A DNA stretch of 64,000 bases from Streptomyces sp. WP-1 (GTDB taxonomy: Bacteria; Actinomycetota; Actinomycetes; Streptomycetales; Streptomycetaceae). Below the pieces are notes generated by a model, which had not been told where the DNA came from, did no database searches, and saw only the letters and a program-made list of their open reading frames with translations. A program made the position numbers and the translations under genes. Location of the stretch: positions 1,922,001-1,986,000 of the forward strand of contig NZ_CP123923.1 in assembly GCF_030450125.1 (NCBI RefSeq). The letters run 5' to 3'. Positions 1 to 64,000 of the stretch are shown here, in pieces; the stretch's first letter is position 1; each line of letters begins with the position of its first letter.

Positions 1-787
1 CGGTCGCGAGCTCCAGTGCGTCGGAGGGGAAGAAGGACAGCCGCCGGATGCCCCGGTCGGCGCCGAGGAAGTCCTCCACGAAGGCGTCGGCGGGCGCGCT
101 GAGCATCTCGGCCGGCGGGGCGAACTGGGCCAGCCGGCCGCCCTCGCGCAGCACGGCGACCATGGTGCCCAGCTTGATCGCCTCGTCGATGTCGTGCGTG
201 ACGAAGACGATCGTCTTGCCCAACTCGTCCTGGATCCGCAGCAGTTCGTCCTGGAGTCCCTTGCGGACCACGGGGTCGACGGCGGAGAACGGCTCGTCCA
301 TCAGCAGCACCGGCGGATCGGCGGCGAGCGCGCGGGCCACGCCGACGCGCTGCTGCTGGCCGCCGGAGAGCTGGTACGGGTACCGCTTGGCCAGCGAGGT
401 GTCGAGGCCGACCCGCTCCATCAGCTCCGCGGCCCGCTCGCGCGCCTTCTGCTTGCTCCAGCCGAGCAGCCGGGGCACGGTGGCGATGTTGTCGAGGATG
501 GTGCGGTGCTGGAAGAGCCCCGCGTTCTGGATGACGTAACCCATGGAGCGGCGCAGGGAGTTCACCGGCTGCCGCCGGATGTCCGCGCCGTCCAGGAGGA
601 TGCTGCCCTCGGTGGGCTCCACCATCCGGTTGATCATCCGCAGGGTCGTCGTCTTGCCGCAGCCGGAGGGCCCGACGAGGACGGTGATCGCCTGGTCCGG
701 TATCTCCAGCGACAGCCGGTCGACCGCGACCGTGCCGTCGTCGTACCGCTTCGTGACTGCATCTATCCGTATCAAAACGCCGGGCAC
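1..787 (-). CDS. Osmoprotectant (glycine betaine/proline-type) ABC transporter ATP-binding protein, partial
   Basis: This is the ATPase subunit of a quaternary-amine importer of the OpuCA/ProV type; the gene runs off the left edge of the window, so the C-terminus is missing. About 262 residues are visible. They contain a Walker A motif (GPSGCGKTT, about residues 38-46), a Q-loop (YVIQNAGLF), the signature LSGGQQQR, Walker B (LLMDEPFSAVDP) and the H-loop (THDIDEA). The DEPFSAVDP and NRMVEP stretches are typical of the osmoprotectant subfamily, which links uptake of compatible solutes to salt stress. I chose the GTG at 787 because it leaves a short N-terminus before the first beta strand (VLIRIDAVTKRY). 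The permease and binding protein are expected to the left. The substrate is inferred from family resemblance only. Confidence 0.85.
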   Translation of the reverse strand, partial: MPGVLIRIDAVTKRYDDGTVAVDRLSLEIPDQAITVLVGPSGCGKTTTLRMINRMVEPTEGSILLDGADIRRQPVNSLRRSMGYVIQNAGLFQHRTILDNIATVPRLLGWSKQKARERAAELMERVGLDTSLAKRYPYQLSGGQQQRVGVARALAADPPVLLMDEPFSAVDPVVRKGLQDELLRIQDELGKTIVFVTHDIDEAIKLGTMVAVLREGGRLAQFAPPAEMLSAPADAFVEDFLGADRGIRRLSFFPSDALELAT

Positions 788-906
788 CCTTCGGGTCTGA
801 CAGCTCTCCGCCCGCCCGCGGCCACGGCACGGCCGACGACGCGCGGGCCGTTGCCGCGAAAGTCTAGACGGCGACGGCCCGCTCCATCCGGCCCGTCCGA
901 GGCGGG

Positions 907-1314
907 TCAGCCCTCCTCGGGCGCCAGCCTCAGCGAGATCGAGTTGATGCAGTACCGCTGGTCGGTGGGGGTCGGATACCCCTCCCCCGCGAAGACATGC
1001 CCGAGGTGGGAGCCGCAGCGGGCGCAGCGCACCTCGGTGCGGACCATCCCGTGGGAGCGGTCCTCGATCAGCTCAACGGCGTCGGTGTCCTTCGGGTCGA
1101 AGAAGGACGGCCAGCCGCAGTGCGAGGCGAACTTGGTCTTTGAGGTGAACAGTTCGGCCCCGCAGGCACGGCAGGAGTAGACGCCCTTGGCCGTGGTGTC
1201 CGTGTACTCACCGGTGAAGGCGGGCTCGGTCCCGGCCTGGCGCAGCACCGCGTACTCGCTCGGACTCAGCTCCGCGCGCCACTGCTCGTCCGGCTTCTCG
1301 ATGTCGTACGACAT
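907..1314 (-). CDS. msrB: Peptide-methionine (R)-S-oxide reductase MsrB
   Basis: MsrB reduces methionine R-sulfoxide in oxidised proteins back to methionine, using thioredoxin. The 135-residue product has the usual single-domain length. It has two zinc-binding CxxC pairs (CRAC near residue 48 and CARC near 97) and the catalytic cysteine in the RYCINSISL block near the C-terminus. HCGWPSF is the conserved substrate-binding stretch. The gene starts 13 bp after the murC stop on the same strand, so the two are probably co-transcribed with the small gene at 2796-3269. Its placement behind a cell-wall gene looks conserved in Streptomyces, but the functional link is unknown. Confidence 0.95.
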   Translation of the reverse strand: MSYDIEKPDEQWRAELSPSEYAVLRQAGTEPAFTGEYTDTTAKGVYSCRACGAELFTSKTKFASHCGWPSFFDPKDTDAVELIEDRSHGMVRTEVRCARCGSHLGHVFAGEGYPTPTDQRYCINSISLRLAPEEG

Positions 1315-1327
1315 GGGTCTCAGCCCC

Positions 1328-2719
1328 TTACTGCTGCGACAGGCGGTCCAGGATCAGCGGGCCCAGGTCGGTCACATCGCCCGCGCCCATGGTGAGAACG
1401 AGATCACCGGGCCCGGCCATTCCCGCGATCACGGCCGGGATCTCCGTCTTGTCGTGCACCGCGGTGACCTCGGCGTTCGCGGCCCGCGCGGAGTCGATGA
1501 CCAACTCGCTGGTGATGCCCGGGATCGGGTCCTCGCGGGCCGGGTAGATGTCCAGGACCACCGAGGCGTCGGCGAGCGCGAGGGCCTGGCCCATCTCCTT
1601 GCCCAGTTCCTGGGTGCGGGAGAACAGGTGCGGCTGGAAGACGACGAGGATCCGGGCGTCCCCGGCGGCGGCCCGCATGGCCTCCAGGTCCGCGGTCATC
1701 TCGGTGGGGTGGTGGGCGTAGGAGTCGATCACCTGCACCCCGGCGGCCTCGCCCTTGAGCTGGAGGCGCCGCTTGACCCCGGTGTAGGCGGCGATGGCGG
1801 GCGCCAGCTCGGCGGCCGGGATGCCGAGCGCGGCACCGGCGGCCAGCGCGGCGACGGCGTTGAGCGCGTAGTGCCGGCCGGGCACGGAGACCGCGAAGGT
1901 CAGTTCCGCACCGTCGATCACGGCGGTGACCAGGCTCTTCAGGCCCTGCGGGACGATCGAGGTGACCCGGACGTCGGCGTCCGCGGCCTCGCCGTACGTC
2001 ACCGTCCGCACCGATCCGGCCAGGCGCCGGGTCAGCTCGCGGGCGCCCTCGTGGTCGGCGGAGATCACCAGGGTGCCGCCGGGCACGATCCTCCCGGCGA
2101 AGGTCTCGAAGGACTCGTAGATCTCGTCCATCGAGGCGTAGTTGGCGTGGTGGTCCAGCTCGACGTTGAGGACGATGGCGACCTCGGGGGCGTACTTGTG
2201 GAAGCTGCGGTCCGATTCGTCCGCCTCGGCCACGAAGATGTCGCCCGCGCCGTGCAGCGCGTTGGAGCCGGGCGCGTCCAGGTCGCCGCCGATGGCGTAC
2301 GACGGCTTCAGGCCCAGCTCGCCGAGCGAGACGGCCAGCATCGAGGTGGTGGTCGTCTTGCCGTGCGTGCCGGCCACGGCGATCGGGCGCAGCCCGTCCA
2401 TCAGCGCGGCCAGCGCGTCCGAGCGGTGCACGACCGGGATGCCCAGTTCGGCGGCGCGGGCCAGCTCCGGGTTGTCCGCGCGGATCGCCGAGGAGACGAC
2501 GACACAGCTGGCGTCGTCGGCGAGGTGCCCGGCCGCGTGCCCGAGGTGCACGGTGACCCCCAGCTCCCGCAGCGCCCGCGCGGTCGCCGAGTCCTTGGCG
2601 TCGCTGCCGGCGACCTCGGCCCCGCGCTGCGCGAGGATCTTCGCGATCCCCGACATCCCGGCGCCGCCGATGCCGATGAAGTGCGGTCGGTCCATGGCGG
2701 CAGGAAGGCCGGGTGCCAT
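1328..2719 (-). CDS. murC: UDP-N-acetylmuramate--L-alanine ligase MurC
   Basis: MurC adds L-alanine to UDP-MurNAc in the first peptide step of cytoplasmic peptidoglycan precursor synthesis. The 463-residue protein shows the N-terminal UDP-binding Rossmann motif FIGIGGAGMSG (about residues 14-24), the Mur-ligase ATP loop AGTHGKTTT (116-124), and the central DSYAHHPTE motif of MurC. Length and order of the three Mur domains fit the family. The ATG at 2719 gives a short N-terminal extension; a second ATG nine codons in (MDRPHFIG) is an alternative start. It is the middle gene of a three-gene minus-strand unit between a small stress-type protein and msrB. Many streptomycetes place murC outside the division and cell wall cluster, as here. 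Confidence 0.95.
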   Translation of the reverse strand: MAPGLPAAMDRPHFIGIGGAGMSGIAKILAQRGAEVAGSDAKDSATARALRELGVTVHLGHAAGHLADDASCVVVSSAIRADNPELARAAELGIPVVHRSDALAALMDGLRPIAVAGTHGKTTTTSMLAVSLGELGLKPSYAIGGDLDAPGSNALHGAGDIFVAEADESDRSFHKYAPEVAIVLNVELDHHANYASMDEIYESFETFAGRIVPGGTLVISADHEGARELTRRLAGSVRTVTYGEAADADVRVTSIVPQGLKSLVTAVIDGAELTFAVSVPGRHYALNAVAALAAGAALGIPAAELAPAIAAYTGVKRRLQLKGEAAGVQVIDSYAHHPTEMTADLEAMRAAAGDARILVVFQPHLFSRTQELGKEMGQALALADASVVLDIYPAREDPIPGITSELVIDSARAANAEVTAVHDKTEIPAVIAGMAGPGDLVLTMGAGDVTDLGPLILDRLSQQ

Positions 2720-2795
2720 GCGTTTCTCCCCAGAGACGGTACGAGCTGAAGCGGGGCCTAGCCTATGCGCTCGGCCCCCGCCTTCGGTGAAGCCC

Positions 2796-3269
2796 CTACG
2801 CCTTGCTGTGCGAAAACAGCTTCAGCACCGGCACCCCGACCCTGTGCCGGGCCCGCGAGGCCCAGTCCCGGTGGAAGAACTCCTCCACGTAGTGCGGGTC
2901 GGTGAGCACGATCACCTCGTCCGCGCCCACCTCCGCCACCATCGCCTTCAGGGCGTCCAGCGGATGGTCCTCGACCAGCCGCCCGTCGGCCGCGCTGCCG
3001 GAGGCCCGCAAGGCGGCGACGGAGACGTCCAGGGCCTGCCGGCCGACGCTGCGCGCGTCCTCCCCCTCCGGGGTCTCGTGCTCGCGCACCGCCTCGTCCA
3101 GTTCGCCGAGCGCGATGTCGTCGATGGCCCGCAGCAGGCGGTCCGCCTGGTCGCCGCGCGGCTGGAGGAGCACATGGAAGGCGACCGGCTCGTCGCCGTG
3201 CAAGGTGGTGACGAACTCGACGTCCGCGGACGTCATTGCCTTCTCGATCATCAGTACGCTCGTGAACAC
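2796..3269 (-). CDS. Small conserved actinobacterial protein, possible universal-stress-like fold
   Basis: The function is unknown. The product is about 157 residues, soluble, with no signal peptide. It alternates short hydrophobic strands (AFHVLLQPRG, DEVIVLTDPHYVEEFFHRDWASRAR) with helices, which suggests a small Rossmann-like or universal-stress-like fold. Related Streptomyces proteins have sometimes been labelled indole-3-glycerol phosphate synthase, but the TrpC barrel motifs are absent, so I reject that name. The GTG at 3269 is chosen because GGAGGAG lies upstream at suitable distance; a longer reading to 3338 lacks this support. It is the first gene of the run leading to murC and msrB. 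Confidence 0.7.
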   Translation of the reverse strand: MFTSVLMIEKAMTSADVEFVTTLHGDEPVAFHVLLQPRGDQADRLLRAIDDIALGELDEAVREHETPEGEDARSVGRQALDVSVAALRASGSAADGRLVEDHPLDALKAMVAEVGADEVIVLTDPHYVEEFFHRDWASRARHRVGVPVLKLFSHSKA

Positions 3270-3399
3270 CAAACGCCTCTTCTCCTCCGTGGGCCGTGGC
3301 CGGACCCCTGCGGAAACCATTTTCCCCCGCGCCTGCACGGGTACTGCGGGTCTAAGTGTGCCCGCCGAAGACCAAACGGAACGGCAGATTCCGCTGATT

Positions 3400-4194
3400 T
3401 CAGGGCCTGCGGTAGCGACCGAACAGAAATCCGTCCTCCGCCAGGAGGGACACGAGTTCGAATCGGCGCGGCACGGCGACCGACGGCCCCCCGGCGACGC
3501 GCTGCGCGGCCCCCGCGGTGAGCGTCGGCGAGAGGGTCAGGCACAGCTCGTCCAGCACCTCGGCGGCGATCAGCTGGCCGAGCAGCCGGGGCCCGCCCTC
3601 GGTGAGCAGCCGGTGGTGGCCGAGCCCGGCGAGGGCGCGTACGGCGCGCTCGGGGTCGACGCCCATGCCCTCACCGGCGACGACGACCCGGGCGCCGGCC
3701 TTCTCGGCGGCGGCGACCTTCTCGGGCGCGGCCGCGGCGCCGGTCAGGATCAGCGTGGGCACCAGGGGCGCGGTGAACAGCGGCAGCGAGAAGTCCAGGT
3801 CCAGGCTCGCGGTGACGACCGCGATCGCCGGTGCGGGGCCCTGGCCGGCCGCCTCGCGCGCCGCGGCGAACTCCGCCCGCGCGCGGGCCGGGCGGTACCC
3901 CTCCTGCCGTACCGTTTCCGCACCGACGACCACGACATCCGCGAGCGCCCGCAGGGTGCCGAAGATCCGCATGTCGGTGGCGCTGGAGAGGGGCTGGGAG
4001 CGGCCGTCGTGCTGGGCGGCGCCGTCGAGCGAGGACACCATGTTGCCGCGCAGCCAGGGCCGCTCCGCCGGGTACGCGTAGGCGGCGGCCAGCTCGGCGA
4101 GGCTCCACTCGTGGTCGGCGCCCGCCGCGCCCCTTTCGCCCCCATCGGAGGCCTGGGCTGGTGTTTCGTCGGTCACAGGGAACAGGCGTCGCAT
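3400..4194 (-). CDS. RibD C-terminal-domain (dihydrofolate-reductase-fold) reductase
   Basis: This is a pyrimidine-reductase-type protein with the RibD C-terminal/DHFR fold, which uses NAD(P)H to reduce small heterocycles. It is 264 residues long. The substrate-side motif GNMVSSLDGAA lies near residue 50. The glycine-rich cofactor stretch LLTEGGPRLLGQL is near residue 190. No deaminase domain is present, so it is not the bifunctional riboflavin enzyme, and the substrate is unknown. The ATG at 4194 is about 30 bp from the divergent ZapE-type gene, so the two share a very short promoter region. Upstream in-frame codons to 4521 run through that neighbour and are discarded. Confidence 0.8.
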   Translation of the reverse strand: MRRLFPVTDETPAQASDGGERGAAGADHEWSLAELAAAYAYPAERPWLRGNMVSSLDGAAQHDGRSQPLSSATDMRIFGTLRALADVVVVGAETVRQEGYRPARARAEFAAAREAAGQGPAPAIAVVTASLDLDFSLPLFTAPLVPTLILTGAAAAPEKVAAAEKAGARVVVAGEGMGVDPERAVRALAGLGHHRLLTEGGPRLLGQLIAAEVLDELCLTLSPTLTAGAAQRVAGGPSVAVPRRFELVSLLAEDGFLFGRYRRP

Positions 4195-4225
4195 GTCGTG
4201 CAGTGTGACACGGCGCTTAGCATGG

Positions 4226-5335
4226 GTGACCGTGTCGTCCTCCACCACCGCCCCCGGATCCAGCGCCCTGACCGAAGCGGGCCCCCTCTCCCTCTGCGAG
4301 CGCGAGCCGCACGTCCCCGCGGAGCGCCTGGTCGCCGAGATGGTGCCGCCACCGCGCTTCGACTCGGTGCGCTTCTCGACGTACATACCGGACCCGAACC
4401 AGCCGAGCCAGACCGAGGCCGTCACGGTCCTTGAGGGCTTCGCGGCCGGGCTCGGCGGGGCGCACGCCTCCGGCGCGGGCCGGCGCGGCTTCCTCGGCTT
4501 CGGCCGGTCCAAGGCGCCCAAGGCCCCGGCGGGCCCCCGCGGTGTCTACCTCGACGGCGGCTACGGCGTCGGCAAGACCCATCTGCTCGCCTCCCTGTGG
4601 CACGCCACCCCCGCCGAGCCCTCCCGCAAGGCGTTCGGCACCTTCGTGGAGCTGACCAACCTGGTCGGCGCCCTCGGCTTCCAGCAGACCGTGCGCACCC
4701 TGTCCGAACACCGGCTGCTGTGCATCGACGAGTTCGAGCTGGACGACCCGGGCGACACGGTGCTCGTCTCCACGCTGCTCGGCAAGCTGGTCGAGGCCGG
4801 TGTCGCGCTCGCCGCCACCTCCAACACGCTGCCCGGCAAGCTGGGCGAGGGCCGGTTCGCGGCCGCCGACTTCCTGCGTGAGATCCAGGGCCTGTCCGCC
4901 CACTTCCGCGCCCTGCGCATCGACGGCGAGGACTACCGCCACCGGGGCCTGCCCGAGGCGCCGGCGCCGTTCACCGACGAGCAGGTGACCAGGGCGGCGT
5001 ACGCCACCGAGGGCGCCTCCCTCGACGACTTCCCGCATCTGCTGGACCACCTGGCCAAGGTGCACCCGAGCCGGTACGGGGCGCTGACCGACGGCCTGAA
5101 GGCGGTCTGCCTCACCGATGTGCGCCCGGTGCCGGACCAGTCGACGGCGCTGCGCCTGGTGGTGCTCGCGGACCGGCTCTACGACCGCGAGGTCCCGGTG
5201 CTGGCGTCCGGACTGCCGTTCGACCAGCTGTTCAGCGAGGAGATGCTGAACGGCGGCTACCGCAAGAAGTACTTCCGTGCGATCTCCCGTCTCACGGCGC
5301 TCGCCCGGGACGCGAAGGGGCTTGTCCGTCCCTGA
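4226..5335 (+). CDS. zapE: ZapE-type AFG1-like ATPase (cell division protein ZapE family)
   Basis: This is an AFG1/ZapE-family P-loop ATPase. In proteobacteria ZapE modulates the FtsZ ring; the role in Streptomyces is inferred from family. The 369-residue product has Walker A in GGYGVGKTHLLASLW and Walker B in LLCIDEFELDDPGD, followed by a sensor-like ATSNTLPGKLGEGRF and the family-typical GGYRKKYFRAISRL C-terminus. The start is set at the GTG at 4226; a second in-frame GTG follows at 4232. Neither has a Shine-Dalgarno and a TTAGCAT-like element sits just upstream, so the message may be leaderless. A GCCCCC/GGGGGC hairpin closes the gene. Confidence 0.85.
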   Translation: MTVSSSTTAPGSSALTEAGPLSLCEREPHVPAERLVAEMVPPPRFDSVRFSTYIPDPNQPSQTEAVTVLEGFAAGLGGAHASGAGRRGFLGFGRSKAPKAPAGPRGVYLDGGYGVGKTHLLASLWHATPAEPSRKAFGTFVELTNLVGALGFQQTVRTLSEHRLLCIDEFELDDPGDTVLVSTLLGKLVEAGVALAATSNTLPGKLGEGRFAAADFLREIQGLSAHFRALRIDGEDYRHRGLPEAPAPFTDEQVTRAAYATEGASLDDFPHLLDHLAKVHPSRYGALTDGLKAVCLTDVRPVPDQSTALRLVVLADRLYDREVPVLASGLPFDQLFSEEMLNGGYRKKYFRAISRLTALARDAKGLVRP

Positions 5336-5368
5336 TCAGAGGGCCGGCATCCCCCTATAGGGTGAATT

Positions 5369-5387
5369 GCCCCCCACCGGGGGCTTT
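5369..5387 (+). terminator. Hairpin terminator after the ZapE-type gene
   Basis: GCCCCC (5369-5374) pairs with GGGGGC (5379-5384) over a CACC loop and is followed by TTT. It lies 34 bp past the stop codon and before the carbonic anhydrase. Confidence 0.6.
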
Positions 5388-5455
5388 GCCGCGCTAATGT
5401 CTTTCTTGACCTTCCGTTGACCAATGGTTGGCTCGCACGAGAGGCATGGACCCCT

Positions 5456-6034
5456 ATGCAGCCCCTCATCGACAATGCCCGTAACTTCGGACACCGCCCT
5501 GAGGAGTTCGCCCGGCACGGCGACGGCCAGTCCCCGCAGGTCCTGTTCATCACCTGCTCCGACTCCCGGGTCGTCCCGGCCCTGATCACCGGCGCCCGCC
5601 CCGGCCAGCTGTTCGAGCTGCGCACGGCGGGCAACATCGTGCCGCCGCACACCTCCGCCCACCCCACCAGCGAGGCGGCCACCATCGAGTACGCGGTGGA
5701 GGTGCTCGGCGTCCGCGACGTCGTGGTCTGCGGCCACTCGCACTGCGGCGCCGTCGGCGCGCTGGTGCGGGGCGACGACCTGACCGCCGTACCGGCCGTG
5801 CGCGACTGGCTGGCGCATGCCGCCCCGCGCCCGTCCGGCGCGCCGGAGGATCCGGAGGTCGCCGAGGCCGTGCGGTGCCATGTGCTGACCCAGCTGCTGC
5901 GGCTGCGCTCGTACCCGTGCGTGGAGCGGGGACTCGCCGAGGGCCGGCTGGGGCTGCACGGCTGGTACTACGAGGTGCACACCGGCGCGGTGCGGGCCCA
6001 CCGGGCGGATACGGACACCTTCGAGTCCCTCTGA
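5456..6034 (+). CDS. Beta-class carbonic anhydrase
   Basis: This cytoplasmic zinc enzyme interconverts CO2 and bicarbonate. The product is 192 residues. Zinc ligands are visible as Cys34 in the CSDSR motif and His94 and Cys97 in the CGHSHCGA motif, with the Asp36/Arg38 dyad of the beta class. I chose the ATG at 5456 because the conserved N-terminus (MQPLIDNARNFG) begins there; the longer reading from 5417 adds 13 unconserved residues. GAGAGG lies upstream at 11 nt. The gene appears monocistronic, between the ZapE terminator and the slipin gene. Confidence 0.92.
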   Translation: MQPLIDNARNFGHRPEEFARHGDGQSPQVLFITCSDSRVVPALITGARPGQLFELRTAGNIVPPHTSAHPTSEAATIEYAVEVLGVRDVVVCGHSHCGAVGALVRGDDLTAVPAVRDWLAHAAPRPSGAPEDPEVAEAVRCHVLTQLLRLRSYPCVERGLAEGRLGLHGWYYEVHTGAVRAHRADTDTFESL

Positions 6035-6104
6035 TCCGCCTGGGCCAAAAAAGGCATATCGTTGCATCGACAGACGAATCAGACCTCTGGATGAGGAGGT
6101 CGTC

Positions 6105-7103
6105 ATGGTCCCGGAGCTGGTGGGGGCGGTCGTCGCGCTGGTCTGCGTCGCCCTGGTGTACATGGGGATGGCGGCCCGCGTCGTCAAGCAGTACGAGCGC
6201 GGGGTGCTGTTCCGGCTCGGCCGGGTCGCCGGTGAGGTACGGCCGCCGGGTCTCACGCTGATCATTCCCTTCGTGGACCGGCTGGCGAAGGTCAACATGC
6301 AGATCGTCACGCTGCCGATCCCCGCCCAGGAGGGCATCACCCGCGACAACGTCACCGTGCGGGTGGACGCCGTCGTCTACTTCCGGGTGGTCGACGCGGC
6401 GAGCGCGCTGATCAAGGTCGAGGACTACAAGTTCGCCGTCTCGCAGATGGCGCAGACCTCGCTGCGGTCGATCATCGGCAAGAGCGACCTGGACGATCTG
6501 CTGTCCAACCGCGAGCAGCTCAACCAGGGCCTGGAGCTGATGATCGACAGCCCGGCCGTGGGCTGGGGCATCCAGGTCGACCGGGTCGAGATCAAGGACG
6601 TCTCGCTGCCCGACACGATGAAGCGGTCCATGGCCCGCCAGGCCGAGGCGGACCGGGAGCGCCGGGCCCGGATCATCAACGCCGACGCCGAGCTCCAGGC
6701 GTCCAAGAAGCTCGCCGAGGCCGCCCAGCAGATGTCCGGCACCCCGGCCGCGCTCCAACTGCGCCTGCTCCAGACGGTGATGGCGGTCTCCGCCGAGAAG
6801 AACTCCACCCTGGTCCTGCCGATCCCGGTCGAACTGCTGCACTTCCTGGAGCGGGGCAACCGGGGGGACACCCCGGCCGACCGTACGACCCACCGGGCCC
6901 CGGATCCGGGCCCCGAAAGGCTCACCCCGCCGGAGCCCGTGCCCCAGATCGCCCCTGAGGAGACCGCCCCGGACGGCGACCCGGCGCAGCCCCCGGACCC
7001 CGACCGCGCACAGGCCCCGGACCTCGACGGCGCCCCGGCACCCGCCCCCGGGATCGCCCATCACCTCGCACAGAACCCCGGCGGAGGCCCCCGCACCGAC
7101 TAG
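6105..7103 (+). CDS. Slipin/SPFH (band 7, stomatin-like) membrane protein
   Basis: This is an SPFH-domain protein anchored by a single N-terminal membrane helix (about residues 5-25), expected to form membrane microdomain oligomers. The band 7 domain covers roughly residues 25-255, with the family-typical stretches YERGVLFRLGR, PFVDRL, VSLPDTMKRSMARQAEADRERRARIINADAE and the QLRLLQT block. The last 80 residues are a proline- and acid-rich disordered tail unlike the core. The start is fixed by AGGAGG eight bases before the ATG. The related fluidity roles of flotillins are known from other bacteria; nothing here specifies a partner protease (no NfeD gene is adjacent). Confidence 0.88.
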   Translation: MVPELVGAVVALVCVALVYMGMAARVVKQYERGVLFRLGRVAGEVRPPGLTLIIPFVDRLAKVNMQIVTLPIPAQEGITRDNVTVRVDAVVYFRVVDAASALIKVEDYKFAVSQMAQTSLRSIIGKSDLDDLLSNREQLNQGLELMIDSPAVGWGIQVDRVEIKDVSLPDTMKRSMARQAEADRERRARIINADAELQASKKLAEAAQQMSGTPAALQLRLLQTVMAVSAEKNSTLVLPIPVELLHFLERGNRGDTPADRTTHRAPDPGPERLTPPEPVPQIAPEETAPDGDPAQPPDPDRAQAPDLDGAPAPAPGIAHHLAQNPGGGPRTD

Positions 7104-7129
7104 CGCGCCGAGCGTGAGTTCGGCGCGCT
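7102..7129 (+). terminator. Inverted repeat overlapping the slipin stop codon
   Basis: AGCGCGCCGA (7102-7111) pairs perfectly with TCGGCGCGCT (7120-7129) around an 8-nt loop. It lacks a T-tract, as is common for Streptomyces terminators. The remaining bases to the PPK2 start at 7366 show nothing else I can support. Confidence 0.5.
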
Positions 7130-7365
7130 CGTGGCGGTCGCCCTGACCGCCGTCCCTGCCCCGCCGCACGGCGATCACCCGCACCGCCACGTCCTCACGG
7201 CCCACGCCACCGACCACCGCCCCGCCCCTCTCCCCCGGCGCCTCCCCCGATGGCCCGCGGCGCGCCCTGACCGCCTGTACCCGCGGCATCGCCGAGAGGT
7301 CCGGGCTGGCGTGTCGGATGCCGGGCGGCGCACCATCGAAGGACTCCGAACCGGAAGGGACGCCC

Positions 7366-8208
7366 GTGGCGAAACGAGATCTGCGACGGCTGCTGCGCCT
7401 CGACCCGGGCAAGGCCGTCGACCTGACCGCGCACGACCCGACGGCCACACCCGGCGCCCCCGGCGGCAAACACGCCTCGCTCACCGACGCCGCGCGCAGG
7501 GGCGAGGAACTGGCCGGGCTCCAGGAGCGGCTGTGGGCGGCGGGCACCGCGGGCGACCGGCGCCGGGTGCTGCTGGTGCTCCAGGGGATGGACACCAGCG
7601 GCAAGGGCGGCACGGTCAAGCATGTGATCGGCCACCTCAACCCCTCGGGCTGCCGTATCCGGGCCTTCAAGGCGCCCACCGCCGAGGAGCTGCGGCACGA
7701 CTTCCTGTGGCGGGTGCGCCACGCGCTCCCCCAGCCCGGTGAGATCGGCATCTTCGACCGCTCGCACTACGAGGACGTCCTGGTCGCCCGTGTCCGGCAC
7801 CTGGTGCCGCCCGCCGAGATCGGCAGCCGCTACGGCCGGATCAACGACTTCGAGCGCGCCCTCGCCGAGGACGGCGTGACCGTGGTCAAGTGCTTCCTCC
7901 ACCTGTCCTACGAGGAGCAGCGCCGCCGGCTGCTGCGCCGTCTGGACCGCCCGGACAAGCGCTGGAAGTTCGCCCCCTCCGACATCGACGAGCGCGCCCT
8001 GTGGCCGGCCTACCAGGAGGCGTACGAGCGGGCCCTCGAACACTGCGCCGCCCCGCCCTGGTACGTGATCCCCGCCGATCACAAGTGGTACCGGAACTGG
8101 GCCGTCGGCCGGCTGCTCCTCGAACATCTGCGGGAGCTGGACCCCAGGTACCCGCAGTCGCCGCTCGATCTGGCCGAGTGCCGGGAGCGGCTGCTGAAGG
8201 AGACGTGA
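7366..8208 (+). CDS. Polyphosphate kinase 2 family protein (polyphosphate:nucleotide phosphotransferase)
   Basis: PPK2 enzymes move phosphate between polyphosphate and nucleotides (for example AMP or ADP to ADP or ATP) in the cytoplasm. The 280-residue product is one-domain size. Walker A is GMDTSGKGG (about 74-82), the Walker B-like stretch is DRSHYEDVL (131-139), and the lid module has the arginine-rich RRRLLRRLDRPDKRWKF. The GTG at 7366 is preferred over the ATG at 7318, because GGAAGGGA sits just before it and the extra 16 residues look unstructured. Whether the enzyme prefers mono- or diphosphates cannot be read from sequence. The following FAD-Rieske gene begins 30 bp downstream and may be co-transcribed. 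Confidence 0.88.
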   Translation: MAKRDLRRLLRLDPGKAVDLTAHDPTATPGAPGGKHASLTDAARRGEELAGLQERLWAAGTAGDRRRVLLVLQGMDTSGKGGTVKHVIGHLNPSGCRIRAFKAPTAEELRHDFLWRVRHALPQPGEIGIFDRSHYEDVLVARVRHLVPPAEIGSRYGRINDFERALAEDGVTVVKCFLHLSYEEQRRRLLRRLDRPDKRWKFAPSDIDERALWPAYQEAYERALEHCAAPPWYVIPADHKWYRNWAVGRLLLEHLRELDPRYPQSPLDLAECRERLLKET

Positions 8209-8238
8209 GCCGCCCCCGGCCGGGGGTACCCGGCGGCC

Positions 8239-9801
8239 ATGCGCGAGATCACCGAGTCGTACTGGCTGGACACCGCACCCGGTCCCGCCCATCCCGTCCC
8301 CGCCGAGGACATCGAGGCCGACGCGGCCGTGATCGGCGCCGGGATGGCCGGCCTGAGCACCGCGTACGAGCTGGCCAGGGCCGGGCTGCGGGTCGTCGTA
8401 CTGGAGGCCGCGCGGGTGGCGGCCGGGGTCACCGGGTACACCACGGCCAAGCTGACCGCCCAGCACACCCTGATCTACGACCGGCTGCGGCACACCCGCG
8501 GGCCCGAGGGGGCGCGGCTGTACGCCCGTTCGCAGTCGGAGGCGATCGCGCACGCGGCGGACCTGGTGGCCGAGTGGGGCACCGACTGCGAGTGGGAGGA
8601 CCGGGACGCGTACACCTACGTCCGGGACCCGGAGCGGGTGGACGAGGTGCGGGCGGAGGCGCGGGCCGCGCGGGAGGCGGGCCTGGACGCGTCGTTCACC
8701 ACGGAGACCGGGCTGCCGTTCCCGGTGGCGGGCGCGGTGCGGGTGGCCGGGCAGGCGCAGTTCCACCCGGTGAAGTACCTGCGGGCGCTCACCGCGGACC
8801 TGATCGCGCGCGGCGGCCGGGTGTACGAGGGGACCCGGGTCGTCGGCCTGGACGAGGGCGGCGGCTCGAAACCGTGCAGGCTGACGACGGAGTCGGGCCG
8901 TACCGTCACCGCCCGGGACGTCGTCGTCGCCACGCACTACCCGATCTTCGACCGCGCCCTGCTGTTCGCCCGGCTGCACCCGCGCCGCGAACTGGTCGTC
9001 GCCGGGCCGCTGGGCGACGGGCCCGATCCCGGGGGCATGTACATCACACCCGAGGAGAACACCCGTTCGGTGCGCACCGCGCCGTACGGCGGCGGGCGGC
9101 TGCTCGTGGTCACCGGGGAGCACTTCACGCCGGGCACCGGCGATCCCGGCGCCGCTCTCGACGGGCTGGCCACGTGGGCCGAGCGGCACTTCCCCGGGGT
9201 GCGCCTCGACCACGCCTGGGCGACCCAGGACAACGACGCCACCGACACCGTGCCGCTGGTCGGCCCGCTGCATCCGGGCGCCCGGCACACCTATGTGGCC
9301 ACGGGCTTCGGCGGCTGGGGCCTGAGCGGCGGCATCATGGCGGGGCTGCTGCTGGCCGCGCTGATCACCGGCCGGGACAGCCCCTGGCGGGAGCTGTACG
9401 ACCCCCGGCGCCTGAAGTCGGTGGTGCGCGAGGCGCCCGCGCTGCTGAAGACGCAGGCCGAGGTGGCCCGGCACTTCGTCGGCGACCGGATGAAACCGTC
9501 GGTCGACCTCGACGACCTGGCGCCGGGCGACGGCGCGCTGGTGCGGGCCGGGGAGCAGCGGCTCGCCGTGCACCGCGACGACGCGGGCGCGCTGCACGCC
9601 GTCTCGGCCCGCTGCACCCATCTGGGCTGCCTGGTCGCCTTCAACCGCGCCGAACGCGCCTGGGAATGCCCCTGCCACGGCTCCCGCTTCGACGTGGACG
9701 GGCGGGTGCTCCAGGGGCCCGCGGTACGGCCGTTGGAGCAGCGGGACCTCGAATCGGCCCCGGGCGTGGCGGCGGACGATCCGGAGCGGGACACCGAGTG
9801 A
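8239..9801 (+). CDS. FAD-dependent oxidoreductase with C-terminal Rieske [2Fe-2S] domain
   Basis: This is a two-domain flavoprotein. Residues 25-400 form a glycine-oxidase-like (DAO-type) FAD domain with the dinucleotide motif GAGMAGLS (33-40) and the C-terminal FAD contact GFGGWGLSGG. Residues about 435-505 form a Rieske domain with CTHLGC (Cys459, His461, Cys464) and CPCH (Cys477, Cys479, His480), which supplies both cluster ligands and the disulfide pair. No signal peptide is visible, so it should be cytoplasmic. The substrate is unknown. It follows the PPK2 gene by 30 bp. The fusion is a recognised architecture in bacteria, but no pathway neighbour suggests its job here. Confidence 0.88.
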   Translation: MREITESYWLDTAPGPAHPVPAEDIEADAAVIGAGMAGLSTAYELARAGLRVVVLEAARVAAGVTGYTTAKLTAQHTLIYDRLRHTRGPEGARLYARSQSEAIAHAADLVAEWGTDCEWEDRDAYTYVRDPERVDEVRAEARAAREAGLDASFTTETGLPFPVAGAVRVAGQAQFHPVKYLRALTADLIARGGRVYEGTRVVGLDEGGGSKPCRLTTESGRTVTARDVVVATHYPIFDRALLFARLHPRRELVVAGPLGDGPDPGGMYITPEENTRSVRTAPYGGGRLLVVTGEHFTPGTGDPGAALDGLATWAERHFPGVRLDHAWATQDNDATDTVPLVGPLHPGARHTYVATGFGGWGLSGGIMAGLLLAALITGRDSPWRELYDPRRLKSVVREAPALLKTQAEVARHFVGDRMKPSVDLDDLAPGDGALVRAGEQRLAVHRDDAGALHAVSARCTHLGCLVAFNRAERAWECPCHGSRFDVDGRVLQGPAVRPLEQRDLESAPGVAADDPERDTE

Positions 9802-9828
9802 CGCCCCGCCGCGACCCCGCGCGTCCCC

Positions 9829-9873
9829 GAGCCGCACACCCCCGAGCTGCACACCCCCGAGCCGCACACCCCC
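9829..9873. repeat. Three tandem 15-bp repeats in an intergenic gap
   Basis: The unit GAGCCGCACACCCCC occurs three times head to tail (9829-9843, 9844-9858, 9859-9873), with one C-to-T change in the middle copy and a partial fourth copy after it. It lies between the Rieske gene and the deacetylase gene and is not in an open frame of either. Confidence 0.9.
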
Positions 9874-9973
9874 GAGCCGACCGTCCCTGAACCGACCGCC
9901 GCGCGGGTGACCGTACCGCCGCGCCACGGAACATATCGCCATACAAACGGTCAATAAGTCTTACGTTCGTACG

Positions 9974-10837
9974 GTGATCCCACTAGCGCGTCGAATTTCC
10001 GCCGTCACCGCCGTCTGTGCCCTGGGCGCGGCTCTCGCCGCCTGCGGAACCGCGGGCCCCACGGGCAGCACCCGCCCGGCCCCGGTCAAGTCCCCCGTCT
10101 CCGCCTCCCCGTCCGCCACCCGCCCGCCCGTGCTCGCCCCGGGCCCCGGCGGCCTCACCCCGGTCTTCGAACACGGCCCGCGCGACAAGGGCAAGATCGT
10201 GGCGTTCACCTTCGACGCCGACATGACCGCCGACGAGGGGCCCCGGGCCGCGTCCGGGGAGCACTTCGACAACCCCGGTCTGATCGGCGCCCTGCGCACG
10301 CTGAAGGTGCCCGCGACGATCTTCATGACCGGCCGGTGGGCCGAGGAGTACCCGGACGAGGCCCGCAGTCTCGGGGCCGACCCGCAGTTCGAGGTCGCCA
10401 ACCACTCCTACAGCCACTACGCGTTCACCCCGAGCTGCTACGGCCTGCCGACCATGGACGCGGAGCACGGCCGCGCGGACGTCACGCGGGCGTACACCGC
10501 CTTCCGCAAGGCGGGCCTGCGCAACGCGCTGCCCTACCTCCGCTTCCCCGGCGGCTGTTACGACCAGCAGACGCTGCGCGCGTTCAGCGGGCTCGGGGTG
10601 ACCGCGATCCAGTGGGACGTGGTGAGCGGGGACGCGTTCGCCACGGACGCCGACGCGGTGGCCAAGCAGGTGCTGGACGGGGTGCGGCCCGGCTCGGTGG
10701 TCGTCATGCACTGCACCCGCAGCGCCGCGCCGACCACCGAGCAGGTCGTCCGCACCGTCGTACCGGAGCTGCGCAAGCGCGGCTACACGTTCGTGAAGGT
10801 CTCCCAGATGATCGCCGCGACCCAGGGCCACCGCTGA
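9974..10837 (+). CDS. Polysaccharide deacetylase (NodB domain) lipoprotein
   Basis: This is a secreted carbohydrate esterase of the NodB/CE4 type that would remove acetyl groups from chitin-, peptidoglycan- or xylan-like polymers. A lipoprotein signal ends at Cys24 (ALAAC). The NodB domain runs from about residue 72 to 280. Motif 1 is FTFDADMT, a variant of the usual TFDDG: the first Asp is kept and the second shifts. Motif 2 NHSYSH gives the metal histidines, and RFPGGCYD fits motif 3. The GTG start at 9974 follows an A/T-richer stretch and has no clear Shine-Dalgarno. It converges on the ABC permease gene at 10880. Confidence 0.85.
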   Translation: MIPLARRISAVTAVCALGAALAACGTAGPTGSTRPAPVKSPVSASPSATRPPVLAPGPGGLTPVFEHGPRDKGKIVAFTFDADMTADEGPRAASGEHFDNPGLIGALRTLKVPATIFMTGRWAEEYPDEARSLGADPQFEVANHSYSHYAFTPSCYGLPTMDAEHGRADVTRAYTAFRKAGLRNALPYLRFPGGCYDQQTLRAFSGLGVTAIQWDVVSGDAFATDADAVAKQVLDGVRPGSVVVMHCTRSAAPTTEQVVRTVVPELRKRGYTFVKVSQMIAATQGHR

Positions 10838-10879
10838 GGTCAGGGCGTTGCGCGAGCGGTGATGGCGTTCCGCGGCCGG

Positions 10880-11551
10880 TCAGGGCGTTCTGCGGGCGGT
10901 GAGCGCGCAGGCCGCGGCGAAGGCCGCTGCCGCCAGCAGGGCCGCCCCGGCCAGCGGCAGCAGCGGCACCGGCACCCGGCCGGACCGCGAACCGGTGACC
11001 AGGCCGCTGACCGCGGCCTGCGCCGGGGAACCCGCGAGCACCGTCGCCAGCAGCGCGCCCAGCAGCATCGCGGGCACCGCGCGGCCGGCGGAGCGCAGCA
11101 GCGGCCAGTGGGTCAGCGCGCCGACAGCCGCGCCGAGCAGCGCGCAGGCGTACGCCGCCGCGAGACCGGCCGCGCCGGCGCCCAGCCGGTCCACCTTGAA
11201 CTGGGCGCCGTTGCTCGCCGGGTCGCTGATCAGGGTGACGACGAGCGTCGCCGCCGTACCGAGGACGGCCGCCGCGAGCAGCGCCGTCAGCAGACAGGCG
11301 AGGTGCGCCCGCGCGGGTCCGTGCGGCGCGGCCACGACGGCGCGGGCGGCGGGCGGCTCCCCGGTGACGCAGATCCGCACCAGCCAGGCCGCCACCGGCA
11401 GCAGCCCGGCGGCCGCGTACCCGAGCGAGTCCAGCACCGGCTGCCCGCCCTGCACCCCGACCCCGAGGAACGCGGCGTACAGGATCACCGGGGCCAGCCA
11501 GCGCTGCGAGCGCAGCAGCAGTTCGACGTGGTAACGCAGGAGTGCGCTCAT
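10880..11551 (-). CDS. ABC exporter membrane subunit (putative)
   Basis: This 223-residue, strongly hydrophobic protein has about six membrane segments (for example WLAPVILYAAFLGVGV, LLPVAAWLVRICV, ACLLTALLAAAVLGTAATLVVTLI, ALLAAAAFAAACALTA). It overlaps the ATPase gene at 11548-12441 by 4 bp (ATGA), so it is almost certainly the membrane partner of that ATPase. The sequence itself has no recognisable transporter signature. The pair resembles small ABC-2-type exporters of Streptomyces; the cargo is unknown. Confidence 0.75.
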   Translation of the reverse strand: MSALLRYHVELLLRSQRWLAPVILYAAFLGVGVQGGQPVLDSLGYAAAGLLPVAAWLVRICVTGEPPAARAVVAAPHGPARAHLACLLTALLAAAVLGTAATLVVTLISDPASNGAQFKVDRLGAGAAGLAAAYACALLGAAVGALTHWPLLRSAGRAVPAMLLGALLATVLAGSPAQAAVSGLVTGSRSGRVPVPLLPLAGAALLAAAAFAAACALTARRTP

Positions 11552-12441
11552 GCCCGGCTCCCGGGATCGAGGGGTGGCTCGGCGGCGAGCGGGGGCTCGG
11601 CGGCGAGGGGTGGTGCGACGCTGACGACATGCCAGGGCGGGCGGGCCGCGAGCAGGGCGCGCAGCAGGACGTCGGAGTGGGAGACGGGGACGGTCAGCCG
11701 GTGGCGGCCGGGGCCGGTCTCCCCGGCGGTGGCGGCGAGCCGTGCCGCGTCGGGCGGCAGCGGTCCGGCGCCCTGTACGACGACGGCGGCGAGCGGCCCG
11801 GCGGCCGGACCGCCGCCGCCCGTACGGGCCTCGATCCCCCCGCCGGCCACGGTGTACGTCGCGTCCGGCGCCCCCGCGAGGCGTCGCGGGTCGTGGTCCA
11901 CGAAGACGACGGCGCCGCCCGCGGCGGTCCGCTCGGCCACCGCCCGCTCCAGTTCGTCCCGCGCGTCCGCGTCGAGCCCGGTCCACGCCTCGTCCAGGAC
12001 CAGCAGTTCGGGATCGGCGAGCAGCGCCTGCGCGACGGCGATCTTCTGGCTGCTGCCCTTGGAGAGCCGCGCCATCGGCGTCCCGGCGTACGCGGCCGCC
12101 CCGAACCGCTCCAGCCAGGCCCCGGCGGCACGGGCGGCGGAGGCGCGGGACAGGCCGTGGACGGTGCCGAGCCGGGTCAGGTAGCCGGCGGCCGTGAAGG
12201 GCAGCGCGGAGGGGAACCGCTCCGGCACGTAGGCCGTGCGGGGGCGGCCGGTGATCCGGCCCTCGGTGGGCGCGTCGAGCCGGGCGATCAGCCGCAGCAG
12301 GGTCGACTTCCCGGTGCCGTTCGCCCCCTCTATCCGGGTCAGGGTGCCGGGGGCGACGGTGAGGTCGACGCCTCGTAACACCCAGGGGCCGCGGACGCCG
12401 TAGCGGCGGCCCACGGCGGTCAGTCGCAGGTCACGGTGCAT
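11548..12441 (-). CDS. ABC transporter ATP-binding protein (exporter type)
   Basis: This is the cytoplasmic ATPase of a two-gene ABC system. The 297-residue product has Walker A (EGANGTGKSTLL, near residue 40), an unusual signature LSKGSSQK instead of LSGGQ, Walker B (LLVLDEAWTGLD) and the switch histidine (FVDHD). The ABC domain ends near residue 215; the remaining 80 residues are an Ala/Pro-rich tail that includes two copies of an AAEPPL repeat. It starts at the ATG at 12441, divergently from the Pth2 gene. The stop overlaps the start of the membrane subunit, which indicates translational coupling. Confidence 0.85.
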   Translation of the reverse strand: MHRDLRLTAVGRRYGVRGPWVLRGVDLTVAPGTLTRIEGANGTGKSTLLRLIARLDAPTEGRITGRPRTAYVPERFPSALPFTAAGYLTRLGTVHGLSRASAARAAGAWLERFGAAAYAGTPMARLSKGSSQKIAVAQALLADPELLVLDEAWTGLDADARDELERAVAERTAAGGAVVFVDHDPRRLAGAPDATYTVAGGGIEARTGGGGPAAGPLAAVVVQGAGPLPPDAARLAATAGETGPGRHRLTVPVSHSDVLLRALLAARPPWHVVSVAPPLAAEPPLAAEPPLDPGSRA

Positions 12442-12528
12442 GGGGTCATTCTTCTTCAGGTGGCCCGCGGGGCGTGGACGGTCCTCGCGACGGGGGACGC
12501 GCGCGGGTCCCGCCCCGGTGGGCGCGCG

Positions 12529-12558
12529 TTGCTCGGTGTGCGCCCGGCTTCGTAGGGT
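12529..12558 (+). promoter_or_regulatory. HrdB-type promoter of the leaderless pth2 gene
   Basis: TTGCTC (12529-12534), an 18-bp spacer and TAGGGT (12553-12558) match the Streptomyces housekeeping promoter. The -10 ends 8 bp before the GTG at 12567 and there is no Shine-Dalgarno, so the transcript probably begins at the start codon. Confidence 0.65.
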
Positions 12559-12566
12559 GGCCCCCC

Positions 12567-13295
12567 GTGAGCGATGTTCCGATCCCCGCCGAGACCCCCC
12601 TTCCGTCCCCGCGCGACGAGGCCCCGCAGTACGTGCTGCCCCTCGTCGTCCGCCTCGAACGCGATACGCCGCCCGCCCGCACCGACGCCCTGGAGACGTC
12701 CGCGCGGGCGGTCCTGACGCTGCTCGGCGACGAACGGGCCCTCGGCGACGGCGAGTGGGCCGAGGCCGTACGGAACTGGGAGGACGCCCGGATCCGCAAG
12801 GTGGTCCGGCGGGCCCGGGGCGCGGAGTGGCGGCGCGCCGGGACGCTGCCCGGGATCACGGTGACCGGCGGGAGCGCGGAGGTACGGGTCTTCCCGCCGA
12901 TCCCCCTGGACGGCTGGCCCAAGGACCTGGCCAAGCTCCAGGTCTCCGGCACCGAACTGGACGACCCCGAGCCCCCGTCGGACCCCGACCGCACCGCACC
13001 CGTCCTGTGGCTCAACCCGGATCTCGACATGTCCGCCGGCAAGGCCATGGCCCAGACCGGCCACGCCGCCCAACTCGCCTGGTGGGCCCTGCCCGCCCCC
13101 GCCCGCACCGCCTGGCGCGCCGCCGACTACCCCCTCTCCGTCCGCACCGCCACCCCCGCCGACTGGACCCGGCTCACCCACAGCGGGCTGCCGTTGGTCC
13201 GCGATGCCGGTTTCACCGAGATCGCCCCCGGGCTGACTGTTGCAGTGGAGGGCGGCGAACATTTCGCACCGCTGGGACGCTTGCGACGACCCTGA
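12567..13295 (+). CDS. Peptidyl-tRNA hydrolase, Pth2 family domain protein
   Basis: Pth2-family proteins release peptides from peptidyl-tRNA that has dropped off the ribosome. The 242-residue product carries the Pth2 domain in its C-terminal half: LNPDLDMSAGKAMAQTGHAAQLAWW (from about residue 150) matches the family motif with its Lys, Gln and His, and LPLVRDAGFTEIAPG the end of the domain. The N-terminal half is actinobacterial and of unknown role. The GTG at 12567 is chosen because a consensus -10 sits directly before it; the longer frame from 12474 runs through the promoter. A canonical bacterial pth should exist elsewhere, so this is probably a second, specialised hydrolase. Confidence 0.8.
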   Translation: MSDVPIPAETPLPSPRDEAPQYVLPLVVRLERDTPPARTDALETSARAVLTLLGDERALGDGEWAEAVRNWEDARIRKVVRRARGAEWRRAGTLPGITVTGGSAEVRVFPPIPLDGWPKDLAKLQVSGTELDDPEPPSDPDRTAPVLWLNPDLDMSAGKAMAQTGHAAQLAWWALPAPARTAWRAADYPLSVRTATPADWTRLTHSGLPLVRDAGFTEIAPGLTVAVEGGEHFAPLGRLRRP

Positions 13296-13454
13296 CCAGC
13301 CATTCGCCCCCGGTTCAGTGCCAACGTGCGCCAGCGCGATGGGCGTACGTCGTCCGGGAAGCCTCGGGACGCCGCGGAACTGGGGAGCCGATGCGACAGG
13401 CGATATTCCGATGAAGTCCTGACTACGCCGCGATCCGCCCACACGAACAGAACG

Positions 13455-13484
13455 GGGCCTTACGGTCGAACGACCGTAAGGCCC
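13455..13484 (+). terminator. Strong hairpin after pth2
   Basis: GGGCCTTACGGTCG (13455-13468) pairs perfectly with 13471-13484, leaving only AA between the arms. It lies 160 bp after the pth2 stop and 66 bp before the XRE regulator, so it insulates the accessory region from its left neighbour. Confidence 0.6.
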
Positions 13485-13515
13485 GTACCAGGTACGCCCG
13501 TTGCCTCAAGGAGTA

Positions 13516-13542
13516 CCGTTCTGAGTGTCGAGTTCAGAACGG
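13516..13542. promoter_or_regulatory. Candidate operator: perfect 9-9-9 inverted repeat before the XRE gene
   Basis: CCGTTCTGA (13516-13524) and TCAGAACGG (13534-13542) are exact inverted copies separated by 9 bp. The repeat ends 8 bp before the regulator's ATG and overlaps its Shine-Dalgarno. A site of this symmetry and place is the expected binding site of a dimeric XRE repressor controlling itself; this is inference. Confidence 0.6.
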
Positions 13543-13550
13543 AGTCCAGT

Positions 13551-14735
13551 ATGCCCCCGCCCTCTGTAGAACACACGGGCACACGCATCGCGCACGCGCG
13601 TAAAGCCCGTCGCCTGACCCAGCGTGAACTGGCCGATCTCTCCCACGTCTCCTACAGCACGATCACCAAGGTCGAGCAGGGCGCCATGCCGCCCAGCCCC
13701 TCGGTGGTAGGCGCGCTGGCCCGCGCCCTGTCTGTCCAGGTCTCGGATCTCAACGGCCAGCCGTATGTTGACGAGCTGCGACAGGACCAGCTGGATGGCC
13801 TCATCAACCCGATCCGCGAGGCGCTGAACATCTACGACCTCGGTCCCGACCCGGACGTCAGTCCGCGCGCGCTACCAGTGCTGCAGGAGCACGCCGATCA
13901 GCTGTGCGCCCAGGTGCGCGCCACGAACATCAAGCAGGTCGCGACGGAGCTGCCAGCGCTGATCCACGAGGCGACGACGACGGCTCACATCAGCGGAACT
14001 GCGCGCAGCTGGCAACTGCTGGCCACCACCTACCGGACCGCGTACGACGTCACGACCAAGCTCGGCTTCCCCGACTTGTGCACGGTCGCTCTGGACCGCA
14101 TGGACTGGGCGGCGCAGCGCGCCTCTGATCCGGTGCTGAGCGGCATGCGCCAGTACCTCCGCGCCCTGGCCTACCTGCGGGCGAGCGACTACAAGACGGG
14201 CAAGCGGCTGGTCCGCCTCGGCATGTCCACCCTGGAACAGGCCGAGCCTGGGCACGTCCTGGACGTCGTCACCGGGCAGCTGCACCTGGGCGCTGCCGTA
14301 CTCGCCGGCCGGGAGAAGGACACGGACACCGCTGAGGGACACCTCGCCGAGGCGGCCCGCATCGCGAAGCGCACCGGGCCGGCCGAGAAAGTGCATTGGC
14401 TGTCCTTCGGGCCCACGAACGTCGGCGCGCATCGAGTGAGTGTCCTGGCGGAGTTGGACCTGTACCCCGAGGCCGTACGCCAGGCAGAGGACATGGTGAT
14501 CGCGGACGGGTGGCCGCCGTCCCGGCTCGCCCACCATCATGCGGAGGTTGCGCGGGCCCAGATGTGGACGGGCCAGACCGAGGCAGCCTTCAAGAACCTG
14601 CTCAAGGCACGCAAGCTGGCTCCCCAGCAGACTCGCTATCACCCGACCGTCCGTGAGACCTATGCCGGACTGGACGCGGCGAGGCGTCGAATGCCTGACT
14701 CCTTCACCAATTACGGTTCCTGGCTGGGTATGTGA
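13551..14735 (+). CDS. XRE-family regulator with C-terminal TPR-like helical domain
   Basis: This 394-residue protein has an N-terminal helix-turn-helix (about residues 11-65; LTQRELADLSHVSYSTITKVEQG) followed by an all-helical region with TPR-like repeats. Examples are LRASDYKTGKRLVRLGMSTLEQAEPG and WTGQTEAAFKNLLKARKLAP. Proteins of this build are common in Streptomyces accessory loci, where the helical part is thought to sense a peptide or protein ligand. The ATG at 13551 has GGAG seven bases upstream and an inverted repeat directly before it. A rho-independent terminator follows the stop. The gene stands at the head of the graspetide region and is the likely regulator of it, though that is inferred from position. 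Confidence 0.85.
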   Translation: MPPPSVEHTGTRIAHARKARRLTQRELADLSHVSYSTITKVEQGAMPPSPSVVGALARALSVQVSDLNGQPYVDELRQDQLDGLINPIREALNIYDLGPDPDVSPRALPVLQEHADQLCAQVRATNIKQVATELPALIHEATTTAHISGTARSWQLLATTYRTAYDVTTKLGFPDLCTVALDRMDWAAQRASDPVLSGMRQYLRALAYLRASDYKTGKRLVRLGMSTLEQAEPGHVLDVVTGQLHLGAAVLAGREKDTDTAEGHLAEAARIAKRTGPAEKVHWLSFGPTNVGAHRVSVLAELDLYPEAVRQAEDMVIADGWPPSRLAHHHAEVARAQMWTGQTEAAFKNLLKARKLAPQQTRYHPTVRETYAGLDAARRRMPDSFTNYGSWLGM

Positions 14736-14751
14736 CGCCTCGATAACCGTT

Positions 14752-14791
14752 GGCCCTAGCTATCAGTGATGTCTGATAGTTAGGGCCTTTT
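14752..14791 (+). terminator. Rho-independent terminator after the XRE regulator
   Basis: A 15-bp stem with one G-T wobble (14752-14766 with 14773-14787) encloses a 6-nt loop and is followed by TTTT. This is the clearest intrinsic terminator in the window and separates the regulator transcript from the downstream small genes. Confidence 0.85.
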
Positions 14792-14883
14792 CATGTCGGC
14801 ATCCTGCTTACAGACGAACCCCCGCGACCGCGTCAACGGCCCGGGGGCATGGCCAGCGCTCGAACCCAACAGGGAGCGTCGAC

Positions 14884-15096
14884 ATGACAAACGCTACCGC
14901 CCAGACGTCGACGAACGCACGGGGTGGCCGGATGACGATGCGGGTGTACACCGTGGACCGCTACGGCATGATCACCCAGGACCGCGGCACGGTCACCGTG
15001 GCCATCGACGGCAAACTGCCGCCGCTGCCCCAGCGCGACTCCTACCCCGCGTGCCAGTGCCCGCTCCGCCGCCTCGGTCGGCCGGTGACCCGATGA
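14884..15096 (+). CDS. Small hypothetical protein of the graspetide region
   Basis: This 70-residue protein is not recognised. The N-terminus is polar, the middle (MRVYTVDRYGMITQDRGTVTVAIDG) reads as a short beta-rich domain, and the C-terminus contains CQC followed by arginines. GGGAG lies seven bases before the ATG. Its stop codon overlaps the next ATG by 4 bp (ATGA), so the two products are translationally coupled. Placement suggests a role with the downstream RiPP genes or regulator, but nothing in the sequence names it. Confidence 0.65.
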   Translation: MTNATAQTSTNARGGRMTMRVYTVDRYGMITQDRGTVTVAIDGKLPPLPQRDSYPACQCPLRRLGRPVTR

Positions 15097-15476
15097 ACGC
15101 CACCGCGAAGCAGGCTGCGAGCACGGAGCAGGTGGACACCGCCACCATGCGCCAGAACGTGTTCCTGGCACTCGAGCCCGGGGGCGAGACCGACGCGCCG
15201 CCCCTGGCACCCGAGAAGCGCGGCTCCCTCATCTTCATGCTGCGCGACCATCTGGTTCAGTTGATCCCCGAGGTGGAGAAGAAGCTCGGCCAGCTGCCGA
15301 GGGAGAGCTCCGGCCGGTACTGCGTGAGCGCGTGCGTCGGCGAGGCCCGCGGCAAGCTCCAGGCATGCCCGGCCCGCGGCCCCGACGGCGAGGTGGAGTA
15401 CGCCCGTCGCCTGGCCCGTGTCCTGCGGGCGCTCCTCGACCACTTCGAAGACGCCGGGACGCCGTCGTCACAGTGA
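15093..15476 (+). CDS. Hypothetical protein, DUF6415-like
   Basis: This is a 127-residue soluble, helical protein. The stretches LRDHLVQLIPEVEKKLGQLPRESSGRYC and ACVGEARGKLQ...RLARVLRALLDHFED recall the DUF6415 family that accompanies Streptomyces natural-product loci; I make that match from memory and with limited certainty. The start overlaps the preceding stop (ATGA), and the stop overlaps a following GTG (GTGA). This gives a coupled chain of small genes. Two cysteines in YCVSAC are close together; there is no metal motif beyond them. Confidence 0.6.
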   Translation: MNATAKQAASTEQVDTATMRQNVFLALEPGGETDAPPLAPEKRGSLIFMLRDHLVQLIPEVEKKLGQLPRESSGRYCVSACVGEARGKLQACPARGPDGEVEYARRLARVLRALLDHFEDAGTPSSQ

Positions 15477-15695
15477 GGACGATCGCCGGCCTGCTCCTGG
15501 ATGTAGCCGCTGTGACCGCCTCTGCCCTCGTCCTGTGCTTACGAGGGCCTCGCACTGGAGCACTCCCATGGCGGCCGTCTCGGGTCAGGGCCGCACCCAC
15601 CAGTCCCGCCGCTGGAAGGCAGCTGGCTCGCCTTCCGCCACGAGCGCGGCGGGACCGCCACCCCGCCCGGAATCCGGAAGACCCGGGCGGGGTGA
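15473..15695 (+). pseudogene. Possible small frameshifted gene
   Basis: A GTG at 15473 overlaps the previous stop and opens with a hydrophobic stretch (IAGLLLDVAAVTASALVLCL) that would be a membrane helix. The GC-rich third-position pattern then leaves this frame. It continues in the +1 frame (LEGSWLAFRHERGG...IRKTRAG), which stops at 15695, directly before a Shine-Dalgarno. The sense is of one gene with an indel between about 15516 and 15600. It could also be two overlapping short frames, or not coding at all. The product is not recognised. Confidence 0.3.
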
Positions 15696-15713
15696 GCGCC
15701 ACGAAGGAGAACG

Positions 15714-15931
15714 ATGGAATCCGAGGACAACGCCTTACCGGTGCCTGCGCCCTTCATGTTCACCTGCACCGGCTGCTGGTCCTCCTGGCCGAGAAGATCT
15801 GGGCGGACGCCGGCTGCTCCGCCGAGCAGATCAACCTCGCGCGACACATCGCCACAGAGCACCCGGGCGAAGTGCCCTCGTGGCCCAGCTGCTGTAGACG
15901 CGCTCTGTACCAGCCGGGGCGATCCACCTGA
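15714..15931 (+). pseudogene. Small C2H2-type zinc-finger-like protein with an apparent 1-nt frameshift
   Basis: An ATG at 15714 with AAGGAG just upstream starts MESEDNALPVPAPFMFTCTGCWSSW, which carries a CxxC pair. In that frame the sequence then becomes arginine- and proline-rich noise. A shift of -1 near 15786 joins it to AEKIWADAGCSAEQ and NLARHIATEHPGEVP, which carries HxxxxH. The joined protein would be a compact CxxC/HxxxxH finger of about 72 residues. Loss of one G from a TGGGCC run explains the break. It is either a decayed gene, a sequencing error or a programmed shift; I favour the first two. The unshifted frame continues to 16151. Confidence 0.45.
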
Positions 15932-15974
15932 CGAACGGCCGAACGCCGACTGGGTCCAGGCACTTAGACAGACC

Positions 15975-16029
15975 GCTCCCCGTGTGAGGGCGTCACCTCA
16001 CACCGGCCTTAGCGCCCGGCGCGGGGAGC
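15975..16029 (+). repeat. Nested inverted repeats upstream of tgmA (structured RNA candidate)
   Basis: An outer stem pairs GCTCCCCG (15975-15982) with CGGGGAGC (16022-16029). Inside it GTGTGAGG (15982-15989) pairs with CCTCACAC (15996-16003), and CCGG at 16003-16006 can pair with CCGG at 16016-16019. The layout resembles a three-way junction. It lies 135 bp before the precursor gene, so it could be an attenuator, a terminator of the upstream small genes or a leader element. Confidence 0.45.
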
Positions 16030-16163
16030 ATGGCTTCTTGTTCTTCCACGGCAAGCAACGCCCCATGCCGGGTCTCTGCACCATCACCCACGCCGGGTAT
16101 CGGTGCGGAGCCCACACAGATCAGGCTCGGCATCCGCCGCGCCGTCATTGACAGGAGAGGCAC

Positions 16164-16460
16164 ATGACAACAGCGCTCGACCACGAAGCGTTTCCGCTCA
16201 CCCCGCTTGGGAGCACGACCCCCTACAGCAAGGAGATGCCGTCCGGCCCGGATACCCGGCCGTGGGTGCTGCGGGGTGCCCGCATCCCCGACTCCACTGC
16301 GGCCATCCCCCTCCCGGCTCACGAGTACGACCGGGGACGGCAGGTCAGCATCTCCTACGACGGTGGCCTGCTGACCTGTATGGCCAACACGCACTCGCCG
16401 ACGGTGCCGGACGGCTCGGTCTCGAACCCGCCTCCGCTGGACGAGGGGCCGAAGGACTGA
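16164..16460 (+). CDS. tgmA: Putative ATP-grasp-modified RiPP (graspetide) precursor, TgmA family
   Basis: This 98-residue protein has the plan of TgmA-type precursors. The leader runs to about residue 65 and contains the RPWVLR motif (32-37) expected to dock the ATP-grasp ligase, then HEYDRGRQVSISYDGG. The likely core (about 66-98) is rich in hydroxyl donors (Thr71, Thr76, Ser78, Thr80, Ser85, Ser87) and side-chain carboxylates (Asp83, Asp93, Glu94, Asp98) that such ligases join as esters. An Asp-Gly pair at 83-84 is a candidate aspartimide site. AGGAGAGG lies just before the ATG. The stop overlaps the tgmB start (TGATG). Exact cleavage and ring pattern cannot be read from sequence. Confidence 0.85.
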   Translation: MTTALDHEAFPLTPLGSTTPYSKEMPSGPDTRPWVLRGARIPDSTAAIPLPAHEYDRGRQVSISYDGGLLTCMANTHSPTVPDGSVSNPPPLDEGPKD

Positions 16461-17425
16461 TGTCCGCGCCCGTTCTGATCGTCGCAGCTCGCGATGACTG
16501 GCCTACGGACCGGATCGTGGTCGAGCTGGAGAGTCGCAGCGTAGACGTGTTCCGCATGGATACCGCGGACTTCCCGCAGCAACTCGGCCTGGCCGGCCGG
16601 ATCGACCAGGAGCAGGCGTGGACGGGCGAACTCGCCACCGAGTACCGGACGGTGGAGCTGTCCCGGGTCGGCGCGGTGTACTACCGCGCCCCCGGGGCGT
16701 TCCGGTTCCCCACGGGGATGTCCGGCCCGGAGGCGCGGTTCGCCGCCGCCCAGGCCCGCGCCGGCCTCGGCGGTGTCCTGTCCGCACTGGACTGTCGATG
16801 GGTGAACCATCCCACGGCGATGGCGCGCGCCGAGTACAAGCCCGTGCAGCTTGCCGCCGCTCGCGCGTGTGGGCTTCGGATTCCAGCCACGCTGATCACC
16901 AACCGGCCAGGCGATGTGCAGAAGTTCGCCATCGAGGCTGGCGGACCAGTGGTGTGCAAACCGGTGTCCTCGCCCGTACTCATCGAGGACGGTCGCCTGA
17001 AGTCCGTCTACACCAAGCGGCTGAGCCCGGACGACCTGCTCGACCTGCGCGGGGTCAGCACAACCGCGCACCTGTTCCAGGCGTGGGTGGACAAGGCGTA
17101 TGAGGTGCGCCTGACCGTCGTCGGCAGGCAGATGTTCGCCGCGGCCATCCACGCCGACAGCGACGCCGGGCACGAGGACTGGCGCAGCGACTACGGATCT
17201 CTCACCTACACGACCAGCGCAGTGCCAGGGGTGGTGGCGACTGGGATGCTTACCCTGATGGACCGGCTACAACTGCGTTACGGTGCAGCTGACTTCATCG
17301 TGGGACCCGATGGGCAGTGGACGTTCCTGGAGGTCAACCCGTGCGGGCAGTGGGACTGGATCGCCTCGGCGACCGGCCTGCCGATCGCCGAGGCGATCGC
17401 CGATGAACTGCAAGGAGTCAGCTGA
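16460..17425 (+). CDS. tgmB: ATP-grasp ribosomal peptide maturase, TgmB (SAV_5884-type)
   Basis: TgmB is the ligase expected to activate Asp/Glu side chains of TgmA with ATP and join them to Ser/Thr hydroxyls or amines. The 321-residue protein has an N-terminal pre-ATP-grasp domain (1-115; YYRAPGAFRFP). After the linker WVNHPTAMARAEYKP (114-128) come the ATP-binding Lys167 in VVCKPVSS and the magnesium-binding block GAADFIVGPDGQWTFLEVNPCGQWDW (275-300) with Asp278, Glu291 and Asn293. All catalytic positions are present, so the enzyme looks active. Start and stop codons overlap those of tgmA and tgmC (TGATG at both junctions), a sign of tight coupling. Confidence 0.92.
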   Translation: MSAPVLIVAARDDWPTDRIVVELESRSVDVFRMDTADFPQQLGLAGRIDQEQAWTGELATEYRTVELSRVGAVYYRAPGAFRFPTGMSGPEARFAAAQARAGLGGVLSALDCRWVNHPTAMARAEYKPVQLAAARACGLRIPATLITNRPGDVQKFAIEAGGPVVCKPVSSPVLIEDGRLKSVYTKRLSPDDLLDLRGVSTTAHLFQAWVDKAYEVRLTVVGRQMFAAAIHADSDAGHEDWRSDYGSLTYTTSAVPGVVATGMLTLMDRLQLRYGAADFIVGPDGQWTFLEVNPCGQWDWIASATGLPIAEAIADELQGVS

Positions 17426-18552
17426 TGGACTGGAAACCATATGCAGCCGCCCTCGCGGCCGAGGTCACGTATCCGGGCTCGGCCTGGTGGGGCCCGGTCA
17501 GCGCTACACCCCGGCACCAGCTGGTGGGGCGCTGGTTCACGCCCGGCGGGGGCGGCTGGAAGATGGTCGACGGTCCCGCCGACAAGGAGACGTGGGCTCG
17601 CGCTGCCTACTCGGACACGACGCTGGTCACGCGGATCGGGCCGGTGCACGCCGACCTGGCCGAGCCCGGCCAGACGTACACCGGACTGCCCACCTCGTCC
17701 TCCACGCACCCGAGCCTGGTCCTCACAATGCTCCGGCACGGCCGCCTCGCCCCGGGCGCGCACCTGCTGGACGTGGCCACCGGCTCCGGATACAGCGCCG
17801 CTCTGGCCTGCCACCGGCTCGGCGCCGAGATGGTGACGACACTCGACGTCGATGCGTATCTCTCGGAGGCGGCTGCCGAGCGGCTGGAGCGTATCGGCTA
17901 CCGCCCGGACGTCGTCGCCGCCGACGCCACCGCCGACCTGCCTGGCGTCTTCGACCGGATCGTGTCCATGGTGTCCGTACCCCGAATTCCCGCCTCGTGG
18001 CTGCGCGGTCTCGCTCCGCACGGGCGCCTGGTGACGACGATCGCGGGCACCGGACTGATCGTCACGGCCGATAAGGGGCCCGACGGCGGCGCGATCGGCC
18101 GGGTCGAGTGGGACCGGGCCTCCTTCATGGCCACCCGGGCGGACGCCGACTACCCGCCCCGCCTCGATGAACTGTTCGCCGCCAGCGGGGAGGACGGCGA
18201 GGTGACCTTGTCACCGTTCCCGGTGCTGGACGTGATGCAGGCGTGGGACCTGTGGTCGATGCTGTCGCTGATGGCGCCGGGGATCGAGCACCGCACCGGC
18301 ACCGATGACCGTGGGGGCCGCTTGACGTGGATGCTGCACTCTGACGGGTCATGGGCGCGGGCCCGGACCGCGCCGGGCGAGCGCACCGCGACCGTCCACC
18401 AGGGCGGCCCGCGCCGCCTTTACGACCTGCTGGACGAAATCCGCTGGCGGTGGCTGGAGCACGGCGAGCTTCCCGTGTACGGGGCACAGGTCACCATCAG
18501 CCCTGACGGTGTGACGACGCTGTCGCGGGGCGGCTGGACGGCCACGCTCTGA
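17425..18552 (+). CDS. tgmC: PIMT-like methyltransferase of the ATP-grasp peptide maturation system, TgmC
   Basis: This 375-residue protein combines a protein-L-isoaspartate O-methyltransferase (PIMT)-like SAM domain with a longer C-terminal region. The SAM-binding motif is LLDVATGSGYSAA (114-126), preceded by the PIMT-like TGLPTSSSTHPSLVLTML (86-103) and followed by VTTLDVD. In characterised graspetides with such partners (for example fuscimiditide), the PIMT homologue methylates a core aspartate, which then cyclises to an aspartimide. That role is proposed here by analogy. The C-terminal part (about 220-375) is typical of the SAV_5885-like family, not of housekeeping PIMT, and probably recognises the peptide. 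It starts on the tgmB stop codon. Confidence 0.9.
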   Translation: MDWKPYAAALAAEVTYPGSAWWGPVSATPRHQLVGRWFTPGGGGWKMVDGPADKETWARAAYSDTTLVTRIGPVHADLAEPGQTYTGLPTSSSTHPSLVLTMLRHGRLAPGAHLLDVATGSGYSAALACHRLGAEMVTTLDVDAYLSEAAAERLERIGYRPDVVAADATADLPGVFDRIVSMVSVPRIPASWLRGLAPHGRLVTTIAGTGLIVTADKGPDGGAIGRVEWDRASFMATRADADYPPRLDELFAASGEDGEVTLSPFPVLDVMQAWDLWSMLSLMAPGIEHRTGTDDRGGRLTWMLHSDGSWARARTAPGERTATVHQGGPRRLYDLLDEIRWRWLEHGELPVYGAQVTISPDGVTTLSRGGWTATL

Positions 18553-18617
18553 CCGGCTCGGGGTGCCCGGCCCGTGGATGCGCGGCACACTGAAGACGGC
18601 CAACGAGGGAGGGACCG

Positions 18618-18950
18618 ATGGACGACGAGCCCCTTGCGGAATGGGCAGAGCGCCGCGAGCTGCGCCGCCCGGCACGCGGGGAGCGGCGGGCCACCCCGCT
18701 CGGCGACCGGCCGGAACAGGGCGCGCACGTAGACCCGGACACTCCGCGGTTCATCCAGGAGTGGGACGGGTGCCAGTGGACACCCACCGGCGTCGCCGAT
18801 GACCGGGGCGCTGCGGCCGCCGAGGCCGGGAGGGACGCGAACGCCCGTGCCGAGCGCGTCCCTCTGCCGGCGTTAGGCAAGCTGCCGCCCATGCCCGAAC
18901 CCTGGCGCCCTACCCAGCCCTTCTACCGTCCTGCTACACCAAGGCAATGA
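18618..18950 (+). CDS. Hypothetical protein, DUF6087-like
   Basis: This 110-residue, charged, cysteine-poor protein has a central RRATPLGDRPEQGAHVDPDTPRFIQEWDGCQWTP stretch. It recalls DUF6087 proteins that recur beside Streptomyces accessory and RiPP loci; the match is from memory. GGGAGGG lies just before the ATG. It follows tgmC by 65 bp on the same strand, and a GC-rich hairpin closes the run. The function is unknown; the tail MPEPWRPTQPFYRP is proline-rich and probably disordered. Confidence 0.65.
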   Translation: MDDEPLAEWAERRELRRPARGERRATPLGDRPEQGAHVDPDTPRFIQEWDGCQWTPTGVADDRGAAAAEAGRDANARAERVPLPALGKLPPMPEPWRPTQPFYRPATPRQ

Positions 18951-19302
18951 CCAAGCTGGCCCTGCCCGGCCGTTGCCCCCGAGGCGGGCGAGCAGGGCCT
19001 TCCACGTTGCTCGTCCGCGGGCATGCCGAAGAGCCCCCGCCGTAGGGATGCGGCGGGGGCTTCGCTTTCAGTGCTGTCAGCGTTGCGGGTCGAGTCCGAG
19101 GGACCGCAGCGCGCTGGTGGGCGTGTCGTGGTCGGTCGGCTGGGGGTGCTGTCCCTTCTGCAGACCAGCGCGCCCGGGTCGTCGGCGGGCGCTTGGAGGA
19201 GGCCAGGAAGTGGGCGTGGGCCTCGAATTCGTCGGCCAGCTCGGTGCTCACCAGTACCTTGGCCAACGCGCCTTGGTCCACGGCCATCACCACCCTGGAC
19301 AT
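18934..19302 (-). pseudogene. Possible degraded reading frame
   Basis: On the minus strand from an ATG at 19302, about 37 codons (MSRVVMAVDQGALAKVLVS, then a TELADEFEAHAHF stretch) show coding-like third positions. The composition then loses that bias, and the frame runs into the hairpin at 19033-19061. No Shine-Dalgarno is visible and the product is not recognised. I read it as a remnant with low certainty. The rest of 18951-19481 holds only the terminator. Confidence 0.25.
19032..19061 (+). terminator. GC-rich hairpin closing the graspetide region
   Basis: GCCCCCGCCG (19033-19042) pairs with CGGCGGGGGC (19051-19060) around an 8-nt loop; A32-T61 extends it by one pair. TTCGCTTT follows. It lies 82 bp after the DUF6087-like gene. 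Confidence 0.65.
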
Positions 19303-19481
19303 GCCGGAGCCCGGCGCACAGGCCGGGCTCGTGGTGGTGGGGGATGGCAGTGTTCGGCGGGAGACCACTCGACTGCGCTGCCAACGTCTCACACAATCAG
19401 CGCGCAGCGATCTTCTGTCAAGCATGGGCTGTTCAGCTCGGCTGATCTCCGAAGGCGCAGAGCAACCTTGTGGTCGCTGCT

Positions 19482-20045
19482 CTACGACGAGACCGTGACA
19501 TCCGTGATCTTGGCGCTCACCTTCGCTGAACGGCTCGCGGTGGAAATCGAGACCGGCGTGTAGGAGAGCTGGTCCTGATCACTCAGTTCCATGGTCTGGA
19601 TGACGGGGCCGCTGGTATCACCATGAACTTCATACGTGATCGAATAGGACTTGTCCGGGTCGAGCGGCGTGACGCCGGCGTACGTCAGGTTCGGCTCGAC
19701 AGTGACGTTGCATCCGGCACTGCCGAAGCACTGGCGCTCAGTGGTCTTCAAGGTCAAGGCGAAGTCGTCCGGCACTGGACTGTCGTTGTAGCTCGCCTCG
19801 GTGGCCTTGGCGTCGTCCTCAGCAGGTGCCGCAGATGCAGAGGCGACCGTCTTGGGCTTGGAGACCGGAGCCGAGCTGTCAGAGCCGGAGATGATCATTA
19901 CGGTGACTCCAGATGAGATGCCCGCGATGAGCACAGCCGCGATCACCATCCAGAGCACGGCGCGTCTGCGCGTGGACCTGGGTGGCGCTGGCGGAGCGGT
20001 CGGCATCGGCGGCAACTCGGGAGCGATCTCCGGTCTCTCGTCCAT
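19482..20045 (-). CDS. Membrane-anchored extracellular protein, unknown function
   Basis: This 187-residue protein has a cytoplasmic proline-rich start (ELPPMPTAPPAPP), one membrane helix (about residues 32-52; AVLWMVIAAVLIAGISSGVTVMII), a Ser/Ala linker and a C-terminal beta-rich domain of about 110 residues. The domain has one cysteine pair (CFGSAGC), probably disulfide-bonded outside the cell, and resembles the single Ig-like domain of small actinobacterial MmpS-type or DUF4352-like proteins; I cannot assign the family. The ATG at 20045 has GAGAGGA upstream. Base composition is somewhat less GC-rich than the flanking core genes, in line with acquisition by transfer. Confidence 0.65.
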   Translation of the reverse strand: MDERPEIAPELPPMPTAPPAPPRSTRRRAVLWMVIAAVLIAGISSGVTVMIISGSDSSAPVSKPKTVASASAAPAEDDAKATEASYNDSPVPDDFALTLKTTERQCFGSAGCNVTVEPNLTYAGVTPLDPDKSYSITYEVHGDTSGPVIQTMELSDQDQLSYTPVSISTASRSAKVSAKITDVTVSS

Positions 20046-20161
20046 GCAGCGATTCCTCTCGGTTCCCAAAATGGTTGACTGTCATGGCAGTTAACACGGG
20101 TTCGATGCAGCTTCAACGGGCATTGCCCCACTCGTGACCTTGCAGCTGGCCACACATTGGG

Positions 20162-20670
20162 TCAGGCGGAGCAAGGAGTGTCAGCGATGTCGGCCAAGTC
20201 CCACAGGGCAAGGGCCTGGCCGCGGTTGGGGTTAGGCCGTGATCCGGCCGGGTGCAGGGCGCCGCGGCGCGCCCAGTCACGGAACGTCTTGGGCTGCATG
20301 CCGAGCGAGCATGCGGCTTGAAGGGTGGTGACGAGGGGCCGGCAGTCACGTCCGGTGGTGTTCGCGCTGGTCCCGCGTCCAGTGTGCGGCCACGGTCCGC
20401 AGGATGGCCGGAGTCCGTAGTCCTGGAGAGTCGTTGGGGCCGGGCATCGGTAGGTTCGCCGTGCTGGCGCTGTGTCTTGGCGGGTCCGGCGCAGCAGCGC
20501 GGGGTGGTGCCCGCGCACGGCCAGGCTCCCGTCACCGACGAGGGCTTGGCCATGTGCAGTGGCACGCTGGCCGCATGCATCGCCTGATCCGCCGCATGCT
20601 CGGCATGGGCCCGTGCCCGTCCAAGGCCGCGCTCGCCGGTGGCCACGGCTTCATCGACCAGTTCGTACAA
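20162..20670 (-). pseudogene. Frameshifted helix-turn-helix (MerR/excisionase-like) gene
   Basis: The 3' end encodes a good small HTH domain: TTLQAACSLGMQPKTFRDWARRGALHP followed by GSRPNPNRGQALALWDLADI. Upstream the coding pattern moves between frames. RTVAAHWTRDQREHHRT is in a second frame just before the HTH, and a clean start (MYELVDEAVATGERGLGRARAHAEHAAD) is in yet another at 20670. Together they look like one gene of about 165 codons broken by at least two indels. An intact version would be a DNA-binding protein with a helical N-terminal part. The 110 bp to the right hold no feature I can support. Confidence 0.4.
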
Positions 20671-20780
20671 AGGCTTCGGGATCCGCGACCTCTAACCGCC
20701 GAGGACTGGCCTAGCTGACGACCTACACGGGTGGCGCGGCGCGGCGGTCGTTCTCTGCTCTGTACGACGACGAGGACTGA

Positions 20781-21020
20781 TCACGGTGAGCGCCTCGCCG
20801 CCCGGAAGTGCGACGAGGTGCTCGCCTGGACTGCGGTCGGCCAATGGGACTGGTTCGGGTAGATGAGCCACGCGTACGCCTCGGCGAGGTTCTTCAGCCC
20901 CTCGGTTCGTGCGGCGCTTCCACCGTTCGTCTGAAGGGCGGCCACTGCCTCGGTGATGGCGTTGAAGAGGGCCGCCTGCGCCCCAGCCTTGGCGTTGCTG
21001 GTTTCCTGATTGAGCGGCAT
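20781..21020 (-). CDS. Small hypothetical helical protein
   Basis: This 79-residue protein is not recognised. The sequence from the ATG at 21020 (MPLNQETSNAKAGAQAAL) is an amphipathic helix-rich domain with no cysteines or membrane segment, ending in an unconserved basic tail. AGGAG sits five bases before the start, which makes translation likely; the longer reading from 21062 lacks this support. It belongs to the run of tiny island genes. The next minus-strand gene (21138-21290) is upstream, so the two may form one transcript. Confidence 0.6.
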   Translation of the reverse strand: MPLNQETSNAKAGAQAALFNAITEAVAALQTNGGSAARTEGLKNLAEAYAWLIYPNQSHWPTAVQASTSSHFRAARRSP

Positions 21021-21137
21021 TCGTTCTCCTGGCTGGTTCTCACGGTGTCGTTCGTGCTGCATGGCAAGCTGGCCCTAGCACGCGCGGTGGGCCCTGGCTT
21101 CGCCGATTCGGCCGGCAGAGCGAGGGCCCGACTGCGG

Positions 21138-21290
21138 CTACAGAGCAGCGCTGATGACGTAGCCGATCGCGCCGACGGCCAGGAGCGGCAGGCCGAGCGC
21201 GGCGCCCTGCTGCTTGGCAACCTTGCTCAGGTACGCCTGCGCAGCCAGCGCCGCGATCATGGCCACGGCCGCCTTCTGCTTCTTCGGCAT
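21138..21290 (-). CDS. Tiny membrane protein
   Basis: This 50-residue protein begins MPKKQKAAVAMIAALAAQAY and continues with a second hydrophobic stretch (GLPLLAVGAIGYVISAAL). It thus has two short hydrophobic segments with a basic N-terminus, which suggests insertion in the membrane with the N-terminus inside. A near-ideal Shine-Dalgarno (GGAGG, eight bases before ATG) makes this a convincing gene despite its size. The function is unknown; size and build fit a phage-type holin, a toxin of a type I system or an accessory membrane peptide. Confidence 0.65.
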   Translation of the reverse strand: MPKKQKAAVAMIAALAAQAYLSKVAKQQGAALGLPLLAVGAIGYVISAAL

Positions 21291-21676
21291 GTTCTTCACC
21301 TCCCCTCCACACAGAGTTGGAAGGAAGGATGACACGAGGGTCCGACAACGGCTTTGCGATTACGGGAAGTTGCGAGCGGGCCGGGGCTCTGCCCCTCCCA
21401 GACGCACGGGTTCGCGCGGCCCGCTCGTGACGCCGACGGTGTACGACCGCCCGGTACGCCTGCCCTCTGCCGGGGGCTCGACGCCAGCGTACGCCTCATG
21501 CACCGACCACATGATTGCCCGTCTTCTGTGGATCCTGAGACACCACTGGACACCGTCGGACATACTTCCAACCAGGTTCATCTCCCCCTTGTGCGCCACG
21601 AGTTAGCAAGGCGACGGTCCCCGTGGCGGCGCCGTGGGCGCCGGACTGCTCGCGGAGCGTGAGGGAGGAAGTGAAC
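21291..21676. other. Gene-free stretch in the island
   Basis: No frame here has a convincing start, Shine-Dalgarno or coding-type composition. It probably holds the divergent promoters of the two tiny membrane-protein genes that flank it, but I cannot place -10 and -35 elements with confidence. Confidence 0.4.
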
Positions 21677-21907
21677 ATGTGTCCTGTAGGCAACCTGCGG
21701 CGCCTCATTGAGGCGCTGTTACCCAGGTGGGCGGACTCGCGCGATCAGCGCGCCGATGCCTACCGAGCCTTGCGCGTGCGGTTCCGCGTCCGATGGACCA
21801 GTGACCGCGCGCAGCGCTGGCTTGACCAGGTAACGGCCAGTACGGTTGCAGCCGTCCTTGCCGCCCTCCTGGTCTGGGCACTGCGACACGGTCACTGGCT
21901 GGTGTAA
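21677..21907 (+). CDS. Small protein with C-terminal membrane anchor
   Basis: This 76-residue protein has an arginine-rich cytoplasmic part (RRLIEALLPRWADSRDQRADAYRALRVRFRVRWTSDRAQRW) and one C-terminal membrane helix (VTASTVAAVLAALLVWALRHGHWLV). The ATG at 21677 is preceded by GGAGGAAGTGAAC, nearly the same ribosome-binding context as the tiny gene at 21138-21290 on the other strand. The longer reading from 21623 is rejected for lack of a site. The function is unknown; tail-anchored and positively charged, it could bind nucleic acid or a partner at the membrane. Confidence 0.6.
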   Translation: MCPVGNLRRLIEALLPRWADSRDQRADAYRALRVRFRVRWTSDRAQRWLDQVTASTVAAVLAALLVWALRHGHWLV

Positions 21908-22133
21908 AGGTGGCCCCTCGTCGTCTACGCCAAAGGCACGAGGGGTCACCCGCATCAGGTGGTGCCACGAACCGCACGACCCCACCCAAACGCATCCATA
22001 GATGCGTGATGTCTCTACCCTAGCGCTCCAACAAATCTGGTGTCTGGGAAATGTGGCGGCCGACCCAACCGGGCTAGATTTGCGACTTCGCGCGGCGCTC
22101 AACTTTCCGAAACTTTGGTCCCCCCCAGATTCG

Positions 22134-22547
22134 TCACGAATCTGCCGTCGGCCTCATCAGCCGTGCGTCCGTCACCCGCTGACGTGCCCGGCGACCGGCT
22201 GACAGGGAGCGGTCCACCACTCTGCGGCAAGCTGACTCCAGCCGTGATCGGTGCTCGCGTCCTCGGGAGCGGTCGGCGCGGATGGTGGCGGCGGTGATAC
22301 CGGTCAGCTGCTCGATCTCGCGGGCGGTGTATAGCCGTACGGGCTCCAGGTCGGCGGCCTGGCGGTCGAGGTACTCGGTGACGAACCGGTCCACGGCGGC
22401 CGGATCGAAGACGAGGCATCTGCCGCGCTTCTCGGGCAGCGGCTCGGGCCACTGCGGGTGGCGGGCCCACTGGTTGCGGACGGTGGTCAGCGCGGCTGTG
22501 GCGGCAGCGATCTCGGCGTACGTCTCACCGGGCGACGTGTCTACCAA
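22134..22547 (-). CDS. Putative DNA-binding protein with two HTH-like segments
   Basis: This is a 137-residue basic protein. The N-terminal half (ETYAEIAAATAALTTVRNQWARHPQWPEPLPEKRGRCLVFDPAAVDRFVTEYL) reads as an AlpA/MerR-like winged helix. The second segment, LYTAREIEQLTGITAATIRADRSRG, is another HTH. The start is a TTG at 22547; AAGGA lies about 14 bases before it, so initiation is uncertain. The C-terminal 40 residues look less conserved and could reflect a late frameshift. Such proteins are usually regulators of island or plasmid functions. Confidence 0.55.
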   Translation of the reverse strand: MVDTSPGETYAEIAAATAALTTVRNQWARHPQWPEPLPEKRGRCLVFDPAAVDRFVTEYLDRQAADLEPVRLYTAREIEQLTGITAATIRADRSRGREHRSRLESACRRVVDRSLSAGRRARQRVTDARLMRPTADS

Positions 22548-22881
22548 TGGGGGTGTCCGTCCTTCGTGGATGGTTAGTGACGGGGCAACGCGGCGGTTCG
22601 GGGACGCGCCCTCGCTTCAGCTGGTGCAGAGCGCAGTCGACGTTGGGAGCCGGGCGGTGGTTCACGTGTCGGCCCTCCAGATGACGGTGACAGGCGCGCC
22701 GTGTCCCTCGCTGACTGATACGACACCGGGATTGACCGAGATCGCTCCAGGTTCGTGCACGGTGATGGCTGATCATCCGGCGTTGCGCTGAGCGCACCTC
22801 CTGCCGAACTTGGCCTTGACCGGATGTCGGGCCGGTGGGATGGTCCGCCCGACCATCTCTGAAGCCGGAAGGTGATGACAG
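22548..22881. other. Gene-free stretch in the island
   Basis: Only short frames without ribosome-binding sites are present. One, 22681-22791 on the plus strand, would give 36 residues but has no Shine-Dalgarno. No hairpin, repeat or promoter stands out apart from GGAAGG before the next gene. Confidence 0.4.
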
Positions 22882-23331
22882 ATGCGGTTGAGGGATGCCC
22901 GGGACCAGATCGAGCGGGAGCACCCGGAACTGACCGGCACCGCCAAAATCGAGGCGATCAAAGCGTTGAGGACGAAGGCAGCCGCGTCCGCCGTCACCGA
23001 ACCGGAACCGGTGGTTTGCCGCCGCCACTGTGGGCGCTGCGGCCAGGACATGAAGCCGGTCGAGAAGCACGGGTGGTCCAGGTTTCTCAGCTGGCTCGCG
23101 CTCCTCGAATTCGGCTCTGTGATCGCCGCGACCGCCGCCGCGGTCACCACTGTGAACCCCGACAGCGGCGGCGGCATCAGCAGACTCGTCCTCTGGCCCG
23201 CCGCCGTGCATCCGGCCTGGCTGGGCATCGTCGCCGCGATCGCCGCGTTCATCGTCACCGCGGGCTTGGCCGGGTCGGCCGGTCGGCGAACCGCAGCGGG
23301 CACGGCCTGCCCCGAGTGCGCTCGTCGTTAG
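22882..23331 (+). CDS. Small zinc-ribbon membrane protein, unknown function
   Basis: This 149-residue protein starts with a charged helix (MRLRDARDQIEREHPELTG). It then has a cysteine cluster CRRHCGRCGQDM (about residues 46-57), two membrane helices (about 73-92 and 113-133) and a final CPEC. The two cysteine pairs flank the membrane part and could together form a zinc ribbon on the cytoplasmic side. GGAAGGTGA precedes the ATG. It is the last gene of the accessory stretch before the MFS transporter. No family is recognised. Confidence 0.65.
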   Translation: MRLRDARDQIEREHPELTGTAKIEAIKALRTKAAASAVTEPEPVVCRRHCGRCGQDMKPVEKHGWSRFLSWLALLEFGSVIAATAAAVTTVNPDSGGGISRLVLWPAAVHPAWLGIVAAIAAFIVTAGLAGSAGRRTAAGTACPECARR

Positions 23332-23402
23332 CTTCGAAGAACGGTCTCGCGTGGGGCAGCGGCTGCATTAAGGTGCACGCTCCACCAAGTCCGAGGGGGA
23401 TC

Positions 23403-24674
23403 ATGGAGACGGCCACCGGCTCACCGAAGGCATCGAAGCCCCCGGAGGCGCCCAAGACCCTCGAATCGCCCCTGCGCCTCCCCGCGTTCCGGCGGTTCGT
23501 GGCGGCGAACGTGATCTCGGCGTCCGGGTCCGCGATGGCGCCGCTCGCGCTCGCCTACTCGGTGATCGAGGAGGGCGGCGGGGCTGGGGCGCTGGGGCTC
23601 GTGCTCGCGGTGAACACCGTGCCCACGATCCTGTTCCTGCTCATGGGCGGCCTGTTCGCGGACCGGTGGTCGCGCAGCCGCATCCTGTTCCTGGGGAACC
23701 TCGCGGCGGCGGGCGCGCAGGGGGTGCTGGCCGTCACCGTGGCCACCGGGCACGCGACGACGGTGTCGATCGCGGTGTGCGGCTTCGCGTCGGGGACGGC
23801 GGCGTCGTTCATCGTGCCGGCCACCCAGGGTGCCGTCGCGCAGATCGTTCCCGGGGAGCACCTCCAGCAGGCCAACGCGCTGCTGCGACTGCCGGGCAAC
23901 GCGGTGAAGGTGCTGGGTCCGGTCGTCGGCGGCTTCGTCGTCGCGCTGAGCGGCGCGGCCTGGGTGCTGGCCTGGGACGCCTGCACGTTCGCCGTCGCCG
24001 CCGTCCTGCTGCTGGGCCTGCGCCTGGCCGTGCCGCCCGCCGCGGCCCGCGGTGTCCTGGCCGATCTGCGGGCCGGGTGGGCGGGGTTCCGGTCCCGTAC
24101 CTGGCTGTGGACCTACACGGCCGCCGGGACCGTCCTCGTCGCCGCGTGGCTGGCGGGCTTCCAGCTGCTCGGCCCGCTCGTCGCCGCCCGCCGGTACGCC
24201 GGGGCGCGCGACTGGGGCCTGGTCCAGGCGGCGTTCTCCTGCGGGCTGCTGGCGGGCACCGTGGTGTGCCTGCGGTGGAAGCCGTACCGGCTGCTCGCGG
24301 TCGCCGTCGCCGCGGGCGGTTCGCTCGCGTTGCCGCTGGCCGCCATGGCCTGGGGCATGGCGCTGCCGTTCGTGCTCGGGGCCGCCTTCCTCGCGGGGAT
24401 CGGGCTCGATGTCGCGGTCGTCGCCTGGACCACCGCGTTCCAGCAGCATGTGCCCTCGGCGGAACAGGGCCGCATGAGCGCGTTCAACGGTGTCGGCGAA
24501 CGGCTCGCCATCCCCCTCGGCTATCTCCTCACCGCCCTCGCGGTGCGCGCGTGGAGCAGCCAGGGGGTGCTCCTGGCCTGCGCCGCGCTGATCGTCGCGA
24601 CGACCGTGCTCAACCTCTGCGTCCCGGATCTGCACCGCGTCGACCGGGTCCCCCGGGAAGCCGGTCCGGCCTGA
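23403..24674 (+). CDS. Major facilitator superfamily exporter
   Basis: This 423-residue MFS transporter has 12 predicted membrane segments. The loop between helices 2 and 3 (GGLFADRWSRSRILF) is the standard MFS motif A. It resembles the drug-exporter and MFS_3-type proteins that expel small hydrophobic compounds. GAGGGGG sits before the ATG at 23403; the longer reading through the upstream gene is discarded. It borders the accessory island and could export an island product or be a core gene; the next genes (DUF692 pair) are on the same strand but 136 bp away. Confidence 0.82.
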   Translation: METATGSPKASKPPEAPKTLESPLRLPAFRRFVAANVISASGSAMAPLALAYSVIEEGGGAGALGLVLAVNTVPTILFLLMGGLFADRWSRSRILFLGNLAAAGAQGVLAVTVATGHATTVSIAVCGFASGTAASFIVPATQGAVAQIVPGEHLQQANALLRLPGNAVKVLGPVVGGFVVALSGAAWVLAWDACTFAVAAVLLLGLRLAVPPAAARGVLADLRAGWAGFRSRTWLWTYTAAGTVLVAAWLAGFQLLGPLVAARRYAGARDWGLVQAAFSCGLLAGTVVCLRWKPYRLLAVAVAAGGSLALPLAAMAWGMALPFVLGAAFLAGIGLDVAVVAWTTAFQQHVPSAEQGRMSAFNGVGERLAIPLGYLLTALAVRAWSSQGVLLACAALIVATTVLNLCVPDLHRVDRVPREAGPA

Positions 24675-24810
24675 CGCGCGGCCGGAACCCCGGCCCGCGA
24701 CCCGGTCCGAACCTCAAATGTTGCTCTGAAGGCGGCCGGACGGGGGTTCGGGGCGGGCTCCGGGGGTCATGTACGACGCGTGCGCCGGGGGGCGAGGAGG
24801 GGGACAGGCC

Positions 24811-26091
24811 ATGGGGAGACTGGGGACCGGGATCGGCTGGCGGCCGGAGATCGCCGAGGCCGTGGAGCGGATGCCCGGCATCGACTGGGTGGAGGTCGTG
24901 GCGGAGAACGTCTGCCCCGGCCATCTCCCCGAGTCGCTGGGGCGGTTGCGGGAGCGCGGGGTGACCGTGGTGCCGCACGGTGTCTCCCTCGGGCTCGGCG
25001 GCGCGCAGCGGCCCGACGCCGGCCGGCTCGCGGCGCTCGCCGAACGCGCTCAGACGCTCGGGTCGCCGCTGGTGAGCGAGCACATCGCGTTCGTCCGGGC
25101 GGGCGGCGCGCTCACCGCCTCGCCGCTGCTGGAGGCGGGCCACCTGCTGCCCGTGCCGCGTACCCGGGACGCGCTCGACGTGCTCTGCGAGAACGTGCGC
25201 ATCGCCCAGGACGCGCTGCCGGTGCCGCTCGCCGTGGAGAACATCGCCGCGCTGTTCTCCTGGCCGGACGAGGAGCTGACCGAGGGGCAGTTCCTGTACG
25301 AGCTGGCCGAGCGGACCGGCGTACGGCTGCTGATCGACGTGGCCAACCTGCACACCAACCACGTCAACCGCGGCGAGGACCCGGCGAAGGCGCTGGACGG
25401 GCTGCCGCTGGAGGCGATCGCCTACGTCCATGTCGCGGGCGGCGTCGAGCGCGACGGCGTGTGGCACGACAGCCACGCGCACCCGGTGCCGGACGCGGTG
25501 CTCGGCATCCTGGCCGACCTCGCCGCCCGGGTCGCCCCGCCCGGCGTCCTGCTGGAGCGCGACGAGAACTTCCCGGAACCGGCCGAGCTGGAGCGGGAGT
25601 TGGGGGCGATCCGGAAGGTGGTGGAGGGCGGGCGGCGGGGGGACGTGGAGGCGCGGGCCGTCTCGCCGGTGGGCGAGGACCCCGGCGGCACCGAGGAGGC
25701 CCGTCAGCGGCTCGGGGTCGCGCAGGCCGCCGTGCTGTCCTCGCTGGTGGCCCGGACGCCCGTGCCCGAGGGGTTCGACCGGGTACGGCTGGGGGTACAG
25801 GCGCGGGCGCTCGCGGCGAAGCGGGCGGACGTGGTGGCGAAGGTGGCGCCGGAGCTGCCGGTGCTGCTCGGGGCGTCGTACCGGGAGGCGTTCCTGGAGT
25901 ACGCGCGCCGGCGGCCGATGCGCGGGGGGTACCGGCGGGACGCGCTGGACTTCGCCGGGTTCCTGCTGGACGGGGAGCGGCCGGGGCTCCCGAGGCGCGA
26001 GCTGCGTCGGTGGTGGCGGGAACGGGAGGGACCGGTGCGCCGGGGCCGGGTGGCACGGGCGGCGCGCAGGGTGTTGCCGGGACGGTCCTGA
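24811..26091 (+). CDS. DUF692 (MNIO-type) protein with C-terminal extension
   Basis: DUF692 proteins have a TIM-barrel fold and include multinuclear non-haem iron oxidases (for example MbnB) that modify cysteine-containing RiPPs. The 426-residue product has the barrel in residues 5-270, with candidate metal ligands in [52 protein letters not shown] and the [10 protein letters not shown] stretch. The C-terminal 130 residues ([34 protein letters not shown]) form a separate helical domain common in the actinobacterial version. GGAGGGGGACAGG precedes the ATG at 24811. The gene is followed by a TIGR04222 membrane protein; no Cys-rich precursor peptide is visible nearby, so the substrate is open. 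Confidence 0.8.
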
Positions 26092-26188
26092 ACCGCCCCT
26101 CAAGGGGGCGCGCGCCGAACCGGCCGCACCCCGTCCGCATGTGAAAAATCCTGGCGCCCACCCGCCGCCCTGGCATACAAAACACGTC

Positions 26189-26968
26189 ATGTTCTGGCTC
26201 CTCCTCCTGCTCCCCGCCTGGGCGTTCACCGCTACGGCCTGCGTCCGGCTCTGTCTCGCGGCGATGCGCGCCGCGGCCCTGGACCCGGGCCCCGGAGCAG
26301 CGGCCGGAGACCTCGACCTGACCCTGTACGAGGCCGCGTTCCTGTCCGGCGGACCCCAGCGCGTCGCCGACGTCACGCTCCTGTCGATGGCCCGCCAGCG
26401 GCGCCTGCACCTCGCCCACACCGGCTGGGCCACCGTCGTCGACCCGCTCGGCCGGGACGAGATCGAGCGGTCCGTCATCGGGGCGATCGGCCCCGACGGC
26501 CAGTCCCGTATCGCGCCGGTCCGCATCCGCGCCGCCCGCACCGACGCCGTCCGACGCCTCGCCGACCGTCTCGTGCGCAGCGGCCTCGCCGTGCCCGACG
26601 CGGCGGGCCCCACCATCGGCGCGGCCGTGCGCCAGGTCCGCGCCGCCGCGCTCGCCGTGCCGGTCCTCGCCGTCGCCGCGCTGCTGCTGCCGGTCCAGGC
26701 CGACACCTCGCGCCTGATGGTCGGCCTGTGGTTCCTGCTGCCGTTCACCCTGTCGCTGAGCTGTCTGGCCATAGCCCGCTTCGAGGTGCACCCGTACTCG
26801 CCGTGGGCCTCCCCCGCCGGGCAGCGCGTGCTGGGGGCGCTGCTGCGGCGGCGCCCCGGTGCCGAGCCGTCGTTCCTCACCTCCGTCGCACTGCGCGGCA
26901 TCCGCGCGATCGGCGAACCGGAGCTGCGCGCGGCCTTCGCCCACCGCGACGCGCCGCACCGGGAGTAG
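26189..26968 (+). CDS. TIGR04222-type membrane protein
   Basis: This 259-residue protein has an N-terminal membrane helix (1-20), a conserved cytoplasmic domain (LYEAAFLSGGPQRVADVTLLSMARQRRLHL, about 45-75), and a hydrophobic hairpin near residues 155-190. The domain is the one I know as TIGR04222, repeatedly found next to DUF692 genes in actinobacteria. Many relatives end in a Gly/Cys-rich tail that could be modified by the partner; this copy ends in AFAHRDAPHRE and lacks it. The ATG at 26189 lies just after an A-rich element (CATACAAAA) and without a Shine-Dalgarno, so it may be leaderless. Confidence 0.72.
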   Translation: MFWLLLLLPAWAFTATACVRLCLAAMRAAALDPGPGAAAGDLDLTLYEAAFLSGGPQRVADVTLLSMARQRRLHLAHTGWATVVDPLGRDEIERSVIGAIGPDGQSRIAPVRIRAARTDAVRRLADRLVRSGLAVPDAAGPTIGAAVRQVRAAALAVPVLAVAALLLPVQADTSRLMVGLWFLLPFTLSLSCLAIARFEVHPYSPWASPAGQRVLGALLRRRPGAEPSFLTSVALRGIRAIGEPELRAAFAHRDAPHRE

Positions 26969-27076
26969 GGGGCGCATCGGGGCACTGGCGCCGACACCGC
27001 CCGGGCGGTGCTTGCCTTCCCCGGCGGCGGCACGAAACATCCCTGGTGTCCGCAGCGGTGACCGAAGGGATGCCGA

Positions 27077-28711
27077 ATGAAAGCCGTCGCCGTCTGCTCG
27101 GCCGCCGTCTCCCTGGTGCTGACCGCCCTGGCCACCGCCCCGGTGGACGCCACGCCGAGCCGTACCGCCGCGCCGGGCCTGCCCGGCGCGCCGTTCCCCT
27201 CCGGCGCCGCCGAACTGCGGGGCACCGTCGTCGCCGCCCTCCGCGCCCGCGCCACCGGCATCCGCTACGGCGCCTGCGACCCCGCCGACGTGCCGGCCGT
27301 CCCCCACTCCCCCGCCGGACTGCGCTGCGGCACCGTCTCCGTCCCCCTCGACTACGCCCACCCCGACGGGAAGCGGATCGCGCTCACCGTCAGCCGCGCC
27401 CCCGCCACCGGCGAGGACGGCGGCCGGAAGGTCCCCCGGCAGGGCGCCCTCGTCTACGACCCCGGCGGTCCCGGCGCCTCCGGCATGTACTTCGCGCTGG
27501 CCGGCACCCTGCCCGTCTGGAAACGGATCGCCGCCGCCTACGACCTGGTCGGCTACGCCCCGCGCGGGGTGGGCCGCTCCGCCCCGCTGTCCTGCGAGGA
27601 CCCGAAGGAGTTCGGCAAGGCGCCCACGCTCGCGCCGACACGGCCCTCGGAGGCGTACAAACGCCGGCGCGTGGCGGAGGCGAAGGCGTACGCCCGCGGC
27701 TGCGCCCGGCGTTCGGGCCCCGGGCTGCGCTTCTTCAACTCCCTGAACAACGCGCGGGACCTGGACGTCCTGCGGGCCGCGCTGGGCGAGGACCGGCTGA
27801 CGTTCATGGGCGCGTCGTACGGCACGTACTACGGCTCGCTGTACGCGGCGATGTTCCCCTCCCAGGTGCGCCGGATGGTGCTGGACGCGCCGGTGGACCC
27901 GGATCCGCGGCAGGTCTGGTACCGCAGCAACCTCGACCAGTCGGCCGCGTTCGAGAAGCGCTGGGCGGACGTGCGGGACTGGATCGCCCGGCACGACGAC
28001 GTCTACCGGCTCGGCGACACGCCCCGGAAGGTGCAGGGCAGTTACGACACCGCCGCTGCGCGGCTCGCCCGGAAGCCGGCGGGCGGGAAGGTCGGTCCCG
28101 GCCAGTTGCAGAACGCGTTCCTGACGGCCGGGTACTACGACGCCTACTGGCCGGGCCGGGCCGCCGCCCTCTCCGCGTACCTGCGCGGCGACCCGAAGCC
28201 GCTGGTCCGACTGGCCGCGCCGGACCCCGGGTCGGCCGCGGCGGCGGAGAACGGCAGCGCCGTGTACACGGCCGTCGAGTGCAACGACGCCCCCTGGCCC
28301 ACGCGTTGGGCGGTGTGGGACCGGGACAACACCCGGCTGGCCCGCGTCGCGCCCTTCGAGACCTGGGACAACGCGTGGATGAACCTGCCCTGCGCGTACT
28401 GGCCGGCGCCCCGGCAGCGGCCCCTGGACGTGCGCACCGCGCCCGGCGCGCTGCCCCCGGTGCTGCTCCTGGCGGCCGAGCGGGACGCGGCCGCGCCGTA
28501 CGCGGGGGCCCTGGAGATGAACCGGCGGCTGGCCGGCTCCCTGCTGGTGACCGAGCGCGGCGCGGGCAATCACGGCATCGGCGGCGGCCCCGACAAGTGC
28601 GTCGACGACTACATGGACGACTACCTGCTGACGGGCCGCCTCCCGGCGCGGAACGCGTCCTGCGCGCCCCGCGCCGAACCCGTCCCCGGCCAGGGACGGA
28701 AGGCGGGCTGA
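27077..28711 (+). CDS. Secreted alpha/beta-hydrolase, tripeptidyl aminopeptidase family
   Basis: This exported serine peptidase of 544 residues trims short peptides outside the cell. A signal peptide covers residues 1-25 (AVSLVLTALATAPVDA). The alpha/beta-hydrolase core has the oxyanion stretch DPGGPGASG and the nucleophile elbow GASYG. The Asp is in AAERDAAAP and the His in GAGNHGI near the C-terminus, completing the triad. The C-terminal TAP-like domain is present. The gene is preceded by GAAGGGATGCCGA and appears monocistronic. It converges on hemQ with 3 bp between stops. Confidence 0.88.
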   Translation: MKAVAVCSAAVSLVLTALATAPVDATPSRTAAPGLPGAPFPSGAAELRGTVVAALRARATGIRYGACDPADVPAVPHSPAGLRCGTVSVPLDYAHPDGKRIALTVSRAPATGEDGGRKVPRQGALVYDPGGPGASGMYFALAGTLPVWKRIAAAYDLVGYAPRGVGRSAPLSCEDPKEFGKAPTLAPTRPSEAYKRRRVAEAKAYARGCARRSGPGLRFFNSLNNARDLDVLRAALGEDRLTFMGASYGTYYGSLYAAMFPSQVRRMVLDAPVDPDPRQVWYRSNLDQSAAFEKRWADVRDWIARHDDVYRLGDTPRKVQGSYDTAAARLARKPAGGKVGPGQLQNAFLTAGYYDAYWPGRAAALSAYLRGDPKPLVRLAAPDPGSAAAAENGSAVYTAVECNDAPWPTRWAVWDRDNTRLARVAPFETWDNAWMNLPCAYWPAPRQRPLDVRTAPGALPPVLLLAAERDAAAPYAGALEMNRRLAGSLLVTERGAGNHGIGGGPDKCVDDYMDDYLLTGRLPARNASCAPRAEPVPGQGRKAG

Positions 28712-28714
28712 GCC

Positions 28715-29446
28715 CTACGCCAGGCCCGCCACCAGCTCCGCCACGTCCTTGCGGCGGCCCGTGTAGAACGGGACCTCCTCGCGGACGTGCATCCGGGCCT
28801 CGGAGCCGCGCAGATGGCGCATGAGGTCGACGATGCGGGACAGGTCGTTCGCCTCGAAGGCGAGGATCCACTCGTAGTCGCCCAGCGAGAACGAGGCGAC
28901 CGTGTTGGCGCGCACGTCCGGGAAGCCGCGGGCCATCTTGCCGTGGTCGGCGAGCATGCGGCGGCGGTCCTCGTCGGGCAGCAGGTACCAGTCGTACGAG
29001 CGCACGAAGGGGTAGACGCTCACATAGTCGCGGGGCGTCTCGTCGGCGAGGAACGCCGGGATGTGCGAGCGGTTGAACTCGGCCGGGCGGTGCAGCGCCA
29101 TGTTGGACCACACCGGCTCCAGCGCGCGGCCCAGCCTGGTGCGGCGGAAGAGGCTGTACGCCTCCTGGAGCTGGTCGCTGGTCTCCGCGTGCCACCAGAT
29201 CATCACATCGGCGTCCGCCCGCAGACCGGACAGGTCGTACGTGCCGCGGATCGTCACGTCCTTGGCGGCGAGCTGGTCGAACAGCTCCTGGACCTCGTCG
29301 GCGTAGCCCGCGCGGTCGGCCGGCAGCACGTCCTTCAGCTTGAAGACGGACCACAGGGTGTAGCGGATGACATCGTTCAGGTCCTTGGCCAGCTTGCCCT
29401 TGTTGGGGATCCTGCCGGACTCGGTGGTGGGGGCGTCGTCACTCAT
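28715..29446 (-). CDS. hemQ: Coproheme decarboxylase HemQ (ChdC)
   Basis: HemQ performs the last step of the coproporphyrin-dependent haem route: it decarboxylates iron-coproporphyrin III to haem b using peroxide. The 243-residue protein belongs to the chlorite-dismutase-like family. The stretch [32 protein letters not shown] carries the catalytic Tyr (YDWY) and the proximal His (DHGKMAR). The Gln/Ala of this family replaces the chlorite dismutase Arg. It starts 5 bp after the hemY stop, so the two are co-transcribed. Confidence 0.93.
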
Positions 29447-29451
29447 GGTCC

Positions 29452-30906
29452 CTATTCTCCTGCTCCGCCGTGGAGGCTCTGCACCGGGTGGGCCGTCAGC
29501 TCCTCGGCCCCGCGCAGATCACCGGACAGCTGGTCGACGGCCGCGTTCGCGCTCGCGACGCACGCGGGGATGCCCACGCCGTCGTACTGCGCGCCGCAGA
29601 CCGCGAGGCCCGGAAGCCTGGCGATGTGCTCGCGGATGCGGGCCACCCTGCCGTGGTGCCCGACGGGGTACTGGGGCAGCCCGTCGGTCCAGCGGGTGAC
29701 CCGGGTCTCGACGGGCGCGGCCTCGATGCCGGCGGCCTCGCGGAGGTCGTGCCGGGAGACCTCCACCAGGTCGGCGTCGTCGCGTCCGAGGACCGCCGTC
29801 TCGCCGTACCGCCCCACCGAGGTGCGCACGACGAGCGTGTCCGGGTCCTCGTCGGCGATCCAGCCCCACTTCTGGGAGGCGAACGTGGCGGCCTTGATGG
29901 TGCGTCCGTCGACCGGCGGCACCAGGAAGCCGCTGCCCTCGGGCAGGGACACCTCGGCGCGCCGGTAGGCGAGGGTGATCAGGGCCATCGAGGCGTACTC
30001 GACGGCGGCCAGCTCGGCGGCGGCCGCCGGGGACTCGGGGCGCAGCAGCCGGGCGGCGGCCGGGGCGGGTACGGCGACCACCACGGCGTCGGCGTGCAGC
30101 AGCTGTCCGGCCGCGGTGACCCGCCAGCCGCCCGCGGGGTCCCGGCGCAGCTCGGTGACGGGTGCCTCGGTGCGGATCTCGCCGCCGCGCGCCCGGACGG
30201 ACTCGGCGACCGCGAGCGGCAGGGTGCCCACGCCGCCCTCGATGCCCATGAACACGGGCCCGGTCTGCGAAGCCGCGGCGGCCTTGGCCTGGATCTCGCG
30301 GACGCCCTCGGTCAGGGAGGCGTGCGCGCGGGCGGCCTGGAAGAGCTGGGGGACGGCGGAGCGCATCGAGATGCGGTACGCGTCGCCCGCGTACACCCCG
30401 CCGAGCAGGGGTTCCACGAGGCGGTCCACGACCTCGCGGCCGAGGCGCGCCGCCACGTACTCCCCCACCGACACGTCGTCGCCGACGGAGGTGCGGGGCA
30501 GGACGGCGTCCCGGCCGATGCGGGCCAGACCGTCCTCGGACAGGACGCCGGCGAGGGCGGCGGCGGTGCCGGGCACGCCCATCACATGGCCCTTGGGCAT
30601 GGGGCGCAGCGCGCCCCGGGTCCAGATGGCGGCGCTCGCGATCGCCGGGGGCTGGAGCCGCTCGGCGAGGCCGGCCTCGCGGGCGAGGGCCACTGCCTCG
30701 GGGCGGCGGGCGAGCATCGACTCGGCGCCGAGGTCGACCCGGACGCCCGCGATCTCGCCGGGCAGCAGCTTGCCGCCGACCCGCTCGGACGCCTCCAGCA
30801 CCGTCACCCGCGCGCCGCGCTCCAGCAGCCGGTGGGCGGCGGCCAGACCGGCGACACCGGCTCCGATGACGACGGCGTGCCCGGCGTTCATACCCGTTGC
30901 GCTCAT
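29452..30906 (-). CDS. hemY: Coproporphyrinogen III oxidase HemY (CgoX, formerly protoporphyrinogen oxidase HemG)
   Basis: This FAD enzyme oxidises coproporphyrinogen III to coproporphyrin III in Gram-positive haem synthesis. The 484-residue product has the FAD motif [16 protein letters not shown] (about 13-28) and the GG-motif RVGGKL. The C-terminal FAD contact is in [18 protein letters not shown] start at the ATG at 30906; a second ATG five codons later ([10 protein letters not shown]) is possible. No strong Shine-Dalgarno is visible. The gene leads a two-gene unit with hemQ, and together with hemE at 33.3 kb accounts for the middle and end of the coproporphyrin pathway. Confidence 0.9.
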
Positions 30907-30994
30907 GGTCCCCACTCTCTCAGACCCCACTGACAGCGCCGCCAGGGCCGTAGGTCCCGCGCCGCGTCGGGCCGGGACCCTCTAGCGTGTCCCC

Positions 30995-32380
30995 ATGAGC
31001 ATGCATCAGGGGCGGGAGCGGCTGGTCGTCGTCGGCGGGGACGCCACGGGCATGTCGGCGGCGTCGCAGGCGCGGCGGCAGCGGGGGCCCGGGGAGCTGG
31101 AGATCGTGGCGTTCGAGCGCGGTCACTTCACCTCGTACTCGGCGTGCGGCATCCCCTACTGGGTGGGCGGCGCCGTCGCCGGGCGGGACGAGCTGATCGC
31201 CCGCACCCCCGAGGAGCACCGCGCACGGGACATCGATCTGCGGCTGCGCACCGAGGTCACGGAGATCGACGTGCCGGGGCAGCGGGTACGCGCGCGGGAG
31301 CTGGATTCCGGCGCCGAGTCCTGGACGTCGTACGACAGACTGGTGATCGCGACGGGGGCCCGTCCGGTCCGCCCGGAGCTGCCGGGCGCGGACGCCCCCG
31401 GGGTGCACGGCGTGCAGACCCTGGACGACGGGCAGGCGCTGATCGACACGCTGGCCCGCGCGAAGGGCCGGCGCGCGGTGGTCGTGGGCGCCGGGTACAT
31501 CGGCGTGGAGATGGCCGAGGCGCTGATCGACCGGGGCTTCGAGGTGACGGTCGTCAACCGCGGCGAGCAGCCCATGTCGACCCTCGATCCGGACATGGGA
31601 TGCCTGGTGCACCGCGCCATGGAGGGCCTCGGCATCACCATGGTGAACGGCACCGAGGTCACCAAGATCCTCACCGGGGAGGACGGCCGGGTCCGCGCGG
31701 TGGCCACCGAGCACGCCGAGTACCCGGCCGACGTGGTGGTCCTCGGCATCGGCGTCCGCCCCGAGACCGCCCTCGCGCGCGCCGCCGGGCTGCCGCTCGG
31801 CGCCCACGAGGGGCTGCTCACCGATCTATCCATGCGGGTGCGCGGGCACGAGAACATCTGGGCGGGCGGTGACTGCGTGGAGGTGCTGAACCTGGTCTCG
31901 GGGCGGGAGCAGTACGTTCCGCTGGGCACCCACGCCAACAAGCACGGCCAGGTCATCGGCACCAACGCGGGCGGCGGCTACGCGACCTTCCCGGGCGTGG
32001 TCGGCACGGCGGTCAGCAAGGTCTGCGACCTGGAGATCGCCCGCACCGGGCTGCGCGAGAAGGACGCGCACCGGGTGGGCCTGGAGTTCGAGGCGGTCAC
32101 CATCGAGTCGACCAGCCGGGCGGGCTACTACCCGGATGCCTCCCCGATGACCGTCAAGATGCTCGCCGAGCGCCGCACCGGACGCCTGTTGGGCGTGCAG
32201 ATCGTGGGGCGGGAGGGCGCGGCCAAACGGGTGGACATCGCGGCGGTGGCGCTGACCGCGCGGCTGACGGTGGAGCAGATGACCGCCCTGGACCTCGGCT
32301 ACGCGCCGCCGTTCTCGCCGGTGTGGGACCCGGTCCTGGTGGCCGCGCGCAAGGCGGCGGGAAAGGTGCGCGGGAGCTGA
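30995..32380 (+). CDS. CoA-disulfide reductase / NADH oxidase-type flavoprotein
   Basis: This is a pyridine nucleotide-disulfide oxidoreductase of the CoADR/NOX group with a single redox cysteine. The 461-residue protein has an N-terminal FAD motif (VVVGGDATGMSAA), the active cysteine Cys51 in SYSACGIPYW, an NAD(P)H motif (VVVGAGYIGVEMAE), a second FAD motif (IWAGGD) and the dimerisation domain. Thus it could reduce CoA disulfide, a persulfide or oxygen; the sequence does not decide. TAGCGT ends 6 bp before the ATG and no Shine-Dalgarno exists, so a leaderless transcript is likely. It is divergent from hemY, 88 bp apart. Confidence 0.85.
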   Translation: MSMHQGRERLVVVGGDATGMSAASQARRQRGPGELEIVAFERGHFTSYSACGIPYWVGGAVAGRDELIARTPEEHRARDIDLRLRTEVTEIDVPGQRVRARELDSGAESWTSYDRLVIATGARPVRPELPGADAPGVHGVQTLDDGQALIDTLARAKGRRAVVVGAGYIGVEMAEALIDRGFEVTVVNRGEQPMSTLDPDMGCLVHRAMEGLGITMVNGTEVTKILTGEDGRVRAVATEHAEYPADVVVLGIGVRPETALARAAGLPLGAHEGLLTDLSMRVRGHENIWAGGDCVEVLNLVSGREQYVPLGTHANKHGQVIGTNAGGGYATFPGVVGTAVSKVCDLEIARTGLREKDAHRVGLEFEAVTIESTSRAGYYPDASPMTVKMLAERRTGRLLGVQIVGREGAAKRVDIAAVALTARLTVEQMTALDLGYAPPFSPVWDPVLVAARKAAGKVRGS

Positions 32381-32412
32381 CCGGCGCGTGACCGCCCGGC
32401 GGGACCGCTCGA

Positions 32413-32441
32413 TTGACCGCGGGCTCGCCGGGCACTACTCC
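32413..32441 (+). promoter_or_regulatory. Possible promoter of the rhomboid gene
   Basis: TTGACC (32413-32418), a 17-bp spacer and TACTCC (32436-32441) fit a housekeeping promoter. The -10 ends only 3 bp before the chosen GTG, so either the transcript begins slightly inside the gene and a later start is used, or the site is fortuitous. Confidence 0.35.
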
Positions 32442-32444
32442 TTC

Positions 32445-33272
32445 GTGGTCATTCCCGTCCATGACATCAATCCGGTGCGCCGCACCCCCTGGGTGACATA
32501 CGCGCTGATCGCCGCGAACGTCCTGGTGTTCCTGTGGACGCCCGGCATGCCCGGCTCGCTGGCCGGCGGCGAGAGCCTCGCGCAGCTGTGCCATCTGGAG
32601 TCCTTCATGGACCGCTTCGCGGCGGTCCCGAGGGAGCTGGTCCACGGTCAGGTGCCGCAGCTGGTGCCGACGGGCCAGGTGGGCGTCGGACCGCACGGCC
32701 CGGGCTGCGTGGTGGCGCCGCGCGGCTTCCACAAGTCGCCGCCGCTGTCGGTGTTCACGGCGATGTTCGTGCACGGCAGCTGGCTGCACCTGCTGGGCAA
32801 CATGCTGTTCCTGCTGATCTTCGGCAACAACGTCGAGGACCGGATGGGCCACATCCGGTACGTCGTCTTCTACGTCGTCTGCGGTTACGCGGCCGGGTAC
32901 GGCTTCGCGCTGCTGAACGCCGGTTCTGGCGCCCCGCTGATCGGCGCGTCGGGCGCGATCGCCGGGGTGCTCGGCGCCTACCTCGTGCTGTGGCCCGGGG
33001 CCCGGGTCTGGGTGCTCGTGCCGTTCCTGGTGTTCCTGCCGCTGCGGCTGCCCGCCTGGCTGGTGCTGGGCTTCTGGTTCGTGCTCCAGGCCGTGTACTC
33101 GTCCGGGCAGGGCGTGTCCGACGCGGGGACGGTGGCGTACGTCGCCCATGTGATCGGCTTCCTGGTGGGCCTGCTCATCGCCCTGCCGCTGAAGCCGGGC
33201 ACCCCGCCCCCGCCGGAGCCGCCCGGCCTGCTGTTCGGCAGGCGCGCGCGGCCCTCCTACCCGACCTGGTGA
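32445..33272 (+). CDS. Rhomboid intramembrane serine protease
   Basis: Rhomboids cut single-pass membrane proteins within or near the bilayer. The 275-residue product has at least six membrane helices. Visible are the HGSWLHLLGNM motif (110-120; His115 and Asn119 of the oxyanion hole), the catalytic Ser169 in IGASGAIAG and the catalytic His235 in AYVAHVIGF. A large extracellular loop (about 40-100) separates helices 1 and 2. The GTG at 32445 gives the conserved start VVIPVHDINPVRRTPW; the frame from 32388 adds 19 residues without support. It converges on hemE with 3 bp between stops. Confidence 0.88.
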   Translation: MVIPVHDINPVRRTPWVTYALIAANVLVFLWTPGMPGSLAGGESLAQLCHLESFMDRFAAVPRELVHGQVPQLVPTGQVGVGPHGPGCVVAPRGFHKSPPLSVFTAMFVHGSWLHLLGNMLFLLIFGNNVEDRMGHIRYVVFYVVCGYAAGYGFALLNAGSGAPLIGASGAIAGVLGAYLVLWPGARVWVLVPFLVFLPLRLPAWLVLGFWFVLQAVYSSGQGVSDAGTVAYVAHVIGFLVGLLIALPLKPGTPPPPEPPGLLFGRRARPSYPTW

Positions 33273-33275
33273 GGG

Positions 33276-34343
33276 TCAGCGGGCGGTCGCGCCGTGGACG
33301 TACTCCACCAGGCGGGTCAGCGCGTCCGGGTCGGTCTTGGGCATCACGCCGTGGCCGAGGTTGAAGATGTGGCCCTCCAGGCCCGCGGCGGCGTCCAGCA
33401 CCTCCTGGGCCTTGGCCTCGACGACGTCCTTGCCCGCGAACAGCACGGTCGGGTCCAGGTTGCCCTGGAGCGCCTTGCCGGGGCCGACGCGGCGGACGGC
33501 CTCGTCCAGCGGGACGCGCCAGTCGACGCCGACGACGTCCGCGCCGGCCTCGCCCATCGGGCCCAGCAGCTCGCCGGTGCCCACGCCGAAGTGGAGGCGC
33601 GGCACGCCGTACTCCGCGACCGCGTCGAAGACCTTGGCCGAGGCGGGCAGCACCGAGCGCCGGTAGTCGGCGGGGGCGAGCGCGCCGGCCCAGGAGTCGA
33701 ACAGCTGCACGGCGGAGGCGCCGGCCTCGATCTGGACCTTCAGGAAGGCGGCCGTGATGCCGGCGAGGCGGTCGAGCAGGTCGGCCCACAGCTCGGGGTC
33801 GCCGTACATCATCGCCTTGGCGTTCTCGTACGTGCGCGAGGGGCCGCCCTCGACCAGGTAGCTGGCCAGGGTGAAGGGGGCGCCGGCGAAGCCGATCAAC
33901 GGGGTGGGGCCCAGCTCCCGGGTGAGCATCCCGATCGCCTCGGTGACGTAGGAGACGTCCTCGGGGGTCAGCTCGCGCAGCCGGGCCAGGTCGGCGCGGG
34001 TGCGGACGGGCTGCTCGACGACCGGGCCGACGCCGGGCTTGATGTCGAGGTCGAGGCCGATGGCCTTGAGCGGGACGACGATGTCGCTGTAGTAGATCGC
34101 CGCGTCCACGTGGTGCCGCCGCACCGGCTGGAGGGTGATCTCGGTGACCAGCTCGGGCCGCGTGCAGGACTCCAGCATCGGAATGCCCTCGCGCACCTTG
34201 AGGTACTCGGGCAGGGAGCGGCCGGCCTGGCGCATGAACCACACGGGGGTGTGGGGCACGGGTTCACGCCGGCACGCCTTGAGGAAGGCGCTGTCGTACG
34301 TCGCGGTCGGCTGCTTGCCCCGAGGGGCGTCGTTGGCGGTCAC
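33276..34343 (-). CDS. hemE: Uroporphyrinogen III decarboxylase HemE
   Basis: HemE removes four carboxyl groups from uroporphyrinogen III to give coproporphyrinogen III in the cytoplasm. The 355-residue length is exact for the family. Signature stretches are [15 protein letters not shown] (binding-loop Arg residues), [16 protein letters not shown], and the late [12 protein letters not shown]. The GTG at 34343 is chosen because it gives the family length; the frame to 34400 adds 19 residues in the promoter region. It is divergent from the DUF3000 gene, with about 110 bp between starts. Confidence 0.95.
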
Positions 34344-34453
34344 GGGAAAAGTCTCGCATGCGGTGTGGACGGGCCGTGCACAGGCGGCGAGGAAGCGCAC
34401 GTCGCGGGGTGTCTTGCCTGCGCAGAGGCCCGATTCCCCTTACTCTTCCCCGC

Positions 34454-35131
34454 ATGGCTGCGGCTCACGGACACAGGTCGGAAGGCGCTGACGGATTGGG
34501 CGACGTGAAGGACACCGAGGAGGCGGACCGGCACCCTGGTGCCGCGGGTCCGCCGGCGTTCCGGGCCGCGGTCGACGCCCTGCGCGGCTGCCGGCTGCGC
34601 CCGCAGATCGAGGTGGAGCCGACCCCCGCGCCGCAGCGGCTCGCGCCGTACGCGTACGCGCTGGAGGCGGTGGTGGTCGACGGCGAGCAGGAGCTGGCCG
34701 ACGGGCGCCTGGTGCTGCTGCACGACCCGGCCGGGCACGACGCCTGGCGGGGCACGTTCCGGCTGGTGACGCTGGTGCGGGCGGAGCTGGAGCCGGAGAT
34801 GGCGGCCGATCCGCTGCTGCCGGAGGTGTGCTGGTCCTGGCTGACCGGGGCGCTCGGGGCGCGCGGCCTCGGCTACGGCGAGCCGAGCGGCACCGTCACC
34901 CGCGCGAGTTCGCACTACTTCGGCGGTCTCGCCGACCGGCCGGCCGCCTCGCAGATCGAGATCCGGGCCTCCTGGACGCCGCGCGAGGGCCGCGGCGGGG
35001 TGCCGGACGCGGCGGCCCACCTGATCTCCTGGTGCGATCTGCTGGCCCAGGTCGGCGGGCTGCCGCCGGCCGGTCCGGGCGACACCTCGGTGGTGACGCT
35101 GCCGCAGCGCAGGGGTCCGCAGTCCCGGTGA
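34454..35131 (+). CDS. DUF3000 domain protein
   Basis: This 225-residue actinobacterial protein of unknown function is predicted soluble. The domain covers residues about 35-215, with a conserved FRAAVDALRGCRLRPQIEVEP start, SGTVTRASSHYFGG middle and AHLISWCDLLAQVGGLP end. Genes for DUF3000 proteins usually sit beside hemE, as here, but no haem role is established. The ATG at 34454 is preceded 7 bp upstream by TACTCT, so the gene is likely leaderless. A short inverted repeat follows the stop. Confidence 0.8.
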   Translation: MAAAHGHRSEGADGLGDVKDTEEADRHPGAAGPPAFRAAVDALRGCRLRPQIEVEPTPAPQRLAPYAYALEAVVVDGEQELADGRLVLLHDPAGHDAWRGTFRLVTLVRAELEPEMAADPLLPEVCWSWLTGALGARGLGYGEPSGTVTRASSHYFGGLADRPAASQIEIRASWTPREGRGGVPDAAAHLISWCDLLAQVGGLPPAGPGDTSVVTLPQRRGPQSR

Positions 35132-35133
35132 AG

Positions 35134-35158
35134 TGACGGCGCGTCATCGCCGCCGTCA
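35134..35158 (+). terminator. Short inverted repeat after DUF3000
   Basis: TGACGGCG (35134-35141) pairs with CGCCGTCA (35151-35158) around a 9-nt loop, 3 bp past the stop codon. There is no T-tract. Confidence 0.4.
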
Positions 35159-35307
35159 TCCTCCGGGGCGCCTTATTGACCATCTCTTTGTCGATACGGC
35201 CACATTGTGACCTCGAATCGCATTCGCTCGGACCGATTCGATCTTCGGGTGATCGAGCGCGTGTCCGAATTGCACGGATTGTTACTCACTAGATCGTGAT
35301 CACTCTC

Positions 35308-35335
35308 TAAAGGCGGACACGTTTGCTGCCGAAGA
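35308..35335 (+). promoter_or_regulatory. Sigma-WhiG-type promoter of whiI
   Basis: TAAA (35308-35311), a 16-bp spacer and GCCGAAGA (35328-35335) fit the sigma-WhiG/motility-type consensus TAAA-N14-16-GCCGATAA with one mismatched base pair of note in the -10 part. It lies about 80 bp before the whiI GTG. whiI of S. coelicolor is known to depend on sigma-WhiG, which supports the call. Confidence 0.7.
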
Positions 35336-35413
35336 CGACTGTGACCTTGAAAGCACGGTTCGTCCCGGCTTCTTCCCCACAAGCCGGCCCCGTCCCCCCA
35401 CCCAGGAGGCCTG

Positions 35414-36073
35414 GTGTCCGTTCTCCTTGAGCAACCCGCAAGCCTGGTCGCCTACCGCCCGAACAAGCCGACCGCCATGGTGGTCGTGGCCGACCCGCGC
35501 GTGCGCTCCACCGTCACCCGTCATCTGTGGGCGCTCGGTGTGCGCGACGTGATCGAGGCCTCGTCCATCGCGGAGGCTCGTCCCCGCATCGGCAACCCCC
35601 GCGACATCTGCGTCGCCGACGTCCACCTGCCCGACGGCTCCGGCCTGACCCTGCTCTCCGAGACCCGCGCCGCGGGCTGGCCCAACGGGCTCGCCCTCTC
35701 CGCCGCCGACGACATCGGCGCGGTCCGCAACGCGCTGGCCGGCGGGGTCAAGGGCTACGTCGTCACCGGCACCCGCACCAACATCGGGCTCCCCACCCGG
35801 CCCGGTGCCGCCCCCCTCGGCGGCGCCGCGCGCATGCACCGCCGCCCCCCGGGTGCCCCGAGCCACCCGGGCGGCTACCGCGAACTGTCCGGACGCGAGG
35901 TCGAGGTGCTGCGCCTGGTCGCGGAGGGCCAGTCGAACAAGGCGATCGGCGTCTCCATGGGCCTGTCCGCCCTGACCGTGAAGAGCCACCTCGCCCGTAT
36001 CGCCCGCAAGCTGGGCACCGGCGACCGGGCCGGCATGGTCGCCGTCGCCCTGCGCACCGGAATCATCCACTGA
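35414..36073 (+). CDS. whiI: WhiI, atypical response regulator for sporulation
   Basis: WhiI is an orphan NarL/LuxR-type response regulator needed for late aerial hypha development in Streptomyces. The 219-residue product has a receiver domain (about 20-125) and a LuxR-type HTH (about 150-215; ELSGREVEVLRLVAEGQSNKAIGVSMGLSALTVKSHLARI). The receiver keeps the Asp69 position (ADVHLPDGSG) and the Lys in GVKGYV but has only one acidic residue (Asp27 in VVADPR) where typical receivers have two. This fits the known atypical phosphorylation pocket of WhiI. No sensor kinase is adjacent. AGGAGG lies before the GTG start. The symbol rests on the sequence type, the promoter and the hemE-DUF3000-whiI-rnd order. 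Confidence 0.85.
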   Translation: MSVLLEQPASLVAYRPNKPTAMVVVADPRVRSTVTRHLWALGVRDVIEASSIAEARPRIGNPRDICVADVHLPDGSGLTLLSETRAAGWPNGLALSAADDIGAVRNALAGGVKGYVVTGTRTNIGLPTRPGAAPLGGAARMHRRPPGAPSHPGGYRELSGREVEVLRLVAEGQSNKAIGVSMGLSALTVKSHLARIARKLGTGDRAGMVAVALRTGIIH

Positions 36074-36260
36074 CCCCTCCCCCACCCGCCTTCCCCCGAT
36101 CTCCCCTTTTTCCCACCCCGTCCTCCGCCCCGCTCCCCTCCCTGCTCCCCGTTCCGCCTCCCTCCCCACCCCCTTTCCCACCGACCCCTTCCGGAATGCG
36201 GCCGATTCACTCCCCTGAACCGGCGATTTCACCGGGCTGACTGGTTTACGACCCCTCGGC

Positions 36261-36290
36261 GCCCGTCGACGGAACGTTCCGGCGACGGGC
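36261..36290. promoter_or_regulatory. 30-bp near-perfect palindrome between whiI and rnd
   Basis: Outer arms GCCCGTCG (36261-36268) and CGACGGGC (36283-36290) enclose the perfect palindrome CGGAACGTTCCG (36270-36281); only the pair 36269/36282 breaks symmetry. The right arm overlaps the expected -35 position of the rnd promoter. It could be an operator or, as RNA, the whiI terminator. Confidence 0.5.
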
Positions 36291-36318
36291 GCTGTCCGCG
36301 CATGGATACCCTTGACAG

Positions 36319-37605
36319 GTGACCGACGCCCAAGACATCGCAGCAGACAGCACCCGGCGCAGCAATGGAGACACGTCTCCCGACGACGCCGGATCTTCTG
36401 TGACGGAGGCGCCGACACCCCTTCTCGAACCCCGCGAGGGCATTCCGCCCGTCGTCGCCGACGAGGCGGCGCTCGCCGACGTGGTCGCCGCCTTCGCCGC
36501 CGGCTCCGGGCCGGTCGCCGTGGACGCCGAGCGCGCCTCCGGGTACCGCTACGGCCAGCGCGCATATCTGGTGCAGCTGCGCCGCGAGGGCGCCGGCACC
36601 GCGCTGATCGACCCCGTCGCCTGCCCCGACCTGTCCGCGCTCGGCGAGGCGCTGTCCGGCGTGGAGTGGGTGCTGCACGCCGCCACCCAGGACCTGCCGT
36701 GCCTGCGCGAGATAGGCATGCTGCCCACCCGGCTGTTCGACACCGAGCTGGCCGGCCGGATCGCCGGGTTCCCCCGGGTCGGCCTCGGCGCCATGGTGGA
36801 GAACGTCCTCGGCTTCGTCCTGGAGAAGGGCCACTCCGCCGTCGACTGGTCCACCCGCCCGCTGCCCGAGCCCTGGCTGCGCTACGCCGCGCTGGACGTC
36901 GAACTCCTCGTGGACCTGCGCGACGCCCTGGAGAAGGAGCTGGACCGCCAGGGCAAGCTGGAGTGGGCCCTCCAGGAGTTCGACGCGATCGCGAGCGCCC
37001 CGCCGGCCGAGCCCCGCAAGGAGCCCTGGCGCCGTACGTCCGGGATGCACAAGGTGCGGCGCCGCCGGCAGCTGGCCGTCGTACGGGAGCTGTGGGAGAC
37101 GCGGGACCGCATCGCGCAGCGGCGTGACGTGTCGCCGGGCAAGGTGCTGTCGGACGCGGCGATCGTGGAGGCGGCCCTGGCCCTGCCGGGCAACGTGCAC
37201 GCGCTGGCCGCGCTGAACGGGTTCGGGCACCGCACCGGGCGCCGGCAGCTGGAGCAGTGGCAGGCGGCGGTGGACCGGGCCAAGGCGCTCCCGGAGTCCG
37301 AGCTGCCGCAGCCGGGGCAGCCGGTGACGGGACCGCCCCCGCCGCGGGCGTGGGCGGACAAGGACCCGTCGGCGGCGGCGCGCCTGTCCGCCGCGCGGGC
37401 CGCGGTCACGGCGCTCGCCGAGCGGCTGTCCATGCCGCAGGAGAACCTGATCTCCCCGGACACGGTCCGCCGGCTCTGCTGGCAGCCGCCCGCGGTCGAC
37501 GCGGGGTCCGTCTCGGCGGCGCTCGCGGGGTACGGCGCGCGTCCGTGGCAGGTGGAGCTGGTGACGCCGGTGCTGGTGGGCGCGCTGTCGGAAAAGGGCG
37601 CCTGA
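36319..37605 (+). CDS. rnd: Ribonuclease D-type 3'-5' exonuclease
   Basis: This DEDD-family exoribonuclease trims 3' ends of tRNA and other stable RNAs. The 428-residue product has the exonuclease domain in residues 45-215. Asp69 and Glu71 (AVDAERASG), the second Asp in LHAATQDLPCL and the final YxxxD in RYAALDVELL are visible. An HRDC domain follows (about 240-310; RRRRQLAVVRELWETRDRIAQRRD). The GTG at 36319 follows TACCCT by 6 bp without a Shine-Dalgarno, so leaderless translation is likely. The N-terminal 40 residues are disordered, a usual actinobacterial extension. Confidence 0.88.
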   Translation: MTDAQDIAADSTRRSNGDTSPDDAGSSVTEAPTPLLEPREGIPPVVADEAALADVVAAFAAGSGPVAVDAERASGYRYGQRAYLVQLRREGAGTALIDPVACPDLSALGEALSGVEWVLHAATQDLPCLREIGMLPTRLFDTELAGRIAGFPRVGLGAMVENVLGFVLEKGHSAVDWSTRPLPEPWLRYAALDVELLVDLRDALEKELDRQGKLEWALQEFDAIASAPPAEPRKEPWRRTSGMHKVRRRRQLAVVRELWETRDRIAQRRDVSPGKVLSDAAIVEAALALPGNVHALAALNGFGHRTGRRQLEQWQAAVDRAKALPESELPQPGQPVTGPPPPRAWADKDPSAAARLSAARAAVTALAERLSMPQENLISPDTVRRLCWQPPAVDAGSVSAALAGYGARPWQVELVTPVLVGALSEKGA

Positions 37606-37783
37606 GCGCCGTAGAACGGATCGAGATCGAGCGGCCGCGGGTCCCCCGTGGCCGCTCGCGCCGTTTCCCGCCCCCCGACGGGGCGCCGCGAGGCCGTACA
37701 GATCGCGCCAACCTCCGGACGGCTCCCTCTCTCCTGCCGGTGTGACCTTCGCCGCTGGCACCCCTGACGCTGGGCAACTACAT

Positions 37784-37795
37784 TACTCGCAAGTA
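37784..37795. promoter_or_regulatory. Palindromic operator candidate upstream of fadA
   Basis: TACTCGCAAGTA is a 12-bp palindrome with one mismatched pair, 52 bp before the thiolase start. Such TACTnnnnAGTA sites are typical of TetR-type regulators, including lipid-metabolism ones. No TetR gene is in the window. Confidence 0.4.
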
Positions 37796-37846
37796 GCATG
37801 GGCTTGAGCAAGCGCTCAGCGTCCCGCACCATGGAGGAGAGCCATC

Positions 37847-39064
37847 GTGCCTCGTACCGTCAGGGACGTCGTCTTCGTCGACGGCGTCCGCACCCCGTTC
37901 GGCAAAGCGGGCCCGAAGGGCATCTACCACGAGACTCGCGCCGACGACCTCGTCGTCAAGGCGATCCGGGAGCTGCTGCGCCGCAACCCCGGCCTGGACC
38001 CGAAGAAGATCGACGAGGTCGCCATCGCCGCGACCACGCAGATCGGTGACCAGGGTCTGACCCTCGGCCGCACGGCCGGCATCCTCGCCGGTCTGCCGCA
38101 GTCGGTGCCCGGTTACTCCATCGACCGCATGTGCGCCGGCGGTCTGACCGCCGTGACGTCCGTCGCGGGCTCCATCGCCTTCGGCGCCTACGACGCCGTC
38201 ATCGCCGGTGGCGTCGAGCACATGGGCCGCCACCCGATGGGCGAGGCCGTCGACCCCAACCCGCGCTTCGTCAGCGAGAAGCTGGTGGACGAGTCGGCCC
38301 TGTTCATGGGCATGACCGCGGAGAACCTGCACGACCGCTATCCGAGCCTCACCAAGCTGCGTGCCGACCAGTACGCGGTGCTCTCGCAGGAGAAGGCCGC
38401 CAAGGCGTACGCCGACGGCAAGATCCAGCGGGACCTGGTGCCGATCTCGGTGCGCCGCACCACCCCCGTCGGCGGCGAGACCGGCTGGGGCCTGGTCACC
38501 GCCGACGAGCCGATGCGCCCGGGGACCACCCTGGAGGGCCTGGCCAACCTGAAGACGTCGTTCCGCGTCCACGGCCGTGTCACCGCCGGCAACTCGGCCG
38601 GTCTGAACGACGGCGCCACCGCGTCGATCGTCGCCAGCGAGGACTTCGCCCGCGAGAACGGCCTCCCGGTCAAGATGCGCCTGGTCTCCTACGCCTTCGC
38701 CGGCGTGGAGCCCGAGGTCATGGGCTACGGCCCGATCCCGGCCACCGAGAAGGCGCTCGCCAAGGCGGGCCTGTCCATCTCCGACATCGGCCTGTTCGAG
38801 ATCAACGAGGCCTTCGCCGTGCAGGTGCTGGCCTTCCTGGAGCACTACGGCATCGCGGACGACGACGCGCGCGTCAACCAGTACGGCGGCGCCATCGCCT
38901 TCGGCCACCCGCTGGCCTCCTCCGGCATCCGGCTCATGACGCAGCTGGCCCGCCAGTTCGAGGAGCAGCCGCACGTCCGCTACGGCCTGACCACCATGTG
39001 TGTCGGCTTCGGCATGGGCGCGACGGTCATCTGGGAGAACCCGCACTTCGAGGGGGACAAGTGA
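37847..39064 (+). CDS. fadA: Acetyl-CoA acyltransferase (3-ketoacyl-CoA thiolase) FadA
   Basis: FadA cleaves 3-ketoacyl-CoA with CoA in the last step of beta-oxidation. The 405-residue protein has the acylated cysteine Cys96 in DRMCAGGLTAV, the His in GAIAFGHPLASSG and the second Cys in TTMCVGFGMGATVIW near the C-terminus, so all catalytic residues are present. GGAGGAG lies before the GTG at 37847. The stop overlaps the fadB start by 4 bp (GTGA); the two subunits of the trifunctional complex are thus translationally coupled. Confidence 0.93.
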   Translation: MPRTVRDVVFVDGVRTPFGKAGPKGIYHETRADDLVVKAIRELLRRNPGLDPKKIDEVAIAATTQIGDQGLTLGRTAGILAGLPQSVPGYSIDRMCAGGLTAVTSVAGSIAFGAYDAVIAGGVEHMGRHPMGEAVDPNPRFVSEKLVDESALFMGMTAENLHDRYPSLTKLRADQYAVLSQEKAAKAYADGKIQRDLVPISVRRTTPVGGETGWGLVTADEPMRPGTTLEGLANLKTSFRVHGRVTAGNSAGLNDGATASIVASEDFARENGLPVKMRLVSYAFAGVEPEVMGYGPIPATEKALAKAGLSISDIGLFEINEAFAVQVLAFLEHYGIADDDARVNQYGGAIAFGHPLASSGIRLMTQLARQFEEQPHVRYGLTTMCVGFGMGATVIWENPHFEGDK

Positions 39065-41187
39065 GCACCACCGAGCTTCTGAAGCAGGCTTCGGACCTGT
39101 TCCCCGACGAGGTCGTCACCAGTGCGCACGTACGCCACTTCGACCTCCCCTTCGGCGCCGGCCGCTTCGCGCTGATCACGCTGGACAACGGCCTGGACCA
39201 CACCAAGCCGACCACCTTCGGACCGGCCTCGCTCGCCAACCTGAACGCGGCGATCGACCAGGTCGAGCAGGAGGCGGCGGACGGCACGATCGCCGGTATC
39301 GGCATCACCGGCAAGCCGTTCATCTTCGCCGTCGGCGCCGACCTCAAGGGCGTCGAGCTGCTGAAGGAGCACGAGCACGCGCTCGCCATCGGCAAGGGCG
39401 GCCACGAGGTCTTCAAGCGCCTCGCGGGCCTCGCCGTGCCGACCTTCGCGTACTACAACGGCGCGGCCATGGGCGGCGGTGTCGAGGTCGGTCTGCACTG
39501 CACCTACCGCACCGTCTCCAAGGCGATCCCGGCGTTCTCGCTGCCCGAGGTCTTCCTCGGTCTGGTCCCCGGCTGGGGCGGCTGCACCCTGCTGCCGAAC
39601 CTGATCGGCGCCGACAAGGCCGTCTCGGTCATCATCGAGAACTCGCTGAACCAGAACAAGCAGCTCAAGGGCAAGCAGGTCTTCGAACTGGGCATCGCCG
39701 ACGCCCTCTTCGAGGGTGCCGACTTCCTGGAGCAGTCGCTGCTGTGGACCGCCCAGGTCCTCAAGGGCGACGTCACGGTCGAGCGCCCGGAGATCGACCG
39801 CGGCGAGGCCTGGGACCAGGCCGTCGCCAAGGGCCGCTTCATCGCCGACTCCAAGGTGCACGGCGCGGCCCCGGCCGCCTACCGCGCCCTGGAGATCATC
39901 GAGGCCGCCCGAGGCGGTGACCTCCAGCAGGGGTACGACGCCGAGGACCAGGCGCTCGCCGACCTGATCATGGGCGGCGAACTGCGCGCCGGCATCTACT
40001 CGTTCAACCTGGTGCAGAAGCGCGGCAAGCGTCCCGTCGGCGCCCCGGACAAGAGCCTGGCCCGCCCGGTCACCAAGGTCGGCGTCGTCGGCGCCGGTCT
40101 GATGGCCAGCCAGCTCGCGCTGCTCTTCCTGCGCCGTCTGGAGGTGCCGGTCGTCCTGACCGACATCGACCAGGAGCGCGTCGACAAGGGTGTGGGCTAC
40201 GTCCACGCCGAGATCGACAAGCTGCTCGGCAAGGGCCGTATCCACCAGGACAAGGCCAACCGCCTCAAGGCGCTGGTCACCGGTGTCCTGGACAAGGCCG
40301 AGGGCTTCGCGGACGCGGACTTCATCATCGAAGCCGTGTTCGAGGAGATGAGCGTCAAGCAGAAGGTGTTCGCGGAGGTCGAGGCGGTCGCCCCGGCGCA
40401 CGCGGTCCTCGCCACCAACACCTCCTCGCTGTCCGTGTCGGAGATGGCCGCCAAGCTCCAGCACCCCGAGCGGGTCGTGGGCTTCCACTTCTTCAACCCG
40501 GTCGCGATCCTGCCGCTGCTGGAGATCGTGCGCGGCGAGCAGACCGACGACGCCTCCCTGGCCACCGCCTTCGCGGTCGCCAAGAAGCTGAAGAAGACCG
40601 CGGTGCTGGTCAAGGACGCCCCGGCGTTCGTCGTGAACCGCGTCCTGACCCGCTTCATGGGCGAGATCCAGAACGTCATCGACGAGGGCACCCCGGTCGA
40701 GGTCGCCGAGAAGGCGGTCGAGCCGCTGGGCCTGCCGATGTCCCCGCTGGTCCTGCTCGAACTGGTCGGCCCGGCGATCGGCCTGCACGTCTCGGAGACC
40801 CTCAACCGGGCCTTCCCGGACCGCTTCACGGTCTCCCCGAACCTCAAGGCCGTGGTCGAGGCCGGCAAGCGCGGCTTCTACGTCTACGACAGCGGCAAGC
40901 CGGAGCTGGACCCCGAGGTCGCGGCGCTCCTCAAGCAGGGCGATGTCGTCCTGACCGAGGAGCAGGTGCGCGACCGCGTGCTGGACGCCGTGGCGCAGGA
41001 GATCGGGCTCATGCTGGACGAGGGCGTCGTCGCCGAGGCCCAGGACATCGACCTGTGCCTGATCACGGGCGCCGGCTGGCCCTTCCACCTGGGCGGCATC
41101 ACGCCGTACCTGGACCGCGAGGGCGTCTCGGAGCGCGTGAACGGCAAGCCGTTCCTGGCCCCGGGCGTGGCGAGCGTCCCGGCGTAA
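39061..41187 (+). CDS. fadB: 3-hydroxyacyl-CoA dehydrogenase / enoyl-CoA hydratase FadB
   Basis: FadB carries the hydration and NAD-dependent oxidation steps of beta-oxidation and pairs with FadA. The 708-residue product has an N-terminal enoyl-CoA hydratase domain (about 10-230) with the oxyanion-hole stretches KPFIFAVGADLKGVELL and YYNGAAMGGGVEVGLHC. A linker leads to a NAD-binding domain (KVGVVGAGLMASQLALL, from about 340) with the catalytic His in VVGFHFFNPV. The C-terminal dehydrogenase repeats follow. The GTG overlaps the fadA stop. A 19-bp-stem terminator follows. Confidence 0.93.
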   Translation: MSTTELLKQASDLFPDEVVTSAHVRHFDLPFGAGRFALITLDNGLDHTKPTTFGPASLANLNAAIDQVEQEAADGTIAGIGITGKPFIFAVGADLKGVELLKEHEHALAIGKGGHEVFKRLAGLAVPTFAYYNGAAMGGGVEVGLHCTYRTVSKAIPAFSLPEVFLGLVPGWGGCTLLPNLIGADKAVSVIIENSLNQNKQLKGKQVFELGIADALFEGADFLEQSLLWTAQVLKGDVTVERPEIDRGEAWDQAVAKGRFIADSKVHGAAPAAYRALEIIEAARGGDLQQGYDAEDQALADLIMGGELRAGIYSFNLVQKRGKRPVGAPDKSLARPVTKVGVVGAGLMASQLALLFLRRLEVPVVLTDIDQERVDKGVGYVHAEIDKLLGKGRIHQDKANRLKALVTGVLDKAEGFADADFIIEAVFEEMSVKQKVFAEVEAVAPAHAVLATNTSSLSVSEMAAKLQHPERVVGFHFFNPVAILPLLEIVRGEQTDDASLATAFAVAKKLKKTAVLVKDAPAFVVNRVLTRFMGEIQNVIDEGTPVEVAEKAVEPLGLPMSPLVLLELVGPAIGLHVSETLNRAFPDRFTVSPNLKAVVEAGKRGFYVYDSGKPELDPEVAALLKQGDVVLTEEQVRDRVLDAVAQEIGLMLDEGVVAEAQDIDLCLITGAGWPFHLGGITPYLDREGVSERVNGKPFLAPGVASVPA

Positions 41188-41200
41188 CACCGGCGGCGTC

Positions 41201-41240
41201 GACGTGAAGGGCCCCCGCCTCGGCGGGGGCCCTTCACGTC
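41201..41240. terminator. Bidirectional terminator between fadB and the propeller-like gene
   Basis: A perfect 19-bp stem (41201-41219 with 41222-41240) with a core of GGGCCCCCGCC and only two bases between the arms. It lies between converging genes and serves both strands. Confidence 0.8.
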
Positions 41241-41268
41241 CGGTACAGCCGTACGGCTCTCGGCCCGC

Positions 41269-42285
41269 TCAGACCGTCCGCCAGGCCTCCAGCGCGAGGC
41301 CCGGTTCGTCCTTGCGGCGGGTCAGCAGGAGCCGGCCGGTCGACGGGGACAGGGTGGCGGCGACCACGCGGCCGTCCCGGTCCGTCGTGAGGGACACCCG
41401 GGCGTCCACCGTGAGCGGGGGGCCGGACTCGGTCCACCAGGCGCCGGCGGACTCCAGTTCGGTCGGGTAGGCGGCGAAGGCGACGCGGCCGGTGGCGGAG
41501 CGCTGGGCCAGCAGGGTGCAGTCGTGGCCGTCGAGGTCGCAGCGGACGGCGCTGACCGGGCCGTGGCCCGCGGCCGTCAGCAGGGTGACCGGTTCGCCGC
41601 CGGGCCGCCAGGCGCGCAGTTCGCCGTCGGTGCCGGTGCAGTAGAGCGTCGTACGGCCGGCGGACGTGGCGAGGGCGTACAGGGTTCCCGGGCGGACCGC
41701 GGCCTTCAGGGGTTCCTGGAGCACCGGCTGGGCGCCGGGGGCCTCCTGACGCCAGTACAGGAGGCCCTCGGGGCCCGCCGCGTACAGCTCGACCCTGCCG
41801 GACTCCCCCGTCACCGCGGCGAGTCCGTCCTGGACGCCCTCGCCGCCGAGGTCCCGCCAGGGCTCCCAGCCGCCCTTCTCCTTCTGCGCGAGCATGCTGA
41901 CGCCGCCGCCCTTGTTGCGCACGAAGACATGGGCGCGGCCCTCGGCGTCCACGGCGACGGCGGGCTGCCCGGTGCGGTCGTCCTTCTTGTCGGGGTGGCC
42001 GACCGGGCTCCAGTCCAGGGCGGCGAGGTGGGCGCGGAAGTGGGTGGAGTGCACGAGGCCCGCCTCGCCCGTGCCGGTGGGCCGCCAGGACACCAGGTGA
42101 GCATAGCCGTCCGCGCCCTGGCCGAGGGCCGGGACGGGATGCAGTTTCTGTTCGCCGCCGACCCTGCGCGGTCCGGTCCAGGGGCCGCCGGGGGTGCTCT
42201 CCGCCCGGCACAGGACGGCGTCGCCCGACGACTGGTAGACACTGAGCCGGCCGTCTCGGCCGCGAAGGAGCCAGTCTCCGTTCAC
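41269..42285 (-). CDS. Beta-propeller-like protein, unknown function
   Basis: This 338-residue protein has no signal peptide and no membrane segment. It has repeated short units of about 45-50 residues with a GxxxLxxWxxxG-type pattern (for example GRLSVYQSSGDAVLCRAESTPGGPW, GLLYWRQEAPGAQPVLQEPL, GELRAWRPGG, GRLLLTRRKDEPG). This reads as a PLL/tectonin-like beta-propeller that could bind sugars or proteins. TAAAGT ends 6 bp before the GTG at 42285, so a leaderless start is likely. It is on the same strand as, and just downstream of, the polymer locus, but is separated from it by 71 bp with its own promoter. Confidence 0.6.
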   Translation of the reverse strand: MNGDWLLRGRDGRLSVYQSSGDAVLCRAESTPGGPWTGPRRVGGEQKLHPVPALGQGADGYAHLVSWRPTGTGEAGLVHSTHFRAHLAALDWSPVGHPDKKDDRTGQPAVAVDAEGRAHVFVRNKGGGVSMLAQKEKGGWEPWRDLGGEGVQDGLAAVTGESGRVELYAAGPEGLLYWRQEAPGAQPVLQEPLKAAVRPGTLYALATSAGRTTLYCTGTDGELRAWRPGGEPVTLLTAAGHGPVSAVRCDLDGHDCTLLAQRSATGRVAFAAYPTELESAGAWWTESGPPLTVDARVSLTTDRDGRVVAATLSPSTGRLLLTRRKDEPGLALEAWRTV

Positions 42286-42356
42286 CCGGTCACTTTAAGC
42301 CGGGACCCTGGGCGCCCGGCCCCCGCCCTCCTCGCCGCCCGCGCCCGCGCCCGCGG

Positions 42357-43412
42357 TCACAGCCGCTTCGCGCTGCGGAACAGCCCGGCGTAGAAGCCGT
42401 TGCCGTCCAGCCGCGAGACGCCGCCCTTGTCCCCGATGGTGGGTCCGTTCTGTTCCTTGCGGCTGGAGACGAAGACCTTGTGGCCCTCGGTGTCCGGTCC
42501 GAGGTAGATCGCGGAGTGGTCCATGTGGTTGCCGGTGCGGTGGTCCATCTTGAAGAACAGCAGGTCGCCCGGCTGGAGGACGTCGATGTTCTTCGGCCGC
42601 TCGTACCAGGGGCCCGGGCCCTGGATCTTGACGATGTCGACGCCGGCCGTGGAGCGCGCCATCCCGTCGGCGGTGCGCGGCAGCCCGTCACCGGCGGCGT
42701 CGGAGGCGCGCAGCGGGTAGCGGGCGCGGTAGCCGTACACCAGCCGCAGATAGCCGGAGCAGTCCACGGACCGCAGCCGGTCCGGACGCGGCCGCATCGT
42801 GGTGCCGTCCCGGAAGGTGTACGGGATGCCCAGGTAGTCGTAGAAATCGGTCTGTTCGTAGCGGTCGACGCCGTCGGGCTTGTACGGCCCGTAGAAGGCG
42901 TGGCCCGCGTACTGCACGCCCTGTGCGTCCTTCTTGACCGGGGCGCCCTGCACGTACTGGAAGGCGAACGCGAAGATGTCGTCCTCCTCGCTGCCGGCGT
43001 ACTGCTTGAACCAGTCCTTGAACCACTGCTGGCTCTCGGAGCCCTTGGTCCACGGCTCGGGCAGCAGCCGTACCCAGTCGTCGGTGACCACCTTGGTGCT
43101 GGTGGTGGCGGGTTCGGCGAAGGTGCGGGCGGGGCCCTTGAGGGTGGCGGTGCGGGCGCCGTCCGTGAAGGTGGCGACGACCGCGCCCTTGCCGTCGCGC
43201 AGCACCGAGCGAGCCGGGTTGTTCAGCCGTTCCCAGGTCTGCTTGCCGGTCCCCTGGCCCGAGTTCATCAGGCCGTCGTCGGAGATGGTCTGGGCGGCCG
43301 GGACCTTGGCCTGCTCGTCCTTGCGCAGGTCGTAGGTGAAGTAGGCGCTGCCGGCGAGCAGCGCGAGGACCGTCGCCGCGTGGACGACGGGGCGGCCTTT
43401 GCGCTTCGGCAT
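42357..43412 (-). CDS. NlpC/P60-family cysteine peptidase, membrane-anchored
   Basis: This is an extracytoplasmic NlpC/P60 hydrolase, which cuts gamma-D-glutamyl bonds in peptidoglycan stems or, in some members, poly-gamma-glutamate. The 351-residue product has an N-terminal membrane anchor (about 9-25). The catalytic domain starts near residue 205, with Cys218 in SVDCSGYLRLVYG and His299 in HMDHSAIYLG. It is last of the pgs-like run, 50 bp behind pgsC. That position makes a role in trimming or anchoring the polymer attractive, but the target is not shown by sequence. Confidence 0.82.
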   Translation of the reverse strand: MPKRKGRPVVHAATVLALLAGSAYFTYDLRKDEQAKVPAAQTISDDGLMNSGQGTGKQTWERLNNPARSVLRDGKGAVVATFTDGARTATLKGPARTFAEPATTSTKVVTDDWVRLLPEPWTKGSESQQWFKDWFKQYAGSEEDDIFAFAFQYVQGAPVKKDAQGVQYAGHAFYGPYKPDGVDRYEQTDFYDYLGIPYTFRDGTTMRPRPDRLRSVDCSGYLRLVYGYRARYPLRASDAAGDGLPRTADGMARSTAGVDIVKIQGPGPWYERPKNIDVLQPGDLLFFKMDHRTGNHMDHSAIYLGPDTEGHKVFVSSRKEQNGPTIGDKGGVSRLDGNGFYAGLFRSAKRL

Positions 43413-43461
43413 GGTGATGGCTCCAGGGGTGCGAGGGGGTGCGTCGTCGGGTACGGGCGGG

Positions 43462-43944
43462 TCAGGCGGAGGGCATGGCGCCGAGGAGGATGCCGGCGGT
43501 CAGCACCACATAGGTGGCGAGGGTGACCGAGCCGACGGACAGCAGGGTGGCCCCCTTGGGCTGGCGCACCAGTTGGTAGCCGATGAGGCCGGGGACGATG
43601 AAGCCGAGCGTCTGGTTGGCGTACAGCAGCGGGAACTCCATCTGCAGCACGATGATCACGGTGGCCTGGATGAGCACACCGCTGAGCACGACGGCCGCGA
43701 ACAGCCGCTTGCCGTAAAGGATCACGAACTTCTGCATGAGCAGGGTCGCGAGGTACGTCAGCACGGTCACGCCGACCACCAGCGCGGCCCGCTGGAGGTC
43801 CTCGATCAGGGTGAGGGCGAGCCAGCCGGGCGTGATCATGCCACCGGGCGACAGGTTCGTCGTCAGGTAGCACATCAGCGAGAACATCAGCCCCAGACCG
43901 ATGCCGATCGCGGCGATCTCGGGGGTGAGGACGGAGGGGATCAA
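43462..43944 (-). CDS. pgsC: Poly-gamma-glutamate synthase subunit PgsC/CapC
   Basis: PgsC is the small integral membrane partner of PgsB in polyglutamate-type polymer synthesis. The 160-residue protein has four to five membrane helices; LTPEIAAIGIGLGLMFSLMCYLTTNLSPGGMITPGWLAL at the N-terminus is the family signature. It starts with a TTG at 43944 that overlaps the pgsB stop by 4 bp (TTGA) and has GGAGAA before it, so it is coupled to pgsB. The use of TTG is unusual and probably lowers the output relative to pgsB. Confidence 0.85.
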   Translation of the reverse strand: MIPSVLTPEIAAIGIGLGLMFSLMCYLTTNLSPGGMITPGWLALTLIEDLQRAALVVGVTVLTYLATLLMQKFVILYGKRLFAAVVLSGVLIQATVIIVLQMEFPLLYANQTLGFIVPGLIGYQLVRQPKGATLLSVGSVTLATYVVLTAGILLGAMPSA

Positions 43945-45524
43945 CGCGCTTCTCCTGGGCTGTGCCACTGCTGGCTGTCGTCGTCGAGGGGCTGGCGGGG
44001 AGCCGGGGCGACACGGGGTTCGAACGGTCCGCGCCCGAAGTCCTGCGGGGGCTGCGGGGCGTGCGGCCGCGGGGTGTACGGCCGCGGCGTGTCGGGCTGT
44101 TGGGGGTGCGGGGTGTACGGCTGCGGCGTCTCGGGCTGCTGCGGGTGCGACGGGGGGTACGGCTGTCCGGCGTACTGGTGGCCGTCGTACGGCTGCTGCG
44201 CGTAGCGCTCCTCGTACGCCTGCGGGTAGCCCTGATAGGGGTCGATACGGGGCACGTAGAGCTGTGCGGTGTCGGTGTGCTCGGGATGGGCGGGCACCGA
44301 TCGCGGCTCGTCCGCGGGACCGCCCCCGGTGTCGTCCGGGGTGTCGTCGGCGGGCAGTTCGGCCAGGTGCTCCAGCAGGATCTCGCCCTGGCCGTGGATG
44401 TTGCCGATCGCCACCAGCGAGGAGTCGGGGCCGAGCCGGCCGAGCAGCTCGGCCATGAACTCGCCGGGGTCGCGCCGGTCGCCGCCGAGGTCCACGGCCC
44501 GCGAGCGGAACTCGGCGGGAATGGCGTCGATGGCGGACTTGGCGGGGTGGCCGATGACGAAGACGTGCTCGGGGTCGAGCCGGGGGATGATCTCGCCCAT
44601 CTGCCCGTTGCGCTCGACCCGGTCGGGGCGGCAGTTGATGACCACGCTGAGCGGGCGGTGGACGGCGCCGAGGTCGAGCAGCTGGTTGATGTTCATCAGG
44701 GTCGACTCGGGGTCGTTGGCCGCGAAGACGTTGGCGAACCGCAGCCGCTTGCCCTCGGGCGTGCGGTACCGCTCGACGGAGAGCACACCGGGGTCCGGCG
44801 GGGCGTCGTACATGCCCCGCAGGGCCGTGGCCCGGTCGACGCCGAGGAGTTCGGCCACGGTCAGCGCGATGGCCACGTTCTCCTTGAACGTGAACCAGCT
44901 GAAGCCGCGCAGCTCCTCGTCGGTGACGGTGTCCGGGTCGGCGTAGACCAGCCGGCAGTTCCGGGCGTCCGCCTCCTCCTGGAGGATGTGGAAGCGCTCC
45001 TGCTCGGCGGTGACGCAGATGCCGTCCTCGGGCATCGAACGGCACAGCGAGCGGGCGACGTCGTCCAGGGTGGGGCCCATCTCGGCGAGGTGGTCCTCGC
45101 GGACGTTGCACAGCACGCCGATGGTCGAGCGGATCAGCTTGGACTGGTTGATCTCCTGCAGGGCCGGCATGACGGCCATGCACTCGATGACGAGGGCGTC
45201 CGGCTGGTAGGCGGCGGCGCGGCGCACGATGCCGATCTGCTCGACCACGTTGGCGATGCCGAACTTGCGGTAGACCGGCTCCTCGGTGGCATCCGGATGG
45301 ATGAACCGGGCGGCGGTGCCGGTGGTCTTGGCGACCGTCGTCAGGCCGCCGCCGCGCAGCGCGCCCGCGCACAGGCGGGTGATGGAGGACTTGCCGCGGA
45401 TGCCGTTGACCAGTACCCGGGTGGGTATGTGGTGGAGGCTGGTGAAGTGCCGCCGCTGCTCCACGACGCCTGCGGCGAGCAGGATCGCGCAGCCGACGAG
45501 CAGCACGGTGTAGAGGAAGAGCAC
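43941..45524 (-). CDS. pgsB: Poly-gamma-glutamate synthase subunit PgsB/CapB with C-terminal proline-rich tail
   Basis: PgsB is the Mur-ligase-like amide ligase that polymerises glutamate (or a related amino acid) with ATP. The 527-residue product has an N-terminal membrane helix (2-22), the ATP loop LVNGIRGKSSITRL (38-51), and the CapB stretches NVREDHLAEMGPTLDDVARSL, KENVAIALTVAELLG and VFAANDPESTLMNINQL. The usual family length is about 400. Here residues about 405-527 form an extra Pro/Gln/Tyr/His-rich tail with short repeats such as HPQQPETPQPYTP. The tail is likely disordered and may be a Streptomyces addition. The start is the ATG at 45524. The stop overlaps pgsC. Confidence 0.88.
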   Translation of the reverse strand: MLFLYTVLLVGCAILLAAGVVEQRRHFTSLHHIPTRVLVNGIRGKSSITRLCAGALRGGGLTTVAKTTGTAARFIHPDATEEPVYRKFGIANVVEQIGIVRRAAAYQPDALVIECMAVMPALQEINQSKLIRSTIGVLCNVREDHLAEMGPTLDDVARSLCRSMPEDGICVTAEQERFHILQEEADARNCRLVYADPDTVTDEELRGFSWFTFKENVAIALTVAELLGVDRATALRGMYDAPPDPGVLSVERYRTPEGKRLRFANVFAANDPESTLMNINQLLDLGAVHRPLSVVINCRPDRVERNGQMGEIIPRLDPEHVFVIGHPAKSAIDAIPAEFRSRAVDLGGDRRDPGEFMAELLGRLGPDSSLVAIGNIHGQGEILLEHLAELPADDTPDDTGGGPADEPRSVPAHPEHTDTAQLYVPRIDPYQGYPQAYEERYAQQPYDGHQYAGQPYPPSHPQQPETPQPYTPHPQQPDTPRPYTPRPHAPQPPQDFGRGPFEPRVAPAPRQPLDDDSQQWHSPGEAR

Positions 45525-45530
45525 GGGTGA

Positions 45531-47840
45531 TCAGTTCCTTGAGTGCTGCTCGGGTCGGTACGGGGCGGCCGGGGTGTGCCCGGGTTCCTGGCGGCGCCTG
45601 CTCTGGAGCTGCTGCCGGACGAGTTCCAGGGACCGGGTGACCGCGCCGACCTCGTCGTGGTGCTGCGGGAAGAGCACGGTCTTGCGGTCGCCGTCGGCCA
45701 GTGCCTCGGCCCGGTCGGCGAGCGTGCGCAGCGGCCGGGCCACCACGATGTGCAGCCAGCCCAGGCAGGCCACGGCCGCGGTGCCGCCGAGCAGACCGGC
45801 GAGCACCGTACGGTTCTGGCTCTCGTAGCCGGGGATCGCGAGCCGGGAGACGGGCTGCCAGCTGACCACGCTCCAGCCGAGCGGCTGGGCCGCGCCGCTG
45901 CCGGAGAACGGCGCGGCCGCGGCGATGCGCACCCCGTGCGCGCGGTACAGCACACCGCTGGCGCGCGGCTTCTTGCCGAGCGGCTGGGCGCTGGCCTCGA
46001 CCAGGTCCTTCAGGCGTTCGTCGGGCAGTGCCTGGAAGGCGAGGAAGCCGGTGTTCCCGGCGATGACCCTGCCGCGGTCGTCCACGAGCCGCACCACGCC
46101 GAGACCGGGCCGGTTCAGCAGGGCGTTGAAGAACTCGACGCGGAACTCCCCGACGAGCCGGGCGCCGCCGCGGCCGGGCAGTTCGGCGGCGCCGACGACG
46201 ACGGGCCTGCGACCGCCCTGGCCGAGCAGCCTGAGCGGGTGGTCGGACACCCGCTGCGCCTGGACGACCTGGGGCGCCGCGCCCTTGCGGGCCTGGATCA
46301 CACCGGCGGAGTCGACGACGTAGAGCGAGCGGTAGCGCTGGTTCTCGTTGATGGTGCGTTCCAGCACCGCGTTCATGGCCGCGGGCTCGGTGCGGTTGCC
46401 GATCAGGGAGGCGACCGACTGCAGGTCGGCGTCGCCCTCGTTGAGCGCGCGGCGCACCCGGTCGCTGAGGGTGTCGGTGCGTTCGCGCTGGTCGCTGACG
46501 AGTTGTCTGGGTACGACGACCGAGTCGTCGGCGCGGTTGAGCAGCAGCATCAGCGGGGCGGACCAGGCGAGCAGCAGGACCGCGCAGGCGGCCAGCAGGG
46601 CCCGGATGCCGACGCGGCGCGGCCCGCGCGGGCGCGGCGCGGTGCCGGTGGCCTCGGGGGTCTCGCCGAGCAGTTGGCGGCGCAGCCGGTCGAGCGCGGC
46701 GCCGATGCGGTGGGCCTCACCGTGGCCGGGGACGGTGACGGGCCGGGTCAGATCGCCGCGGGTGAGCCGGCGGGACTCCAGGAACAGCCGGATCAGCGGG
46801 CGCTGCACGGTGCCCAGCAGGACGGCTGTGGCGAGGGCGCCGACGACGAGCAGCGCGCCGCCCGCGAACAGGCCGAAAGCGGGTGAGGCGGTGCCGGTGG
46901 ACTCCTCGGTGACCTGAACCATGGCGACCACGGACAGGCCGAGTCCGGCGGCGGTGGTGGCCTCGCCGGGCTGGGGCGCGGCGAGGGTGGCGTATCCGGC
47001 GACGGACCGGTCGCTGAGCACATGTCCGCCGAGCAGGCTGCCGCTGACGCCCTGGTAGCCGCCCATGCCGGGTTCCCTGCCGCTGCGCGGGTCCCGCGTG
47101 CCCCGGCGGGCGGCGGTCCGGGCGAAGTCCGTCAGCTGGGCCTGGGAGGCCTTGGCCGCCTTGCGGTCGAGCTTGTTGCTCACCTGCTCCGGCTCGGGGA
47201 TCCCGTCACTGCTGAGGATCGTGCCGGTGCGGTCCACGACGGCGATGGAGCGGAACCGGCCGACGCTGATGCCGGGGAGCTTCAGGTTGCTGGAGGTCAC
47301 CAGCAGCAGCTGGGGCCGGCCCGGCCAGGTGAGCAGGCCGAAGGAGAGCAGTCGTACCTCGCCGTTGCCGAGCCGGACGGTCCGGGGCGTGAGGCCGCCT
47401 GGGCCGCCGAGGGCGGAGATGTCCACGGAGGGCAGCGGCACCGTCTCGCCGCGGGCGGCGACCAGTTTGCCGGAGCGGATCTCGACGACGGCGGCGCCGG
47501 CCCATTTCTGGTAGCTGCTGCCGAGCTTGTCCAGGACGGCGTCGCCGGAGACCGGCTGTCCGGCGCTGAACAGGGCGGCGGAGCGGGTGACATCGGTGAC
47601 GGACTCGTCGATGGAGGCGCGCAGCGCGACGGCGCCGTCCTCCGCGAAGTGCTGCTGGGAGGTGAGGACCGCCTTCGGCACCCCGGCGTTGTCGATCCGG
47701 CCGAGCACGAGCGCCGTGATCGCGGCGAGCGTCAGCAGGAGCACCGACAGGACCGCGATCGGTGGGCGAATACCGCCGATCAGCGACATATCGGCGCGGC
47801 GACGGGCTCGGTGCTGCCGCGCCGGGGGCGGTGACGCCAC
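45531..47840 (-). CDS. Duplicated Cache/HAMP-type membrane protein of the polymer locus
   Basis: This 769-residue protein has an internal duplication. Each half has a membrane helix, an extracytoplasmic sensor-like region (SVDISALGGPGGLTPRTVRL in the first; YRSLYVVDSAGVIQARKG in the second), a second helix and a HAMP-like segment (RPLIRLFLESRRLTRGDLTRPV near 355; RPLRTLADRAEALADGDRKTV near 715). No kinase, cyclase or methyl-accepting domain follows, so signal output is not evident. GTG at 47840 is chosen because AAAGGA lies before it. It sits 6 bp before pgsB, so the two are co-transcribed. A role in sensing or in polymer assembly is inferred. Confidence 0.72.
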   Translation of the reverse strand: MASPPPARQHRARRRADMSLIGGIRPPIAVLSVLLLTLAAITALVLGRIDNAGVPKAVLTSQQHFAEDGAVALRASIDESVTDVTRSAALFSAGQPVSGDAVLDKLGSSYQKWAGAAVVEIRSGKLVAARGETVPLPSVDISALGGPGGLTPRTVRLGNGEVRLLSFGLLTWPGRPQLLLVTSSNLKLPGISVGRFRSIAVVDRTGTILSSDGIPEPEQVSNKLDRKAAKASQAQLTDFARTAARRGTRDPRSGREPGMGGYQGVSGSLLGGHVLSDRSVAGYATLAAPQPGEATTAAGLGLSVVAMVQVTEESTGTASPAFGLFAGGALLVVGALATAVLLGTVQRPLIRLFLESRRLTRGDLTRPVTVPGHGEAHRIGAALDRLRRQLLGETPEATGTAPRPRGPRRVGIRALLAACAVLLLAWSAPLMLLLNRADDSVVVPRQLVSDQRERTDTLSDRVRRALNEGDADLQSVASLIGNRTEPAAMNAVLERTINENQRYRSLYVVDSAGVIQARKGAAPQVVQAQRVSDHPLRLLGQGGRRPVVVGAAELPGRGGARLVGEFRVEFFNALLNRPGLGVVRLVDDRGRVIAGNTGFLAFQALPDERLKDLVEASAQPLGKKPRASGVLYRAHGVRIAAAAPFSGSGAAQPLGWSVVSWQPVSRLAIPGYESQNRTVLAGLLGGTAAVACLGWLHIVVARPLRTLADRAEALADGDRKTVLFPQHHDEVGAVTRSLELVRQQLQSRRRQEPGHTPAAPYRPEQHSRN

Positions 47841-47994
47841 GGGACGGTCCTTTCATGGCTACGGGTTCCGGGCACGTCGAACGCAGGAACGTGCCCGGAG
47901 ACCAGACATGTAAGGACCAGGTGAAGTTGCGGTAAGAGGAGGGTGATCTAGGCAACAGTGCTCAGCAGACTCACAGGTTCGGTCACATTCGGTC

Positions 47995-49230
47995 CTACTC
48001 GGGCAGGGCCGTCAGCGGCTTCAGACCGTCCTCGGCCGCGCCCCGGTTGAGGAGGGTGCCCTCGGTGCGCTCGAAGGCGAGCCGCAGCCGGGCCCGCTGA
48101 GCCGCGCTGAGCCCGGAGTCGTCGCGGAGCGCGGCCGGCACGTCCAGCAGGCGGTAGTCGCGCACGCCGTCGCCGTCCCGGCCGGCGGTGCCGTCGCCCG
48201 CGGCACCCTCGGCGCCCTCGGTGTCCGACGGGATCGTCAGCAGCGTCGGCTCGAAGCGGGGCCGCACCGCCCAGTGGCCCTTGCCGTGCTCGGTGAAGGT
48301 GAACCAGGCGATCACCCCTTCCTCGGTCAGCCCGGTGGGCACCTCGTGGCGGGCGATCTGGTTGCCGAGGCCGTAGGTGATCCAGGTGTCACCGACCTTC
48401 TCCATCGGCTCCACGACATGCGCGTGGTGGCCGATGACCAGGTTGATGCCGGTGTGCTCGGCTATCTGCCGGGCGAAGGAGATCTGCGAGGACGAAGGCT
48501 CGGGGTGGTGCTCGCGGCCCCAGTGCAGGGAGAGGATCACCACCTCCGCCCCGGCCTCGCGGGCGCGCTTCTCGGCGGCCTGGATCCGGCCGAGGTCCTG
48601 CCGGTCGGCGACCCAGGGCTTGCCCGCGGGCAGCTCGTGCGGCTCGTTGAAGCCGTAGGCGAAGGACAGCTGGGCGACCTTGACGCCCTTGACGTCCAGG
48701 ACCAGTGGAGTGAGCGCCTCCTTTCGGGTGCGGGCGGATCCGGTGTGCTTCAGACCCGCCTCGTCGAGCGCGTCCAGGGTGCGCTTCACCCCCGCGTAGC
48801 CGTGGTCGAGGGTGTGGTTGGAGGCGGTGGAGCAGGTGTCGTACCCGATGTCCTTGATGGTCCGCGCGGTCTGCGGCGGCACCTGGAAGTCCGGGAAGCC
48901 CTCGAACGGGCCCCTGGCCCGGCCCATGACCGGTTCGAAATGGCAGATCGCCAGGTCGGCCCTGCTGATCACGGGCTTGATGCCGGCCATCATCGGCCCG
49001 AAGTCCAGCCCGTCCACGCCCTTGCCGGTGCGCTTGGCGTCCGCGCGTGCCTGATCGACCAGTTCGGGGTGCATCAGGATGTCCCCGGCGGCGGCGACGG
49101 TGAAGGAGCGGCCGCCCCCTCGGCCTTCGGAGTCGGAGCCGTCCGCGAGCAGGCCGCAGCCGGACACGGTGGCGACGAGGGCGAGCGGGGGCAGCAGGGT
49201 CAGCAGGGTACGGCTCAGGCGTCTGTTCAC
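47995..49230 (-). CDS. pgsA: CapA/PgsA-family poly-gamma-glutamate biosynthesis lipoprotein
   Basis: CapA/PgsA proteins are exported metallophosphoesterase-like partners of PgsBC and are needed for polymer transport or chain handling. The 411-residue product has a lipobox ending at Cys25 (VATVSGC). The CapA domain shows AAAGDILMHP, STASNHTLDHGY, LSLHWGREHHPEPS and VIGHHAHVVEP with the expected metal-binding His and Asp positions. The GTG at 49230 has no Shine-Dalgarno; the start is 20 bp from the divergent gene, so the promoters overlap. It leads the minus-strand run pgsA, HAMP protein, pgsB, pgsC, NlpC/P60. Confidence 0.88.
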   Translation of the reverse strand: MNRRLSRTLLTLLPPLALVATVSGCGLLADGSDSEGRGGGRSFTVAAAGDILMHPELVDQARADAKRTGKGVDGLDFGPMMAGIKPVISRADLAICHFEPVMGRARGPFEGFPDFQVPPQTARTIKDIGYDTCSTASNHTLDHGYAGVKRTLDALDEAGLKHTGSARTRKEALTPLVLDVKGVKVAQLSFAYGFNEPHELPAGKPWVADRQDLGRIQAAEKRAREAGAEVVILSLHWGREHHPEPSSSQISFARQIAEHTGINLVIGHHAHVVEPMEKVGDTWITYGLGNQIARHEVPTGLTEEGVIAWFTFTEHGKGHWAVRPRFEPTLLTIPSDTEGAEGAAGDGTAGRDGDGVRDYRLLDVPAALRDDSGLSAAQRARLRLAFERTEGTLLNRGAAEDGLKPLTALPE

Positions 49231-49250
49231 CGGGATATCTTGATACAACC

Positions 49251-50216
49251 ATGAAATTCCCCCGTACACGCCCGACGGCGATCGCGGCGTTCCTGCTGGT
49301 GGCGGGCGTTCTCGCCGGTGCGCTCACCCTGCTGTCGCACGGCTCCCGGGGCCTCGACGGGCGGCCCGCGCCCGAGGGCGTCGCCCGGATCGACCTGGCG
49401 CGAACGGTCGCCGACTACACCGGCCGGTTCGGGCCCGGCCATGGTTACCGGCACCCGGCCCGCGCGGACCGCGCGGCCGTCGCCAGGGCGGTCGGACTGC
49501 TGCTCGACGGAGACCGCGGTGAGGCCGAACGGCTGCTCGCCCAGCGGGACTTCAGTCTGCGCACGGTCGTCGACCGGGTGTCCGGGCGCCGTCTCGCCGA
49601 GGTGGCCGACCGCACCGACGACGCGGTGGCGCCCCGCGGCTGGGGGCGGGTGTACATCGACCTGGACCACCGGCCGAGCTGGTCGGTGCAGGTCCCGCAC
49701 CCGGTCTTCGACCGGGGCACCGAACAGCTCGGCGTACGGGTGCTGCGCGGCTCCCCCGGCGGTGTCCTGGTGATCGCGGGGGCGCATCGCAAGGCCGGGG
49801 AGGGGAATTCCGCGGACGTGGCGCACCGCACGGACACCGTCTTCAGCGCCGTCTGCGCCGAACTGGCCCGGCGCGCGCTGCCGGGCGTCCAGGTCCATGG
49901 CTTCGCCGCGTCCTCCGCCCCCGGCTATGACGCGGTGGCCTCCACCGGCGCCGGAACGGTGGGACGGGCGGACGCGCGCAGGCTGGCGGACGCCCTGGGA
50001 GCGCGCGGGCTGTCGGTGTGCAGGGCCTGGGCGCGCGCCTGCCCGCTGGAGGGGACGCAGAACGTGCAGGGCCATGACGCCGATGCCGACCATGTGCCGT
50101 TCCTGCACGTCGAATGGTCCCCGGCGGTGCGGGCCGGCGGTGTCCGGGCCGATCGGGCGGTCGCCGCGGTCACCGAGATCACCGGCGGCTGGGCCCGCTC
50201 CACCGGAACGACGTGA
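49251..50216 (+). CDS. Secreted or membrane-anchored protein, unknown function
   Basis: This 321-residue protein has an N-terminal export helix (about 9-28). The main domain has the stretches WGRVYIDLDHRPSWSVQVPHPVFDRGTE, VLVIAGAHRKAGEGNSADVAH and VQGHDADADHVPFLHVEWS. These contain many His, Asp and Glu that could bind a metal, as in a hydrolase acting outside the cell; I do not recognise the family. It is divergent from pgsA with 20 bp between the starts, and the opening TTGATACAACC contains a possible -10. The position suggests a link with the polymer, for example its turnover, but this is inference. Confidence 0.6.
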   Translation: MKFPRTRPTAIAAFLLVAGVLAGALTLLSHGSRGLDGRPAPEGVARIDLARTVADYTGRFGPGHGYRHPARADRAAVARAVGLLLDGDRGEAERLLAQRDFSLRTVVDRVSGRRLAEVADRTDDAVAPRGWGRVYIDLDHRPSWSVQVPHPVFDRGTEQLGVRVLRGSPGGVLVIAGAHRKAGEGNSADVAHRTDTVFSAVCAELARRALPGVQVHGFAASSAPGYDAVASTGAGTVGRADARRLADALGARGLSVCRAWARACPLEGTQNVQGHDADADHVPFLHVEWSPAVRAGGVRADRAVAAVTEITGGWARSTGTT

Positions 50217-50253
50217 ACCGCGCGGCGCCCGAGCGGCGCGCGAGGGAGGGAAC

Positions 50254-50667
50254 ATGGCCGACATGACGGATGCCGCGGACACCCCCGCTTCGGAGACGCC
50301 CCCGCCCCTGCTCGTCGTCGACGGCGCCAACGTGGTCGGCTCGGTGCCCGACGGCTGGTGGCGCGACCGGCGCGGCGCCGCCGAACGGCTGCGCGACCGC
50401 CTGGTGGCGTACGCCGCCTCCGGTACGGCGGAGCTGCCCGGGCCGGTCGAACTGGTGCTGGTGGTCGAGGGCGCCGCGCGCGGGGTGGCGTCCGTGCCGG
50501 GGGTGCGGGTGACGGAGGCGTCCGGCAGCGGGGACGACCGGATCGTGGAGCTGGCCGCGCAGGCGGCGGGCCGTGTCTGTCTGGTCGTCACCGCGGACCG
50601 TGAGCTGCGGCGCCGGGTGACGGCGCTGGGGGCGCGGGTCACCGGGCCGCGCGCGGTGCTCGGCTGA
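50254..50667 (+). CDS. NYN/PIN-like domain protein
   Basis: This 137-residue cytoplasmic protein has a single NYN (PIN-like) fold, likely an RNA-cleaving or RNA-binding domain. The first strand LLVVDGANVVGS (about residues 18-30) carries the conserved Asp and Asn. The later VTEASGSGDDRIVELA supplies further acidic residues, and RVCLVVTADRELRRRVTALGARVTGP closes the fold. The usual NTP pyrophosphohydrolase label for relatives is not supported. GAGGGAGGG precedes the ATG at 50254. It follows the secreted protein by 37 bp and converges on the permease. Confidence 0.75.
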   Translation: MADMTDAADTPASETPPPLLVVDGANVVGSVPDGWWRDRRGAAERLRDRLVAYAASGTAELPGPVELVLVVEGAARGVASVPGVRVTEASGSGDDRIVELAAQAAGRVCLVVTADRELRRRVTALGARVTGPRAVLG

Positions 50668-50691
50668 GCCGCCGGTCAGGACACCGGCGGC
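50668..50691. terminator. Bidirectional hairpin between the NYN gene and the permease
   Basis: GCCGCCGGT (50668-50676) pairs with ACCGGCGGC (50683-50691) around a 6-nt loop. It sits on the converging stop codons. Confidence 0.55.
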
Positions 50692-52187
50692 GCGGGCTCC
50701 GGCTCCGTCGGCTGCTCGGGGTGGGCGAGACGGCTATGGGAGCGGCCGTAGAGGAAGTAGACGGCGAAGCCGATCACCATCCAGATGGCGAACCGCAGCC
50801 AGGTCTCTGCGGGCAGATTGAGCATCAGCCAGAGCGTGGCGCACACGGATACGATCGGAACGACCGGAACCCACGGGGTGCGGAAGGCGCGGGGCAGGTC
50901 GGGGCGCGTCCTGCGCAGAATGATCACACTGATCGCGACGACCACGAACGCGAACAATGTGCCGATATTGACCAGTTCGGCAAGCTCGCTCAGGCTGGTG
51001 AAACCGGCGACGATCGCGATGATCACTCCGAGCAGGATGGTCGGCCGGTGCGGGGTCCGGAACCGGGGGTGCACCCGGGAGAAGAAGCGCGGCAGCAGCC
51101 CGTCGCGGCTCATCGCGAAGAACACCCGGGTCTGGCCGAGCAGCAGGATCAGGCACACGGTGGTCAGGCCGATGGCGGCGCCGAAGCTGATCACGCCCGC
51201 GTACCAGGGGTGCCCGATGGACTTGAAGGCGTCGGCGAGCGGCGCGTCCACGGACAGCCGGGTGTAGTTCTGCATGCCGGTGACGACGACGGAGACGGCC
51301 ACGTAGAGCACGGTGCAGATGATCAGCGAGCCGAGGATGCCGCGGGGCACGTCGCGCTGCGGGTTGCGGGTCTCCTCGGCGGCGGTGGCCACGATGTCGA
51401 AGCCGATGAAGGCGAAGAACACCACGGAGGCGGCGGTGAAGATGCCCATCACGCCGAAGTTGGCGGGCGCCCAGCCGAACATCAGCTGCACCAGCGGCGC
51501 CTTGAGGCTGGCACCGGCCGGGACCGGCTGGGCCGGCGGGATGAAGGGGTGGTAGTTGCGCGCCTGCACGAAGAACGCGCCGGCGATGATCACGATGAGC
51601 ACGACGACCACTTTGATCGCGACGACGAGCGAAGTGATCCGGGCCGACAGTTTCATGCCGAGGACGAGGATCGCGGTCAGGACGAGCACCAGGAGCGCGG
51701 CGAGGATGTCGAAGCCGAAGCCGTGGGCGCCGTCGCGTCCGGAGAGGTAGTCCGGCAGGTGCCAGCCCGCGTTGTCCAGCAGTGAGCGGATGTAGCCGGA
51801 CCAGCCGACGGCGACCACGGCGGTGCCGAGCGCGAATTCCAGGACCAGGTCCCAGCCGATGATCCAGGCGGGCAGTTCGCCCAGGGAGGCGTAGCTGAAG
51901 GTGTACGCGGAGCCCGCCACCGGGACGGTGGACGCGAACTCGGCGTAGCACAGGGCGGCGAGGGCGCAGACCACACCGGCGGCGACGAAGCCCAGGGCGA
52001 CCGCGGGGCCGGCGTTGTTCTTCGCGACCTGTCCGGTCAGAACGAAGATTCCGGTACCGATGATCACGCCGACGCCGAAAACGGTCAGATCGAGCGCGGA
52101 GAGCGACTTCCTGAGCGCATGCTCGGGTTCCTCGGTGTCCCGGATCGATTGCTCGACGTTCTTCGTCCGGAAGAGCGAGCTGCTCAC
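50676..52187 (-). CDS. APC-superfamily amino acid permease (CAT type)
   Basis: This is a proton- or gradient-driven amino acid transporter of 503 residues with 12-14 membrane helices. The first helix holds the APC glycine signature FGVGVIIGTGIFVLTG. The length and the LPRAFRTPWVPVVPIVSV region near the end fit cationic amino acid transporters. The substrate is not readable. The GTG at 52187 is chosen because GGAGG lies seven bases upstream; the reading from 52202 runs over that site. A hairpin at 52281-52322 separates it from dxs. Confidence 0.85.
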   Translation of the reverse strand: MSSSLFRTKNVEQSIRDTEEPEHALRKSLSALDLTVFGVGVIIGTGIFVLTGQVAKNNAGPAVALGFVAAGVVCALAALCYAEFASTVPVAGSAYTFSYASLGELPAWIIGWDLVLEFALGTAVVAVGWSGYIRSLLDNAGWHLPDYLSGRDGAHGFGFDILAALLVLVLTAILVLGMKLSARITSLVVAIKVVVVLIVIIAGAFFVQARNYHPFIPPAQPVPAGASLKAPLVQLMFGWAPANFGVMGIFTAASVVFFAFIGFDIVATAAEETRNPQRDVPRGILGSLIICTVLYVAVSVVVTGMQNYTRLSVDAPLADAFKSIGHPWYAGVISFGAAIGLTTVCLILLLGQTRVFFAMSRDGLLPRFFSRVHPRFRTPHRPTILLGVIIAIVAGFTSLSELAELVNIGTLFAFVVVAISVIILRRTRPDLPRAFRTPWVPVVPIVSVCATLWLMLNLPAETWLRFAIWMVIGFAVYFLYGRSHSRLAHPEQPTEPEPAPPVS

Positions 52188-52280
52188 GTTGCTGCCTCCC
52201 ACGCGTGTCGTCCTCGACCTGGTCGACTTGATCGAGAGGGTCGGGCCGCGAGAGCCCTGTGACAGGCAGGCTTACGCAAG

Positions 52281-52322
52281 CGGGCCGGTTCCGCCACCGC
52301 AAGGAGGGGCGGGACCGGCCCG
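52281..52322 (-). terminator. Terminator after dxs
   Basis: A 15-bp stem with one G-T pair (52281-52295 with 52308-52322) and a 12-nt loop lies 16 bp past the dxs stop on the minus strand. Confidence 0.7.
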
Positions 52323-52338
52323 GTCGGGAGCGCTGGTC

Positions 52339-54267
52339 CTAGTCGCGCGCGGTTTCCACGGAGTCCACCGGGTCCGCCGTACGGTCGAACCGGCCGTCCA
52401 GCTTGGCGACCAGTCCGGTCACCTGGCGGGCGATGTCGGGCGCGGTGAGCCCGATCTCGGTGAGCACCTCGGCGCGCGAGGCGTGGTCGAGGAAGCGCGG
52501 CGGGATGCCGAAGTCGCGCAGCGGCACGTCGACGCCCGCGTCGCGCAGCGCCTGCGCGATGGTGGAGCCGACGCCGCCGACCCGGCTGTTGTCCTCGACG
52601 GTGACGACGACCCGGTGCCGTTCGGCCAGCGGGGCCATCGCCTCGTCCACGGGCTTGACCCAGCGCGGGTCGACCACGGTGGTGGAGATGCCCTGCTTGT
52701 CGAGCAGGCCGGCGATCTCCAGGCACATCGGGGCCAGGGCGCCGACGGAGACCAGGAGGACGTCGGGGCGTTCGGTGCCCGCCTCGCGCAGGACGTCCAT
52801 GCCGCCGACCCGGCCGACGGCGGGGACGGCGGGGCCGACCGCGCCCTTGGAGAAGCGCACCACGGTCGGCGCGTCCTCCACGGCGACGGCCTCGCGCAGC
52901 TGGGCCCGCACCTGGTCGGCGTCGCGCGGCGCGGCCATCCGCAGGCCCGGGACGACCTGGAGGATCGACATGTCCCACATGCCGTTGTGGGAGGCGCCGT
53001 CGGTGCCGGTGACGCCGGCCCGGTCGAGCACGAAGGTGACGCCGCACTTGTGCAGCGCCACATCCATCAGGACCTGGTCGAAGGCGCGGTTGAGGAAGGT
53101 GGCGTAGACGGCGAAGACGGGGTGGACGCCCGCGTGGGCGAGGCCCGCGGCGGAGACGGCGCCGTGCTGCTCCGCGATCCCGACGTCGTACACCCGTTCG
53201 GGGAAGCGTTTCGCGAACTTGTCGAGGCCCACCGGCTGGAGCATGGCGGCGGTGATGGCGACGAGGTCCTCGCGCTCCTCGCCGAGCCTGACCATCTCCT
53301 CGCCGAACACGGAGGTCCAGTCGGCGCCGGAGGCGGCGATCGGCAGGCCGGTGTCCGGGTGGATCTTGCCGACGGCGTGGAAGCGGTCGGCCTCGTCCTG
53401 GAGGGCGGGCTGGTAGCCGCGGCCCTTCTCGGTGAGGCAGTGCACGATGACCGGGCCGCCGAAGCGCTTGGCGCGGGCCAGCGCCGACTCCAGCGCCTCG
53501 ATGTCGTGGCCGTCGATCGGGCCGACGTACTTCAGGCCCAGATCCTCGAACATGCCCTGCGGGGCGATGAAGTCCTTCAGGCCCTTCTTGGCGCCGTGCA
53601 GGGTCTCGTACAGCTGGCGGCCGACGACGGGGGTCTTCTCCAGCACCTCGCGGGTGCGGGCGAGGAAGCGCTCGTAGCCGTCGGTGGTGCGCAGGGTGGC
53701 CAGGTGGTTGGCGAGGCCGCCGATGGTGGGGGCGTACGACCGCTCGTTGTCGTTGACGACGATGACGAGGGGGCGGTCCTTGGCGGCGGCGATGTTGTTG
53801 AGCGCCTCCCAGGCCATGCCGCCGGTCAGCGCGCCGTCACCGATGACGGCGGCGACGTGGCTGTCGCGCTTCATGAGCTGGTTGGCCTTGGCGATGCCGT
53901 CGGCCCAGCCGAGCACCGTGGAGGCGTGGCTGTTCTCGATGACGTCGTGCGCGGACTCGGCCTGTGCGGGGTAGCCGGAGAGGCCGCCCTTCATCTTCAG
54001 CCGGGAGAAGTCCTGCCGGCCGGTGAGGAGCTTGTGCACATAGGACTGGTGGCCGGTGTCGAAGAGCACCTTGTCCTTGGGGGACTCGAACACCCGGTGC
54101 AGGGCGATGGTGAGCTCGACCACGCCGAGGTTGGGGCCGAGGTGTCCGCCGGTCTTGGAGACCTCCTCCACGAGGAAGGTCCTGATCTCCCCTGCCAGCT
54201 GGTCCAGCTCCTCCAGGCTGAGCCGGTCCAGATCGCGCGGTCCCGTGATGCGGGTCAGCAGCGGCAC
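52339..54267 (-). CDS. dxs: 1-deoxy-D-xylulose-5-phosphate synthase Dxs
   Basis: Dxs condenses pyruvate with glyceraldehyde 3-phosphate in the first step of the MEP isoprenoid pathway, using thiamine diphosphate. The 642-residue protein has the expected length. Visible motifs are [17 protein letters not shown] (catalytic His in SKTGGHL), the cofactor motif [18 protein letters not shown] (near 140), and the pyrimidine-domain stretch [18 protein letters not shown] with its activating Glu. AAGGAGG precedes the GTG start. The gene appears monocistronic between two terminator-bounded neighbours. Confidence 0.96.
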
Positions 54268-54501
54268 CCGTGCCTCCTTGCAATAGAGCTGATCGAGCTT
54301 GCCGGGCTCGCCAGAGTCTAACTTTCCGGTGTGGCGCGTGGTGCTCCAGGTCGCCGAGCGGCATCACTCGATCGGGCGATCTCGGCAGGTGCCCGGACAG
54401 TCGTGTGACCGACCTCATGCGTCGCGGATCGGCTGCCGGGCGGCCGGGGTTCACGCGGGCGGCCGCGGAGCCCGTGCGATCCGGCTCCGCGGCGGTCCCC
54501 C

Positions 54502-55083
54502 CTACTCCAGGTGCATGCCCAGGATGTGGGCGAAGGCCCGCCACTTCATGGTGGCGAACTCCTTGTTGACCGAGTCCGGGACGGTGGGGTGGGTGACGGT
54601 CGCGTAGACCTTCAGGTGCAGGAAGCCCTGCTTGTCGTCGTAGAAGCGGAAGCGGACCATCGAGTCCTTGCCGTCGAAGTGCCCCTTCTGCGCGAGGAAG
54701 AACCAGGTGTAGGGGTAGCTGTTGCTCTTGTGGTAGCGGACCGGGGCGTTCTTGCACGCGTAGTGGCCGATGCCGCAGGCCTTGAGCTTGATGTACTGGT
54801 TCTCCGAGGGGAACTTCTTCGGCGCGCCGTCCACCGGGAAGCTGCAGTTGAAGCAGCGGTGCAGTTCGTCCCACGCCTTCTTCGGCTTGAGCTTCAGCTT
54901 CCGCACGTCCTTCGCGCCCACCCGCTCGCCGACGAAGAAGTCGACGTCGTACAGGACACGGTCGGTGGCCTGCGCCGAGGCACGCGCCTGCGGGGCCGCC
55001 GCCGGGGCCGCCAGCGCGGGTGTCGCCAGGAACGTGGTCGCGAAGAAGACCGCCGACACAAGGGCGGCCAGCATTTTCTTCAT
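54502..55083 (-). CDS. Small secreted protein, unknown function
   Basis: This 193-residue protein has a clear signal peptide (MKKMLAALVSAVFFATTF, cleaved near residue 26 after ATPALA) and a compact basic mature domain. The mature domain has two close cysteine pairs (CFNC and CGIGHYAC) that probably form disulfides, and many aromatic and Lys residues (YHKSNSYPYTWFFLAQKGHF). It is not recognised. GGGAGGGAAGAC precedes the ATG. It is monocistronic, with 158 bp to the xyl operon end. Size and build would fit an extracellular binding protein or enzyme inhibitor. Confidence 0.72.
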   Translation of the reverse strand: MKKMLAALVSAVFFATTFLATPALAAPAAAPQARASAQATDRVLYDVDFFVGERVGAKDVRKLKLKPKKAWDELHRCFNCSFPVDGAPKKFPSENQYIKLKACGIGHYACKNAPVRYHKSNSYPYTWFFLAQKGHFDGKDSMVRFRFYDDKQGFLHLKVYATVTHPTVPDSVNKEFATMKWRAFAHILGMHLE

Positions 55084-55194
55084 GTCTTCCCTCCCGTGAT
55101 GTGTGGGCTGGGAACACCCACAGATGATCATGAAGTTCGGGAAGTATCGCCATGGGACCGATAGGGCGTCAATTCGGTTCCGGGCGGCAAACGG

Positions 55195-55228
55195 GCAGCC
55201 CCCGTGGCCGTGAGGGCACGGGGGCTGC
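55195..55228 (-). terminator. Terminator of the xylFGH operon
   Basis: GCAGCCCCCGTG (55195-55206) pairs with CACGGGGGCTGC (55217-55228) around a 10-nt loop; it begins 13 bp past the xylH stop on the minus strand. Confidence 0.75.
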
Positions 55229-55241
55229 TCGTCGCTTACGG

Positions 55242-56549
55242 TCAGGCGCGGCCCGCCGTCTTCTGCGTCTTGCGGGTGATCGAGTCGATCACGACGGTCG
55301 TGAGCAGAACGGCCGCGGTGATCATGTACTTCACCGGCTCGGCGATGGACTCCAGCTGGAGTCCGTACTGGATCGAGACGATCACCAGGACACCCAGCAG
55401 GGCGTTCCAGGTGCGGCCCCGGCCGCCGAACAGGGACGTGCCGCCGATGACGGCGGCGGCGATCGCGTTCATGAGCAGGTCGCCGGTGCCGGCGCTCTGG
55501 TTCGCCGAGGCGATCTTGGAGGCCAGGAACAGGCCGCCGATCGCCGCGAAGCCACCGGAGATCGCGAAGACGGAGATGCGGACCGCCGTCACGTTGATAC
55601 CGGCGCGCCGGGACGCCTCGACGCTGCCGCCGAGCGCGAAGATCCTGCGGCCGTACGGGGTGCGGCGCAGCACGAAGTCCGAGCCGATCAGGAACACCAG
55701 GAAGATCACGGTGGCCAGCGGCAGGCCCTTGTACTGGTTGTACATGTACGCCGCGGCGAACGAGATCACGGCCAGCAGCACGGTCCGCAGGACCGTGTCG
55801 CTGAGCGGCCGGGACGGGACGCCCGCGGCCTCCCGGCGCCGGTTGGCGAGGAACGAGGTGAGGAAGAACACCGCGACCACGACCACGGCGAGCCCGTAGG
55901 CGGCGGCCACGTCCGAGAAGTAGTACGTGGTGAGCTTGCCGACCAGACCGTCCGAGTCGAGGTTGATCGTGCCGTCCGCGCCCAGCACCTTCAGCATGAA
56001 GCCGAGCCAGAACAGCAGACCGGCCAGGGTGACGGCGAAGGCGGGCGCGCCGAGCACCGCGAAGAAGAAGCCGTGCAGCGCGCCGATGGCGGCGCCGGAG
56101 GCGATGGCGAGCAGCACGGCCGCCCACTCCGGCCAGCCCTGGTTGACCGCGAGGACGGCCGCGAGGGCGCTGGCCGCGCCGCTGACCGAGCCGACGGACA
56201 GGTCGATCTCGCCGAGCAGCAGCACGAAGACGATGCCGACCGAGATCATCCCGGTGCCGACCATCGTGATCGTGATGTCGTTGATGTTCTGCGCGGACAG
56301 GAAGTTGGAGTTCAGTACCTGGAAGATCACGCAGATGATCACGAGGCCCACGACGACGGGCATGGAGCCCAGCTCGCCGGCCTTCATCTTGCGCTTGAAC
56401 TCGCTCCAGTAGCCCATCAGGCCCTGTTCGCGGACGAGGAGGCGGGGGTCGACCGCGGTGACCGCGGCGGACGCCGCCTCGGGGTTCTCCACTACGGCGT
56501 CCTTGGGAGTGGAGTCCTCGGGAGGCGTGGAGGTCTTGTCCAGGCTCAC
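55242..56549 (-). CDS. xylH: Xylose-type ABC transporter permease XylH
   Basis: XylH is the membrane channel of a pentose importer of the ribose/xylose (CUT2) class. The 435-residue product has about ten membrane helices; typical CUT2 stretches are GEIDLSVGSVSGA and FALGGSVEASRRAGINV and IGGTSLFGGRGRTWNALLG. The first 65 residues are a hydrophilic extension. The GTG at 56549 overlaps the xylG stop by 4 bp (GTGA) and has AAGGAGG before it. It is the last gene of xylFGH. Confidence 0.9.
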   Translation of the reverse strand: MSLDKTSTPPEDSTPKDAVVENPEAASAAVTAVDPRLLVREQGLMGYWSEFKRKMKAGELGSMPVVVGLVIICVIFQVLNSNFLSAQNINDITITMVGTGMISVGIVFVLLLGEIDLSVGSVSGAASALAAVLAVNQGWPEWAAVLLAIASGAAIGALHGFFFAVLGAPAFAVTLAGLLFWLGFMLKVLGADGTINLDSDGLVGKLTTYYFSDVAAAYGLAVVVVAVFFLTSFLANRRREAAGVPSRPLSDTVLRTVLLAVISFAAAYMYNQYKGLPLATVIFLVFLIGSDFVLRRTPYGRRIFALGGSVEASRRAGINVTAVRISVFAISGGFAAIGGLFLASKIASANQSAGTGDLLMNAIAAAVIGGTSLFGGRGRTWNALLGVLVIVSIQYGLQLESIAEPVKYMITAAVLLTTVVIDSITRKTQKTAGRA

Positions 56550-57328
56550 TTCTGGACCTCCTTGGTGGTACGCGCCGCACGGCGGGTCACGGCGTTTTCG
56601 GTGGCGCCGGTGATGGCGGAGATGATCTCTTCCTGAGAGGTCGAGGCGACGTCGAACACGCCGTTGTTGCGGCCGAGGCGCAGCACGGCGACCTTGTCGG
56701 CCACCGCCTTCACGTCCGCCATGTTGTGGCTGATGAGGACGACGGCGTGGCCGCGCTCGCGCAGCCGTTCCACCAGGTCGAGGACCTGGGCGGTCTGTTC
56801 GACGCCGAGGGCCGCGGTGGGCTCGTCCAGGATGACCAGCTTGGGCTCGCCGAGCATGGAGCGGGCGATGGCCACCACCTGGCGCTGACCGCCGGAGAGG
56901 GAGGCGATCGGGATGCGGACGCTGGGGATGCGGATCGACAGCGTGGTGAGCAGCTCGCGGGAGCGGCGCTCCATCTCGACCTCGTCCAGCACGCCCCACT
57001 TCCGCAGCTCGCGGCCGAGGAACAGGTTGCCGACGACATCGATGTTGTCGCACAGCGCGAGGTCCTGGTAGACCGTCGCGATGCCCAGTGCCTGGGCGTC
57101 TTGGGGCCGGCCGATGGAGACGGGCTTGCCGTCCCACTCGATGACACCCTCGTCGATCGGGTGCACACCGGCGATCGTCTTGACCAGCGTGGACTTTCCG
57201 GCACCGTTGTCGCCCACCAGGGCGACCACCTCACCGGCGTGGACCTCAAGCTCTACGTCGGTGAGCGCCTGGACGGCACCGAACCGCTTGGAGACCCCGC
57301 GCAACGCCAGCACGGGCGTAGCGGACAC
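56546..57328 (-). CDS. xylG: Xylose-type ABC transporter ATP-binding protein XylG (single-domain)
   Basis: XylG energises the pentose importer. The 260-residue protein has one ABC domain with Walker A (GDNGAGKSTLVK, near 37), signature LSGGQRQVVAIARS, Walker B LVILDEPTAALG and the H-loop LISHN. E. coli XylG and RbsA have two fused domains (about 500 residues), so this is a half-size version that must dimerise; such single-domain forms are known in actinobacteria. The GTG at 57328 is chosen because GAAGGAG sits nine bases before it; an ATG three codons earlier is too close to the site. It is coupled to xylH. Confidence 0.92.
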   Translation of the reverse strand: MSATPVLALRGVSKRFGAVQALTDVELEVHAGEVVALVGDNGAGKSTLVKTIAGVHPIDEGVIEWDGKPVSIGRPQDAQALGIATVYQDLALCDNIDVVGNLFLGRELRKWGVLDEVEMERRSRELLTTLSIRIPSVRIPIASLSGGQRQVVAIARSMLGEPKLVILDEPTAALGVEQTAQVLDLVERLRERGHAVVLISHNMADVKAVADKVAVLRLGRNNGVFDVASTSQEEIISAITGATENAVTRRAARTTKEVQK

Positions 57329-57531
57329 GTGAACCATCTCCTTCGCCGCCTGACCCGGCGGGAGGTTGTGCAGAAGTTTGGGGGGTTCCGTCCGGCGCCC
57401 CGCGCCGAGCTTGCGGGGCTGTATGTGTCGCGGAGCGCCGGAGGACAGTGGGGCGCCCTCTCCCCTCACGAGGGGGCTCCCCGGGGGGTACGGGGGTGAA
57501 CTCCCCGGGAAAGAGGGCGGGTTGCCACGGC

Positions 57532-58647
57532 TTACTTCAGGCCGAGCTTGTCGCAGGCGGACTTGTACTGCGAGGTGCAGATGTCGGCGACCGTGTAGAC
57601 GCCGTCCTTGATGACGGTGTCCTTGACGTTGTCCTTGGTCAGCGCGGTGACCGGGACGAGGACCGACGGGACGTCCTTCTGGGAGGAGCTGGAGACCTTG
57701 TCCTTGGCGACGGAGTCCAGCGACTTGCCCTGGGCGAGGGCGACGGCCATCTCGGCGGCGGCGTCGGCCTCGGGAGCGTACGGCTTGTAGACGCTCATGT
57801 ACTGCGAACCGGCGACGATGCGCTGCACACCGGCAAGCTCGGCGTCCTGGCCCGTGACCGGGACCTTGAGGCCGGCCGCGTCGAGGGCGGTGATGATACC
57901 GCCGGCCATGCCGTCGTTGGCGGAGTAGACGCCCGCGATCTTGTCCTTGCCGACCGCGGAGATCGCCGCCTCCATCTCGGAGTTGGCGTTGTCCGGCGAC
58001 CACTCCTTGGTGTCGTACTCCTTGGCGATCGTCACCTTGCCGTTGAGGACCTTGTGGGCGCCCGCCTTGAACTGGGCGGCGTTCGGGTCGGTGACCGAGC
58101 CGTTGATCATGACGATCTTGGAGGACTTGGTGGCCTTGCTGCCCAGCGCCGTCAGCAGGGCCTGGCCCTGGGTCTCGCCGACCTTCTCGTTGTCGAAGGA
58201 GGTGTAGGCGCTGATCGGGCCCTCGGCGAGGCGGTCGTAGGCGACGACCTTGATGCCGGCGTCCACGGCCTTCTGCACGGAGTTCTGGATGGCCTTGGCG
58301 TCGACCGCGTCCACGATCAGGACGTCCACCTTGTTGGTGATCATGGTGTCGACCTGCTGGGCCTGCAGGTTCGCGTCCTGACGGGCGTTGTTGTAGTCGA
58401 TCGTCGCCTTGCCGTTCGTCAGCTCCTTGATCTTCTTCTCGATCAGCGGGCGGTCGAACTTTTCGTAACGGGCGGTCTTGTTCTCCGGGAGCAGGAGGCC
58501 GACCTTGATGTTGTCGCCCTTCTTCGCGGAGGACGAGGAGGAAGAGCTGTCGCCCTTCGACTCCTTGGCACTGCCACAGGCGGCAAGCGAGACGGCCATG
58601 GCACCAGCGGCCACGGCGAAGGCCGCACGACGCATACGCGTGTTCAC
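57532..58647 (-). CDS. xylF: Xylose-binding lipoprotein XylF
   Basis: XylF is the substrate-binding protein of the pentose importer, outside the membrane. The 371-residue product has a lipoprotein signal ending at Cys24 (VSLAAC), a serine-rich linker, then a periplasmic-binding-protein type I fold with KVGLLLPENKTARYEKFDRP, VDVLIVDAVDAKAIQNSV, VVAYDRLAEGPISAYTSFDNEKVG and VPVTGQDAELAGVQRIVAG. This order is typical of xylose/ribose binders. GGGAGG precedes the GTG start. It heads xylFGH; a 203-bp gap to xylG may allow higher levels of the binding protein. Xylose is inferred from family and from the known S. coelicolor locus. Confidence 0.9.
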   Translation of the reverse strand: MNTRMRRAAFAVAAGAMAVSLAACGSAKESKGDSSSSSSSAKKGDNIKVGLLLPENKTARYEKFDRPLIEKKIKELTNGKATIDYNNARQDANLQAQQVDTMITNKVDVLIVDAVDAKAIQNSVQKAVDAGIKVVAYDRLAEGPISAYTSFDNEKVGETQGQALLTALGSKATKSSKIVMINGSVTDPNAAQFKAGAHKVLNGKVTIAKEYDTKEWSPDNANSEMEAAISAVGKDKIAGVYSANDGMAGGIITALDAAGLKVPVTGQDAELAGVQRIVAGSQYMSVYKPYAPEADAAAEMAVALAQGKSLDSVAKDKVSSSSQKDVPSVLVPVTALTKDNVKDTVIKDGVYTVADICTSQYKSACDKLGLK

Positions 58648-58768
58648 TTCTCAAACCTCCCTGACGAGGCCGCGTCGTTGCGGCCGAGGTGGCTGGAAGT
58701 CAACTCGGCCACACGTGCGACGTCAAGAAGTAAATCCTTAACGAGATGGCAACGGTGCCATTCCTTCT

Positions 58769-59980
58769 CTAAGTGAAGGCAGGGGCGGACACGGCCGGAG
58801 CGCCGGTGGCGGATCCGTCCAGAAGGGCCGAATCGCCCATCTCGCTCAGGGCCAGGGCGAGCGCGCCGAGGACCTCGGCGCGGCCCCCAAGTGCCCCGGG
58901 GAGCACGGTGAGTTGGCGGGCGGCGCTGGGGATCGCGTAGCGGCTGACGGACTCCCGGATGGGGCCGAGGACCAGCTCGCCGGCCTCCGCGAGATCGCCG
59001 CCGAGCAGCACCCTGCTGGGGTTGAGGAGATTGCAGAGGTTGGCCACTCCGCTGCCGATGTGGCGGCCGACGTCGGCGACCACCCGGCGGCAGCCGGGGT
59101 CACCCTCCCTGGCGAGCCGTACGACGCCCTCCATGGTCAGATCGGAGCCGTGGCTCGGCTGGAGCAGCGGCAGGACGTAGCGGGCCGCCGCGAAGGTCTC
59201 CAGGCAGCCGCGGTTGCCGCAGCGGCAGACCGGGCCCGACTCGTCCAGGGTGATGTGCCCGATCTCGCCCGCGGTGCCGCCCGGCCCGCGGTAGATCGTG
59301 CCGTCGATGACCAGGCCGGCGCCGACGCCGCTGGCGACCTTGATGTAGGCGAGGTCGCGCACCCCCTTGCCGCTGCCCCAGACCAGCTCGCCGAGGGCGC
59401 CGAGGTTCGCGTCGTTGTCCACGTGGACGGGCACGCCGAGGCGTTGTTCCAGTTCCTCGGCGGGCTTGGTGCCGCCCCAGCCGGGGAGGATGGCGCTGTG
59501 TCCGAGGGTGCCCGACTCCAGGTCGATGGGGCCCGGCACGCCGAGGCCGACGCCCGCGACCTTGGAGCGGTCCACGCCGGTGGCCACGATCAGCCTGCTG
59601 ACCAGTTCCTCGGCCCGGTCGAAGCCCTGGGCGGCGGAGGCGTCCACGTCCAGCGGCTCGGCCTCCTCGGCGAGCACCTGGTGGGCGAGGTTGCCGACCG
59701 CGACCCGCAGGTGCTGGTGCCCGAAGTCCACGCCGATCACGATGCCCGCGTCGCCGCTGAGGCTGACGCTGCGGGCCCGGCGCCCGCCCGCCGAGGTGGG
59801 CGTGACCTCGACCGTCCCGCCGTCCTTCAGCTCCCGCACGATGTTGGAGACCGTGGCGGCGGACAGGCCGGTCGTCCGCGCGATCTCCGCCTGCGTGAGC
59901 GAACCGGCAAGCCGGACGGCCCGTACCACCCGCTCCAGGTTGGCTCGGTGCAGTGACGACTGCGACCCTGGAGTCTCCAC
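58769..59980 (-). CDS. rok7B7: ROK-family transcriptional regulator Rok7B7
   Basis: ROK proteins bind DNA and respond to sugars. The 403-residue product has an N-terminal winged HTH (about 15-65; SLTQAEIARTTGLSAATVSNIVREL) and a ROK/sugar-kinase domain with the phosphate loop VIGVDFGHQHLRVAVG, the sugar-binding VHVDNDANLGALGE and ITLDESGPVCRCGNRGCLETFAAA with the CxCGxxGCxE zinc motif. The GTG at 59980 has AGGAGG five bases upstream; the reading from 60031 is rejected. In S. coelicolor, Rok7B7 controls xylFGH and affects antibiotic production and carbon catabolite control. Here it lies between xylF and ngcG in the same order, which supports the name. Confidence 0.88.
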   Translation of the reverse strand: METPGSQSSLHRANLERVVRAVRLAGSLTQAEIARTTGLSAATVSNIVRELKDGGTVEVTPTSAGGRRARSVSLSGDAGIVIGVDFGHQHLRVAVGNLAHQVLAEEAEPLDVDASAAQGFDRAEELVSRLIVATGVDRSKVAGVGLGVPGPIDLESGTLGHSAILPGWGGTKPAEELEQRLGVPVHVDNDANLGALGELVWGSGKGVRDLAYIKVASGVGAGLVIDGTIYRGPGGTAGEIGHITLDESGPVCRCGNRGCLETFAAARYVLPLLQPSHGSDLTMEGVVRLAREGDPGCRRVVADVGRHIGSGVANLCNLLNPSRVLLGGDLAEAGELVLGPIRESVSRYAIPSAARQLTVLPGALGGRAEVLGALALALSEMGDSALLDGSATGAPAVSAPAFT

Positions 59981-60107
59981 GACGACCTCCTGAGCGCGGG
60001 GCCGCTTCGGCGAGGCCCCGTGTATGTCCAACTAGTGAACTCTAAGCTGAGCCGTTCGGGGTGACTCACGTCAAGAGGTTGAGCCGGATCAGGGGTACGC
60101 CACAGCG

Positions 60108-60142
60108 GCGCACGCCGCCCGGAGGTCCGGAACGGCGTGCGC
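60108..60142 (-). terminator. Terminator of the ngcEFG operon
   Basis: GCGCACGCCG (60108-60117) pairs perfectly with CGGCGTGCGC (60133-60142); CCGGA and TCCGG inside extend the stem. It lies 57 nt past the ngcG stop on the minus strand, before rok7B7. Confidence 0.75.
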
Positions 60143-60146
60143 GGGT

Positions 60147-60180
60147 ACGACTACGGAGAGCGAACGACTACGGAGAGCGA
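60147..60180. repeat. Perfect 17-bp tandem duplication
   Basis: ACGACTACGGAGAGCGA occurs twice, head to tail with no gap (60147-60163 and 60164-60180). It lies between the ngcG stop and the terminator and is not coding. It could be a replication-slippage duplicate or paired protein sites. Confidence 0.9.
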
Positions 60181-60198
60181 TCCCGCTCGGAGGGGGTG

Positions 60199-61122
60199 CT
60201 ACTTGAGCGCCCCCGCGGTGAGCCCCTGCACCACCTGGCGCTGGAAGATGATGTACGCGCCGAGCACCGGCAGCATGGCCATCACCAGGCCCGCGAACAG
60301 GCCCGACCAGTCGCCCTTGTAGCCCTGGCTGACCGCGAGCTGGACCAGTCCCTGGGTGAGGACCTTCTTGTCGGGGTCGGTGTTGAGGACCGTGGGCAGC
60401 ATGTACTGGTTCCACTGGCCCAGGAAGTTGAAGATGCCCACGCTGATCAGACCGGGCTTGGCCATGGGCAGCATGATCTGGAAGAACGTACGCGTGTGCG
60501 AAGCACCGTCCACGAACGCCGCCTCCGCCACCGAGGTCGGCAGGGTGCGGAAGAACGCCGTGAGGAAGAAGACGGTGAACGGCAGCGAGTACGCGATGTA
60601 GACCAGGATCAGCCCGTGGATGGTGTTCAGCAGGCCCATGTTGTTCACGACGTAGAACAGCGGGACCAGCGCCAGCATGATCGGGAAGCTCATGCCGCCG
60701 ATGAACAGGTAGTAGATGAAGCGGTTGCCCGGGAAGTCGAACCGGGCGAGCACATAGGCGGCCATCGAGCCGAGCACCAGGGTGCCGACGAGTGAACCGC
60801 CCACCACCAGGACGGTGTTGAGGAAGTAGCCGCTCATGTTGGCCTCGGTCCAGGCGCGCGCCCAGTTCCCGAAGTGCAGCCGGTCCGGCAGCGCCCAGGG
60901 CGAGCCGAAGATGGAGCCGTCGTCCTTGAAGGACGTCATCACCGCCCACAGCAGCGGCGTGACCACCATGATCGCCCAGATGACCAGCACGCCGTGGGAG
61001 AAGACGTTGAGGACGCCGCCCTCCTTCTTACGGCGGCCGGGCTTCGAAACCGGCGCGTCCACCTCGGAGACGCTCGCACCGGGCTCGGCCGGCGGCGGGG
61101 CGGGGGTCTCGGTCGTCTTCAT
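60199..61122 (-). CDS. ngcG: N-acetylglucosamine/chitobiose ABC transporter permease NgcG
   Basis: NgcG is one of two permeases for import of GlcNAc and diacetylchitobiose. The 307-residue MalG-type product has six membrane helices and the EAA loop LPTSVAEAAFVDGASHTRTFFQIMLPMAKPG. The N-terminal 40 residues are a hydrophilic extension (ETPAPPPAEPG) common in Streptomyces. It starts 4 bp from the ngcF stop. No ATPase gene is present; Streptomyces sugar importers of this class share the ATPase MsiK encoded elsewhere. Confidence 0.88.
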   Translation of the reverse strand: MKTTETPAPPPAEPGASVSEVDAPVSKPGRRKKEGGVLNVFSHGVLVIWAIMVVTPLLWAVMTSFKDDGSIFGSPWALPDRLHFGNWARAWTEANMSGYFLNTVLVVGGSLVGTLVLGSMAAYVLARFDFPGNRFIYYLFIGGMSFPIMLALVPLFYVVNNMGLLNTIHGLILVYIAYSLPFTVFFLTAFFRTLPTSVAEAAFVDGASHTRTFFQIMLPMAKPGLISVGIFNFLGQWNQYMLPTVLNTDPDKKVLTQGLVQLAVSQGYKGDWSGLFAGLVMAMLPVLGAYIIFQRQVVQGLTAGALK

Positions 61123-61126
61123 CGCT

Positions 61127-62053
61127 TCAGAACTCCAGCCGCTCGCGACGGCCCAGCCGCATCACGATCGCCGCGAAGGCGAGCGTGACGACCAGCAGGG
61201 CGACGCCGATGGTGGTGGCGTAGGCGGCCTGACCGTCCCGGAACGCCTTCTGGTACACGTACAGGACCAGCACGGTGGTCGAGTAGTCGGGCCCGCCCGG
61301 TCCGGTCGTCATGATCTGTACGACCGCGAACGACTCGGCGCCCAGCGCGAGGATGCCCATGTAGACCCAGCCGGACTGCACGGTGTCCCACAGCAGGGGC
61401 AGGGTGATGCGGAAGAAGGTGGTGGCGCGGCCCGCGCCGTCGATCAGGGCGGCCTCGTACAGCTCGGCCGGGATCGAGGCCATGCCCGCGGAGAACAGGA
61501 CCACGAAGAAGCCGGTGGTGGACCAGACCAGCACCGCCATCACGCACCACAGGGCGAGGCCCGGATCACCCAGCCACAGCGGCTGCACATGCCCGAGTCC
61601 GATCCCGCGCAGGAGCGAATTGATCGCTCCGCTGTCCGGGTTGTAGGCGAACTGGAAGAGGAGCGCGACGATCGCGATGGACAGGACCTGCGGAAAGAAA
61701 TAAACGATCTTGTAGAAGGAGGAGCCCCGCACACCCGTGATCGCGGGGCCGCCCCTTCTGCGTCGTCCGCCCACATTGATCATGAAAGCGAAGAAAAGCG
61801 CCAGACTGATCGTCACGACCGGCAGCACCAGAGCGAAGAGCAGGCTGTGCTGCAACGACTTCCAGAAGACGTCGTCGTGCAACATCCTCTTGTAATTGTC
61901 GAAGCCGACCATCTTGAATTCGGGGCTCAGGCCCGTCCAGTCCGTGAACGAGTAGTAGATGGACTGGATGAAGGGCCACACCACGAACAGCGCGTACAGT
62001 CCCAGGGGCAGTACCAAAAACCCCACGATGAACCGGTACTTGCCGTGCTGCAT
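61127..62053 (-). CDS. ngcF: N-acetylglucosamine/chitobiose ABC transporter permease NgcF
   Basis: NgcF is the MalF-type partner of NgcG. The 308-residue protein has six membrane helices and the EAA loop IPAELYEAALIDGAGRATTFFRITLPLLW. A basic insert (GGRRRRGGPAITGVRG, about 93-108) separates helices 2 and 3 and is less usual. The ATG at 62053 has CGGAG upstream. It lies between ngcE and ngcG in one transcription unit. Confidence 0.88.
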   Translation of the reverse strand: MQHGKYRFIVGFLVLPLGLYALFVVWPFIQSIYYSFTDWTGLSPEFKMVGFDNYKRMLHDDVFWKSLQHSLLFALVLPVVTISLALFFAFMINVGGRRRRGGPAITGVRGSSFYKIVYFFPQVLSIAIVALLFQFAYNPDSGAINSLLRGIGLGHVQPLWLGDPGLALWCVMAVLVWSTTGFFVVLFSAGMASIPAELYEAALIDGAGRATTFFRITLPLLWDTVQSGWVYMGILALGAESFAVVQIMTTGPGGPDYSTTVLVLYVYQKAFRDGQAAYATTIGVALLVVTLAFAAIVMRLGRRERLEF

Positions 62054-62082
62054 CGTTACTCCGGTGCGCTCGGGGGTGCTGG

Positions 62083-63528
62083 TTACTGGTGCTTGTAGTG
62101 CTTGATGGTGGTGTCCTTGGCCGCCTCGTCGGCGTAGCCCTGGATCTTCTTTATGGCCTCCGCCGGGGTGAGCCGGCCGGCCATCATCTCGCCGAGGGCG
62201 CCCACGCCGATCTTCTCCTTCTGCAACTGGACGTACCAGTCCTGGAGGCGAGGGTTCACCACGTTGCTGCCGGCCAGTTTGAGCGCGGCCACGCCGGACT
62301 TCAGGCCCGGGGTCAGCTCGATGCCGTCGGTGCCGCCGTTGTAGGCGGAGAGCGACTTCACCTTGGAGGTGAAGTTCTTCGAGGACGCCTCGGAGAGCAT
62401 GATGCGCAGCTGCTCCATGCCGCCCTCGGGGTTCGCCGCCTTGGAGGGCACGATGAACGGCTCGCCGCCGGAGGCCCAGATGGTGCCGAAGGGCATCTTG
62501 TCGCCGCTGTCGATGCCGGAGGGCGCCGAGACCGCGAGGTCGAAGTCCTTGGGGATGACGTTCGCCGACTCGTTCTCCACCCAGGAGCCGTTCGGGATGA
62601 ACAGGGCCTCGCCCTTGGCCCACGCCGTCTGCGACTGGATGTGGTCGAGACCCGGGGTGCCCTTGAGGATGTAGCCCTTCTTGAACAGCTCGTAGTACGC
62701 CTCGAAACATGCCTTGACGGCCGGGTGCTTCCAGGCGTTCGGCTCCAGGTTGTCGATGGCGTTCAGGACCTCGACGCCACCGACCTTGCCGATCATCGGG
62801 TAGAGCGAGAAGGGGATGTAGTACGGGTACTTGCCCGCGTACGTCCAGCCCGCCATGCCCTTCTTCTTGGCCTTGGCGCACACCTGGAGCATCTCGTCCC
62901 AGGTCTTCGGGTACTCGGCGTCCAGCGAGTCGAGCGCCTTCTGCGAGTACCAGACGCCGTAGACCGTGTACGCGTAGTACATGATCCACACCGGGTTGCC
63001 GTCGAACTGGCCCATCTCCACGATGCCGGGGCGCAGCGTGTCGCGGACCTTCTTGCCCGGGTCGTCGTACGACGGCGCGTCGAGCAGCGGGGTGAGGTCG
63101 GCCAGCTGGTCCTTGCCGACCAGGACGCCCATGTCCATCTGCTCGGCGCCGGAGTTGTCGATGAGGTCCGGCGGGTTGCCCTGGTTGAAGCGGGGCTGGA
63201 GCGTGGACTGGATCTTCTGGGTGGCGGAGAACTTCACCTGGGCCTTGGGGAAGTCCTTCTGGTAGATCTTGACCGCGTCCTGCGCGTACTCCTTGCCGAA
63301 GCCGCCGTCGAAGAGGACGAACTCCAGTTTGGCGGTGCCGTTCACGCCGAGCGGGTTCTTGGCGGTCTTCTTTCCGGCCTTCGCCTTGGTCTGGCCGTCG
63401 CCGCCGCTGCTCGCGCAGGCGGACAGCAGGCTCATCCCCGGAACGGCGACCAGGCCGAGCGCGGCGGACCGCCTGATCAGTTCTCGGCGGCCGACACCCT
63501 CACGGTCGTGGTGCGCAGTGGATCCCAT
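62083..63528 (-). CDS. ngcE: N-acetylglucosamine/chitobiose-binding lipoprotein NgcE
   Basis: NgcE is the extracellular binding protein of the GlcNAc/diacetylchitobiose importer. The 481-residue product has a twin-arginine-like start (GVGRRELIRRSAALGL) and a lipobox ending LLSAC, so it may be exported folded by Tat and then lipid-anchored. The solute-binding domain has LEFVLFDGGFGKEYAQDAVK, NPPDLIDNSGAEQMDMG, YYAYTVYGVWYSQKALDS and PNGSWVENES. GAGGA precedes the ATG at 63528. The promoter overlaps a dre-like site, which is in line with control by the GlcNAc regulator DasR. The name rests on similarity to known NgcE, the operon and the position beside rok7B7. Confidence 0.88.
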   Translation of the reverse strand: MGSTAHHDREGVGRRELIRRSAALGLVAVPGMSLLSACASSGGDGQTKAKAGKKTAKNPLGVNGTAKLEFVLFDGGFGKEYAQDAVKIYQKDFPKAQVKFSATQKIQSTLQPRFNQGNPPDLIDNSGAEQMDMGVLVGKDQLADLTPLLDAPSYDDPGKKVRDTLRPGIVEMGQFDGNPVWIMYYAYTVYGVWYSQKALDSLDAEYPKTWDEMLQVCAKAKKKGMAGWTYAGKYPYYIPFSLYPMIGKVGGVEVLNAIDNLEPNAWKHPAVKACFEAYYELFKKGYILKGTPGLDHIQSQTAWAKGEALFIPNGSWVENESANVIPKDFDLAVSAPSGIDSGDKMPFGTIWASGGEPFIVPSKAANPEGGMEQLRIMLSEASSKNFTSKVKSLSAYNGGTDGIELTPGLKSGVAALKLAGSNVVNPRLQDWYVQLQKEKIGVGALGEMMAGRLTPAEAIKKIQGYADEAAKDTTIKHYKHQ

Positions 63529-63660
63529 GCTCAAGTCCTCGCCTTCTCCAGGACTCAGGCGGTGAACCGGATCCTGCCCGGCACCGCGGTCGGGTCGAGC
63601 TGGTGGTGCAGGAAGTGCTTCGTGCATGAACTGCCGGGATTGCTCTTGTACCGGGCGCCG

Positions 63661-63693
63661 ACAGGTATAGTCCACTTCCCGCCAGCGGAGCAA
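63661..63693 (-). promoter_or_regulatory. ngcE promoter overlapping a dre-like (DasR) operator
   Basis: On the minus strand TTGCTC (63693-63688), an 18-bp spacer and TATACC (63669-63664) give a good housekeeping promoter. The sequence ACAGGTATAGTCCACT (63661-63676) matches 13 of 16 positions of the DasR site ACTGGTCTAGACCACT and covers the -10. DasR bound there would block ngcEFG; glucosamine phosphates would release it. The rest of the 380-bp gap from 63529 to 63908 holds only the promoter and palindrome of the right-hand gene. Confidence 0.65.
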
Positions 63694-63868
63694 GATCGAA
63701 TACAGGGTAGGCGGCGGGTCTTTTCCGAGTTGAGACCTCGCGGACATGGGAACGGGCTGTGCGCGGCCTCTGGGAAATCCGCGCGACATCAACCCCGGAA
63801 TGACACGCCCAACACCCTTGACATCATCCACCACTTGACCACCTACTTGGTTCCTGTGTACCGCCTAT

Positions 63869-63880
63869 GACAACGTTGTC
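63869..63880. promoter_or_regulatory. LacI-type palindromic operator candidate
   Basis: GACAACGTTGTC is a perfect 12-bp palindrome with the central CG typical of LacI-family operators. It lies 28 bp before the ATG at 63909, downstream of a possible promoter (TTGACC at 63835-63840, TACCGC at 63859-63864). No LacI gene is in the window. Confidence 0.5.
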
Positions 63881-63908
63881 CACAAGGGCGCGGGGAGGAA
63901 ATCCGTAC

Positions 63909-64000
63909 ATGCAGCGGAGAACTCGGCACAGATGGGGCCCGGCGGCCGTGCTCACGGCCGCCTTCGTCATGGCCGTGAGCGCGCAGGGCGCCGCGGTGGC
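63909..64000 (+). CDS. N-terminus of a secreted protein, cut by window edge
   Basis: Only the first 30 codons are visible. They encode a typical Sec signal peptide: a basic start (MQRRTRHRWG), a hydrophobic core (PAAVLTAAFVMAVSAQGAA) and the beginning of a cleavage region. GGAGG lies 10 bases before the ATG. A LacI-type palindrome and the divergent GlcNAc importer suggest a secreted carbohydrate-active enzyme or binding protein, but the product itself cannot be named. Confidence 0.65.
   Translation, partial: MQRRTRHRWGPAAVLTAAFVMAVSAQGAAV

Follow-up and report, generated by a model that had tools for sequence, protein, structure and literature searches.

We found that a 64,000-nucleotide stretch of Streptomyces DNA (the whole stretch analysed, hereafter the window) carries a gene cluster that very probably makes an aspartimide-type graspetide, predicted to be a bicyclic hairpin with two esters in which a PIMT-like methyltransferase would act at Asp83 of the precursor. 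Three overlapping open frames on the forward strand encode a 98-residue graspetide precursor, TgmA (16164..16460; TIGR04186, 41.6 bits, cut-off 25), a 321-residue ATP-grasp graspetide synthetase, TgmB (16460..17425; TIGR04187, 409 bits, cut-off 350), and a 375-residue PIMT-like O-methyltransferase of family PF01135 (17425..18552; 44.3 bits). The sequence TGATG stands at both the tgmA/tgmB and the tgmB/PIMT junctions, with one base common to stop and start. A preliminary description had reported these three genes and their overlaps, and both observations held. It had also given the ligase an intact Lys167 and an ELxVNP-type metal motif; Lys167 is present, within VCKPVSSP, but the metal motif reads FLEVNP (residues 289–294). 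Residues 5–317 of TgmB align with the solved ATP-grasp proteins 9bou and 5ig9. Relatives are already named tgmA and tgmB in NCBI records, and the named relatives are nearly all from Streptomyces.

Systems of this kind have been described before. Graspetide clusters that include a PIMT constitute group 13, the graspimiditides, for which PMC13001092 gives four characterised products; the surveys count 1326, 962 and 1432 PIMT-graspetide clusters (PMC13001092, PMC10787088), and PMC13097080 puts predicted graspetides at more than 20,000, with group 13 nearly always accompanied by a PIMT. The window cluster has the features of this group: a TgmA-family precursor beside a TgmB-family ligase, a PIMT in the operon, and a core with Thr, Asp-Gly and acids. 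The product had earlier been called undescribed, and we found no description of the product of the window's subfamily in the literature searched, from which its core and leader strings were also absent (supplements and subscription papers lay outside that search). Since systems of this type are well documented, at most the product of this subfamily is new. The subfamily may itself figure among the sequence clusters in the supplements of the earlier surveys.

A precursor search returned 95 homologues at E ≤ 0.001 among 96 candidates, giving an alignment of 96 rows with the query; the search favours relatives with exact shared words, which inflates the conservation reported here. Thr76, Thr80 (T/S), Asp83-Gly84, Asp93, Glu94 and Asp98 were jointly kept in 95 of the 96 precursors, and the sole exception, P0095, leaves the family right after Thr80 and looks frameshifted. 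This alignment had been proposed in the preliminary description as a check on its reading, and the C-terminal Thr/Ser and the acids that it singled out, at 83, 93, 94 and 98, were conserved as it expected, together with the RPW leader motif (R32 in 93, P33 in 92 and W34 in 89 rows). The mean majority frequency over the 96 rows rose from 0.67 in residues 1–30 to 0.75 in residues 31–75 and 0.90 in residues 76–98, and the core pattern, TH.PTVPDG...NPPPLDEG.KD, has two arms, which supports a two-arm core for the window precursor. Residues 66–75 were less conserved, with gaps at 74–75, and we therefore set the predicted core block at T76–D98 (THSPTVPDGSVSNPPPLDEGPKD; 16389..16457, forward strand), which shares T-x-P-D-G with many usual group 13 cores. 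The core had previously been placed at about 66–98; the conserved block lies inside that span, but a start near 66 is unproved, strong conservation begins at Thr76, and the weaker conservation of residues 66–75 speaks against the whole span as core. T76 and T80 stand as predicted donors but Thr71 does not: Thr is found at 71 in 78 of the 96 rows, and Thr71 appears dispensable because all 18 rows without T/S at this position still have D93, E94 and D98.

We cross-checked the core in precursors adjoining PIMT matches, a set found independently of the precursor search. The precursors of L002–L007 and L022 keep the core block, except that of L002 (Streptomyces sp. Ru71), which reads VPGG, a natural Gly for Asp83, beside an uninterrupted PIMT; this locus counts against the Asp83 model. 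Both parts of the precursor are under purifying selection, with a small difference between them (dN/dS as a ratio of means, 0.27 for residues 76–98 and 0.37 for residues 1–75; 7 sequences, 21 pairs). Comparing the precursor with solved structures gave only three matches, with E values of 0.43 or worse, and comparing it with phages gave none. The near-constancy of the subfamily core in many Streptomyces points to a single specific function.

In the route that we propose, TgmB would bind the leader through the RPW motif and, with ATP, activate acid side chains near the C-terminus, which would be joined to Thr76 and Thr80 as omega-esters. As the core has two threonines four residues apart, as in fuscimiditide, we predict two esters; the most plausible pairing has an outer ring between Thr76 and Asp98 and an inner ring between Thr80 and Glu94 (or Asp93). 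Together these would give a bicyclic hairpin resembling fuscimiditide. The PIMT-like enzyme would methylate Asp83 in the loop, and attack by the Gly84 amide would then yield an aspartimide able to open to isoAsp or Asp. Cyclisation would presumably come before methylation; the graspimiditide PIMTs described in PMC13001092 leave linear precursors unmodified.

Fuscimiditide, made by ThfA/ThfB/ThfM of Thermobifida fusca, resembles the window system in its long leader with RP[FW], its loop aspartimide and its PIMT partner (PMC12291112, PMC13003496, PMC13001092), and its core likewise has two Thr four apart and an acidic C-terminal arm ending in -KD. Its esters are given as T3–D22 and T7–D18 in PMC12291112, which describes the native protease of known graspimiditides as not determined, and its C-terminal stem as DVEKD in PMC13003496. 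By contrast, the window core has a Pro-rich loop, NPPPL, and a possible Thr–Glu ester, and T76–D98 spans 22 residues rather than the 19 of fuscimiditide. The SsfA/SsfB/SsfM system and the usual Streptomyces group 13 clusters share with the window the TgmA and TgmB families, T-x-P-D-G and a PIMT after the ligase (PMC10787088). According to the same source, the modified residue of SsfA is Asp81, followed by Gly82 and Asn83; its last fragment covers residues 63–97, its final 12 residues include four Asp and no Glu, and it carries five esters. The usual cores, such as GTSPDGNGSTQDSDTGNDTDQ (L073), contain more Thr and Asp than the window core, and their TSPDGN fits the Asp81-Gly82-Asn83 of SsfA, which we compared by its printed description. 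The TVPDG of the window matches the usual TSPDG by motif, and we infer from this match to the SsfA site that Asp83 is methylated.

The pairing of a TgmA/TgmB graspetide with a PIMT for the Asp-Gly site, as first described, agrees with the families, the alignment and the literature, but the PIMT falls outside the TIGR04188 type. This model of the usual graspetide methyltransferase was passed by all five usual PIMTs scored (paralogues and relatives, 424–468 bits), whereas the window PIMT reached 250.2 bits against a cut-off of 380 and all six non-usual PIMTs scored (the window's and five others) missed it. The motif WXXXGXP, conserved in graspimiditide PIMTs (PMC13001092), was present in 31/31 usual PIMTs but in 0/11 window-type, 0/4 L100-type and 0/36 radical-SAM/other PIMT rows, two of the last being too short to show it. 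A variant, WXXXGXLP, was found in 11/11 window-type and 10/36 radical-SAM/other rows. As the window PIMT neither reaches the TIGR04188 cut-off nor carries WXXXGXP, it could have a different substrate from the usual enzymes.

Phylogenies placed the window-type PIMTs among radical-SAM-paired ones (84 rows) and split 13 usual graspetide PIMTs from the other 46 with 100/100 support (59 rows). Within the 46, four L100-type rows branched first, three of them adjoining another TgmB type, and the 11 window-type rows (100/98) lay inside a 42-row clade (100/99) whose other 31 rows are radical-SAM-paired or unassigned. On these trees, the window methyltransferase lies outside the usual graspetide lineage and groups with radical-SAM-paired enzymes, its nearest relatives beyond its own subfamily. 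The METHYLTRANSFERASE lineage occurs at 64% identity or more in 8 of 199 Streptomyces genomes among the PIMT matches listed; seven of these are window-type (G000, G055, G176, G013, G167, G075 and G166, with damage in at least three), whereas in the eighth, G017, a radical-SAM gene precedes the PIMT. Among 40 tree rows at 42–63% identity, the gene directly upstream was a radical-SAM relative in 26, a TgmB in 3 and neither in 11. In the window itself, no radical-SAM gene lies directly upstream of the PIMT; tgmB stands there instead. The radical-SAM-paired PIMTs differ from the window's in having no TgmB match nearby, and for such two-gene radical-SAM/PAMT clusters, PMC10787088 reports 249 examples, no precursor found and no known substrate.

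Several features of these other loci were recorded. The one radical-SAM protein checked, that of L054, exceeded the cut-offs of PF04055 (48.7 bits) and SPASM (34.4 bits), and the proteins beside the PIMTs carry CxxxCxxC in 8 of 11 cases and CxxxCxxxC in 3. Those of L051, L052, L054, L056–L061, L063 and L064 have a C-terminal Cys/Asp-rich tail (for example, ACxPDDSGDCDPANTxACDP); in L054 (4232–5113) the Pfam SPASM match stops at residue 261, ahead of the tail. The tail could be an iron–sulphur site or an attached PIMT substrate. L100, L101 and L106 represent a further graspetide type, with the core ETQTETSNGDG..PGSDSGTDLY, whose PIMTs also miss the TIGR04188 cut-off (L100 and L106 scored).

Because its branch is common to radical-SAM-paired enzymes, the window PIMT probably moved between peptide systems, and the trees make an exchange of PIMTs between graspetide clusters and radical-SAM pairs likely, in either direction and in one event or more. 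A single-origin account of the move was set aside: approximately unbiased (AU) tests do not settle it, and window-type and L100-type ligases fall together in the TgmB tree (99/98) although their PIMTs do not in the PIMT tree. One could instead regard the cluster as an ordinary group 13 cluster with a divergent relative of the usual PIMT, the radical-SAM pairs having taken theirs from graspetide clusters. We find this possible but doubtful: the ligase grouping favours it, and the AU tests rejected neither a tree holding window-type and L100-type PIMTs together (p 0.133) nor one that keeps every graspetide-associated PIMT on a single side (p 0.368), but the full support separating the usual PIMTs, the nesting of the window type among radical-SAM-paired rows, and the distributions of WXXXGXP and TIGR04188 all argue against it. 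Whatever its origin, the enzyme might act on another site or protein than the core Asp83, as may hold for its radical-SAM-paired relatives. Its position among those enzymes, its missing WXXXGXP, the Gly83 of L002 beside an uninterrupted PIMT and the reported lack of a precursor in the radical-SAM pairs would all fit such a target. However, the PIMT start overlaps the tgmB stop, Asp83-Gly84 is retained in 95 of 96 precursors, and the window-type PIMTs form one clade, beside which the precursors found are of the window type; we therefore consider another target improbable.

The number of rings can also be questioned. The near-invariant residues include three acids but just two threonines, and a third ring would arise if Thr71 or Ser/Thr78 were also esterified and D93, E94 and D98 all served as acceptors; 82 of 96 rows have T/S at 78, and Thr at 71 is nearly as frequent. 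We judge this rather unlikely, as T/S is missing at 71 in 18 rows and at 78 in 14, and five rows lacking it at both positions retain all three acids. The two-ester hairpin with PIMT action at Asp83 remains our preferred reading.

Although the cluster was first described as complete with three genes, a DUF6087 gene recurs directly downstream, and the cluster therefore probably extends beyond them. In the window, this candidate fourth gene (18618..18950, forward strand; 110 residues; PF19565, 102 bits) begins 65 bp past the PIMT stop. We compared 17 distinct window-type loci, of which five have a broken PIMT. The DUF6087 gene directly follows the PIMT in 13 of the 17; that of L003 is inverted and 3.5 kb distant, and none was found in L001, L131 or L132. 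Across 199 Streptomyces genomes, DUF6087 gave 52 matches in 43 genomes, and 20 of these genes follow one of the PIMT matches listed at no more than 300 bases, in the same orientation. A tblastn search added three PIMT-adjacent genes (L147, L148 and L156) and a further one that follows a PIMT fragment (L162), bringing the count to 24 of 52; it found no PIMT within 1.5 kb of 20 of the other 28, and the remaining 8 were compared with the PIMT matches listed only. By a hand estimate, well under one such pair would be expected by chance. The PIMTs ahead of DUF6087 include the window type and usual ones of three kinds. A pairing with radical-SAM-paired PIMTs was rejected: 37 loci (L051–L067 and L100–L119) gave four matches and no clear pair, two being window-type (L053 and L118), one lying behind another PIMT gene (L066) and one marginal (L105, E 8e-4). 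The AlphaFold2 model of DUF6087 was poor (pTM 0.48), a Foldseek search with it gave no match at E 0.001 or better, and the family is not named in the literature searched. We regard DUF6087 as a probable accessory protein.

The other neighbours are less closely tied to the cluster. The XRE-type helix-turn-helix regulator at 13326..14735 (forward strand; PF13560/PF01381) has relatives (32–79% identity) at four of the 16 other loci (L002, L004, L006 and L069), 2.0–3.7 kb upstream of the PIMT; this is a weak link to the cluster, as such regulators are common in the genus Streptomyces. The DUF6415 gene at 15093..15476 (forward strand; PF19979), whose link to the cluster is uncertain, was upstream in just 2 of the 16 (L002 and L005) and was not counted as a cluster gene. 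Downstream, on the reverse strand, we read by eye from the translations a small membrane-anchored protein (19482–20069) and a small helix-turn-helix protein (22134–22547), possibly part of a mobile stretch. An Rfam scan of 12000–24000 gave no match. The host genome (one contig, 7.62 Mb) has five TgmA and five TgmB matches; the cores of its four other TgmA/TgmB pairs are unlike the window's, and in one of them, L015, no PIMT was seen in the 1.5-kb flanks.

Several window-type loci are damaged (L001, L004, L008, L009, L053, L068, L118 and L131), which argues that the product is not essential. In L053, L068, L008, L009, L118 and L131, tgmB or the PIMT survives as fragments or split frames, and in L053 a transposase-like gene lies immediately upstream of the broken PIMT. 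The same cluster is also found on Streptomyces plasmids, including L130 (Streptomyces zaomyceticus), where genes for an integrase and a phage portal are close by.

These results tie graspetide PIMTs to radical-SAM/PAMT pairs that have no known substrate, and they make DUF6087 a gene worth including when such clusters are expressed. We tentatively suggest, as a joint reading that is far from assured, that the PIMT was exchanged between graspetide clusters and radical-SAM/PAMT pairs and that DUF6087 is an unrecognised partner of RiPP aspartyl methyltransferases, which could, for example, present the cyclised substrate or handle the aspartimide product. Linking aspartimidylated RiPPs to biological function is described in PMC13001092 as the bigger challenge ahead. 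If the joint reading is true, this cluster, with its known precursor, would offer a handle on the targets of the radical-SAM pairs.
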